Virus record (IMG/VR): IMGVR_UViG_3300014913_000005
Span: 1 to 34,241 of that record
Direction: 5' to 3' (one strand)
Length of the DNA stretch: 34,241 nucleotides
Source: a virus
Notes under the pieces: model-generated
The model's database searches: none
Told to the model about the DNA's origin: nothing
Seen by the model: only the letters and a program-made list of their open reading frames with translations
Part shown: piece by piece, positions 1 to 34,241 of the stretch
Numbering within the stretch: the stretch's first letter is position 1
How the letters are laid out: each line of letters starts with the position of its first letter
Position numbers and translations under genes: made by a program

Positions 1-123
1 AAAAAAAAATTCTACAGGACTCTATAAAAAAATAGTCAGAGGGTATAAAGTCATTGATGGAAGTGAAGAATATACGGACTATGTAATGTCAAAAGAGTTT
101 GGTTTGGATTGGAAACGTTATAA
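1..123. repeat. Terminal direct repeat marking a circular contig (left copy)
   Basis: Bases 1-123 are identical to 34119-34241. The reading frame that runs off the right end continues without interruption into this copy and on to a stop at 215-217. This is what an assembly of a circular or circularly permuted molecule gives. It could instead be a true short terminal repeat, but because it lies inside a coding frame an assembly overlap is the simpler reading. Confidence 0.9.
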
Positions 124-217
124 CAACAAAAGAATGCAAACCTTTATTGAAATAATGAATTACGAAACAGAGAAAGCAAATAACCAAATTAAAAAGAATG
201 GCAACAAAAGAAGTTAA
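1..217 (+). CDS. Tail assembly chaperone-like protein, 3' part (gene interrupted by the contig ends)
   Basis: This is the C-terminal part of the gene that starts at 33841. In the frame that joins correctly across the repeat it reads through the segment KRYNNKRM and ends NGNKRS with TAA at 215-217. The last codons overlap the first 20 bases of the tape measure gene (ATG at 198), a tight coupling typical of the gene just upstream of a tape measure protein. The C-terminal part is basic and Asn/Lys-rich. The function is inferred only from its position between the major tail protein and the tape measure; no family motif is recognised. Confidence 0.7.
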   Translation, partial: KKNSTGLYKKIVRGYKVIDGSEEYTDYVMSKEFGLDWKRYNNKRMQTFIEIMNYETEKANNQIKKNGNKRS

Positions 218-2957
218 TATAGTCATAAAGGCAACGGACAAGGCAACTAAGACGTTTTCCAAAGTTGGGAAGGCGTCTGTTGCTTTTGCTAGTGCCATTG
301 GTGTAATGGCAATAAATGCGGCAGTAAAGTTTGAGAAACAGATGGCTAGTGTTTCGACATTGCTAGATGGTGATGTCGATAAATCAATTAAAAACCTTAC
401 GTATGGCATCGAGGATTTATTAAGGACTATGCCTGTTACAGCTGATGAGCTAGGAATTGCTGCATATGATGCTGTTTCAGCTGGTTTTGGTGAAACTGCT
501 GATACATTATTGGTTTTAGATGCTGCATCAAGATTAGCGGTAGGTGGTCTTGGTACGGTTAAAGAGGCAACACTGTTAACAACAGGTGCATTAAATTCTT
601 TTGGAATGAGTGCTGAAGACGCTGATGAAGCTGCTGATATCTTATTCAAAACAGTTAAAAAAGGTACAACAACAGTATCAGAACTAACACAATCTTTTGG
701 TAATGTTGCACCAATCGCAGTCGATACAGGTGTTTCATTGAAAGAATTAAGTGCTGCCACTGCTGCAGTTACTACAACAACTATGAAAGCATCAGCTGTT
801 CAGAACAGTTTGCGTCAGCTCTTTTTAGAAATGACTAGTGATACAACAAAACTTGCTGGAGCTTTTGAGCAAATGGGTGTTTCAAATGTGAAAGCTGCTG
901 TTGAAGCAGAGGGATTTGTACCTTTGCTAGAGCGTATGAAAGTTGAGCTTGGTTTAACAGATAATGAGTTTAAGAATTTAATTAGTTCAGCTGAGGCGAA
1001 AACGGTAGCAATGGGATTGTTAGGTAGTCAAAGTGATGAGTATATTGAGACTATGGCTAGTATGCAAGATGGAACTAATGCATTGACTGATGCGGTTGAT
1101 AAACAAAGCGAGTCGTCAGCTGCGCAATATCAGATGTTGAAAAACAATTTAAATGTAGAATTAACGCATTTAGGTAATACTATTTTGCCAGCCTTAGTGA
1201 ATGGAATGGGTTTAGTTAATACAGCCATAAATGAAACTACTGGCTTATTTTCTGAGTGGAAAGGTGTTATTAGTGACGCAGGGCAAGACACGTCTAGATA
1301 CATGACTATCGTATCAAACTTAAAAATAGCTGTAGACAAATCAACTGGTGCTGAGAAGGATTATTTAAAAGCGGTGTTAGCCACGGCTGAGGTTGGACTT
1401 AAAAAGCAAAAGCAGATGGCCGACGGTCATATTATCATGGCTACAAATATGATGGACATAGAAAGTGACATGAAAAAATCTATAAAAGATTTGTCAAAGC
1501 AGTGGGGTGTTGATTCTAAAAAGATGGGTAAATCAATGGAGGGGTTAAGTCTTGACACTATTGCATATTTGTCAGAAATAGACGGAGAGTTCTCACAGGA
1601 AGTATTGTTGTCTGGTGTACGAGCTAAAGAAATGACAGAAAATTATGCAGAAGGCATAAGCGAAGGGCTGCCTAGTGTTGAGGGTGCTGTTGAGAATGTT
1701 ATTGCAACTATTGATAATATTGATGATACAGATTCTGCTATTTGGGGTGTGCATATGTTGGGAAATCTTGCACAAGGGATGCGGGATAATTTACCGGCTG
1801 TCAGTAGTGCTGTTGATGCGACTATGTCAATCATCAGAAGGCTACAACATTCAACAAATGAAGAACTTCCGGAAGAGCTTTGGGGTCAACATGCCAGTGA
1901 AAACTTCGGGGTTGGTTGGATGGTAGGTAATCAAAAAGTTAAATACGCTGTTGGTGAAACAGTAAGTATTTTAAATGCGTTTGGTCAAGAAGTTGATATA
2001 GTTGTTGGTGATGTTTCAGGATATTGGGATGCGTATACAACAAAGCTTGACGACACAAATAAAAGTCAAAAAGAATTATTCAGTGACGGTATTACTGGTA
2101 TAGCAGAAATGCAGAAGGAGTATGAGTCAGAGGTTGCTAAAATTAAGAACACAATATCAGGATTACAGGAAGATCTTTCAAGTATCTTTGGTGAAGCAAG
2201 TGAGAAAGAAGCTGAAAATAGAAATAAATTAGCAAATGCCATTGTTGGAAGTGAGGAAAAAATGGCAGATATAAAAGCGCAAATTCAAGAAGAAAGTGAT
2301 TGGGTTAAGCGTGATCAATTACAAAGAGCATTTGAAGAGGAACAGGTTGTTAGAGATGAAAACAAAGCTCTTATTGAGCAAATGGAAGTAGAAGTTACAG
2401 AGATTAAAAGATATAATAACCTAACAAGACTTGGGCAAGCTGTCGAAACATATCATAAGGAGCAAGAAGCTTTAAAGATTTGGAAAGATGATGCAATAGC
2501 TTCATGGCAAGAGCAATACAACGAAGCTGAGACATCTTTAAAAGGAATTCAAGAACTTTGGGGAATTAGAACCGAAGCACTTAAGGAATATATGGGGGAG
2601 GAAATAGGCAAGAATGGTGAGTTAAAATCAGCTGTTGAAAGTTCTATTGACGAGGTGAAGGAATTAATTAATCAATTAAAAGAATTAGACAGGCAACAGT
2701 CATCAATGGGCATGAGTTCTGGCGGTGGAAGCGTTCCGCGTATGGCAAAGGGTGGTATTGTTAATAGTCCTACGCTTGCATTGATTGGTGAAGATGGTCC
2801 GGAGGCAGTTGTACCATTGAACAAGAAGAACAACCCAATGTATGGTGAAGGTGGTGGTACTATCATAAATATAACAGGAACATTCTTATCAGAAGATATA
2901 GCCGAGGAGCTTGGCGACACTATTGTTAGAAAATTAGCACTTAGCACCAGATTTTAA
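198..2957 (+). CDS. Tail tape measure protein
   Basis: This 919-residue protein should span the lumen of the tail and set tail length; at roughly 1.5 angstrom per residue a tail near 140 nm would follow. It is the longest gene of the tail block. The N-terminal third (about residues 1-330) has the Ala/Ser/Thr/Val-rich pattern of phage tape measure domains, including KATDKATKTFSKV near the start. Long charged helical stretches follow, notably about residues 630-840, which look like coiled coil. The C-terminus carries the segment MAKGGIVNSPTLALIGEDG followed by PEAVVPLNKK, a typical tape measure tail-end signature. The start overlaps the upstream chaperone-like gene by 20 bases, and the next gene begins directly after the TAA. 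No lytic domain was noticed inside it. Confidence 0.92.
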   Translation: MATKEVNIVIKATDKATKTFSKVGKASVAFASAIGVMAINAAVKFEKQMASVSTLLDGDVDKSIKNLTYGIEDLLRTMPVTADELGIAAYDAVSAGFGETADTLLVLDAASRLAVGGLGTVKEATLLTTGALNSFGMSAEDADEAADILFKTVKKGTTTVSELTQSFGNVAPIAVDTGVSLKELSAATAAVTTTTMKASAVQNSLRQLFLEMTSDTTKLAGAFEQMGVSNVKAAVEAEGFVPLLERMKVELGLTDNEFKNLISSAEAKTVAMGLLGSQSDEYIETMASMQDGTNALTDAVDKQSESSAAQYQMLKNNLNVELTHLGNTILPALVNGMGLVNTAINETTGLFSEWKGVISDAGQDTSRYMTIVSNLKIAVDKSTGAEKDYLKAVLATAEVGLKKQKQMADGHIIMATNMMDIESDMKKSIKDLSKQWGVDSKKMGKSMEGLSLDTIAYLSEIDGEFSQEVLLSGVRAKEMTENYAEGISEGLPSVEGAVENVIATIDNIDDTDSAIWGVHMLGNLAQGMRDNLPAVSSAVDATMSIIRRLQHSTNEELPEELWGQHASENFGVGWMVGNQKVKYAVGETVSILNAFGQEVDIVVGDVSGYWDAYTTKLDDTNKSQKELFSDGITGIAEMQKEYESEVAKIKNTISGLQEDLSSIFGEASEKEAENRNKLANAIVGSEEKMADIKAQIQEESDWVKRDQLQRAFEEEQVVRDENKALIEQMEVEVTEIKRYNNLTRLGQAVETYHKEQEALKIWKDDAIASWQEQYNEAETSLKGIQELWGIRTEALKEYMGEEIGKNGELKSAVESSIDEVKELINQLKELDRQQSSMGMSSGGGSVPRMAKGGIVNSPTLALIGEDGPEAVVPLNKKNNPMYGEGGGTIINITGTFLSEDIAEELGDTIVRKLALSTRF

Positions 2958-4457
2958 ATGAATATACAGGTTAAAGTAAACGCAGTAGATGTTACTAGTC
3001 AGATTGATTTTAGAACGTTTAAAAAGACTGATGTTTTGACTAGTCAAGTGGATAGTCTAGATTTTAAATATACTAAATACGGTGATAGAACTTTTGTCCC
3101 TCAAAGGGGTGATGAGGTTGTAGTTACTGATACAGACATATCAACTATATTGTTTGGCGGAATCATTGTTGAAGTTAATTTAGAGCTTCAAAAGAATTCA
3201 GTAGTAGACTATTTTGTTAAGTGTTCAGATTATTCAGCTGAATTGTCAGGGGATTTAATAGCTAATACATATGAGGATAAAACTATTCAATATATAATTG
3301 AGGATATTTTGCCTAGTGGATTCACTGCAACTAATGTACAAGGTTCAATTGTTGTTGGTAAGATTGTATTTAATTATATGAATGTTTCAGCGTGTATAAA
3401 AAAGCTAGCTCAACAGATCAATTATAATTGGTATGTTGATTATTCAAAAGATGTACATTTCTTTGCAAAGAGTACTGAACCATCACCGTTTAACTTAACA
3501 GATGATGACCCTAATTTAATAGGTGGTACATTGCAAATTGACAAGTCAAATAGTCAAATGCGAAACAGTGTTTACGTACTTGGCGGGACATTTGTTGGTA
3601 ACAGTAGGGTTGAAACATATGATTCAGTAGCTAATCAAAAACAATTTCCATTAGCTAATAAGTTTTCGGCAAAGCCAGCAGTAACTCAAAACGGTTCACC
3701 AATAGCAGTTGGAACAGAATATTTACAAGATTTTCCAGACGGACCATTTGCAGCATTGTGGGATTATAACCAAAAATATTTAAGATTTGAAACAGCTCCT
3801 ACTGCTGGTGATGTAATAGCTATAACAGGAACGCCGCTAGTACCTGTAATAGTTAAAGTCGATGAAGTTGTGAGCATAGGTAACAACGGACTTAGGCAGT
3901 TTAAAATAGAAGACAAGTCAATCAAAGATACAGACACAGCAAAGCAGAGAGCGTTGGCAGAATTAGAAGCATATAAAGATGGTGTAGCGTCTGGTAGTTT
4001 TTCAACTTATACAGATGGATTGCGAAGTGGGCAGACTATACAGATCACAAATACCCTTTTAGACATTAGTGAAAGTTTTCTAATAAAGAAAGTTCGTGCT
4101 AAAATGTTAACGAATGACACGATTATTTATACTGTTACTTTAGTAAGTTTTAAAATCACTGGAATAATTGAGTTGTTACAGGATTTACTAAATATCAAGA
4201 CAGAGCTAACTGATTTAGATGAAAACACTACACTTACAAAGATAAATCAAATAAGCGAAACAATAGACTTTGATGAATTGATTGAGGTTCAGGCACAAGT
4301 GCAAATTAATGAGATTATAGATGTTGCTGAAAATGTAAGGGAAAACCCTTGGGGAGCTGGTGTGATAGAATGGGTTTGGGGGATATACACACCAATAGGT
4401 CTAGCAGATCCAAAGAGACACCCGAAATATAATAGAGGTGCAAAATATCAAAGCTAA
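2958..4457 (+). CDS. Tail-tip / baseplate hub-like protein
   Basis: This 499-residue protein begins at the base after the tape measure stop (TAA then ATG), so the two are probably translationally coupled. The position immediately after the tape measure is where siphophages encode distal tail and tail-associated proteins. The sequence is beta-rich, begins MNIQVKVNAVDVTSQID, and has a central region resembling hub proteins that form the base of the tail. The last 100 residues are more helical and end with a Trp-rich segment (GVIEWVWGIYTP). I see no endopeptidase or lytic motif. No separate small distal tail protein lies between it and the tape measure, so this protein may fill both roles. The assignment rests mainly on order and size. 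Confidence 0.7.
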   Translation: MNIQVKVNAVDVTSQIDFRTFKKTDVLTSQVDSLDFKYTKYGDRTFVPQRGDEVVVTDTDISTILFGGIIVEVNLELQKNSVVDYFVKCSDYSAELSGDLIANTYEDKTIQYIIEDILPSGFTATNVQGSIVVGKIVFNYMNVSACIKKLAQQINYNWYVDYSKDVHFFAKSTEPSPFNLTDDDPNLIGGTLQIDKSNSQMRNSVYVLGGTFVGNSRVETYDSVANQKQFPLANKFSAKPAVTQNGSPIAVGTEYLQDFPDGPFAALWDYNQKYLRFETAPTAGDVIAITGTPLVPVIVKVDEVVSIGNNGLRQFKIEDKSIKDTDTAKQRALAELEAYKDGVASGSFSTYTDGLRSGQTIQITNTLLDISESFLIKKVRAKMLTNDTIIYTVTLVSFKITGIIELLQDLLNIKTELTDLDENTTLTKINQISETIDFDELIEVQAQVQINEIIDVAENVRENPWGAGVIEWVWGIYTPIGLADPKRHPKYNRGAKYQS

Positions 4458-4474
4458 AAGATAACTTAAAATAA

Positions 4475-5014
4475 ATGATAAATTCAAAAGTAAAAATTAC
4501 AGGACACGTAACAGCTAAGTGTTATGATCAAAGTTGTTTATCAGCCGAAGACTTGGCATACAATAAAAAACTAGTTGCTAGTGGTGGTGACAGGTCAACA
4601 ATGAAACTTGGAAAGCTTAGTTGGAAAGACGAAAAAACAAACCTAATATCAAATGAGGGTTTTGAGGTTATCGGTCAGCTTTTAACGGGGCTGTATGGTT
4701 CAACTGGTGAGATTACGCATTGTGCATTAGGAACAGGCACAACAGCACCGACAACAAGTGATACGCAACTAACAACAGAAGTTTATAGAAACAATGTTGC
4801 ATCTAGTGCAGTTGTAAGCAATATAACTGATTTAACAGCTTACTATTCAGAAACAGAAGTGACAGGAACATTTGAAGAGTTCGGTACATTCATTGATGGA
4901 ACAGCAGCGGTAAATAGTGGTAAACTATGGACTCATGTTTTAACAGGTGGCTGGACTAAATCTAGTAGTGAAGCGTTAGTGATTTCAATTACTTATACAA
5001 TGACCTCATCATAA
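4475..5014 (+). CDS. Tail protein, probable baseplate/fiber component
   Basis: This is a 179-residue protein without a firm family. Residues 60-179 are rich in Gly, Thr and Ser, with the segment HCALGTGTTAPTTSDTQL and a closing strand series ending ISITYTMTSS. This style is common in small phage tail or fiber proteins that sit between the hub and the receptor-binding protein. It has no signal peptide or membrane segment. It lies 17 bases after the hub gene and just before a small 47-codon gene. A structural role at the tail tip is an inference from its neighbours and composition. Confidence 0.55.
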   Translation: MINSKVKITGHVTAKCYDQSCLSAEDLAYNKKLVASGGDRSTMKLGKLSWKDEKTNLISNEGFEVIGQLLTGLYGSTGEITHCALGTGTTAPTTSDTQLTTEVYRNNVASSAVVSNITDLTAYYSETEVTGTFEEFGTFIDGTAAVNSGKLWTHVLTGGWTKSSSEALVISITYTMTSS

Positions 5015-5015
5015 A

Positions 5016-5159
5016 ATGATTATAGAAATAAAATTAGAAACAAGCGATAAAGTTAAAGTTGCTAGGATGATAAATAGGTTAAACCTTGAGCAATCAAAAA
5101 ATAAATATGATTTATTATCGTATAAGATAGACGGAAAAGAGCAAATAAAAACTAACTAA
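5016..5159 (+). CDS. Small hypothetical tail-region protein (47 aa)
   Basis: A 47-codon frame starts one base after the stop of the preceding tail gene (TAA A ATG) and ends six bases before the next gene, so it fills its gap exactly, which supports it as real. The product begins MIIEIKLETSDKVKVARMIN and is charged, with no membrane segment or Cys. No family is recognised. Small proteins at this place in siphophages are often tail-fiber partners or chaperones, but nothing here proves that. Confidence 0.6.
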   Translation: MIIEIKLETSDKVKVARMINRLNLEQSKNKYDLLSYKIDGKEQIKTN

Positions 5160-5165
5160 CAAGAC

Positions 5166-6065
5166 ATGGTTCAAATATGGAAAGACCCAAACACATACGC
5201 ATCAAGTGACGTTGCAATAGGGGATGACGTCACTATTTCCGACCACAATACGGTCAGGGAAGACATTGTGAGAAACACGAAAATCCCACAACGATTCGGC
5301 TATTGTAGCGATATGGATTATAATGTCGAAGCGTCGTCTGGTGGCGTTTTTATTGGAAACCATCAAATGGTAGTTGGCGCATATCACAACTCAACATACT
5401 TCAATTTTTTATACGAGAATCCATACAAAGGGACTTCCACTTCGGATAAAATAAATCACGATTACCCTTCTTTTGACGGCAGGACTATTGCTGGCATAGA
5501 AGTAAGAGGATATGCAGTGATCGGGTATTACGCATATGTGATGATTGTATTGGATGATGATGACTCAGCTGATTTTAATTATATTGTAGAAAAGTACGAC
5601 CTAAGAGACGACACGCATGTCGCAACAATGTACGAGTCTGGATGGTCAACGGGGTGGATGCAATACGCTTCAATGATGAGTGATGGTACATATTTATACA
5701 TAAACTATGACGGCTCAACGGATGACACAAAAATAAACTACATTAAAAAATACTCCATAGGCGCAAGCACTTTGACCTACGTGGAAACGTATACAATGCC
5801 ATTGACACACACAAAAGATGGTTTTGTGATGGATTTGCGTAGGACAAGCGCTGTACTGAATGACACTTACATTATCTGTGGGTATTGGGTCTCCGGCAAA
5901 GGGGGTGTGTTTGTATTCGACACAAGTGGCTCATTAGTACTCGATCCTGTGATTTCTTCATATACATTATGCAATAAGGTTTTTGAAGGGTACCCATATC
6001 TGCAGGGTACTACTAATGATAGCTGGTATAGGCATGCCCTTGGGGATTATTTAGAAAACTTATAG
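5166..6065 (+). CDS. Probable receptor-binding / tail-fiber protein
   Basis: This 299-residue protein ends the tail block and lies just before the lysis genes, the usual place for a host-recognition protein. It is rich in Tyr, Asp, Gly and Ser with short repeating beta-strand patterns (for example YLYINYDGSTDDTKINYIKK and VVGAYHN earlier on), suggesting a beta-propeller or similar beta fold. It lacks any enzyme motif. Its base use differs by eye from its neighbours: more C-ending codons and GAC, ACG and CGG-type codons, so it may be a recent acquisition or under different selection, as is common for receptor-binding genes. It ends with TAG. The function is inferred; no named family is recognised. 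Confidence 0.55.
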   Translation: MVQIWKDPNTYASSDVAIGDDVTISDHNTVREDIVRNTKIPQRFGYCSDMDYNVEASSGGVFIGNHQMVVGAYHNSTYFNFLYENPYKGTSTSDKINHDYPSFDGRTIAGIEVRGYAVIGYYAYVMIVLDDDDSADFNYIVEKYDLRDDTHVATMYESGWSTGWMQYASMMSDGTYLYINYDGSTDDTKINYIKKYSIGASTLTYVETYTMPLTHTKDGFVMDLRRTSAVLNDTYIICGYWVSGKGGVFVFDTSGSLVLDPVISSYTLCNKVFEGYPYLQGTTNDSWYRHALGDYLENL

Positions 6066-6074
6066 TACGACACA

Positions 6075-6092
6075 GCCACATGAAAGTGTGGC
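6075..6092 (+). other. Stem-loop between tail and lysis blocks
   Basis: GCCACA, a six-base loop TGAAAG, then TGTGGC form a perfect 6-bp stem ten bases after the stop of the probable receptor-binding gene. No T run follows, so it is not a standard intrinsic terminator. It may be an RNA processing or stability element between two blocks. Confidence 0.4.
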
Positions 6093-6116
6093 ATTATAGA
6101 ATTTAACTTATATCAA

Positions 6117-6716
6117 ATGATACTAGCTGACACTGTAGAATATAAATTTAGACGTCCGCTAAATCAGAAACAATCGCCTAGCTGTTCTACACACGCTTTT
6201 TTAGGTATGCTTGCTGAATTGGTGGAAAATAAAACAGGTGAGAATACAGACTTTGACTATCTAGGAGAGTTCGAATCAATGGAAGAGATGCGCAAAAATA
6301 AAAGGCGTCTTAGTTACCTACTCTCTAAAGGGAGTCAAGGATTTAAAACTCTAGATGATAGACTTGTTAAGGTTAAGGCCTATAAAAGAGCGGGTAAATA
6401 TTTTTCTGGAACTAAAACAGCTGAAAGAATATGTAGGGATCTACAATTAATAGGACCAATGCTCACAAAGATAAGGTTACACAAAAACACAAGCCTTACT
6501 AAATGCGGATTTAACAAAGTACTGAAAAAGATCTCTGGAGAATGGACAAGGAGCACGCACGCTATTGTTATAACAGGGTTTAATCTTAAGAGGGAGACAT
6601 TTATCATTCAGAATAGTTGGGGACTTAAGAAGTCATATAGAGAAATTAAGTGGAAAGATTTTGTAAAAATATTCCGAGAAGGGTATTTTATTAAAACAAT
6701 ATCAATAACTGATTAA
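6117..6716 (+). CDS. Papain-like (family C1) cysteine peptidase
   Basis: This 199-residue protein has the ordered active-site pattern of C1 peptidases. An oxyanion-hole Gln and the nucleophile Cys lie in NQKQSPSCSTHAF (Gln17 and Cys23, with the Ser-x-His-Ala-Phe continuation seen in bacterial members). The His lies in STHAIVITGF (His148) and the Asn in QNSWG (Asn166). The length is close to a bare catalytic domain, with no propeptide, signal peptide or membrane segment. It stands between the tail-tip genes and the amidase/holin pair. It could be a tail-borne enzyme, a lysis-associated enzyme or a processing protease; its substrate is unknown. C1 peptidases are unusual in this place, where CHAP or NlpC/P60 enzymes are more common. 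A half-size relative follows at 6765. Confidence 0.75.
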   Translation: MILADTVEYKFRRPLNQKQSPSCSTHAFLGMLAELVENKTGENTDFDYLGEFESMEEMRKNKRRLSYLLSKGSQGFKTLDDRLVKVKAYKRAGKYFSGTKTAERICRDLQLIGPMLTKIRLHKNTSLTKCGFNKVLKKISGEWTRSTHAIVITGFNLKRETFIIQNSWGLKKSYREIKWKDFVKIFREGYFIKTISITD

Positions 6717-6764
6717 TTATGATTACACCAATGGATTACAACCCCAGTAGGTGGGGATGGCGAT

Positions 6765-7007
6765 ATGGGAGTAAGATGGGGCGGAATACTAACACATATC
6801 AAAAAGTATGTTAGGGACTGGAATAATAGAAACAATAACATGGCACATGGAATAGCTCTTACTGGGTTTGATAAAGAAAAGAAAGTCTTCTATTTGGCTA
6901 ATAGTTGGGGCGATGCTAAAAGCGAGAGAATGATTAGATTTGAAGACCTCTACAAGGTGTATGCAAATATCACATTTGTAGAAGGTGTTACAGTTTTTAA
7001 AAAATAA
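6765..7007 (+). CDS. C-terminal half of a second papain-like peptidase
   Basis: This 80-residue frame matches only the second half of the neighbouring C1 peptidase: His28 in NMAHGIALTGF and Asn46 in YLANSWGD, with the same 18-residue spacing. The region holding the Gln and catalytic Cys is absent. The same frame continues upstream only to a TGA at 6720-6722 and has no other ATG; an overlapping 31-codon frame starts at 6719. It is probably the remnant of a duplicated or exchanged peptidase gene, so peptidase activity is unlikely on its own. It might still bind or pair with the full-length protein. The start codon is uncertain because no ribosome binding site is visible. Confidence 0.55.
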   Translation: MGVRWGGILTHIKKYVRDWNNRNNNMAHGIALTGFDKEKKVFYLANSWGDAKSERMIRFEDLYKVYANITFVEGVTVFKK

Positions 7008-7017
7008 TTTTATCTAT

Positions 7018-7719
7018 ATGAAGAAAACAGCAATCAATATCCATCATACAGCACACTTTGCTAAAAATGATGTTGCGAAACAGCTAAACAGTGTAAATTC
7101 TGGACACAAGGCACGTTGGAACGCCTCAACACGGTCTAGCCTTGGATACTATGTTGGTTATCACTATCTAATAGAGAGAGATGGTGAAGTTGTACAATGT
7201 AGAAAAGATTCAGAGATAGGAGTTCATAATAACAAGGGGCTTGTATGGTCAACTCGTGGTCGGATTTCTGCTAATTACTATGCTATAGGGATTTCTTTTG
7301 CTGGGAATATGAGTAGGCAAGAGTTAACAAGTGCTCAAATTAAAAGTGCTGTAGAACTTATCGAAAGGCTACAAACTGAACACGACATAAAAGATGATCA
7401 AGTATTGCCACATAGGCATTATACACCAACTCAATGTCCCGGTAATAACCTACCAGACCCGTTATGGGCGTATTTAAAAGAGATGGCTAATAAGATGCAA
7501 AACGAACCACGATTAGATAGCCCTATAGTAGCTTGGTGTAAAAAGTGGGGTATTATTACTAAATGGAGTACTAAACCATCTGATAGCGAGTTAAAAGACG
7601 GTTACATTGCTTATAAGATTGGGTATCTAAATGCAACTAAGGCTAATAGGAAGAAAATATATACACTAGAAGAAATCAACAAAGGAATGGAAGAAGTAAT
7701 TAATAACTTAAACAAATAA
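7018..7719 (+). CDS. N-acetylmuramoyl-L-alanine amidase (endolysin)
   Basis: This 233-residue protein carries an Amidase_2 domain that cleaves the lactyl amide between N-acetylmuramic acid and L-Ala in peptidoglycan. The domain fills residues 1-150. It has the N-terminal NIHHT motif (His9 as zinc ligand), YHYLIERDG with the usual Tyr-His, GVHN, and the C-terminal LPHRHYTPTQCPG with His132 and Cys140 as the other zinc ligands. Residues 155-233 form a second part with Trp-rich and Lys-rich helices, a possible wall-binding or regulatory region that I do not recognise. The ATG at 7018 places the motif at the very N-terminus as in relatives; an earlier ATG at 6985 lies inside the upstream gene and is rejected. 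No signal peptide is present, so release should depend on the holin encoded three bases downstream. Confidence 0.9.
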   Translation: MKKTAINIHHTAHFAKNDVAKQLNSVNSGHKARWNASTRSSLGYYVGYHYLIERDGEVVQCRKDSEIGVHNNKGLVWSTRGRISANYYAIGISFAGNMSRQELTSAQIKSAVELIERLQTEHDIKDDQVLPHRHYTPTQCPGNNLPDPLWAYLKEMANKMQNEPRLDSPIVAWCKKWGIITKWSTKPSDSELKDGYIAYKIGYLNATKANRKKIYTLEEINKGMEEVINNLNK

Positions 7720-7721
7720 AC

Positions 7722-7967
7722 ATGGAAATTTTAGAAAATTTAGACGTGATCGCAGCGATCGGTGTAATGTCAACATTCTTGATACAAGCAATTAAAAAGA
7801 CATTCGGGAAAAAATACATCTCTTTGATCTCAAAGATTATCCCAACACTGATAGCTTTAACCATTGCTGTAATGGCAAACTATGGCCTTGAGGAAACAAT
7901 CCTAAACGCTGTAGCGCTTGGTGCTACCATCTATACTGCATCAGCGGGGTTGTACAAGTTGAAGTAA
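7722..7967 (+). CDS. Holin
   Basis: This 81-residue membrane protein follows the amidase by two bases. It has two hydrophobic segments, about residues 8-25 and 40-58, joined by a basic loop (KKTFGKKY), and then a third, weaker apolar stretch near 62-76. Size, topology and position fit a small phage holin that makes membrane holes to release the amidase. The short C-terminus ends in Lys residues, as is common for holins. It is the last gene before the long non-coding region. Confidence 0.8.
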   Translation: MEILENLDVIAAIGVMSTFLIQAIKKTFGKKYISLISKIIPTLIALTIAVMANYGLEETILNAVALGATIYTASAGLYKLK

Positions 7968-7969
7968 AA

Positions 7970-7998
7970 TTGACCCTAGGAAAGTAGTCATATATAAT
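7970..7998 (+). promoter_or_regulatory. Sigma70-type promoter for a small RNA
   Basis: TTGACC (7970-7975), a 17-base spacer and a perfect TATAAT (7993-7998) begin two bases after the holin stop. Transcription would start near 8005. An intrinsic terminator lies only about 60 bases downstream with no gene in between, so the unit looks like a dedicated small-RNA promoter. Confidence 0.7.
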
Positions 7999-8004
7999 CA
8001 GAGT

Positions 8005-8069
8005 ACTCACAAATATACTTTGTGATCTTACGACGACAAACAAACCATCACTTAGCTGGTGGTTTTTTT
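8005..8069 (+). ncRNA. Candidate small non-coding RNA of about 65 nt
   Basis: The segment is framed by a consensus promoter upstream and a terminator at its end. It holds a perfect 7-bp stem-loop, TCACAAA (8007-8013), loop TATAC, TTTGTGA (8019-8025), then a single-stranded stretch and the terminator hairpin. No reading frame of useful length is present. No known phage RNA family is recognised. Possible roles are antisense control, a packaging-type RNA or a decoy; none can be chosen from the sequence. Confidence 0.55.
8042..8069 (+). terminator. Intrinsic terminator after the small RNA and lysis genes
   Basis: AAACCATCA (8042-8050), six-base loop, TGGTGGTTT (8057-8065) form a 9-bp stem with one G-U pair. 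It ends in seven T residues (8063-8069). It would stop both the small RNA and any late transcription leaving the holin gene. Confidence 0.8.
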
Positions 8070-8110
8070 GTGCTACATGCCCACTACATGCAATTTGTGG
8101 CTAACATACA

Positions 8111-8136
8111 TCGTTTTCCAGACACCAGTAAAACGA
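8111..8136. other. Inverted repeat upstream of a 17-codon ORF
   Basis: TCGTTTT (8111-8117) and AAAACGA (8130-8136) form a perfect 7-bp inverted repeat with a 12-base centre. It ends five bases before an AGGAG sequence and the small ORF at 8149, so it could act as an operator or as an mRNA hairpin in that leader. Confidence 0.4.
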
Positions 8137-8148
8137 TAGGAGTAAATT

Positions 8149-8202
8149 ATGTACAAGTTTACCTATTACTTAACATTCGTAATTTTGCTACTTAACATTT
8201 AA
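8149..8202 (+). CDS. Tiny hydrophobic ORF with a strong Shine-Dalgarno (17 aa)
   Basis: The product is MYKFTYYLTFVILLLNI, a 17-residue, almost wholly apolar peptide that could span or sit in a membrane. It is preceded by AGGAG eight bases before the ATG. This matters because nearly all real genes of this phage lack such a site. The frame lies alone in the non-coding region, after the small RNA unit and an inverted repeat. It may be a toxic or regulatory peptide, or a chance frame. Nothing beyond the ribosome binding site supports it. Confidence 0.35.
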   Translation: MYKFTYYLTFVILLLNI

Positions 8203-8285
8203 GAAGTCTTTTTAGCTTATACAGGGGTTTTTATCGGGGTCGCTAACAACTCATTACTTGCAAAGCCACATATTATTAATTAACA

Positions 8286-8307
8286 AACAGGAGTAATTAC
8301 TCCTGTT
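8286..8307. other. Perfect 22-bp palindrome
   Basis: AACAGGAGTAA followed directly by its exact reverse complement TTACTCCTGTT. No T run follows on the + strand. It borders the leftward terminator and may be an operator, or an extra hairpin at the end of the leftward transcript. Confidence 0.6.
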
Positions 8308-8338
8308 AAAAAAAAGACCCTTGAAACACAAGAGTCTT
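8308..8338 (-). terminator. Leftward intrinsic terminator
   Basis: Read on the minus strand, AAGACTCTTG, a five-base loop and CAAGGGTCTT form a 10-bp stem with one mismatch (8338-8314), followed by eight T residues (8315-8308). On the + strand the A run comes first, so it cannot end rightward transcripts. Since no gene is on the minus strand, it implies a leftward RNA coming from the origin-like region to its right. Confidence 0.65.
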
Positions 8339-8421
8339 ACCGAGAACAATTAAGTGCCGCAACCTTATTGTCCCCTTATTATAGGTTAAAGCCTAAACCT
8401 ATAATATAAATATTCTTATTT

Positions 8422-8831
8422 CACTTTTTACACTTTTTACCACTTTTTACGACTTTTTACATTGATTTGTAAAAACTAAAATCCGCAGAGAGGAGAAGAG
8501 AAATGGCTTATATAAGGTATAATATAATATATAATATATATAATATATATATAAATATACTACTTTTTACACTTTTTACACTATATATCTTTTTTTACAC
8601 ATATATATATCACGAAGCCCCCCATTATAGCACATACTTAAGGGGGAAACACTACTTTTAAATAGATTTTTTATAGAATACAAAAATAACAATCGACAAG
8701 ACCCTCTGTAAAAAGTGAAAAACTAACTCGAAACAAGGGGTTTTGGTCTAGTCTAAGCGGAAAAGACCTTTTACAAGACCTGTAAAAACCTGTAAAAAGT
8801 TGTAAAAACTAAACTCTTAACTGTAAAAAGA
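8422..8831. other. Candidate origin module 1: AT-rich core with inverted CACTTTTTAC iterons
   Basis: Left arm: four copies of CACTTTTTAC or a one-base variant at 8422-8460, spaced 9-10 bases. Further copies lie at 8561-8579. The centre is extremely AT-rich (8509-8560) and contains no convincing gene. A C-run/G-run pair surrounds CACATACTTA (8618-8645). Right arm: the same unit inverted, TGTAAAAA, at about 8707, 8781, 8791, 8801 and 8822. Iterons with a helical-turn period around an easily melted core are the hallmark of initiator-driven origins. The initiator is unknown; the ATPase gene at 9394 is the nearest replication gene. Confidence 0.6.
8624..8634 (-). promoter_or_regulatory. Leftward extended -10 promoter in module 1
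   Basis: On the minus strand the sequence reads TGTGC-TATAAT, a perfect TRTGN extended -10 box. No good -35 is visible. RNA would start near 8617 and run left through the iterons to the terminator at 8338-8308, giving about 310 nt. Confidence 0.4.
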
Positions 8832-8843
8832 CATCTACAGTTT

Positions 8844-9171
8844 ACTTTATTAACTTTATTTTACTTTATTGAAATTTTATAAAGTAAATTTGACGCTAAG
8901 GTAAGCCTATATATCTATATATAATATATATATTATTATATTATTATATTATATTATTATTATTATTATTATTTTTTGCACACACGAGGGGGCAGTATAC
9001 CACATACATAAAGGAGTTTCACGCATTTTATATGTAAAAATATATATACATGCCCCCCTGTTGTTTCAATAAAGTAAAAAAGTAAAGGGTTTTACAGTGT
9101 ACTTTGCTTTAGTTTAAGCCATAAATTAACTTTATTGATTTCTAATAAAGTAAAATAAAGTTAAATAAAGT
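8844..9171. other. Candidate origin module 2: AT-rich core with inverted ACTTTATT iterons
   Basis: This repeats the plan of module 1 with another iteron. Left arm: ACTTTATT at 8844, 8853 and 8863. The centre is an AT-only tract at 8908-8975 with many TTA repeats. A G-run element holds CACATACATA (9001-9010). GGGGGCA (8987-8993) and TGCCCCC (9051-9057) form a 7-bp inverted repeat. Right arm: AATAAAGT at about 9069, then 9144, 9154 and 9164 with an exact 10-base step. The two modules share layout and the CACATAC element but not the iteron sequence. Confidence 0.6.
8994..9004 (-). promoter_or_regulatory. Leftward extended -10 promoter in module 2
   Basis: On the minus strand the sequence reads TGTGG-TATACT, again a TRTGN extended -10 box, in the CACATAC element corresponding to that of module 1. 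RNA would start near 8987 and run left. The conservation of this box in both modules is the main support. Confidence 0.38.
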
Positions 9172-9188
9172 AACGCTATTTATTCAAT

Positions 9189-9377
9189 TTGTATTATTTG
9201 CTATTTACCATAGTGGCTGGTTTTGGTATGATGGTTGTGCAACAGATATTAATAACTCAAAAGATGAAAAAAGAAATGAAGACAGGATTGTACTCTCCTA
9301 TACCTAAAATATTTGTTGCAAAATGTTTTGAGTATAGGTGTAGGAGCTTACAATTTTGTCTTTTTTTAGTGTCTTAA
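9189..9377 (+). CDS. Possible small membrane protein (62 aa, TTG start)
   Basis: A 62-codon frame starts with TTG and has an apolar N-terminal helix (about residues 2-20, YYLLFTIVAGFGMMVVQQIL), then a Lys-rich stretch. The second half (about residues 36-62) coincides with a long hairpin and a T-run and does not look like ordinary coding sequence. No ATG fits well except an internal one at 9228. It could be a real single-pass protein or a chance frame in the leader of the replication gene. Confidence 0.3.
   Translation: MYYLLFTIVAGFGMMVVQQILITQKMKKEMKTGLYSPIPKIFVAKCFEYRCRSLQFCLFLVS
9339..9367 (+). terminator. Possible terminator/attenuator in the leader of the replication gene
   Basis: TGTAG, loop GAGC, TTACA (9339-9352) form a short stem and a run of seven T residues lies at 9361-9367, 27 bases before the ATG at 9394. 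Just upstream, CCTATAC and GTATAGG (with flanking AAAA and TTTT) can pair as a larger alternative hairpin around 9299-9337. The pair could work as an attenuator, but the stem is weak. Confidence 0.35.
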
Positions 9378-9393
9378 TTTTTAACCTCTAACT

Positions 9394-10815
9394 ATGAAAG
9401 ACAAGTTACCTAAAAATTTAAATCAAATAGTATATGAATATTTGTTACCAAAGAATGAGTATCTAATCACTGATGACATGGCGGTAATGTCAGTCTTAAT
9501 GCAGGCTAGTAGGTTCCTGTGTTGGAATCGTATTCCCGTACAGGGTCAGAGAGGATTAGAACCTTGCTCACTATATGCATTGAACTTTGCACCCTCTGGT
9601 GGTGGTAAAGATGTTTCGATAGATGATGTGGCTAATTTAAACACCAAGGCCTTTATTGAGATGGCTAGAGCTAAGAGAGGTGAGTATGATGCTAGAAAGC
9701 AAAAGCTTATTAATACTAGTCAGGACAAGGGTGTTAGGAAAATGAATGATAAACAGTTTAAGAAAGAACTGTGGTGGCACAATACTTATTCAGGTGGAAC
9801 AATCCAGGGGATGTATTTAGAGCGTGCAAAGATGTCAGAGTCAGACTTTGGCTCATTACATTTTGAGTCTAGTGAGTTTTTGGACAAGATGAAAAACAAG
9901 ACAGGTGATAACGTTCCAATCTTTACCTACATGAAAGAAGCCTACGCTAGTGGTAATACAAAGACCGATTCCATAATGGGAGAGATGAGGGATAACATCG
10001 ATGGTATCCCAATGACTATGTATCTACATGGTTCTAGTATGGGGTTAAAGGAGGATGGTGAACTCCTTAGTGGGTTCTTAAACATATTTGGTACAGGTAT
10101 AGCTAGAAGGTCTTTCTGTTTATTTTCTAATGAGAAGCACGCAAAAGAGTACACGGAGCAAGAGACTTTAGATATGATGTATCAATCAGAGAAAGGGTTT
10201 AAGGAGTCAGAGAAGATAATGTATAAATCTTTTGACGCAGTTTTTTATCAGGATAGTGGTTTGTTTATTGATGGTTATTCGAATATTTTTAGTAAGATGT
10301 TGATATATAAAAACAAATGTAAACGTAGATGGTCACAGATAAACAATGAGATATTAGCACCAGAGGTAAAGGATAGGTTTTGGAAAGCGTTAAGGTTAGC
10401 GGCATGTATTGCCCTAATAGAGCACCCTGAAAGTTTAAAGATAACAGAAGAAGATTATGACCTTGCTGAGTATCTATGTGAAAGGTGGGGGCAACAGTTT
10501 GAGGACTTCATTAAAAAGCAAATAGAGCACTCACACACGGTCTTGTATGAGTTTATAAAAAACTCTGATAGCGTCAATAAGACACAGATTAGAAGTGCAT
10601 TGAACTACGGCAATGACACAAGGAAGCTTAATGCAGACATTGAGACAGTGAAAGAGATGGCAATCGACAATAACATGGAGTTTACTGAGAAGAATGGAGA
10701 AAGAGGTAGGTCAGTTTATTATAGTTTAGTACCGTTACATCTAATAGACGTAGATGAATATAATAAAAACCAGAAAGGCCTTACTAGTGTAGATATAAGT
10801 AAAATAGATATTTGA
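9394..10815 (+). CDS. DUF3987-like replication ATPase / helicase-like protein
   Basis: This 473-residue protein has a Walker A-like loop, NFAPSGGGKD, at about residues 68-77, preceded by a Trp-rich N-terminal helix region. That arrangement resembles the DUF3987 (YfjI-like) phage and plasmid replication proteins, thought to be helicase-type ATPases. An acidic Walker B-like region may be LHFESSEF near 151-158. The C-terminal 110 residues look like a winged-helix DNA-binding part. It lies directly right of the iteron region, so it is the best candidate for the initiator or helicase loader. It ends with TGA, one of only two such stops in the window, with TAA two codons further on. No polymerase or primase motif is seen. 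Confidence 0.65.
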   Translation: MKDKLPKNLNQIVYEYLLPKNEYLITDDMAVMSVLMQASRFLCWNRIPVQGQRGLEPCSLYALNFAPSGGGKDVSIDDVANLNTKAFIEMARAKRGEYDARKQKLINTSQDKGVRKMNDKQFKKELWWHNTYSGGTIQGMYLERAKMSESDFGSLHFESSEFLDKMKNKTGDNVPIFTYMKEAYASGNTKTDSIMGEMRDNIDGIPMTMYLHGSSMGLKEDGELLSGFLNIFGTGIARRSFCLFSNEKHAKEYTEQETLDMMYQSEKGFKESEKIMYKSFDAVFYQDSGLFIDGYSNIFSKMLIYKNKCKRRWSQINNEILAPEVKDRFWKALRLAACIALIEHPESLKITEEDYDLAEYLCERWGQQFEDFIKKQIEHSHTVLYEFIKNSDSVNKTQIRSALNYGNDTRKLNADIETVKEMAIDNNMEFTEKNGERGRSVYYSLVPLHLIDVDEYNKNQKGLTSVDISKIDI

Positions 10816-10843
10816 CACAGCTAAAAAAACCAAATAAGCTGTG
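10816..10843 (+). other. Stem-loop directly after the replication gene stop
   Basis: CACAGCT (10816-10822) and AGCTGTG (10837-10843) form a perfect 7-bp stem beginning at the base after the TGA. The loop is A-rich. No T run follows, so it may protect the mRNA end; the intrinsic terminator lies further on at 10890. Confidence 0.45.
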
Positions 10844-10889
10844 AATGATTAGTTTTGGACATAAACCTTCAAAAAAAATTGATGTAGAG

Positions 10890-10911
10890 AAAGACCTTTC
10901 GGGGTCTTTTT
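10890..10911 (+). terminator. Intrinsic terminator after the replication ATPase gene
   Basis: AAAGACC (10890-10896), loop TTTCGG, GGTCTTT (10903-10909) form a perfect 7-bp stem ending in five T residues. It closes the ATPase transcript 20 bases before the first of the three shared early promoters. Confidence 0.8.
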
Positions 10912-10932
10912 CGTTTATAATGTGTTTTAGTA

Positions 10933-10961
10933 TTGACAATGTCATGACGGTAATATATACT
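10933..10961 (+). promoter_or_regulatory. Early promoter P1 with GTCATGAC operator
   Basis: TTGACA (10933-10938), 17-base spacer, TATACT (10956-10961). The spacer carries the perfect palindrome GTCATGAC (10941-10948). The start region AGAGATACATCAATTA is shared with two other promoters (12976 and 15416). It drives the small-gene operon 10994-12912. A protein bound to the palindrome would sit between the -35 and -10 boxes and block or alter polymerase binding. Confidence 0.85.
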
Positions 10962-10993
10962 AGAGATACATCAATTAAATAACAAACAAAACT

Positions 10994-11221
10994 ATGGAAT
11001 TCGGAACATTGTACAGATTAGGAAAGTATTGGTATATGGAAAGGCACGATGATTTGGTTATGATAACTTGTTATATGGACAATGATCCTATAGAGGTTGA
11101 CTTCAAGGTGACAGGCAAATCTATTTTGGATGCACACCAAAAATTGGTAAAAATATTAGATGAAAGGTTTGAAAAGGTAGTTAGTGCTAAAGACGGTTCT
11201 ATTTATAAGAAAGACAAATAA
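10994..11221 (+). CDS. Hypothetical early protein (75 aa)
   Basis: This is the first gene of the P1 operon, a 75-residue soluble, charged protein beginning MEFGTLYRLGKYWYMERHDD. Aromatic residues are frequent in the first 20 positions and the C-terminus is Lys-rich. No family or motif is recognised. As the first product of an early operon it is a candidate host-takeover protein, but this is only position-based. The start follows the A-rich leader shared by the P1 and P2 operons (AACAAAACTATG at P2, nearly the same here). Confidence 0.7.
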   Translation: MEFGTLYRLGKYWYMERHDDLVMITCYMDNDPIEVDFKVTGKSILDAHQKLVKILDERFEKVVSAKDGSIYKKDK

Positions 11222-11232
11222 CCACAAGTGTC

Positions 11233-11325
11233 ATGTATGATTCAAAGCTATTAAAAATATTGGACGTAATTTCAGTCATTATAGTATTAGCAGGGTTTGT
11301 ATTAGTAATTTATTTAAATATATAA
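11233..11325 (+). CDS. Tiny single-pass membrane protein (30 aa)
   Basis: A 30-codon frame starts 11 bases after the preceding gene. It begins MYDSKLLKILDVISV and continues as one apolar helix to the end (about residues 9-28), closing with YLNI. A short polar N-terminus and one helix predict a single-pass inner membrane peptide. Its tight place in the operon, 11 bases before the next gene, supports it. Similar in style to the 49- and 78-residue membrane proteins of the same operon. The function is unknown. Confidence 0.55.
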   Translation: MYDSKLLKILDVISVIIVLAGFVLVIYLNI

Positions 11326-11336
11326 CAAAAACAAAA

Positions 11337-11507
11337 ATGACAAATGAAGAACACAAGAAAGTAGTGAGGAAGTTAAACAACACCATGAAAGCGGTGGAAC
11401 ACAGGTTGAAGTTATCGCAGAATGATTATAGGAGAGCAAAGATAATTATAAAAGAATTAATTAAGGAGAACGAGGTGTTGAAAAAGCAAATATCATTTAA
11501 CGTATAA
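11337..11507 (+). CDS. Small coiled-coil protein (56 aa)
   Basis: A 56-codon frame gives a highly charged, all-helical product with Lys, Glu and Arg rich heptads, for example KVVRKLNNTMKAVEHRLKL, and ends QISFNV. It predicts a short dimeric coiled coil. It lies between two tiny membrane-protein genes with gaps of 11 and 4 bases. It may be a cytoplasmic partner of these. No family is recognised. Confidence 0.6.
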   Translation: MTNEEHKKVVRKLNNTMKAVEHRLKLSQNDYRRAKIIIKELIKENEVLKKQISFNV

Positions 11508-11511
11508 AACT

Positions 11512-11661
11512 ATGGAAGCATCAAGTGTATTAATAGCGATGGTGGGAGGTCTAGTACTGGCTGGGGTAGCGCATTACTTATTAACAAAGTTCAGTGATTA
11601 CTATTTCGTTATCATCTTCGGGTTATTCCTGTTGACGGTAATACCACATTTTATTAACTAG
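11512..11661 (+). CDS. Small two-helix membrane protein, holin-like (49 aa)
   Basis: The 49-residue product has two apolar helices, about residues 5-24 and 30-46, joined by a short basic/polar turn (LLTKFSDYY). This is the hairpin topology of the smallest holins and pinholins, but also of many unrelated phage membrane peptides. It ends with TAG and lies eight bases before a tiny Cys-rich protein gene. An exported lysozyme-like protein is encoded further down the same operon, which makes a second lysis-type role thinkable. The function is not shown. Confidence 0.55.
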   Translation: MEASSVLIAMVGGLVLAGVAHYLLTKFSDYYFVIIFGLFLLTVIPHFIN

Positions 11662-11668
11662 AAGTATT

Positions 11669-11779
11669 ATGGAGAAAACATCAAATTGTTGTGATGCAGA
11701 CGTATTGCAGCCAGACAGTAACGGACACGGTAAGTGTAGTGAATGTTTAGAAAACTGTACTAGTACGATAGAACAATAA
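11669..11779 (+). CDS. Tiny Cys/His-rich protein (36 aa)
   Basis: A 36-codon frame gives a product with Cys7-Cys8, His20, Cys23, Cys26 and Cys30 in the pattern GHGKCSECLENC. These residues could bind one zinc ion. It is acidic and small. It sits eight bases after the previous gene in the P1 operon. No family is recognised. The dense Cys/His spacing argues for a real folded peptide rather than a chance frame. Confidence 0.5.
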   Translation: MEKTSNCCDADVLQPDSNGHGKCSECLENCTSTIEQ

Positions 11780-11796
11780 TAATTAAAACCAAATCT

Positions 11797-12033
11797 ATGA
11801 TTAAGAAAGAATTAGAAAAGGAAATACAGGTAAACAGGTCGTTTATAGAAGCTTTGCAGACTCAGTATGTGGGTAATAGCAATGCTCTAATCAGTAAACT
11901 TGAATGTTATGAGAAGTTAAAGAAGTATGTAGATATACAGGGTGAGCATATCAATACGTTATATGTTTGGGTATATGGGTTGGTAGTGCTTCAAATATTA
12001 ACTGCGATAGGTACAATATTAATAGTCAAATAA
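11797..12033 (+). CDS. Coiled-coil protein with C-terminal membrane anchor (78 aa)
   Basis: This 78-residue protein has a charged helical N-terminal part (residues 1-52, starting MIKKELEKEIQVNRSF) and a C-terminal apolar helix (about 55-76, VWVYGLVVLQILTAIGTILI) ending in Lys. It should be tail-anchored with the coiled coil in the cytoplasm. It directly precedes the exported lysozyme-like gene by ten bases. It may form part of the same membrane assembly. No family is recognised. Confidence 0.65.
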   Translation: MIKKELEKEIQVNRSFIEALQTQYVGNSNALISKLECYEKLKKYVDIQGEHINTLYVWVYGLVVLQILTAIGTILIVK

Positions 12034-12043
12034 AAACAAAAGC

Positions 12044-12724
12044 ATGAAAACATCAACAATTAAAACTACAGTAATAGGACTAGTAACATTTATGGCGGGA
12101 CTAATGACCGTAGCATTCATTGCATCGGCTAGAGAAGTAATCCCCCTAGGGGCTATGGAGGACGACTATAATAAAACGTTACACGTAGTCAAAGAAACAG
12201 AGAAAAGCCTTAATACGGCAAAATATAGACACTGTTTAGCTGAAAAGGAACTAGCGAACGGTAAGATGCAAGCACATCTACAAAAACAGATCGTATTAGA
12301 TGATACGGACTTTAAAAGATTATCTAAAAAGATCTTTATGAACTGCTATGAGCCTGAACACCTTAAAGAAGAAAAGGTTAACGTAGAGGCAATGAATCAA
12401 GTTCCCGACACCGTGAAAAAGGAGGAGTTTAATTTGGATTGTTTAGCAGTTGGAGTGGCTACGGCTGAAACTGGGAACTTCACAAAAGGCTCTGGTGTAT
12501 CAAAGCTGAACGGCTTTGGCGTGATGTTTTGGCCTAACGGAGTTAGAACGTTAAAAACATACGCAACTAAACAAGAGTCTATAGATGATTTTAAAAGAAT
12601 ATGGTCAAAGTTCTATGGTGGATATCCAACTTATGCAATGGCAAAGAAGTGGACTGGAAATGATCACGTGGACTCGTGGCAGCTTAATGTAAAGCGTGCT
12701 TATAATGGATGTATTGGTAAATAA
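12044..12724 (+). CDS. Exported, membrane-anchored lysozyme-like protein
   Basis: This 226-residue protein has a signal or signal-anchor helix at residues 9-28, a helical linker to about 125, and a C-terminal domain (about 130-226) with lysozyme/transglycosylase-like features. The likely catalytic Glu142 is in ATAETGNFTKG, followed by GFGVMFWPNGVRTLKTY, DFKRIWSKFYGG and AKKWTGND. Four Cys lie at 64, 101, 133 and 223, possibly disulphide-bonded outside the membrane. Similar domains occur in extracellular cell-wall enzymes, and to my memory often in Patescibacteria. It is expressed from an early-type promoter, away from the amidase/holin pair. It could act in entry, exclusion of other phages or a second lysis route. 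The Glu assignment is inferred. Confidence 0.65.
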   Translation: MKTSTIKTTVIGLVTFMAGLMTVAFIASAREVIPLGAMEDDYNKTLHVVKETEKSLNTAKYRHCLAEKELANGKMQAHLQKQIVLDDTDFKRLSKKIFMNCYEPEHLKEEKVNVEAMNQVPDTVKKEEFNLDCLAVGVATAETGNFTKGSGVSKLNGFGVMFWPNGVRTLKTYATKQESIDDFKRIWSKFYGGYPTYAMAKKWTGNDHVDSWQLNVKRAYNGCIGK

Positions 12725-12729
12725 AAACT

Positions 12730-12912
12730 ATGACTGAACTAGAGCAAAGAAAGCAAGACATGGTGGTACAAAAGGCGGTATTAAGTACGCTAAACGAAGC
12801 ATGTGATTACATAAGAGAGGTTGGCTTGATTGGGCTTAGGCAAATGATGAATAGAGCCGAGGAGGATTATGAGATGGCAACTAGGATATATAATGAATTA
12901 CAGCCTAAATAA
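12730..12912 (+). CDS. Hypothetical helical protein (60 aa)
   Basis: This is the last gene of the P1 operon, six bases after the lysozyme-like gene. The product is 60 residues, helical and charged, beginning MTELEQRKQDMVVQKAVL, without membrane segment or paired Cys. No family is recognised. A terminator follows 25 bases after its stop. Confidence 0.6.
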   Translation: MTELEQRKQDMVVQKAVLSTLNEACDYIREVGLIGLRQMMNRAEEDYEMATRIYNELQPK

Positions 12913-12936
12913 AAAACATAATATTCAGATGTATAA

Positions 12937-12965
12937 GGCCTACTTACTCAGTAGGTCTTTTCTTA
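12937..12965 (+). terminator. Intrinsic terminator closing the P1 operon
   Basis: GGCCTACT (12937-12944), loop TACTC, AGTAGGTC (12950-12957) form an 8-bp stem with one G-U pair. It is followed by TTTTC and more T residues. Promoter P2 starts 20 bases downstream, the same terminator-promoter spacing as at P1. Confidence 0.75.
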
Positions 12966-12975
12966 TATAATAGTA

Positions 12976-13004
12976 TTGACAACGTCATGACACTGATATA
13001 ATAT
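12976..13004 (+). promoter_or_regulatory. Early promoter P2 with GTCATGAC operator
   Basis: TTGACA (12976-12981), 17-base spacer, TAATAT (12999-13004); a TATAAT also lies two bases to the left. GTCATGAC is at 12984-12991, in the same register to the -35 box as in P1 and P3. The leader beginning AGAGATACATCAATTA is shared too. It drives the small-gene operon 13036-15413. Confidence 0.85.
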
Positions 13005-13035
13005 AGAGATACATCAATTAATAAAAAACAAAACT

Positions 13036-13371
13036 ATGAAAAACGTAAAAGCAATTAGGATTGATTTAATCACTGAGGATGCTAAGGGTGTGGTTAAGCA
13101 TAATGAGTTCTTAGTAATGATTCCTGAGTGGTATATTGATAAGATAAAAGAAGAGTTGGGGAATGATTATGAGCCTTCTACTGTATGTGCTGAGTTTGGG
13201 GCGGTGGTAGCAGCACATTGTGACATAGAGGATCCCGATGATTTGGAGGTATATACACGTACTGATTACGGTTTAGATATGTATGATGTAGATCGATACG
13301 GTTGTGAGTCTATGGGGGTGATTGAATTAGAAGGAGTTAAGACGGAGCTTACTAAATTAATAATGAAATAA
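13036..13371 (+). CDS. Hypothetical acidic early protein (111 aa)
   Basis: This is the first gene of the P2 operon. The product is 111 residues, starts MKNVKAIRIDLITEDAKG and is strongly acidic in its second half (CDIEDPDDLEV and following, Asp/Tyr-rich near 75-95). No membrane segment or catalytic motif is seen. Acidic early phage proteins sometimes mimic DNA or bind host polymerase, which is a possibility only. The start lies in the same A-rich context (AACAAAACTATG) as the first gene of the P1 operon. Confidence 0.7.
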   Translation: MKNVKAIRIDLITEDAKGVVKHNEFLVMIPEWYIDKIKEELGNDYEPSTVCAEFGAVVAAHCDIEDPDDLEVYTRTDYGLDMYDVDRYGCESMGVIELEGVKTELTKLIMK

Positions 13372-13372
13372 T

Positions 13373-13549
13373 ATGAATAAATGTATGATGTGTGATGCAC
13401 AGATGAAGGAAGGGTTAGATAGTCAATTTTGTTCATGTGAGTGTGCTGGTGGAGGGGTTAAGGTGGCTATTAGTGGTTTAAGGGAATTAATAGATAGTCG
13501 ATATCATAGACCTATTGACTCAAAGGTATTAGCGTTTGATGTAATATAA
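13373..13549 (+). CDS. Small zinc-ribbon-like protein (58 aa)
   Basis: A 58-codon frame begins one base after the preceding TAA. The N-terminus has Cys4 and Cys7 (MNKCMMCDAQM) and a second Cys group (FCSCECAGGG, Cys20, 22 and 24), a likely zinc-binding knuckle. The remainder is a helix ending LAFDVI. It lies ten bases before the next gene. No named family is recognised, but the paired Cys groups make a structured zinc protein likely. Confidence 0.55.
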   Translation: MNKCMMCDAQMKEGLDSQFCSCECAGGGVKVAISGLRELIDSRYHRPIDSKVLAFDVI

Positions 13550-13558
13550 ATAAACAAC

Positions 13559-13762
13559 ATGAACTTAGAAGGATTTGAACAATTCAGTTGTGTAAGCACT
13601 GAGGAAATGCTTGAGGATGTAAGGGGTACGTATTCAGAATTGCGACATGTAGAGAAGATGCTAGAAGCTTTAAGGGGATCAGGTGACAGAGTAGAAATAA
13701 TGAAATATGAAACCCAGGCAAAGCAGAGTATGGAGTTTATAAAGTTGATGGCACTGATGTAG
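13559..13762 (+). CDS. Hypothetical helical protein (67 aa)
   Basis: This 67-residue protein in the P2 operon begins MNLEGFEQFSCVSTEEMLED. It is charged and helical with no membrane segment. It follows the zinc-ribbon-like gene by ten bases and ends with TAG. Members of this run of tiny genes are probably accessory early proteins. No family is recognised. Confidence 0.6.
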   Translation: MNLEGFEQFSCVSTEEMLEDVRGTYSELRHVEKMLEALRGSGDRVEIMKYETQAKQSMEFIKLMALM

Positions 13763-13810
13763 GATATGAGCCTAAAAAATCTAAAAGAACTATTAATAAT
13801 AAATAAAACT

Positions 13811-14320
13811 ATGAAAAACTTAGAATTAGCTAACAATATAACAGCTATAGTTGATAAAGCTGCTATTAAACACAATGAGAAAAACAAAACAGACATCGAT
13901 TCGTGGTTTTGGCTCAATGGTGTACACATGTATAAGTCAGGCGATGGCGCTCGGATAATTGAATATGGAGGGGTTAATGTTTCCGTATACAAAAAAGGCG
14001 TTGTGTATGAGATTAAAATTAAAGAACAGGAGAATGATGTAGTTATAAACTATAATATATGGTTGAGCAATATTGAGAAAAAAATAAAAGGCTATAAAGG
14101 TGATGATTTGCCACCATTCACGGAACTTGTATCAGAATCTAGTAGAAACATGGATTTAATGCTTGAAAATAAAGCATTAACAGATAGGATTGAAAATTTA
14201 GAGATAGATTTGAACGCGAGCAAAACGCAAGCGGAACGAGTTCCTGCTTTAGTTGCTAAAATCAACATTAGCGAGCAAGCAAACAAAGACCTATTAGACA
14301 GGGTATTTAACAAAATTTAA
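13811..14320 (+). CDS. Hypothetical protein with C-terminal coiled coil (169 aa)
   Basis: The product is 169 residues. The first 100 form a mixed domain with DIDSWFWLNGVHMYKSGDG and a beta-rich part (GGVNVSVYKKGVVYEIKI); residues 120-169 form a coiled coil (LMLENKALTDRIENLEIDL). I chose the ATG at 13811 because it follows AATAAAACT, the common start context here; an ATG at 13766 in the same frame would add 15 residues. It is one base from the next gene. No family is recognised. Confidence 0.6.
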   Translation: MKNLELANNITAIVDKAAIKHNEKNKTDIDSWFWLNGVHMYKSGDGARIIEYGGVNVSVYKKGVVYEIKIKEQENDVVINYNIWLSNIEKKIKGYKGDDLPPFTELVSESSRNMDLMLENKALTDRIENLEIDLNASKTQAERVPALVAKINISEQANKDLLDRVFNKI

Positions 14321-14321
14321 A

Positions 14322-14540
14322 ATGAGAAAAGAATATGAGGACTGTATGAAATGCGGAGAGGCTATGGATATAACGCATACAACAGAAGATTGGTTCGACG
14401 TGGCAGAGGAGGAAACTATTGGCATTACAGAGTGTGAACATTGTGGGCATAAACATTCTGTAAGTTGGACTCATGGCAGTGTTATCTTCTGCGTTTCTGA
14501 GCCAACAGAAGAAGATTTAAAACATTATAATAACAAATAA
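14322..14540 (+). CDS. Zinc-ribbon protein (72 aa)
   Basis: This 72-residue protein has two CxxC pairs, Cys8/Cys11 (DCMKCGEA) and Cys39/Cys42 (ECEHCGHKH), separated by an acidic stretch with Trp. This is the layout of a classical zinc ribbon. The remainder is short and acidic. It starts one base after the preceding stop, so the two are coupled. Such ribbons often bind nucleic acid or partner proteins; the target is unknown. Confidence 0.65.
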   Translation: MRKEYEDCMKCGEAMDITHTTEDWFDVAEEETIGITECEHCGHKHSVSWTHGSVIFCVSEPTEEDLKHYNNK

Positions 14541-14542
14541 AC

Positions 14543-14712
14543 ATGGAAACAAGTATCAAAGAAGTAAGGGGGTTGTTAGAGATTGCTGTAAAGAAGGCTA
14601 ATGATGATTTAGATACATTAGAGGCGTCTGGGGGGGGGGTATGCTGACGCATGTTATTCTAAGACAGTTAAAAAGTAAGTTGGAACAGTTGAATTGTCAT
14701 CACTTAAAATAA
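14543..14712 (+). pseudogene. Small gene broken, or switched, at a ten-G tract
   Basis: The ATG at 14543 opens a helical frame (METSIKEVRGLLEIAVKKAN) that reaches ten consecutive G residues at 14630-14639. As given, it ends at TGA 14645-14647 after 34 codons. One G more (or two fewer) would join it to a frame from the ATG at 14641 that ends with TAA at 14710-14712, only four bases before the next ATG, giving about 55-56 residues. One G fewer gives a different 12-residue tail. A ten-G run is striking in this AT-rich sequence. It is either a slippage/phase-variable tract or a sequencing error. The downstream frame might also start by itself. Confidence 0.5.
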
Positions 14713-14716
14713 AACC

Positions 14717-14908
14717 ATGGAAACAAATGAAGTAATAAGGTTAGTTAGTAACTACGAAACTATAACGGAAGAGGAGAAAGAGGCTGTTACCCTAAAAATA
14801 AGTGAAGACGTTCCTACAGTACACGTGGATCTTAGTAGGGAAATGACTAGGGATATAATAATTAAACTGTATAAGGATAATGAACTGTGGAACGATAATC
14901 TAATTTAA
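14717..14908 (+). CDS. Hypothetical acidic protein (63 aa)
   Basis: This 63-residue protein in the P2 operon starts METNEVIRLVSNYETITEEE and is acidic, with no membrane segment or Cys. It is preceded by AATAAAACC and has no Shine-Dalgarno. Eight bases separate it from the next gene. No family is recognised. Confidence 0.6.
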   Translation: METNEVIRLVSNYETITEEEKEAVTLKISEDVPTVHVDLSREMTRDIIIKLYKDNELWNDNLI

Positions 14909-14915
14909 ATAAACT

Positions 14916-15200
14916 ATGAAAACACTAATACAAAAACTAGAACCGCATTTGCTAGAGATAGAAGCTGCTCTATGGGAACGTGAGGCTAATATAGAAGCAC
15001 CTCATAGATACTCAGATGAAGCTTTCAGGGCATCAATTAAAATATTCATGGCTGGACTAATGGATAAACTCTGGGAGTTACAGGAGAAAGAAGGTACACC
15101 AATTAAAGAACGTGGAGAAATGGCATTGCATGCAGGCACTGAGATAAGGAAAATAATCTTGGAAATGACAGGGATAGATACACATAAACTAAATAAATAA
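14916..15200 (+). CDS. Hypothetical helical protein (94 aa)
   Basis: The 94-residue product begins MKTLIQKLEPHLLEIEAALW and appears wholly helical, with Glu, Lys and Leu spread evenly and one weakly apolar central helix (IFMAGLMDKLWEL). It is probably soluble. It lies eight bases after and four bases before its neighbours. No family is recognised. Confidence 0.6.
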   Translation: MKTLIQKLEPHLLEIEAALWEREANIEAPHRYSDEAFRASIKIFMAGLMDKLWELQEKEGTPIKERGEMALHAGTEIRKIILEMTGIDTHKLNK

Positions 15201-15203
15201 ACT

Positions 15204-15413
15204 ATGGAGAAACGCGAATACTGGATAAATTTATACACACAGCTAGGGAACTATGAGTATGTAAAGGATGAAAAGCAAAAGGAATGCATAGCCAGGAACT
15301 TAGAAAAGAACGACACTGAGTGTATTCTAAAGGTTAACAATATACGCCATGATTGCGTACGCGCAGCTATTAAATATATGGCACGGGTAGAGTTAGATAT
15401 CATCTCACAATAG
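15204..15413 (+). CDS. Hypothetical protein (69 aa), last of the P2 operon
   Basis: The 69-residue product begins MEKREYWINLYTQLGNYEYV and holds three Cys (two in KECIARN and TECILK, one in HDCVRA). It is charged and helical. Its TAG stop lies three bases before the -35 box of promoter P3, and no terminator separates the two, so P2 transcription may read on into the Sak4 operon. No family is recognised. Confidence 0.6.
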   Translation: MEKREYWINLYTQLGNYEYVKDEKQKECIARNLEKNDTECILKVNNIRHDCVRAAIKYMARVELDIISQ

Positions 15414-15415
15414 TA

Positions 15416-15444
15416 TTGACAACGTCATGACGGCAATATACAAT
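15416..15444 (+). promoter_or_regulatory. Early promoter P3 with GTCATGAC operator
   Basis: TTGACA (15416-15421), 17-base spacer, TACAAT (15439-15444), with GTCATGAC at 15424-15431 and the shared AGAGACACATCAATTA start region. It drives the recombination and replication genes from 15473. Unlike P1 and P2, no terminator precedes it. Confidence 0.85.
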
Positions 15445-15472
15445 AGAGACACATCAATTAATAAAACTAATT

Positions 15473-16195
15473 ATGGAAATTAAAACAACATCGGTAAAGG
15501 ATCATAAGATCAAAGCTGTAGTGTATGGTGCTTCTGGAGCTGGGAAGACAACATTCGGAGCTACTGCTCCCAAACCTATATTCGCAAGTGCAGAGGGTGG
15601 TTTACTTTCGATTGCAGAGCAGAAGATAGACTTTGTGAGTATTAAGTCGTTACAAGATTTAAGAGACCTGTATGACTATTTAAAAGATCAAAAGCATGAT
15701 TATGAATCAGTAGTGATTGATTCTATTACAGAGATCAATGAAGTTATAAAAAGGGGTATAGAGAGTAAGATAGGTGGTCAGATGAAAATACAGCACTGGG
15801 GTGAGTTGGCTAAGACTATTCAGAATATATTGACTATGTTCAGGAACCTTAATATGCATGTGATTATAATTGCACAAGAGGACAATGTGATTGATGAGGA
15901 TAAAATATCTAAGATTGTACCATCGTTAAATGGTAAGAGTGCTACAAAGATGGCTTATTTTATGGATATCGTAGCTTATTTAAAGATTAATAAAAATGGA
16001 GAAAGGGTTGTGTTGACTGAACCACATCAAAGATTATTGACTAAGGATAGAAGTAGACAGATTGGTAATGATAAGAAGCCTAACTTTACTGAGTGGGCTG
16101 AGCTAATTGCTAAAGGGTTGGAAGTAACTGAGGAGAAGGTAAAAAAGGTTGATACCTTAGATGTATCGCCACCAAAGTTTAAAGGTGAGAAGTGA
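15473..16195 (+). CDS. Sak4-like RecA-fold single-strand annealing ATPase
   Basis: This 240-residue ATPase resembles phage Sak4 (AAA_24-type) proteins, which act with SSB in homologous recombination and replication restart. Walker A is GASGAGKTTFG at about residues 19-29; the Walker B strand is SVVIDSIT near 79-86; a conserved Gln/Glu-containing strand is VIIIAQEDN near 129-137. Length fits the family. It is the first gene after P3, and SSB is encoded in the same unit at 17015. The gene ends with TGA, but the frame stays open for 20 more codons, through FQDWLCNGKST, to TAA at 16256-16258, and this extension reads like real protein. UGA read-through is therefore possible. Confidence 0.85.
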   Translation: MEIKTTSVKDHKIKAVVYGASGAGKTTFGATAPKPIFASAEGGLLSIAEQKIDFVSIKSLQDLRDLYDYLKDQKHDYESVVIDSITEINEVIKRGIESKIGGQMKIQHWGELAKTIQNILTMFRNLNMHVIIIAQEDNVIDEDKISKIVPSLNGKSATKMAYFMDIVAYLKINKNGERVVLTEPHQRLLTKDRSRQIGNDKKPNFTEWAELIAKGLEVTEEKVKKVDTLDVSPPKFKGEK

Positions 16196-16258
16196 AAAAA
16201 TGATGAAGCTAAGGAGTTTCAAGATTGGTTATGTAATGGAAAGAGTACATTAAAATAA
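16196..16258 (+). other. In-frame extension of Sak4 beyond its TGA
   Basis: After TGA (16193-16195) the frame continues for 20 sense codons to TAA. The translation, including KNDEAKEFQDWLCNGKSTLK, is charged and contains Trp and Cys like ordinary coding sequence. It could be the original C-terminus after a sense-to-TGA change, or could be made by read-through. A second, overlapping 17-codon frame (ATG at 16200) is less protein-like. Confidence 0.4.
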
Positions 16259-16326
16259 AGTTTAGCCCTGAGCATGGCTTTAAAAGGTTCATCACTAGTG
16301 GCGGATATATCCGCATGGTACGACAG

Positions 16327-16351
16327 GCAGGTTCGAGTCCTGTTCTCTCCT
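16327..16351 (+). other. tRNA 3'-half-like sequence (T-arm plus acceptor strand)
   Basis: GCAGG, loop TTCGAGT, CCTGT (16327-16343) is a textbook tRNA T-arm, followed by TCTCTCC and T at 16344-16351, which look like the 3' acceptor strand and discriminator base of a tRNA-Ser-like molecule. The matching 5' acceptor strand GGAGAGA, a D-arm and an anticodon arm are not found at proper distance upstream; a palindrome GCGGATATATCCGC lies at 16301-16314. It is not a complete tRNA. It may be a decayed tRNA gene or an attachment-site core, though no integrase is present. Confidence 0.55.
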
Positions 16352-16375
16352 GCAAAAACAAGTATAGTAGACTTT

Positions 16376-16500
16376 ACATAGTAAGAGGGCGTTTGCCCCT
16401 AATAATGAGTACACTAGCTGAGGAGCGAGTGGTTAGGGGTAACAACATTCTTATTAGAATATTGATCATTAACAAAAAGCGTAGCGCTACGGCTACACCT
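16376..16500. other. Non-coding region with several inverted repeats
   Basis: This stretch between the tRNA-like sequence and the HNH gene has no convincing gene. TTGCCCCTAA (about 16393-16402) pairs with TTAGGGGTAA about 33 bases later with one G-U pair. ATTCT-TATT-AGAAT and the perfect palindrome GTAGCGCTAC follow. The structure and the adjoining HNH gene recall a mobile intron, but I find no group I core sequences. Confidence 0.35.
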
Positions 16501-16539
16501 CATGTATGATTATAGTACTAACAAATAATCAAATACAGT

Positions 16540-16950
16540 ATGAAGAAAACGTGTAGTAAATGCAAGGAATCAAAAGACTTGTGTTGTTTTAGCTTTGATA
16601 GAAGCAGAAAGGATATGTATGAGCATAGGCGTAAAAAATGTGGAACAAAAAGAGTTATTGATGGATATAGGAGCCTTAAGGGAAAGGTTGTAAATATGTA
16701 TAGATCTGCGGTAAACAGATGTAAAAAAGACAAATACTATATAGATAGGAGTGTCTCTTTTACTATTTGTGAATTTAAGGATTTTGTAAAAACCACTAAC
16801 TACAAGGAAATACACGGTGCGTGGGTTAAGAGCGGGTATAAAATGAAGTTGTCACCATCGATTGATAGAATCGACAATGCAAGGGGGTACGATTTGGATA
16901 ATATTCAAATTATAACTGTAAGTGAAAACGCAAGGAAACATGATGGTTAA
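16540..16950 (+). CDS. HNH endonuclease with N-terminal zinc ribbon
   Basis: This 136-residue protein begins with a Cys-rich segment (KKTCSKCKESKDLCCFSF) likely to bind zinc. The C-terminal half carries the SPSIDRIDNARGYDLDNIQ motif of free-standing phage HNH homing endonucleases, followed by SENARKH. A homing-type enzyme would cut DNA in phages lacking the element and spread by repair. It lies between Sak4 and SSB, next to a tRNA-like fragment and inverted repeats, and probably entered as a mobile gene. The first His of the HNH motif is not obvious, so activity is uncertain. Confidence 0.75.
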   Translation: MKKTCSKCKESKDLCCFSFDRSRKDMYEHRRKKCGTKRVIDGYRSLKGKVVNMYRSAVNRCKKDKYYIDRSVSFTICEFKDFVKTTNYKEIHGAWVKSGYKMKLSPSIDRIDNARGYDLDNIQIITVSENARKHDG

Positions 16951-17014
16951 TGATATGGCTGATTGAGCTTAAGGGTTAAGTTTAAAATTGCCTTATTATA
17001 TAACAATAAAACAT

Positions 17015-17407
17015 ATGGCTAATTCATTAAACAAGGTGCAACTTATTGGAAACCTAACTCGTGATCCTGAGCTTAAAAAGGCTGGAGAGGTATCGGTTGC
17101 TGAAATTGGTATTGCTACAAACAGAAAGTGGAAAGGTAAAGATGGTGACATGCAGGAGAAGGTAGAGTTTCATAATGTCACAGTATGGCGGGGGCTTGCT
17201 GATGTATGTGCTAAGTATTTAACTAAAGGGGCTAAGGTTTATTTTAGTGGAAGACTTGAAACTCAGACATGGGAAAATGATAATGGAGAGAAAAGGTATA
17301 AGACTATAATTATTGCTGATGAAATGATTATGCTAGGAGGGAAGAAAGATAGCAAAACTGTTAAGGTTGCTAAGGAGACTCTCAGTGTAGATGATCTACC
17401 TTTCTAA
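17015..17407 (+). CDS. ssb: Single-stranded DNA-binding protein
   Basis: This 130-residue OB-fold protein begins MANSLNKVQLIGNLTRDPEL, the standard SSB start. It contains RKWKGKDGDMQEKVEFHNVTV in two adjoining parts, and YLTKGAKVYFSGRL with ETQTW. The C-terminus ends in the acidic tip DDLPF, which binds partner proteins in bacterial SSBs. I start it at the ATG at 17015 because the fold begins there; an ATG at 16988 would add nine residues unlike SSB. It coats ssDNA and would act with Sak4, the VRR-NUC nuclease and the ATPase encoded at 9394. Confidence 0.95.
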   Translation: MANSLNKVQLIGNLTRDPELKKAGEVSVAEIGIATNRKWKGKDGDMQEKVEFHNVTVWRGLADVCAKYLTKGAKVYFSGRLETQTWENDNGEKRYKTIIIADEMIMLGGKKDSKTVKVAKETLSVDDLPF

Positions 17408-17420
17408 TTAAGTGTTTATT

Positions 17421-17444
17421 TTCAGCGTCATCAGTGACGTTGAA
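17421..17444. promoter_or_regulatory. Hairpin/palindrome with GTCA...TGAC upstream of the RHH gene
   Basis: TTCAGCGTCA, centre TCAG, TGACGTTGAA form a 10-bp inverted repeat with one G-U pair, 24 bases before the ribbon-helix-helix gene. Its inner arms GTCA and TGAC equal the halves of the GTCATGAC palindrome of P1-P3, but with a four-base centre. It has no T run, so it is not a terminator. It may be an operator or a leader hairpin for autoregulation. Confidence 0.4.
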
Positions 17445-17467
17445 ATAACTATTTAATACAAAGATAT

Positions 17468-17611
17468 ATGGCAAAGAAGAGTTACATACAGGTAAGGGTT
17501 GAGGATGATTTAAAGGAAAGAGTTAAAGCATACGCTATTAAGCACGGTTTTGGATCTATGGCTAGTTTGATCAAGTACTGTTTAGCAAAAGAAATGAATA
17601 ATAATAAATAG
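17468..17611 (+). CDS. Ribbon-helix-helix (CopG/Arc-like) regulator (47 aa)
   Basis: The 47-residue product fits the ribbon-helix-helix fold: strand SYIQVRVEDD (residues 5-14), helix LKERVKAYAIKHG (about 15-27), turn FGSM, and second helix ASLIKYCLAKEM. Alternating residues on the strand (Tyr6, Gln8, Arg10) would contact DNA as a dimer. Such small repressors bind short palindromes. It is therefore the best candidate in this genome to bind GTCATGAC in P1, P2 and P3, and the GTCA/TGAC inverted repeat upstream of its own gene suggests autoregulation. That link is inference. It lies between SSB and the nuclease gene, four bases before the latter. Confidence 0.75.
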   Translation: MAKKSYIQVRVEDDLKERVKAYAIKHGFGSMASLIKYCLAKEMNNNK

Positions 17612-17615
17612 AATT

Positions 17616-18101
17616 ATGGGGAAAGAGTCGATGGTTTTGAGGGATGTAATGGCGTGGTTGCATGATAACAATCACTGGTTTGAAAGGTTGCCTGCTGGTA
17701 GTGCGTTTGTGCCTGGTGGGGTGATTACAAAACAAAGGCCGCTTGGTACTAAGCCTAGGAGGATAAGGATGGGGAGAAAAGGCGCTCCTGATGTTATTGC
17801 TGGTGTAAATGGGTTGAGTATTGGTATTGAAACAAAAAGGGATGAGAAGGAGTATAAAAAATGGATTGGGGTAATTGATAGATATAAAAAGGCTACTGGC
17901 GGAGAAGTTAATTTAAATATTAAGTGGGACAATGAAATGTTGCTGTATCCAGATATAAAAAAAAGTTGGGAACATGAAGTAGATCAATATAAATATGCGG
18001 TAAAGATGACAAAAAGAGGCTCTAAATACATTTTAACCTATTCAGTTGAACACCTAGAGGCCGAGCTCAAGAAGATTAAAGACAAATATAAAATAAAATA
18101 A
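17616..18101 (+). CDS. VRR-NUC-type nuclease
   Basis: This 161-residue protein has the core pattern of the VRR-NUC (PD-(D/E)xK superfamily) domain: GRKGAPDVIAGVNGLSIGIE followed by TKRDE, giving Asp59 of the PD pair, Glu71 and Lys73. An N-terminal helix (SMVLRDVMAWLHDNNHWFER) and a C-terminal helix (HEVDQYKYAVKMT) complete the fold. Free-standing phage VRR-NUC proteins are thought to be structure-specific nucleases that resolve replication or recombination intermediates. Company with SSB and Sak4 fits this. The 30-residue insertion around 95-125 is longer than in minimal members. Confidence 0.75.
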   Translation: MGKESMVLRDVMAWLHDNNHWFERLPAGSAFVPGGVITKQRPLGTKPRRIRMGRKGAPDVIAGVNGLSIGIETKRDEKEYKKWIGVIDRYKKATGGEVNLNIKWDNEMLLYPDIKKSWEHEVDQYKYAVKMTKRGSKYILTYSVEHLEAELKKIKDKYKIK

Positions 18102-18106
18102 AAACT

Positions 18107-18292
18107 ATGAGAAAGAAAATTGAAAAAGGTAAACCTTATGCTGAATATGTTGATGATGCTGTTAAGAAAGGGCATCTGAGTAAAGCGGAGGGTGCGCATT
18201 ATAAGAAGATGAATAACACGTACACTGGTAAGATCGGACACGTTAAAAAGGGGCAAATGATGAATCCTAGTAGTTCTAAGGCTGCTTATTAA
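18107..18292 (+). CDS. Hypothetical basic protein (61 aa)
   Basis: The 61-residue product is very basic, begins MRKKIEKGKPYAEYVDDAVK and ends SSSKAAY, and is rich in Lys, Gly and Tyr with no Cys. It follows the nuclease by five bases, in the same transcription unit. It may bind nucleic acid because of its charge. No family is recognised. Confidence 0.6.
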   Translation: MRKKIEKGKPYAEYVDDAVKKGHLSKAEGAHYKKMNNTYTGKIGHVKKGQMMNPSSSKAAY

Positions 18293-18333
18293 TTGCCATT
18301 TATAAAAATAGTATAATTTAAATATGATATAAT

Positions 18334-18372
18334 ATGAATAATAAAAGACAAGTGCCGTCATGGCTATGGTAA
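18334..18372 (+). CDS. Possible 12-codon leader peptide
   Basis: ATG at 18334 opens MNNKRQVPSWLW and stops at TAA 18370-18372. The stop is embedded in TAAGGAGGGG, the Shine-Dalgarno of the next small gene (ATG at 18388). Ribosomes ending here would sit on the site used by the next gene, which suggests translational coupling. The frame is too short to be trusted on its own. Confidence 0.3.
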   Translation: MNNKRQVPSWLW

Positions 18373-18387
18373 GGAGGGGTGTTTATA

Positions 18388-18522
18388 ATGTTTCTAGCGT
18401 TGGGAACACCATGGTTGATTGCATTAATATGCGTTGCCTTACTAGGTAGCCTTGATGCAAGTGCTAAAAAGCGAAAACATAATGAAATGGCAGTGCGACA
18501 TTACATGAATAATAAAAACTAA
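18388..18522 (+). CDS. Small single-pass membrane protein (44 aa)
   Basis: The 44-residue product has an apolar N-terminal helix (about residues 2-22, FLALGTPWLIALICVALLG) and a basic C-terminal tail (KKRKHNEM). It has one of the few strong Shine-Dalgarno sequences in the window, AAGGAGGGG, about ten bases before the ATG. This may mean a different evolutionary origin from its neighbours. The following gene begins one base after its TAA. Its function is unknown. Confidence 0.55.
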   Translation: MFLALGTPWLIALICVALLGSLDASAKKRKHNEMAVRHYMNNKN

Positions 18523-18523
18523 T

Positions 18524-18646
18524 ATGGATATAAAACAGATAAAGGTTTCAGAGTTAAAGCCTTATGAACAAAATGCTAAAAAGCATGATTCTAAACAGAT
18601 AAAACAAGTTGCTAATAGTATTGAAGCGTTTGGGTTCAATTATTAA
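18524..18646 (+). pseudogene. Truncated ParB-like N-terminal domain (40 codons)
   Basis: The 40-residue frame MDIKQIKVSELKPYEQNAKK... continues to SIEAFGFN and then stops. It matches only the first part of the ParB-like domain, found at the N-terminus of phage ParB proteins and of ParB-methyltransferase fusions, where FGFN is normally followed by Gln-Pro and a conserved GHGR motif. All of that is missing here. An HNH endonuclease gene begins 58 bases downstream, and the rest of the ParB gene is not found after it. The gene was probably cut off when the HNH gene entered. Such genes are often found just before the terminase, as here. Confidence 0.65.
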
Positions 18647-18704
18647 TGTGTTTGGTTTTGTAAAACTTATATAGTATAATACTATATATATAATTAATAT
18701 AAGT

Positions 18705-19133
18705 ATGAAAACCCATGGGATGTCTAACACTAGATTTTATAAAATATGGAAAGGGTTAAAAACTAGATGTTATAACAGGAATTATAAGCATTATGCTGAT
18801 TATGGCGGTAGAGGTATAAAAGTATGTGATAGATGGCATAAATTTGAAAATTTTAAAAAAGACATGTATGTCACATATAAAGACACATTATCCATAGATA
18901 GGATTGATAATAACCGAGGATATTGTACAGAAAACTGTAAGTGGGCAACAAGGCAAGAACAAAATCGTAACAAAAGAATGCACAAGCTAACAAAGGAAAA
19001 AGTAAAACAGATAAGAATTGAGTATAAAAATGGCAGCTATGGGATTGGTGCTTTTCTAGCTAGAAAATACGGTGTTTGTAATGCAGTAATATCAGAAATA
19101 GTAAACTATAAAAGAAATTATGCTGACATTTAA
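18705..19133 (+). CDS. HNH homing-type endonuclease
   Basis: This 142-residue protein has the well-known pattern of free-standing phage HNH enzymes: HGMSNTRFYKIWKGLKTRCY, then YGGRGIKVCDRWHKFENF, the core LSIDRIDNNRGYCTENCKWA and the basic RQEQNRNKR. Residues 95-142 form a C-terminal helix-turn-helix-like part (KVKQIRIEYKNGSYGIGAFL) that probably aids DNA recognition. It lies between a truncated ParB-like gene and the terminase small subunit. Its own AT-rich upstream region (GTATAATAC at about 18675) may act as a promoter. HNH proteins beside terminases can also help packaging in some phages, so a role beyond homing is possible. Confidence 0.85.
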   Translation: MKTHGMSNTRFYKIWKGLKTRCYNRNYKHYADYGGRGIKVCDRWHKFENFKKDMYVTYKDTLSIDRIDNNRGYCTENCKWATRQEQNRNKRMHKLTKEKVKQIRIEYKNGSYGIGAFLARKYGVCNAVISEIVNYKRNYADI

Positions 19134-19152
19134 TACTTTTTAATAAAGAAAT

Positions 19153-19548
19153 ATGACTAAAAATAAAGGCGGAAGACCTACTGTGTTTACTAAAGAAACT
19201 ATGCAAAAACTTGAACAGGCTTTTGCTATCGGTTGTCCTATTGCAGAAGCGTGTTTCTATGCAGGGATTGCTGAGAGAGCTTACTATAATTATAAAAAAT
19301 TAAACCCAGAGTTGGTGCAGAATTTGGAAAGGCTGAGGAATAAGCCAGTTTTAAAGGCTAGACAAACTATTGTTAATGGGCTTGGTGAGGCTGACAATGC
19401 AAAATGGTATCTTGAAAGGAAAAGGAAAAAAGAGTTTTCTACTAGAACCGAGCAAGCTGTTGAAGCTTCACTTGTTGATAAAACAGTTGATGCGACTAAA
19501 TTCATTAATAACCTATTAGATGACGATAAAGAGGATACGGACGACTAG
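19153..19548 (+). CDS. terS: Terminase small subunit
   Basis: This 131-residue protein starts with GGRPTVFTKETMQKLEQAF and has a helix-turn-helix-like region (about residues 29-52, AEACFYAGIAERAYYNYKKL) typical of DNA-recognising small terminase subunits. Helices follow (NGLGEADNAKWYLERKRK), and the acidic tail DDDKEDTDD may contact the large subunit. The large subunit gene overlaps it by 29 bases, as is common. It should choose the packaging site on phage DNA; no cos or pac site could be recognised in the window. Confidence 0.8.
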   Translation: MTKNKGGRPTVFTKETMQKLEQAFAIGCPIAEACFYAGIAERAYYNYKKLNPELVQNLERLRNKPVLKARQTIVNGLGEADNAKWYLERKRKKEFSTRTEQAVEASLVDKTVDATKFINNLLDDDKEDTDD

Positions 19549-21121
19549 GGAGTGTTTGATTGTGTTGCGAAAAGCGTATGCAACAGGTGATCAGCAAGTT
19601 ATTAGTCAAACACGATGGTCGTTAGGAAAAGAATCTTTTAGGGGGTTCGTTTTGGCGTATTATTTCGAAGCAATGAAATATAAAAATGCTGATTTCTTAG
19701 AGAAATGGCAAGACTTATTAGAATTTGATGAGTTTGAAATGATTCTATTAATAGGGTTTAGGGGGTCGGCGAAGACGTCTCTTGCTAAGATATGGGCTAC
19801 TAGAGTCATTTTGTATAAGATACATGAGCTTGTCGGATATGTTTGTTATGAGAAAGAAAAGGCTAGTGAATCGTTGTTTGATATTATGACATGGTTGCAA
19901 AGTCACCCTTTGATTATTCAGGATTTTGGTGACCAGTTCGAAAAACCTATTGATTTGAGACCAGAGAAAAAGACTCAAGGGAATTTTGTAACGACTTCGG
20001 GTGTTAGGGTTACGGCTATATCTATTAGTCAGACAGTACGTGGTAAGTTACATGAGTTTGAACGTCCTAATTGTTATATTGTAGACGATTTCGAGAATAA
20101 TACGACGAAAAGGAGTGCTGTGATGACGTTTAAAACTAAAGAGTTCTTTCGTGAATTGCTTTCAGGGTTAGGGAATAATCCCAATTTGTTATTTATTTCT
20201 AACTACATATCAGATACGGGGTCTGTTGCATGGTTAGAGGGGTTTGCTAATGGAAATAAGGATTTTCATGTTGAAAGGCAACCGTTGATCTTAGATGGTA
20301 AAATTACATGGCCAGATAAATACGTATTAACAGATACTGAACGTGAAAAATCAAAACAAGAAGAAAAGCCTATATCTATTGAAGCGTTAAAGAGAAAATT
20401 GAATAAAGATGGTGAAAAGGTTTTTGAACAAGAGATGCTGCTTGAGCCTATTACTAAAGGTGATATGTTCTTTGATCGTGAAATTGTTGATAAACGTATT
20501 AAAGCAATTGGAAGTGCTAAGCCTGTGATAAAAGACGGGTGGAAAATTTGGGATGAATACAGAAAGGGTGGGAACTATGCCATTGCTGCGGATGTTGCCG
20601 AGGGGTTCGGGAATGATTCAAGTGTTATACAGGTGATTGATTTAGATAATGGGAAACAGGTAAGGGAATTCGAAAGCAATTTGGTTCAACCTTCTCGCCT
20701 TGGTAAAATGATGGTTGAGCAAGGAGTGAAAGCCAATAATTGTATATTGTGTCCTGAGCGAAACAGTATCGGTGTTGCCGTGGTTGATTCGATCAAAAAT
20801 GAGGATTATAATAATATCTATAGGGAAAAAAGTGTTGATAAGATCTCAAACAAACCTGTTCAAAGGTTTGGCTGGTATACAAGTTCAAAAACAAAACCAA
20901 TGATGCTGTTTGAGTTTAAGAGGGATTTTGAGGCTGGTGAGATTGAGATTAATTCGTTGCAATTATTGCGAGAAATGCGGGCATTTACTAATGATAAGGT
21001 GACGGATACAAGGTTTGATTCAGAGTTGTCTAACCATTTTGATAGAGTTATGGCGTTCGCTATCGTGTGGCAAATGAGGAAAGTAAACAGGGTGAAGGGC
21101 TTTGTAAATTATAGTTCATAG
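19520..21121 (+). CDS. terL: Terminase large subunit
   Basis: This 533-residue packaging motor has an N-terminal ATPase and a C-terminal nuclease. Walker A is LIGFRGSAKTS (residues 77-87) and Walker B is CYIVDDFE (185-192) with the catalytic acid after the Asp pair. The RNase H-like nuclease has acidic residues in AIAADVAEGFG (Asp358), CPERNSIG (Glu413) and NHFDRVMAFA (Asp508). The start at 19520 overlaps the small subunit gene by 29 bases. It should pump DNA into the prohead through the portal and cut it to length. Ends with TAG. Confidence 0.95.
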   Translation: MTIKRIRTTRECLIVLRKAYATGDQQVISQTRWSLGKESFRGFVLAYYFEAMKYKNADFLEKWQDLLEFDEFEMILLIGFRGSAKTSLAKIWATRVILYKIHELVGYVCYEKEKASESLFDIMTWLQSHPLIIQDFGDQFEKPIDLRPEKKTQGNFVTTSGVRVTAISISQTVRGKLHEFERPNCYIVDDFENNTTKRSAVMTFKTKEFFRELLSGLGNNPNLLFISNYISDTGSVAWLEGFANGNKDFHVERQPLILDGKITWPDKYVLTDTEREKSKQEEKPISIEALKRKLNKDGEKVFEQEMLLEPITKGDMFFDREIVDKRIKAIGSAKPVIKDGWKIWDEYRKGGNYAIAADVAEGFGNDSSVIQVIDLDNGKQVREFESNLVQPSRLGKMMVEQGVKANNCILCPERNSIGVAVVDSIKNEDYNNIYREKSVDKISNKPVQRFGWYTSSKTKPMMLFEFKRDFEAGEIEINSLQLLREMRAFTNDKVTDTRFDSELSNHFDRVMAFAIVWQMRKVNRVKGFVNYSS

Positions 21122-21183
21122 ATTCAAAGTTCGTTTTTTCTAGGAAATATAGTAAGATGTAAATAGAATATAAAAAAATATAT

Positions 21184-22536
21184 ATGGCTACAGAAATAGT
21201 TGGTAAAATCGAAAGTGCTAGACTGAAAAAAATCACAGGGTTCGAAGAAATGTTGACTGATACATATTTGAGTAATTTGAATAATAAACAGACAAGGTTT
21301 ATTTACGACAAGTTTTTTAAAGGGAGTGCATCGTTAAGGAAACAAAGGCTTTCGCTTTTAAATATATCCTATTCGTTACCTCTTTTAATTTCTGAAAAGA
21401 TTGCGGACTATGTGGGGACTCCACAAACAGAGGTTGGAGTTGATTTGCATGATTATATCATGTCATATGCTTGGGGTGGGTATGCTGTTTTTAAATGTGA
21501 AAAGAGGGATGGAAAGTTTGTTATCACACAACACAATACTGATGGATATGTTAAGAATGATGACGGGTCAGAGGATTTACTAACTTACCTGTTAAGTGAA
21601 AATGCTAATGGTGTGATTGAGAAATATATATTGAAACAAACATACTACAAAGGAACTGTGACAAACAATTTGTATAAGATGGCTAATGCTACTGATTCAA
21701 CAACTACAACATCAGTAATTAGTGAGGACAATCAGTTTGATGGGAGTATCAAGGGGTCGCCTGTGTTATTAAATTCGCTAGATGCTACTGCTCATCTATC
21801 AGAATCAGAAGTATTAGATGGTAGCTTTAACCCTATTGTTGTTGTTAACAATACGAAAATTAGCAGTAAGGTGTACGGAGAAAGTGAGATATCAAAGGTT
21901 AAATCATTGATTTCTTCAATAGAAATACAGTTGGTTAATCTACAGGATCAATTGTTGAAGCACTTACAAGCAAAACTTGCAATACCGACGTCAAAATTAC
22001 CAATTGATAGTAATGGAATGGTTAACATGGCTAATCTTGAAGTTATAGGGATGGAAGCTGGTGATCCAATGCCTCAATATATAATAAATGAAAACAAACA
22101 AATAGAAAAATCTTTTGTACTGATTGAACACATGATCAGGCAAATAGCTGTAGTGTTGTCCATGCCTGTTGATTTCTTTGGATTAAAAAATGAGGGGGGT
22201 GTTGAGAGTAAAGAGGCTAAAATGATAAAACTAAGCCCTTTTATTAAAAAGATTGAAAGAGTGAGAAAGCATTTTACTACAGGATTACAACAATTGGTGA
22301 AGATCTCAAAGAGCTGGGGGGTAACTACTAGCGATGTTATTGTTTGGAGTGGTGTGTTCCCGACTGATAAAGCGGTTGAGGCTAATGAATTATCAATAGC
22401 TTTGGATAGTCAGTTGATTAGTCGAAAGAAAGCTATAATGAAATACCAAGACATTACTGAGGACGAAGCTAATATAGAAATGGCTTTAATTAATAATGAT
22501 AATGCAACAATAAATGACGAAGACTTACCTATCTAG
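21184..22536 (+). CDS. Portal protein
   Basis: The 450-residue protein follows the large terminase and precedes the MuF-like protein, the classical place of the portal. Features fit SPP1-type portals: a beta-rich wing in the middle (about 80-210), then the long helix with IEIQLVNLQDQLLKHLQ, and the conserved LSMPVDFFGLKNEGGVESKE region near 325-345 with a helical crown to the C-terminus. The 12-mer ring would form the DNA entry channel, bind the terminase and later the head-tail connector. The last 23 bases overlap the next gene. Confidence 0.88.
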   Translation: MATEIVGKIESARLKKITGFEEMLTDTYLSNLNNKQTRFIYDKFFKGSASLRKQRLSLLNISYSLPLLISEKIADYVGTPQTEVGVDLHDYIMSYAWGGYAVFKCEKRDGKFVITQHNTDGYVKNDDGSEDLLTYLLSENANGVIEKYILKQTYYKGTVTNNLYKMANATDSTTTTSVISEDNQFDGSIKGSPVLLNSLDATAHLSESEVLDGSFNPIVVVNNTKISSKVYGESEISKVKSLISSIEIQLVNLQDQLLKHLQAKLAIPTSKLPIDSNGMVNMANLEVIGMEAGDPMPQYIINENKQIEKSFVLIEHMIRQIAVVLSMPVDFFGLKNEGGVESKEAKMIKLSPFIKKIERVRKHFTTGLQQLVKISKSWGVTTSDVIVWSGVFPTDKAVEANELSIALDSQLISRKKAIMKYQDITEDEANIEMALINNDNATINDEDLPI

Positions 22537-23260
22537 TGAGCATGAGCAAATGCATAACACCTCGGAAAGGCTAGAAGAGGAATCAGCTATACGGTTTAAC
22601 GAACTTATAGGGGTTTTTATTCTTATTGGTGAAAGTGTGCGAACAAAGAAAGAAAAGAAGGCAATGATTAGGCGTGAGGTTTTAAAGATGAACAAATGGA
22701 TTGATAAGTTTAGTGATAACTCTACAAAAATCTATAACAGGTATGTAAAGAAGGCGTATAGGCAAATGGGTAAGCGAGCAAAGCAATTGTCTGGTGCGCA
22801 AGCTAAAGAACGGACTTTGTTAAAAGATGAACTTGTAGGGAATATGAAAGGTAAACTTAGTGATTATGAAAAGAAAGCACAACGGCTTGTATTGATGAAA
22901 GAGCTTGAGAAGCTTCGAGAAGCTGATCTTGGTTATAAGAATGCAACTGCAAAATCAGTTGTGAATAAAAAAAAATTAAGGAAAAATTTCGTATTCATGA
23001 CAAGTAAGGGGAAAAGGATGAAAACTAATCATATTATGAAACTTGTTGTTGGTGATGCTATATGGCAAACCATGATGAGTGCAAAGGTTAGTACGTGGAC
23101 TGATGCTGGTGAGAAGTGGGGTATTTGGCGTTCTATTATTGATAGTAGAACTACTCCATATTGTCGTGCAATGAATGGTAAAAAAATAGATATAAGAACG
23201 CATGCGATACCGCCAGTGCATTATGCTTGTAGATCTACAGTTGAAATCATAAATAAATAA
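22514..23260 (+). CDS. MuF-like minor head protein
   Basis: This 248-residue protein has a Lys-rich helical N-terminal two-thirds and the conserved end of the Mu gpF/SPP1 gp7 family: SRTTPYCRAMNGKKIDI, then IPPVHYACRSTVEI with the PP-x-H-x-x-CRS signature. Members are minor head components placed with the portal during assembly, sometimes ejected with DNA. It starts within the end of the portal gene (23-base overlap). No toxin or other fused domain follows the core, unlike in some relatives. Confidence 0.88.
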   Translation: MTKTYLSSEHEQMHNTSERLEEESAIRFNELIGVFILIGESVRTKKEKKAMIRREVLKMNKWIDKFSDNSTKIYNRYVKKAYRQMGKRAKQLSGAQAKERTLLKDELVGNMKGKLSDYEKKAQRLVLMKELEKLREADLGYKNATAKSVVNKKKLRKNFVFMTSKGKRMKTNHIMKLVVGDAIWQTMMSAKVSTWTDAGEKWGIWRSIIDSRTTPYCRAMNGKKIDIRTHAIPPVHYACRSTVEIINK

Positions 23261-23266
23261 AACAAT

Positions 23267-23431
23267 ATGCAAAAATGGGCAAAAGTATCATTGAATCAAA
23301 TGCTACAAGTTACAAAGAAGGAGCTTTATATCATGCGAAGGAATAGTGCTATCAGATTTATACCTGTGTTTGTTATTTATTCGTTATTAAGCATTTCTTT
23401 ATTAAAATTGGCACAGTATATGTTGACTTAA
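23267..23431 (+). CDS. Small membrane protein after the MuF gene (54 aa)
   Basis: A 54-codon frame starts six bases after the MuF stop. The N-terminal half is basic (WAKVSLNQMLQVTKKELY) and an apolar helix follows (about residues 31-48, FIPVFVIYSLLSISLLKL). It predicts one membrane pass. Its stop lies one base before the -35 box of a promoter. It may be a minor virion or host-directed protein. No family is recognised. Confidence 0.5.
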   Translation: MQKWAKVSLNQMLQVTKKELYIMRRNSAIRFIPVFVIYSLLSISLLKLAQYMLT

Positions 23432-23432
23432 T

Positions 23433-23461
23433 TTGACCAATTGGCAAAAAGTGACTATTAT
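23433..23461 (+). promoter_or_regulatory. Promoter before scaffold and capsid genes
   Basis: TTGACC (23433-23438), a 17-base spacer and TATTAT (23456-23461). The spacer length and -35 sequence equal those of the small-RNA promoter at 7970. It would give the scaffold and major capsid genes a separate strong transcript ending at 25529. Confidence 0.6.
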
Positions 23462-23505
23462 TTAAGTGCATGCTAATCCGTTTTAGGAAAAACGTTAAAA
23501 GTTCC

Positions 23506-23554
23506 CGACATGATTGTCGTTAAAAAATCTTTACGTCTTGATATAGACGGTAAA
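23506..23554 (+). promoter_or_regulatory. Two hairpins in the capsid operon leader
   Basis: CGACA-TGAT-TGTCG (23506-23519) is a perfect 5-bp hairpin. TTTACGTC (23530-23537) pairs with GAC-G-GTAAA (23546-23554) with one bulged G. Both lie between the promoter and the scaffold ATG, in a leader of about 110 bases. They may stabilise or regulate the very abundant capsid mRNA. Confidence 0.4.
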
Positions 23555-23578
23555 ATTAATATTTTAACATAAGTAATT

Positions 23579-24271
23579 ATGGAACAAGAAGCAGCAGTGA
23601 AAGAAGCTATCGCAGAACACTACAACTCTCTTACGGAGGATGAGCAGGGGAAGTTTGATGCAATGTCTGATGAAGATAAAGAACTTCATAATAAAGAAAT
23701 CGCCGCTAAGTTGAAATCAAAACATGAGGAAGGGGGAAGCAATGACGACAAAGTGCCTCTTGCTAAAATGCTTGAGTATAAACGACAGGCGAAAGAAAAT
23801 GCGGAAAAGTTAGCTAAGTATGAGAATGAAGCTAAACTGAAAAAAGAAGCGGACATGGCTAAGAATGGGGAATACAAAGAACTCCTCGAAGCCAAAACCA
23901 CTGAACTTGAAAGCTTAGTAGCTGAAAATGCGGAGCTAAAAGACCACCTGGGTGTGTTCACCAAAGGAATTGATGAGAAAGTTGATAAATTTTTAAACTC
24001 TATCACAGACGATACAGATAAAGAAATGATCGAGGCAATTCTAAGCGGTAAAAATGCGAGTGAAAAGGCTAATCTATTACCAGCACTTCAAAGCAAGTTC
24101 GGACATCCTGACAATATTAATAATAATAATGTTAAAGGGAGTCATAAACCGCCTACTAGCGAAGTTGAGATTGCGGAACTTCAAACAAAAATTGACTCGG
24201 CTGTCAAAGACGGTAAACCAATGGATGTTTTAAAGCTTCAAGCTCAATTAAGAACGCTAAGGGCGAAATAA
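23579..24271 (+). CDS. Capsid scaffolding protein
   Basis: This 230-residue, highly charged, helical protein lies directly before the major capsid gene. It has long coiled-coil stretches (about residues 60-130, with ELLEAKTTELESLVAENAEL) and a polar, basic C-terminus ending KLQAQLRTLRAK, as expected of scaffolds that bind capsid subunits inside the prohead. The N-terminus is acidic (EHYNSLTEDEQGKFDAMSDE). No protease motif is visible and no separate prohead protease gene was found, so the scaffold may leave intact or be cut by a host enzyme. Confidence 0.8.
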   Translation: MEQEAAVKEAIAEHYNSLTEDEQGKFDAMSDEDKELHNKEIAAKLKSKHEEGGSNDDKVPLAKMLEYKRQAKENAEKLAKYENEAKLKKEADMAKNGEYKELLEAKTTELESLVAENAELKDHLGVFTKGIDEKVDKFLNSITDDTDKEMIEAILSGKNASEKANLLPALQSKFGHPDNINNNNVKGSHKPPTSEVEIAELQTKIDSAVKDGKPMDVLKLQAQLRTLRAK

Positions 24272-24291
24272 TTCACTAATCAAAAACAATT

Positions 24292-25479
24292 ATGCCTAAT
24301 TTACAAAATTCTCAAGAATATAATGCAATACATATTCCTGACGTTAACCAAGTTTTCACTAGTCTAATGAAGAACAAACCAATGGTCTCTTCTATAATTG
24401 GAATGAGTGGAAAAGCTCTTAATCACAAACATGAATGGTTAGAGTACAAAAAAAGTCCTACACAATGGCAAACTGATGGAGCAACTGTTGCAGGTGTAAC
24501 TACACTAACTTTCGACAGTACTGAGGGGGTACAAGTTGGAGACGTATTGAAATTCACTGCATCCACTGGTGCATCTATTTCTGTTAAAGTTAAAGTCCTT
24601 ACTGTTGTTGACGCAACTGATATTACAGTGACTCGACCATATGGTGGGACTACTGATATGACTATTCCTGATAATGCTATCGTTTCTCTTATCTCAAGAG
24701 CTAAAAACGAAAACAGTGGAGAAGGTCTTGGAGAAAATGTTAAACCTTCAAGAGTATTCAACTTCACACAAATTTTCAGACGTGATCTTGGTCTTTCAAG
24801 AACTACTTTACAAACTGCTCTTTACGGTTTAGCTACTGAAGCTGATCGAAATGCTAAGGTTGAAGAATTAGTTAACTTCCAAGTTGCTAATCAACTAGCT
24901 GATATCGCTTACGAGTTCAACAACTCACTAATCGATGGTGTGAAAGAAGAACGTGTAGACGGTGCTGCTGCTGGTTCATTCGGTGGTATACTTCCATTCA
25001 TGGAAGCTCAAGCTTCATCTCAATATGACGCATCAGCAAATTCTGTTTCTTCTCTAATCTTGAACAACGCTATTGATCAAGCAGTAGGAAACGGAGCAAA
25101 CGGAACAGAATTAACTGTTTTGCTTTGTCATCCAACTCAAGCACGAAAAATCTCTGCTTTCAACACATCTGGAAACAATCCAGTAATGAGTAGAACAGAA
25201 ACAGTTTCAGGTTCTTATGTTGTTCAATATCAATCTGATCTTGCTGGAACAAATGGAGGGGCTTTAACAACTATCGTTGTTGACAGAAACTTCCCACAAG
25301 ACAAAATTGCTATCTTGAACCCAGAAAGTTTAAACATTGCACCAATGCAAAACTTCTTCGTACAAGAAACAACTGATCTAAAAACTGACGGACGAACTTG
25401 GAAATTACTAGGAGAACTTACTCTAGAATTCAAGAACGCTGCAGATTCATCAATGTTAATTCACAATTTAGCTTTATAA
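24292..25479 (+). CDS. Major capsid protein (HK97 fold, SU10/DUF5309-like)
   Basis: This 395-residue protein, 20 bases after the scaffold, is the shell subunit. It lacks the long N-terminal delta domain of HK97 itself. Residues 40-140 carry an inserted beta domain (TTLTFDSTEGVQVGDVLKFT, ITVTRPYGGTTDM), then the segment RVFNFTQIFRRDLGLSRT and helices around AYEFNNSLIDGVKEER, resembling SU10/DUF5309-type capsid proteins. Codon choice is more uniform (ACT, GCT, GGA, CTT, TTC) than in nearby genes, as expected of a very highly expressed gene. A strong terminator follows. Confidence 0.9.
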   Translation: MPNLQNSQEYNAIHIPDVNQVFTSLMKNKPMVSSIIGMSGKALNHKHEWLEYKKSPTQWQTDGATVAGVTTLTFDSTEGVQVGDVLKFTASTGASISVKVKVLTVVDATDITVTRPYGGTTDMTIPDNAIVSLISRAKNENSGEGLGENVKPSRVFNFTQIFRRDLGLSRTTLQTALYGLATEADRNAKVEELVNFQVANQLADIAYEFNNSLIDGVKEERVDGAAAGSFGGILPFMEAQASSQYDASANSVSSLILNNAIDQAVGNGANGTELTVLLCHPTQARKISAFNTSGNNPVMSRTETVSGSYVVQYQSDLAGTNGGALTTIVVDRNFPQDKIAILNPESLNIAPMQNFFVQETTDLKTDGRTWKLLGELTLEFKNAADSSMLIHNLAL

Positions 25480-25504
25480 GTTAGTTATTAAACAGTGAAA
25501 AGAT

Positions 25505-25529
25505 AGAGAGCAGAAATGCTCTCTTTTTT
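25505..25529 (+). terminator. Intrinsic terminator after the major capsid gene
   Basis: AGAGAGCA (25505-25512), tetraloop GAAA, TGCTCTCT (25517-25524) form a perfect 8-bp stem, followed by T residues to 25529. It separates the capsid transcript from the fiber region. An AT-rich stretch with TATACT (about 25557) before the next gene might be a weak promoter. Confidence 0.9.
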
Positions 25530-25593
25530 ATTTTTATTTATTAATGAAAATACGATATACTATAAATGAAATATATATATAACTATTAAATAT

Positions 25594-25866
25594 ATGAAAG
25601 CATTTGAAGCACAAAAAGGGAAAAGAATTTATTGCATAACTGGCGATATCTTTTTCGTTGCTTCGATTTACAAAACTGATAAAAAGGAAGAAATAGAAGC
25701 TCTTGATAGATGTTTAGATGTTAAAGAGGTGAAGTCTAAAACAGTAAAAGCTGATATTCAAGGTGATTATGAATTTGAGGGAAAGGTGTACAAAACCGAA
25801 GCAGCAATGAAGGGGGCAATGACTAAAGCAGCTAAAAAAGAAGAAGTAAAAGAAGAAACAGAATAA
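25594..25866 (+). CDS. Hypothetical head-region protein (90 aa)
   Basis: This 90-residue protein has a beta-type N-terminal part (KGKRIYCITGDIFFVASIYK) and a Lys/Glu-rich tail (AAKKEEVKEETE). Its place between the major capsid protein and the fiber suggests a head decoration or connector partner. The charged tail resembles that of the 58-residue gene at 32659. No family is recognised. Confidence 0.6.
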   Translation: MKAFEAQKGKRIYCITGDIFFVASIYKTDKKEEIEALDRCLDVKEVKSKTVKADIQGDYEFEGKVYKTEAAMKGAMTKAAKKEEVKEETE

Positions 25867-25885
25867 TCTAATCACAAAAACAACT

Positions 25886-26176
25886 ATGTTTAATCAACAA
25901 ATAATCCCTACACAAGCAGTACCTGGGCAATATGGTCTTGTGATTGTTAATCCTGACGGGTCAACAGTTGGAGGAGGGGTTCAAGGAACTTTATCTTTAA
26001 TAAAAGAACAATCGGACTATTTGCAAACGTTTTCATATCTAGATGCTGGTGCTGCTGATGAACGTGTGAGTACAATAGTTCACAATTCAGCTACTCTTTC
26101 ACAAAGCATTACAGAAACTTTTGCTTATACTGGATCAGCGGGGAATTATAGAATATCAACAATAACACTATCATAA
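25886..26176 (+). CDS. Hypothetical head-region protein (96 aa), possible fiber base
   Basis: The 96-residue product starts MFNQQIIPTQAVPGQYGLVI and is beta-rich with many Ser, Thr and Gly, without charges in clusters or membrane segments. It ends one base before the ATG of the large fiber gene, so the two are probably translated together. It may anchor the fiber to the capsid. This is inference from order; no family is recognised. Confidence 0.6.
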   Translation: MFNQQIIPTQAVPGQYGLVIVNPDGSTVGGGVQGTLSLIKEQSDYLQTFSYLDAGAADERVSTIVHNSATLSQSITETFAYTGSAGNYRISTITLS

Positions 26177-26177
26177 C

Positions 26178-29100
26178 ATGGGATTATCCGACACAATTAA
26201 ACATTTAAACGGGATAGGTGGAAAACATAAAGCTAAAGATATAAAAATTACTGATACAGGTGGTTTATATACGAGTGACAACGTTGAGGAAGCTTTACAA
26301 GAAATCGGGGATAAAAGTATGACTGATCCAATGACAACAAGAGGTGATGTTATTGTTCGTGATTCGAGTAATGCAACTGCTAGACTTGGAGTAGGTACAG
26401 ACGGACAAGTTCTTACTTCTGACGGTACAGATATTAGTTGGGAGGATTCTGTAGGGGGAGAAGCTTCAACTGGGGCAGTAGTAAAACCAACTATCACAGA
26501 TAATGGAGATGGCACTATTGATATAGGAACTAATGGTGTTGTTAATTATATGACTACTGCTGACGGTGTTAGTGGAGTAATAGAAAGAGTTAATGCAACA
26601 ACAGGTGTAACAGCTTTAGCATTGACTGATGGTGTTAATAATTATGTTTATTCTGATTATAATGCAGGTTCTCCAATTTATGCAGTAACAGTTAATTCAT
26701 CAGAATTTGGAGCAGATTATAGGAAAATACCTTTAGCTAAAATTTCAAAAGAAGGAAATGAACTGTATATGATGGAATATGATTCACAAGGTATTCTATT
26801 GGCAAATAAACACCTAATGAAAGACACGATCCTTAATGACCCACAAAGACAAGACGGTTTAACATTATCGACTTCTGCTACTAGAATTTCAACAATCAGT
26901 TCAGGTTCTGCTTGGTTCTCGGTCGAGAGATATTCTTTAGCTGAAAATGTTTCAGGAACTTCTGGGACACTTACAGAATGTTATTTAACTGCTGGTACTT
27001 GGAATAAAGCAGTAGTAACTTCATACGATTCAACTTATTATTCAGACGGTACAGATAGACAATCATTAGGGACAAACAAATATGTCGCTAAATATTTCTT
27101 TAGGGGTATTGGAGATGATAATGATGTTTATTATACTCATGGAGATACTTATAATTCAGAAGCTTCGGCTTTATCAGAAGCCGTGCCACCTACACCGTTT
27201 ATAATATCTTCTCATGCTTTGTATGTTGGTAAAATAGTAATAAAACAAGGTGAAACGAATGGTACAGCTTATCCTAGAGCTTGGGGAACATCAGTTGTAG
27301 GTTCTGCAGTACAAAATCACGACGATTTGGCTAATATCAACCAAGCAGGTACTGGTATTGCAAATGGTCATATTGATGACGGTGTACAAACTATTGCAGG
27401 TGTAAAAACCTTTAGCGATGGTATTGTTGGAGATATAACGGGAAATGCAGACACAGCAACAGCTTTAGAAACTGCTAGAAATATTGCAGGACAAAGTTTT
27501 AATGGTACAGCTGATATAGATATAGCATCTACTGATTTAACTGATACAGCTAATATAGCTAAACTAGATGCAGCTAATACATTTACAAATACAGGGGATA
27601 ATAGCTTTGCTGGTAATGTAGGAATAGGAACGACTAGTCCAGCAGAAAAACTAGATGTTATTGGGGATGCTCACTTTTCTGCGAATGGAAATAGTGGAGT
27701 AGAAATAAAAACAAATTCATCTAACACAGGTTTAATCACAGCACACAATCTATCTCCAGCAGACCCTGGTACAAGTACAATAAGCGAGGGTGCAAACTTT
27801 GGGTTTAATGGGGCACCCTCTAATTTTTTCGGAATGGGGTTAGGTGCAATTAGAAATGGCAAGTGTGATATTTGGTTTCAAACTGGAAATATCAATGGAG
27901 GCGGTTATAGATTTTATAAGGGTATAACTGAACTGGTTACAATATCGAAAGATGGTGATATAGGCATAGACGCACCAAATCCAATAGAAAAACTCGACAT
28001 TGACGGAAAAGCATCAAGTTCATTTATAAGAATGTGCAATAACAATACTGGGAGATTAGACAATGAGGGATTATATGTTGGTGTTGCAGGGACAACGGGA
28101 GAAGGATATATTGGAACAAGACATAATAAAGCATTACATTTTAGAACAAACCAAAAAGACGCTCTATTTATAGACATAAATCAGAATGTAGGTATGAACA
28201 CAACTACACCACAATTTTTATTAGATCTTGATAAGGATATACCTACTATTCTAAAAGCAGGAGATGATAAGCCTATATACCTAATGAGAGATTGTGCAGT
28301 AGGATTTAACGGTTATTATGATAATGGCTGGAAATATGGTAAAGGGTCTAGTAGTGATTATGCAGTATATACAGCAATCAACGCTGGTTTAGGTACATAT
28401 ACTATCGCAATTACAGAAAATGCTGGGGACGATGGAGACGAAGCAGTTTTTTCAGAGGTGGTAACAATTACTAAGGACAAAAATGTAGGTGTTGGAACAA
28501 CTAGTCCAGATACAAAACTACATATTCACGATGCAGAAAGTGATGCAACCATTACGCTATCTGGAGACGATGCAACTGCTGGTATAGGTAGAATTAATTT
28601 TACAGATACTACAAGTGGCTATACAACATTATTTAATGTTCTTGGCTCTAATAGGGCGGGTGATGACAGTAATCGATTGACGTTATGGACTACACCGAAT
28701 GGTTCAAATTATCATAAATATTTTACAGCACTAGAAAATACTGCAGAAGACAATAGTGCAGGTGATATGGCGTTTGCTGGGAAAATAGGTATAGGAACAG
28801 ATGCACCAACAACAGAACTTGAGGTTGTTGGTGATATAACAAGCGTTGGAACTAAATGGACTGCTAGAACAAGTGCTGCAAATAATGGTTGGTATGGTAT
28901 TGCATATGGTAACGGAATGTTTGTAACCACTAGTGATACTGGTACTGGTAACAGAGTTATGACCTCACCAGATGGTATCAACTGGACTTCAAGAACAAGT
29001 GCTGCAAATAATAATTGGAGTGGCGTTGCGTATGGTAATGGTCTTTTTGTGGCAGTTGCTTATACTGGTACTGGTAACAGAGTTATGACTTCACCAGATG

Positions 29101-29933
29101 GTATTAATTGGACTGCTAGGACAAGTGCTACAGATAATCGTTGGATTAGCATTACATATGGCAATGGAATGTTTGTGGCAGTTGCTTATAGTGGTACTGG
29201 TAACAGAGTTATGACCTCACCAGATGGTATCAACTGGACTTCAAGAACAAGTGCTGCAGATAATAATTGGATTAGCGTTACATATGGTAACGGTCTTTTT
29301 GTGGCAGTTGCTTATACTGGTACTGGTAATAGAGTTATGACCTCACCAGATGGTATTAATTGGACTGCTAGGACAAGTGCTACAGATAATCGTTGGCGTG
29401 GCGTTACATATGGTAACGGTCTTTTTGTAGCCGTTGCTTATACTGGTACTGGTAATAGAGTTATGACCTCACCAGATGGTATTAACTGGACTTCAAGAAC
29501 AAGTGCTGCAAATAATAATTGGAGTGGCGTTGCGTATGGTAATGGACTTTTTGTAGCCGTTGCTTATAGTGGTACTGGTAATAGAGTTATGACCTCACCA
29601 GATGGTATTAATTGGACTTCAAGAACAAGTGCTGCAAATAATAATTGGCGTGGCGTGGCGTATGGTAACGGAATGTTTGTAACCACTAGTGATACTGGTA
29701 CTGGTAACAGAGTTATGACCAGTGGTAAACAGCTTGTGAATGAACAATCCAATAAAATTGAACACGGCGAAAAGAGCTTCACTGGTAATGTAGGTATTGG
29801 AACAACTAGTCCTACTTCTAAACTACAAGTAACAGGATTACCTGAATACACAAACAATACAACAGCAACAGCAGGCGGTTTAACAGCTGGAGCTTTTTAT
29901 AGAACAGGAGATACACTAAAAGTCGTACATTAA
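26178..29933 (+). CDS. Large fiber protein in the head module (probable head fiber)
   Basis: This is the largest gene, 1251 residues. The N-terminus has GGLYTSDNVEEALQEIGDK, a segment common at the base of phage fibers. Middle and end carry six copies of a GxVGIGTTSPxxKLxV-like motif (near bases 27615, 27960, 28190, 28485, 28785 and 29790), as in trimeric fiber shafts. Between the fifth and sixth copy lie seven 42-residue repeats (28857-29722). It has no peptidase S74-type chaperone end; the C-terminus is short (GAFYRTGDTLKVVH). It lies between the major capsid protein and the head-tail connector, not in the tail block, so it may be a fiber on the capsid. Function in host or surface binding is inferred. 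Confidence 0.75.
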   Translation: MGLSDTIKHLNGIGGKHKAKDIKITDTGGLYTSDNVEEALQEIGDKSMTDPMTTRGDVIVRDSSNATARLGVGTDGQVLTSDGTDISWEDSVGGEASTGAVVKPTITDNGDGTIDIGTNGVVNYMTTADGVSGVIERVNATTGVTALALTDGVNNYVYSDYNAGSPIYAVTVNSSEFGADYRKIPLAKISKEGNELYMMEYDSQGILLANKHLMKDTILNDPQRQDGLTLSTSATRISTISSGSAWFSVERYSLAENVSGTSGTLTECYLTAGTWNKAVVTSYDSTYYSDGTDRQSLGTNKYVAKYFFRGIGDDNDVYYTHGDTYNSEASALSEAVPPTPFIISSHALYVGKIVIKQGETNGTAYPRAWGTSVVGSAVQNHDDLANINQAGTGIANGHIDDGVQTIAGVKTFSDGIVGDITGNADTATALETARNIAGQSFNGTADIDIASTDLTDTANIAKLDAANTFTNTGDNSFAGNVGIGTTSPAEKLDVIGDAHFSANGNSGVEIKTNSSNTGLITAHNLSPADPGTSTISEGANFGFNGAPSNFFGMGLGAIRNGKCDIWFQTGNINGGGYRFYKGITELVTISKDGDIGIDAPNPIEKLDIDGKASSSFIRMCNNNTGRLDNEGLYVGVAGTTGEGYIGTRHNKALHFRTNQKDALFIDINQNVGMNTTTPQFLLDLDKDIPTILKAGDDKPIYLMRDCAVGFNGYYDNGWKYGKGSSSDYAVYTAINAGLGTYTIAITENAGDDGDEAVFSEVVTITKDKNVGVGTTSPDTKLHIHDAESDATITLSGDDATAGIGRINFTDTTSGYTTLFNVLGSNRAGDDSNRLTLWTTPNGSNYHKYFTALENTAEDNSAGDMAFAGKIGIGTDAPTTELEVVGDITSVGTKWTARTSAANNGWYGIAYGNGMFVTTSDTGTGNRVMTSPDGINWTSRTSAANNNWSGVAYGNGLFVAVAYTGTGNRVMTSPDGINWTARTSATDNRWISITYGNGMFVAVAYSGTGNRVMTSPDGINWTSRTSAADNNWISVTYGNGLFVAVAYTGTGNRVMTSPDGINWTARTSATDNRWRGVTYGNGLFVAVAYTGTGNRVMTSPDGINWTSRTSAANNNWSGVAYGNGLFVAVAYSGTGNRVMTSPDGINWTSRTSAANNNWRGVAYGNGMFVTTSDTGTGNRVMTSGKQLVNEQSNKIEHGEKSFTGNVGIGTTSPTSKLQVTGLPEYTNNTTATAGGLTAGAFYRTGDTLKVVH
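28857..29722 (+). repeat. Seven tandem 126-bp repeats encoding a likely seven-bladed propeller
   Basis: Seven units of 42 codons follow each other without gaps; the last is cut after GNRVMTS. Each reads like WTSRTSAANNNWSGVAYGNG followed by LFVAVAYTGTGNRVMTSPDGIN. Units 1 and 7 share the variant MFVTTSDTG, while units 2-6 have FVAVAY. Seven units of about 42 residues match the blade size and number of a seven-bladed beta-propeller. High similarity at the DNA level makes recombination between units likely. Confidence 0.9.
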
Positions 29934-29945
29934 GACTACTAATAT

Positions 29946-29971
29946 AGGGAGGTTTTGTAGTTCCTCCCTTT
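29946..29971 (+). terminator. Possible terminator after the fiber gene
   Basis: AGGGAGG (29946-29952), ten-base loop, CCTCCCT (29963-29969) form a perfect 7-bp GC-rich stem with only three T residues after it. The T run is short, so termination may be partial. Confidence 0.55.
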
Positions 29972-30008
29972 AAAATAAACTACACATTTAAAACTTATTA
30001 AAAAAACT

Positions 30009-30143
30009 ATGTTTAAAATTACAGAAGAAACACTACAAAAGGTTGTAAACTATATGGCTCAACAACCATATGCACAAGTTTTTCAGCTAATAGCTGAGCT
30101 ACAACAACTAGAAAAAATTGAAGAAAAAGAAACTAAAAAATAA
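30009..30143 (+). CDS. Small helical protein (44 aa)
   Basis: A 44-codon frame starts MFKITEETLQKVVNYMAQQP and ends in a Lys/Glu stretch (EKIEEKETKK). It predicts two helices, the second a short coiled coil. Its TAA is one base from the next ATG (30145), supporting it as a real, coupled gene. No family is recognised. Confidence 0.6.
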   Translation: MFKITEETLQKVVNYMAQQPYAQVFQLIAELQQLEKIEEKETKK

Positions 30144-30144
30144 C

Positions 30145-30786
30145 ATGACAATAGAATACATATCACAGGCAGGACTACTCGGAGTTGGGGCAATAGCAAT
30201 ATTTCTTACGTACTTATATTTTAAAAAGAAACTAGACGAAACCCCGGTATCAAATCCACAAAAACACAGGTTCTTTAACCTTGTTGAATATGAACTATTA
30301 AACAGAATCCCAAACATAAAACTTTATCATAATGAGGTGTATTGTAAAGGTAGGACTGAATTGTTCAGGGATATATTACAGATCAAATTTAAACATTGGG
30401 AGGATGGGTTAAGAGAAGCAATGGTAATGGGAAATGACAAGATGAGTGACAATGAATTACAATCACTTCTAGAAAGGGCGACATTAAACTTCGTAAAAGG
30501 TTATCAAAGAGAGTGGAAAGACACACTACAACTAGATAAAGATAAAATAGCACTTGTAACTAATAAATTTAATAAGTGGCATCAGAGTAAAGTAGAGATG
30601 TACATGGATTCTATTAGAGGAATTTGCCAGGGAAATTCTTTTAGTTCAGTAAGGGAAAAGGCTAATGCTTTCCTAGAGGTTAATTGCTCAATGTTGATAC
30701 TCACAATTATTGATGCAGAGGAAAGTTTGGGGAGTTTAAACGGAGATTTATCAGGTACACAATACAAGGATAACATAATAAAATAA
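30145..30786 (+). CDS. Membrane-anchored hypothetical protein (213 aa)
   Basis: The 213-residue product has an N-terminal membrane helix (about residues 8-26, AGLLGVGAIAIFLTYLYFK), then a long helical cytoplasmic part. Cys residues occur at VYCKGR, GICQGN and VNCSML. I start it at the ATG at 30145, one base after the previous stop; a TTG at 30118 lies inside that gene and is rejected. A membrane-anchored protein in the head module is unexpected; it might be a virion component, an injected protein or a moron. No family is recognised. Confidence 0.6.
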   Translation: MTIEYISQAGLLGVGAIAIFLTYLYFKKKLDETPVSNPQKHRFFNLVEYELLNRIPNIKLYHNEVYCKGRTELFRDILQIKFKHWEDGLREAMVMGNDKMSDNELQSLLERATLNFVKGYQREWKDTLQLDKDKIALVTNKFNKWHQSKVEMYMDSIRGICQGNSFSSVREKANAFLEVNCSMLILTIIDAEESLGSLNGDLSGTQYKDNIIK

Positions 30787-30791
30787 GCGTT

Positions 30792-30821
30792 TTGTTCCCT
30801 ATTGTCCTGATATGTTATACA
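30792..30821 (+). promoter_or_regulatory. Promoter before the head-tail connector genes
   Basis: TTGTTC (30792-30797), 18-base spacer, and TATGT-TATACA (extended -10, 30811-30821). The TRTGN extension also occurs in the two leftward boxes of the origin region. It would transcribe the connector and tail genes from 30856 on. Confidence 0.5.
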
Positions 30822-30855
30822 CTAAAATCAGTATTAATATTATTAATAAAAAAAT

Positions 30856-31464
30856 ATGATTGTAACAGTAGACGAAATAAAGACATATTTATATGGAACA
30901 ACAGTACCTGCAAGTTATGACACTCTGTTTACACAGTTGATAAATGAAGTTGAGGCAGAAATAAAATCATATACTGGTGTCGTTATCGGTAATGATACAG
31001 AGTATGTATCTATTTCAAATGAGGTTGGCGACGGTGCTAATGTTCCTGTAATTAGAACTAGGTACAAACCTGTTAGAACACTTACAAAAATTGAGGTAAA
31101 GGATACAGATTTTAATTGGGTTGAAAACACTGATCAAGATTTATCAAATATTGATATAGATGGCAGTGTTATTCATACTAAAAGTGTTTATGCTAGGGGT
31201 GTTATGAATTTAAAATTTTCATATACGGCAGGATATTTAACAACTGAAGTTCCAGAGGATTTAAAAAGGTGTGCGATTATGATGGTTATTAGTGCTTTTA
31301 ATAAAAGGGAATCAATCGGATATAATTCGCAAGATGTATTAGATTTAAGTTTAGCTATATCAAATACAACACCTATTGAAATAGCTAATATTTTAGAAGA
31401 GTATAGGGGAAACTATTTGGAAAAAAATAGGATAAGAGTCGAAAATGCAGCAGCAACTTATTAA
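30856..31464 (+). CDS. Head-tail connector (adaptor) protein
   Basis: This 202-residue protein begins MIVTVDEIKTYLYGTTVPAS, followed by LINEVEAEIKSYTGVVI, the helical start of phage gp6-like adaptors (HK97 gp6 / SPP1 gp15 type). A beta-hairpin (YKPVRTLTKIEVKD) and helices with CAIMMVISAFNKRES follow. The ring of these proteins docks under the portal. It is the first of the classical run of head completion genes. It is longer than the minimal family length, with a C-terminal helix ending ENAAATY. Confidence 0.75.
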   Translation: MIVTVDEIKTYLYGTTVPASYDTLFTQLINEVEAEIKSYTGVVIGNDTEYVSISNEVGDGANVPVIRTRYKPVRTLTKIEVKDTDFNWVENTDQDLSNIDIDGSVIHTKSVYARGVMNLKFSYTAGYLTTEVPEDLKRCAIMMVISAFNKRESIGYNSQDVLDLSLAISNTTPIEIANILEEYRGNYLEKNRIRVENAAATY

Positions 31465-31475
31465 GCACAAACATT

Positions 31476-31793
31476 ATGAGAACAAACATGGTTTTTACGA
31501 CATACAGGAGGATCACAGAGGGGAGCGAAAGGAAATACAGCACTACGCCTACACTTGAGAATGTAACGGGCTATATGACGCCATTAACAGCTGAAAAGAG
31601 TGCGATGCTGGGTGTTGATTATGCTGTTGACACATATAGTGTGCAAACAGATTCACAAGATTTTGAAAGGCATGATAAAATTGTAATTGCATTCCCTACA
31701 CTTTTGGCTGGTGACTATTATGTAACAGGGTTAAAGAAACATTTCCTTAATGGATTAGAGAAAAGTAGTTTAATAATAAACCAAGATGCTTAG
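31476..31793 (+). CDS. Head closure protein
   Basis: The 105-residue product is beta-rich (ENVTGYMTPLTAEKSAMLG, DKIVIAFPTLLAGDYYVTGL), the pattern of small phage head-tail joining/stopper proteins (SPP1 gp16 / HK97 gp9 type). It lies between the adaptor and the gp10-like gene, the expected order. It would plug the connector after packaging and link it to the tail. Start: ATG at 31476; an ATG four codons later is also possible. It overlaps the next gene by eight bases. Confidence 0.7.
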   Translation: MRTNMVFTTYRRITEGSERKYSTTPTLENVTGYMTPLTAEKSAMLGVDYAVDTYSVQTDSQDFERHDKIVIAFPTLLAGDYYVTGLKKHFLNGLEKSSLIINQDA

Positions 31794-32205
31794 TATCGAG
31801 ATTGATCAGAAAAAAGTGGGAACAATGCTTGCACTTGCACCGGAAAAAACACGGAATGCATTAAAAAAATCATTACAAGAAAGTTCTGCATTCGTTCAGA
31901 AAGATGCTCAAAAACTAGCACCTCTAGACACTGGCGAATTAAGCAAAAGTATAACAACTAAGGTTCATGGGCATCATTATGCAAAGATAGGGACAAGTCT
32001 GGTTTATGCAGCGATACAGGAATATGGTGGAACTATAAAGGCTAAAAACAAACCGTATTTACATTTTAGAACAAAGTCAGGGAATTGGGTAAAGGTCAAA
32101 AGTGTTGTTATAAAGGCTAGAAAATACATGGAAGGAGCGTATAAAAAGAATATAAAGAAGGTTGTTAAAACGTTTGAAAAGAATATAGATGCAATATTTA
32201 AATAA
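31786..32205 (+). CDS. HK97 gp10-like tail completion protein
   Basis: The 139-residue product has the family core: LKKSLQESSAFVQKDAQKLA, then PLDTGELSKSITTKV and GTSLVYAAIQEYGGTIKAK, followed by PYLHFRT, typical of HK97 gp10-like proteins (Pfam HK97-gp10_like). They act at the head-tail interface in tail completion. It starts within the end of the head closure gene (eight-base overlap). The C-terminus is very basic and helical. Confidence 0.85.
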   Translation: MLSIEIDQKKVGTMLALAPEKTRNALKKSLQESSAFVQKDAQKLAPLDTGELSKSITTKVHGHHYAKIGTSLVYAAIQEYGGTIKAKNKPYLHFRTKSGNWVKVKSVVIKARKYMEGAYKKNIKKVVKTFEKNIDAIFK

Positions 32206-32211
32206 AAATTT

Positions 32212-32649
32212 ATGAGTTTAATCAGTATTAGAACACAGATAGTATCATTGTTAGATAATATAAAAGTAGCAGCTGGATTTAATGCTGTTTATTATGATGC
32301 ACCAACGTCTATCAATGTAACTCCTGCTGTAGCTGTTATTTTGGGCGGATTTAGTGAAGAAATTGGATCAAATGCGGGAAACATTTTAAACTGTACATAT
32401 ACAATCCGTGTAATGGTTGAAAAAAAGGAAAGTGATTTTAATGATGTTGAACAAACAAGTAAAGTTTTAAACATTACAGATGCAATTCTTGCTGAATTTA
32501 GGAAAAAAGAAAACACAACGCTTAGTGGAGCATCGTATTCAATGATGACTGCAAATGGATCTCCGTTACAAATAGGCGAACTTGAGCAAATTAACGTATT
32601 TTATGTTAATATAGAAATAGCTGTAAAAGAATATAATTCAATTTGTTAA
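32212..32649 (+). CDS. Tail terminator protein
   Basis: The 145-residue protein follows the gp10-like gene and precedes the tail tube gene, the usual place of the tail terminator (lambda gpU / SPP1 gp17 type). It has a helix-first alpha/beta pattern: SIRTQIVSLLDNIKVAAG, strands around TPAVAVILGGFSEE, NCTYTIRVMVEKKE, and final VFYVNIEIAVKEYN. The hexameric ring would cap the tail tube and join it to the head. No sequence motif is diagnostic, so the call rests on order and fold pattern. Confidence 0.7.
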   Translation: MSLISIRTQIVSLLDNIKVAAGFNAVYYDAPTSINVTPAVAVILGGFSEEIGSNAGNILNCTYTIRVMVEKKESDFNDVEQTSKVLNITDAILAEFRKKENTTLSGASYSMMTANGSPLQIGELEQINVFYVNIEIAVKEYNSIC

Positions 32650-32658
32650 TAAAAAAAT

Positions 32659-32835
32659 ATGGATAAAGCTAAAAAAACAGTAATGAATGATGAAAAAAAG
32701 GAAAAAGTTGTTAAAAAAGAAGAAGTAAAAAAACAACCTATGAAAGACTTTGTTTTTTTTGAAACAGATAAAAATGTTATAATAAAAGCAATGGATCTAA
32801 AAGAGGCAACAGAAAAATATAATCTAAAAAAATAA
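32659..32835 (+). CDS. Small Lys-rich protein (58 aa)
   Basis: A 58-codon frame exactly fills the gap between the tail terminator and the tail tube genes (one base before the next ATG). The N-terminal half is extremely Lys-rich (MDKAKKTVMNDEKKEKVVKK); the second half has a small beta/alpha part (DFVFFETDKNVIIKAMDLKE). No family is recognised. The charged tail recalls that of the gene at 25594. It could be a tail-tube partner. Confidence 0.6.
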   Translation: MDKAKKTVMNDEKKEKVVKKEEVKKQPMKDFVFFETDKNVIIKAMDLKEATEKYNLKK

Positions 32836-32836
32836 T

Positions 32837-33817
32837 ATGGTTAATCAATTAGGAAGACTAAATGGAATAGGTTTAGCAAAAGAAGCAGTGAGAGGAACAG
32901 CAATAGCAACGCCAGATTTTTGGTTACAATGGGAAGCTATCAACCATGATGATGTTGTTACATATGTTGACAATGTGAGTGGTAGTGGTTCAGTTGTTGA
33001 TTCTAGAGGTAGTGAGGTTGTATCTAAACATGCTGAAGGCGGTTATGATTTCTTAATCGGGTCAGAATCTTTTGGATTACCTTTGCTGTCTACACTAGGT
33101 GCTGTATCAAGTGCTGCTGCTGGTGGTGAGACTGCTGTATATGATCATACATTCACACTAACTAATACAAGTGAAAGACAAACGTTAACAGTGTTTGAGG
33201 ATACACCAAATGGTGATCGAAGTTTTGCAAATGCTGTTTCTTCAGGAATTTCAATCAGTTTTGAAGCTGGTAAATTAATGAATTATAGTCTTGGGTTGAC
33301 TTCATTTTCTGGAGAATCAAAAACGCTTTCTGCTAGTTGTCCTGTGGAAAATGTTTTTAGGCCACAAGATTTCAGTATTAAAATGGCTGATGATGTTGCT
33401 GGTTTAGATGCTGCTTCAGTAATAGTAGTAAAAACTGCTTCGGTAGAAATTGCATGCGCTGCAACTCCAAACGTTGTACTAGGTCAATTAAACCCTGCTG
33501 ATATATTAAGTGGTACGTTCGGCATAACTGGTAAATTTTCTTTACTAATGGACGATGCAACTTATACAGATTTACAACTAAATGGATCACATAAAGCACT
33601 TAGATTATCACTACAAAATGGTGATGTTGATATCGGTGTAGCTTCGCATCCTGGATTCACGATGGATTTGAGCAAATGTTTCTTTCAAGAAATATCAAAC
33701 AGTAAAGGACTTGATGATTTAGTTGAGCAAGAAGTTACATTTAAAGCGACTATTGATTGTGCAACTGGATTGATAGTTGACAATGTGGTTCTTACAAATA
33801 CAACTGCAAGCTACTAA
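32837..33817 (+). CDS. Major tail (tube) protein
   Basis: The 326-residue product starts GRLNGIGLAKEAVRGTAIAT followed by PDFWLQWEAIN, a pattern seen in phage tail tube proteins, and is beta-rich with Gly/Ser/Thr in the rest (FGLPLLSTLGAVSSAAAGGE, LTNTSERQTLTVFEDTPNGD). It ends in strands (VTFKATIDCATGLIVDNV). Hexamers would stack into the tail tube around the tape measure. Position between the terminator and the chaperone-like gene is classical for siphophages. Its size is larger than minimal tube proteins, so it may include an extra Ig-like surface domain. Confidence 0.8.
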   Translation: MVNQLGRLNGIGLAKEAVRGTAIATPDFWLQWEAINHDDVVTYVDNVSGSGSVVDSRGSEVVSKHAEGGYDFLIGSESFGLPLLSTLGAVSSAAAGGETAVYDHTFTLTNTSERQTLTVFEDTPNGDRSFANAVSSGISISFEAGKLMNYSLGLTSFSGESKTLSASCPVENVFRPQDFSIKMADDVAGLDAASVIVVKTASVEIACAATPNVVLGQLNPADILSGTFGITGKFSLLMDDATYTDLQLNGSHKALRLSLQNGDVDIGVASHPGFTMDLSKCFFQEISNSKGLDDLVEQEVTFKATIDCATGLIVDNVVLTNTTASY

Positions 33818-33840
33818 TATTAATTAAAAAAGTAAAAAAT

Positions 33841-34241
33841 ATGGATAATATTTTCGTAGATGATTCACTAATAAAGATTGATTTAAAAGATGGTTTATTT
33901 GTAGAAGTGACTGCAAGTATGTCATATGTAGAGTTTAAAACTTTATTTGCAAAGGGTGAGCAAACTGATTTAGATTTCTTAGTGGCAGTTGTAAAGAAAT
34001 GGAACTTTAAAAGTAAAGATGGTGTAGAAATGCCATGTAATGAGGACAATATAAGAAAGCTCTCCTCTAAAATGGTTATGCCATTAGCTAGTGAATTGAT
34101 TCAAATTTATATGCCGGAAAAAAAAAATTCTACAGGACTCTATAAAAAAATAGTCAGAGGGTATAAAGTCATTGATGGAAGTGAAGAATATACGGACTAT
34201 GTAATGTCAAAAGAGTTTGGTTTGGATTGGAAACGTTATAA
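33841..34241 (+). CDS. Tail assembly chaperone-like protein, 5' part (runs off the contig end)
   Basis: This is the start of a 164-residue protein that continues at base 124 on the left end. It begins MDNIFVDDSLIKIDLKDGLF and contains SYVEFKTLFAKGEQ and VAVVKKWNFKS, then SSKMVMPLASELIQIYMPEK. Place and size fit the gpG-type tail assembly chaperone between tube protein and tape measure. At residues 93-96 the codons GAA AAA AAA AAT form a run of ten A residues with slippery heptamers. A -1 slip leads to TAA at 34143-34145, making a product of about 101 residues. No classical two-frame extension is present; the long form is in the zero frame. Confidence 0.7.
   Translation, partial: MDNIFVDDSLIKIDLKDGLFVEVTASMSYVEFKTLFAKGEQTDLDFLVAVVKKWNFKSKDGVEMPCNEDNIRKLSSKMVMPLASELIQIYMPEKKNSTGLYKKIVRGYKVIDGSEEYTDYVMSKEFGLDWKRY
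34118..34128 (+). other. Slippery A-run within the tail chaperone-like gene
   Basis: Ten A residues at 34118-34127 give A_AAA_AAA at 34119-34125 in the zero frame and A_AAA_AAT just after. Slippage by -1 yields a short tail (KFYRTL) and a stop at 34143-34145. Polymerase slippage on such a run is also possible. The A count is at the contig junction and may be an assembly error. Confidence 0.5.
34119..34241. repeat. Terminal direct repeat marking a circular contig (right copy)
   Basis: This is the right copy of the 123-base identity with the first 123 bases. Joining the two ends restores one continuous 164-codon gene (33841-34241 followed by 124-217). The repeat begins inside a run of ten A residues (34118-34127), so the exact A count at the junction should be treated with care. 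Confidence 0.9.

Follow-up and report, generated by a model that had tools for sequence, protein, structure and literature searches.

A predicted exported GH73-like wall hydrolase in a phage operon of small membrane proteins, probably made by -1 frameshifting in about half of its relatives

Lys44 is the main lysin of phage fOg44, and we know of no frameshift in its gene. It carries a signal peptide, and its activity awaits loss of the membrane potential (PMC7150955). Closer still is Tgl of the kayviruses of Staphylococcus, described as a lysozyme-fold enzyme with a conserved glutamate and an N-terminal signal peptide with an AXA site, which needs loss of the proton motive force and is made early, from a host-type promoter of its own, beside a late main endolysin (PMC7150955). 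A different kind of comparison is offered by Spackle of phage T4, an early periplasmic protein with a mature length of 75 residues that is helical, contains a disulfide, and inhibits the tail lysozyme of incoming phages, without an enzyme domain of its own (PMC7677548).

An operon of an uncultured phage encodes a predicted enzyme that resembles each of these. The operon lies in a stretch of 34,241 nucleotides (IMG/VR virus record IMGVR_UViG_3300014913_000005), termed the window. Its 226-residue protein would share with Lys44 the export signal and an activity that waits until the membrane potential is lost, and with Tgl the lysozyme-type fold, the conserved glutamate, a probable AXA-like site and a promoter of its own, probably used early, beside a separate endolysin. 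It differs from Tgl in that Tgl resembles the SceD/IsaA transglycosylases and is encoded a few genes from its lysis gene, whereas the operon enzyme gene is not near its own; the passages of PMC7150955 on Tgl describe neither a frameshift nor a helical segment with two cysteines. In several relatives a short product is predicted that would be like Spackle in being early, exported, small, helical and provided with two cysteines, the comparison being one of properties and not of homology.

The features of the locus are collected in Table 1. The operon itself was confirmed as originally described, including the three tiny membrane proteins, the coiled-coil and Cys/His proteins, and the four cysteines of the 226-residue protein (64, 101, 133, and 223, read from the translation), while the interpretation placed on it is partly supported. 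Scans of Pfam, PHROGs, NCBIfam, and PADLOC gave nothing useful for the small proteins or for the enzyme alone. The sister phage G001 encodes a counterpart of the Cys/His protein (71% over 31 aa). Tiny membrane proteins, within the operon in the window, also occur near the enzyme gene in several relatives, in no fixed position, and the neighbor genes of the enzyme differ among the relatives.

Table 1. Features of the operon and associated sites, in window coordinates
Feature	Position	Strand	Basis or remark
Endolysin gene, Amidase_2 (7.1e-20)	6985..7719	+	family scan
Holin gene (phrog_1299, 3.7e-4)	7722..7967	+	family scan
Terminator-like hairpin ending preceding (primase) operon	10887..10912	+	terminator scan
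Operon promoter TTGACA-17-TATACT	10933..10961	+	palindromic GTCATGAC within spacer
Leader AGAGATACATCAATTAA	10962-10978	+	downstream of operon promoter
P1 operon gene span	10994-12912	+	ORF list
75 aa protein	10994..11221	+	no family match
30 aa protein, one membrane segment	11233..11325	+	hydropathy scan
56 aa protein, charged, coiled-coil-like	11337..11507	+	by inspection
49 aa protein, two membrane segments	11512..11661	+	hydropathy scan
36 aa Cys/His protein	11669..11779	+	ORF list
78 aa protein, one membrane segment, C-terminal	11797..12033	+	hydropathy scan
226 aa exported wall enzyme (predicted)	12044..12724	+	export signal, helical segment, GH73-like domain
GH73-like domain, residues 130-223 (last ~95 residues)	12431..12712	+	AF2, VIA-align, family alignment
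Glu142 codon, putative proton donor	12467..12469	+	C-terminal end, first domain helix
60 aa protein, helical-looking, no family match	12730..12912	+	family scans
Terminator-like hairpin ending operon	12935..12959	+	terminator scan
Sibling promoter, same 25-base variant, next operon	12976..13004	+	promoter scan
Sibling promoter upstream of AAA_24 ATPase gene (15473-16195)	15416..15444	+	promoter scan

The promoter of the operon belongs to a 25-base variant that occurs three times against 0.01 expected, and all three copies have a 17-base leader in common; generic promoter matches in the region, at 47 against 53.1 expected, are not above chance. Terminator-like sites number 14 against 4.6 expected. 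The operon forms a transcription unit of its own, and given that its promoter class is common to two other operons, it is probably transcribed early. Of the early-type promoter in the original prediction, the promoter itself and its sharing with two other operons stand, and the timing is read from the promoter. The same arrangement speaks against an operon expressed only late with the holin, with timing judged in the same way.

The C-terminal domain is supported as a divergent GH73-like (glucosaminidase-fold) wall hydrolase, in line with the predicted lysozyme-like domain around Glu142. Its AlphaFold (AF2) model has a pLDDT of 91.1 and a pTM of 0.83, and in VIA-align the best match is LytB (7pj3, Z 9.6, rmsd 2.6 over 97), followed by Ecd09610 of C. 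difficile (8yxk, Z 8.8). Nearly all rows with Z >=5 are glucosaminidase-type enzymes, a result repeated on the full-length model, and the likeness in fold extends to Auto, AtlA, and the enzyme domain of FlgJ. Glu142 lies in helix 131-143 and is invariant in all 14 loci; as in the GH73 enzymes, it ends the first domain helix, and it is the putative proton donor, likened to Glu585 of LytB by helix position and invariance. At E<=1, Pfam Glucosaminidase (PF01832) matches 10 of the 14 members, the best of them at 5.7e-6, with none of the 14 records above the curated cut-off of 30.2 bits (best 26.5 bits). The phage domains further differ from GH73 enzymes in being only ~95 residues long and in lacking the canonical YATD tetrad, in place of which is a [YW]xGxD-like motif with an invariant Gly and an Asp in 13/14. 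An hhalign comparison of the family with E. coli FlgJ failed, and no glucosaminidase of note came up when the PDB was searched by sequence, whether with single members or with the family. Phage_lysozyme and SLT each matched 0/14 when the relatives were searched for them. One homolog, L012, carries a Peptidase_M23 domain above the Pfam cut-off in the same polypeptide.

The family comprises 13 homologs, all in phage records with no named host, which with the window give 14 loci (L019 was left out, as it is identical to L018 over the stretch compared). Searching viral_contigs with the window enzyme as a single sequence found no relatives; the family was built from a 31% match in MW202647.1 and then from alignments. 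A plasmid search found no relatives, and neither did two pattern scans of the bacterial genomes in genome_contigs, which returned 54 and 7 candidate stretches; because these scans require a near-exact motif, their outcome does not show absence from bacteria. An integrase in 1 of 15 records indicates that temperate life is not general. Across the 14 phages no Shine-Dalgarno signal was detected (27/496 ORFs against 23.8 expected), pointing to hosts in which it plays no part. TTGACA/TATAAT promoters do not resemble those of Bacteroidetes. This lineage is one of those described as not using Shine-Dalgarno sequences (PMC10783764). Patescibacteria were considered as hosts and are neither supported nor excluded, and the passages considered from two papers (PMC10746230, PMC12911398) contain nothing on wall enzymes.

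The N-terminal part of the enzyme consists of a hydrophobic export signal at about residues 10-31 and a helical segment that carries Cys64 and Cys101 and precedes the GH73-like domain. A cysteine pair spaced by 24-37 residues occurs in 9/14 members. A signal-peptidase-like (AxA-like) site is found in 12/14 members, ending or following the hydrophobic stretch in most, and this is a weak test because 257 of 621 control hydrophobic ORFs (41%) also pass. The anchoring originally proposed is therefore doubtful, given that most members have such a site; permanent anchoring is not supported, and an exported and cleaved form would suit the data as well or better.

In seven of the 14 loci the GH73-like domain is in the -1 frame relative to the exported helical protein, with frame overlaps of 10, 13, 13, 16, 25, 25, and 85 nt. 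An eighth locus, L018, is ambiguous, since the frame of its domain contains an ATG and a hydrophobic stretch itself, and is not among the seven clear ones. The enzyme is fused in frame in the window, which needs no frameshift, and in L003, L007, L008, L010, and L012. In L013 and L016 the domain frame has no ATG, GTG, or TTG before the domain. NNT|TTY, a motif chosen after looking at the overlaps, is present in six of the seven against 5-24% of length-matched gene ends in the same contigs (p about 2e-5), and the seventh carries CCCAAAA. Downstream of the slip site, L015 has an H-type pseudoknot whose stability was reached by 0/100 shuffles, and L013 has a 9-bp hairpin (z -4.3); at L009, L014, and L016 the RNA beyond the site shows no remarkable structure and at L011 and L017 only a weak one, and when measured from the stop codon the MFE is near chance in most loci. 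A scan of these contigs for overlapping frames with no start of their own found 13 -1 pairs, five of them the enzyme gene, and 9 +1 pairs. The arrangement by itself is thus not unusual, and it is the recurrence within one gene family that is telling. The combination of a -1 frame domain, an overlap that is short in six of the loci, and a slip-prone codon suggests that programmed -1 frameshifting is the probable source of the enzyme in these seven loci. The expectation that an early wall enzyme must be controlled fits this picture, as half of the loci reach the domain only, or most simply, via a -1 frameshift. Split and fused forms are intermingled in a tree of the 14 domains, with five changes and low support.

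Similar -1 frameshifts, in which one start yields a short and a long product, are treated by PRFect for tail-assembly genes, and 6/7 sites here fit its motif classes five, twofive, twoonefour, and threethree, as judged by class names (PMC10885494). The present gene differs in encoding an exported protein in a non-structural region. Lysins are listed in PMC10885494 among genes known to contain frameshifts, and a frameshifted exported phage wall enzyme was not found among the open-licence PMC papers listed, nor is one named in the portion of the review PMC5009743 that was covered.

Further lysis genes bear on what such an enzyme would do. The predicted late amidase/holin pair is present in the window, away from the operon, and G001 has homologs of this lysin (45% over 77 aa) and of the holin. 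Amidase_2 was found in 4/15 records and Peptidase_M15_4 in 2/14. In all, seven of the 14 phages have a lysin gene besides the GH73-like enzyme; with the families tried none was found in the other seven, where the GH73-like enzyme could therefore be the sole lysin.

The computation supports the fold and its conservation, the export signal, the frame arrangement, and the operon structure, and from these we infer how catalysis, cleavage, early timing, frameshift efficiency, and a role in lysis may fit together. The enzyme would be transcribed, probably early, from the promoter class common to two other operons, and host signal peptidase probably removes its N-terminal hydrophobic stretch. Outside the membrane would remain the helical segment with its cysteine pair and the small GH73-like domain, with Glu142 as proton donor, building up at low dose. 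In roughly half of the relatives most ribosomes would end after the exported helical protein, and a minority would slip at a T-TTY-type site and append the enzyme. The enzyme most likely leaves the cell alive while nicking or priming its wall and, after the holin collapses the membrane potential, would aid the late amidase, as proposed for Tgl. An early, low-dose hydrolase auxiliary to the late amidase, dosed by frameshifting in about half of the relatives, is the best explanation, and we give it an even chance. Tgl, as the closest studied precedent, points to an auxiliary lysis enzyme rather than to the exclusion of other phages or the host association originally suggested.

The main rival is superinfection exclusion or envelope protection, which is unlikely. 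Here the exported helical two-cysteine protein would act against incoming phages by blocking either their entry machinery or their wall enzyme, with the short form outnumbering the long one wherever frameshifting restricts the latter, and the fused domain would tether the protein to peptidoglycan or trim the peptidoglycan. The short products of the seven clear loci, with 61-98 residues after the hydrophobic core, are similar in size to Spackle, six of the seven have a cysteine pair, and HTH genes adjoin the enzyme in L015, L016, and L018, an early or immunity-like setting. A mere blocker or tether, however, would not need the invariant catalytic glutamate, and PADLOC returns nothing. The split genes might instead reflect decay or assembly errors, only the in-frame forms being real and the enzyme working as above without frameshift control. 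Single-base indels could produce such a picture, and six loci are in frame; seven contigs nonetheless share the -1 direction, the place, and intact invariant residues, six overlaps span just 10-25 nt, and two loci have stimulator-like RNA structures, so that decay or error is the least credible of the readings.

A second lysis cassette, in which the enzyme is an uncleaved, membrane-tethered signal-arrest-release lysin and the tiny membrane proteins act as holin or antiholin, would account for the single N-terminal hydrophobic segment ahead of the catalytic domain and for the tiny membrane proteins in or near the operon. This is rather improbable given the holin/lysin pair already present in the window and G001, the position of the AxA-like sites, and the shifting place of the tiny membrane proteins. 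FlgJ, in which a scaffold and a GH73 domain are joined, opens the wall for the flagellar rod, and by analogy the enzyme might make a local gap in the wall for a structure that spans the envelope and consists of the helical short form together with the tiny membrane proteins. The FlgJ match agrees with this, and a scaffold that exceeds its fused enzyme would suit frameshifting; with no component of such a structure recognized and with differing neighbor genes, it is highly improbable.

A wall enzyme that is made well ahead of lysis is puzzling, since it endangers a cell that the phage still needs, and this enzyme family offers a testable answer in dose control through ribosomal slippage, which is known mainly from tail-assembly genes. 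We propose tentatively, at somewhat below an even chance, that in a gene family hardly represented among cultured phages, programmed -1 frameshifting determines whether or not a wall-cutting domain is attached to a helical protein that is early, exported, and closed by a disulfide. If so, one gene would yield an abundant envelope-acting protein, possibly for exclusion, and, in constant proportion to it, a trace of enzyme; the latter would be a muralytic effector dosed by frameshifting and active long before lysis, and in-frame fusions such as that of the window would be a repeatedly evolved alternative. L013 and L015 provide two short, well-defined slip sites, and an unannotated operon of uncultured phages, predicted to be early, is thereby tied to a clear biochemical prediction.

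The ends of the window carry a 123-base repeat, and the window is therefore probably a complete phage genome. As originally predicted, the operon encodes three tiny membrane proteins, one charged and coiled-coil-like protein, and a Cys/His protein; a further protein of 226 residues, the putative wall enzyme, starts with a hydrophobic stretch and contains four cysteines. Its promoter is one of a three-member class in this genome, with 25 bases common to the class (0.01 expected) and a shared 17-base leader; the third member sits 5′ of an AAA_24 ATPase gene. The class pattern is not found near the amidase and holin genes. Because the class is shared with two other operons and absent near the amidase/holin pair, we infer that the operon is expressed early. 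The near-identical promoters (window 10933, 12976, and 15416) contain a spacer palindrome, GTCATGAC, a possible common operator.

Coordinates of the operon, its flanking signals, and the lysis genes
Feature	Window position
Amidase and holin genes	6985-7967
Terminator before operon	10887-10912
Operon promoter	10933-10961
Eight operon genes, one transcription unit	10994-12912
Terminator closing operon	12935-12959

Beside the lysis genes, adjacent ORFs at 6117-6716 (Peptidase_C1, E 0.0017) and 6765-7007 (by inspection) resemble parts of papain-like C1 peptidases. Window 26178-29933 encodes a probable tail-fibre protein of 1251 aa with several GNRVMTSPDGINWT-type unit repeats near its C-terminus.

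The enzyme was not named by any family library tried. A 31% match in phage record MW202647.1 seeded alignments that yielded 12 further distinct loci in IMG/VR, for 14 including the window (L019 repeats L018). The scans for relatives depend on near-exact motif matches, which means that both the family size and the absence from bacteria are to be read as lower bounds.

The enzyme domain is called a putative divergent GH73-like wall hydrolase on the basis of structural ranking, weak Pfam matches, the position of Glu142, and a Peptidase_M23 domain, a second wall-cutting fold, on the same chain in relative L012. The AlphaFold2 domain model is confident (pLDDT 91.1, pTM 0.83), and structural comparison puts glucosaminidases on top (LytB, Z 9.6; Ecd09610, 8.8; a Thermotoga enzyme, 8.4), with Auto, AtlA, and FlgJ among lower-ranked matches. 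Foldseek with the domain returned nothing at E 0.001 or better, the best match being LytB (5.9e-3, probability 1.00). Pfam Glucosaminidase matches 10/14 members weakly (best 5.7e-6). Glu142 is invariant (14/14) in an alignment with 18 invariant columns in the common C-terminal domain, and is positioned at the end of the first helix of the domain, like the catalytic Glu of GH73 enzymes (PMC4633669). The domain is termed “GH73-like” and not a GH73 member because, on testing, none of the 14 members exceeds the Pfam cut-off and the family lacks the YATD tetrad.

Family members have an N-terminal hydrophobic stretch. A scripted search finds a signal-peptidase-like site in 12/14 members versus 257/621 hydrophobic control ORFs, a modest enrichment (about 1e-3 by binomial arithmetic). 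Export with cleavage seems more likely than the anchoring of the original prediction. In nine of the 14, a Cys pair 24-37 residues apart follows in a helical segment.

The domain is fused in frame in the window, L003, L007, L008, L010, and L012, and is ambiguous in L018. In seven loci an upstream ORF encodes the export signal and helical segment, and the domain is in the -1 frame relative to it, with overlaps of 85 (L009), 25 (L011, L013), 13 (L014, L015), 10 (L016), and 16 nt (L017). The domain frame has no ATG, GTG, or TTG ahead of the domain in L013 and L016; in the remaining five, the only starts are internal ones from which translation would miss the export signal, and none of these carries a Shine-Dalgarno motif. 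A T-preceded Phe codon occurs in 6/7 overlaps, immediately 5′ of the 0-frame stop in four, and the seventh holds CCCAAAA. This T-TTY motif, which was picked after inspection, is found in 5-24% of equal-length gene ends on the same contigs (p about 2e-5). Downstream, L015 has an H-type pseudoknot at 5 nt (as stable in 0/100 shuffles) and L013 a 9-bp hairpin (z -4.3); RNA structure signals are weak at L011 and L017, with nothing notable at L009, L014, and L016. Split and fused forms intermingle on a poorly supported tree.

In the sister phage G001, the order is lysin, holin, primase, small membrane genes, enzyme, Cys/His protein, terminase, capsid, which sets the enzyme gene apart from the lysin/holin pair. 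HTH genes adjoin it in L015, L016, and L018, and a Band_7/SPFH (prohibitin-like) membrane protein gene (7320-8135, E 3.7e-36) lies directly upstream of the frameshift gene in L017. Tandem-repeat arrays, open in several frames, lie upstream of the exported gene at L014 9277-9505 and L015 10-972. In L003, positions 9658-9939, directly 3′ of the exported enzyme gene, encode a protein of 93 aa that has a signal-peptide-like start of its own. A separate lysin is present in 7/14 phages and was not found in the other seven with Amidase_2, Phage_lysozyme, SLT, and Peptidase_M15_4. No Shine-Dalgarno signal is seen across the 14 phage records (window, G001-G011, G013, W01; 27/496 ORFs versus 23.8 expected), which suggests that their hosts do without it.

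Activity, timing, cleavage, and frameshifting are all drawn from computation. The main rival role is exclusion of other phages through the predicted short product of the split genes, which is like T4 Spackle (PMC7677548) in its size, its export, its helical make-up, and its Cys pair. In L013-L017 the second Cys falls 1-9 residues ahead of the 0-frame end, which would make this product a complete unit able to close a disulfide. The invariant, presumed catalytic Glu, however, argues that cutting matters. Most likely, the window enzyme acts as modeled for kayvirus Tgl. For Tgl, PMC7150955 describes a promoter of the early type, a signal peptide, a domain with a Glu that resembles lysozyme, and a late endolysin as partner. 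Made early, at low dose, and exported, the hydrolase would weaken peptidoglycan without lysing the cell and take effect once the holin collapses the membrane potential. The original prediction held that an early wall enzyme must be controlled; frameshifting in the relatives would provide that control of dose.
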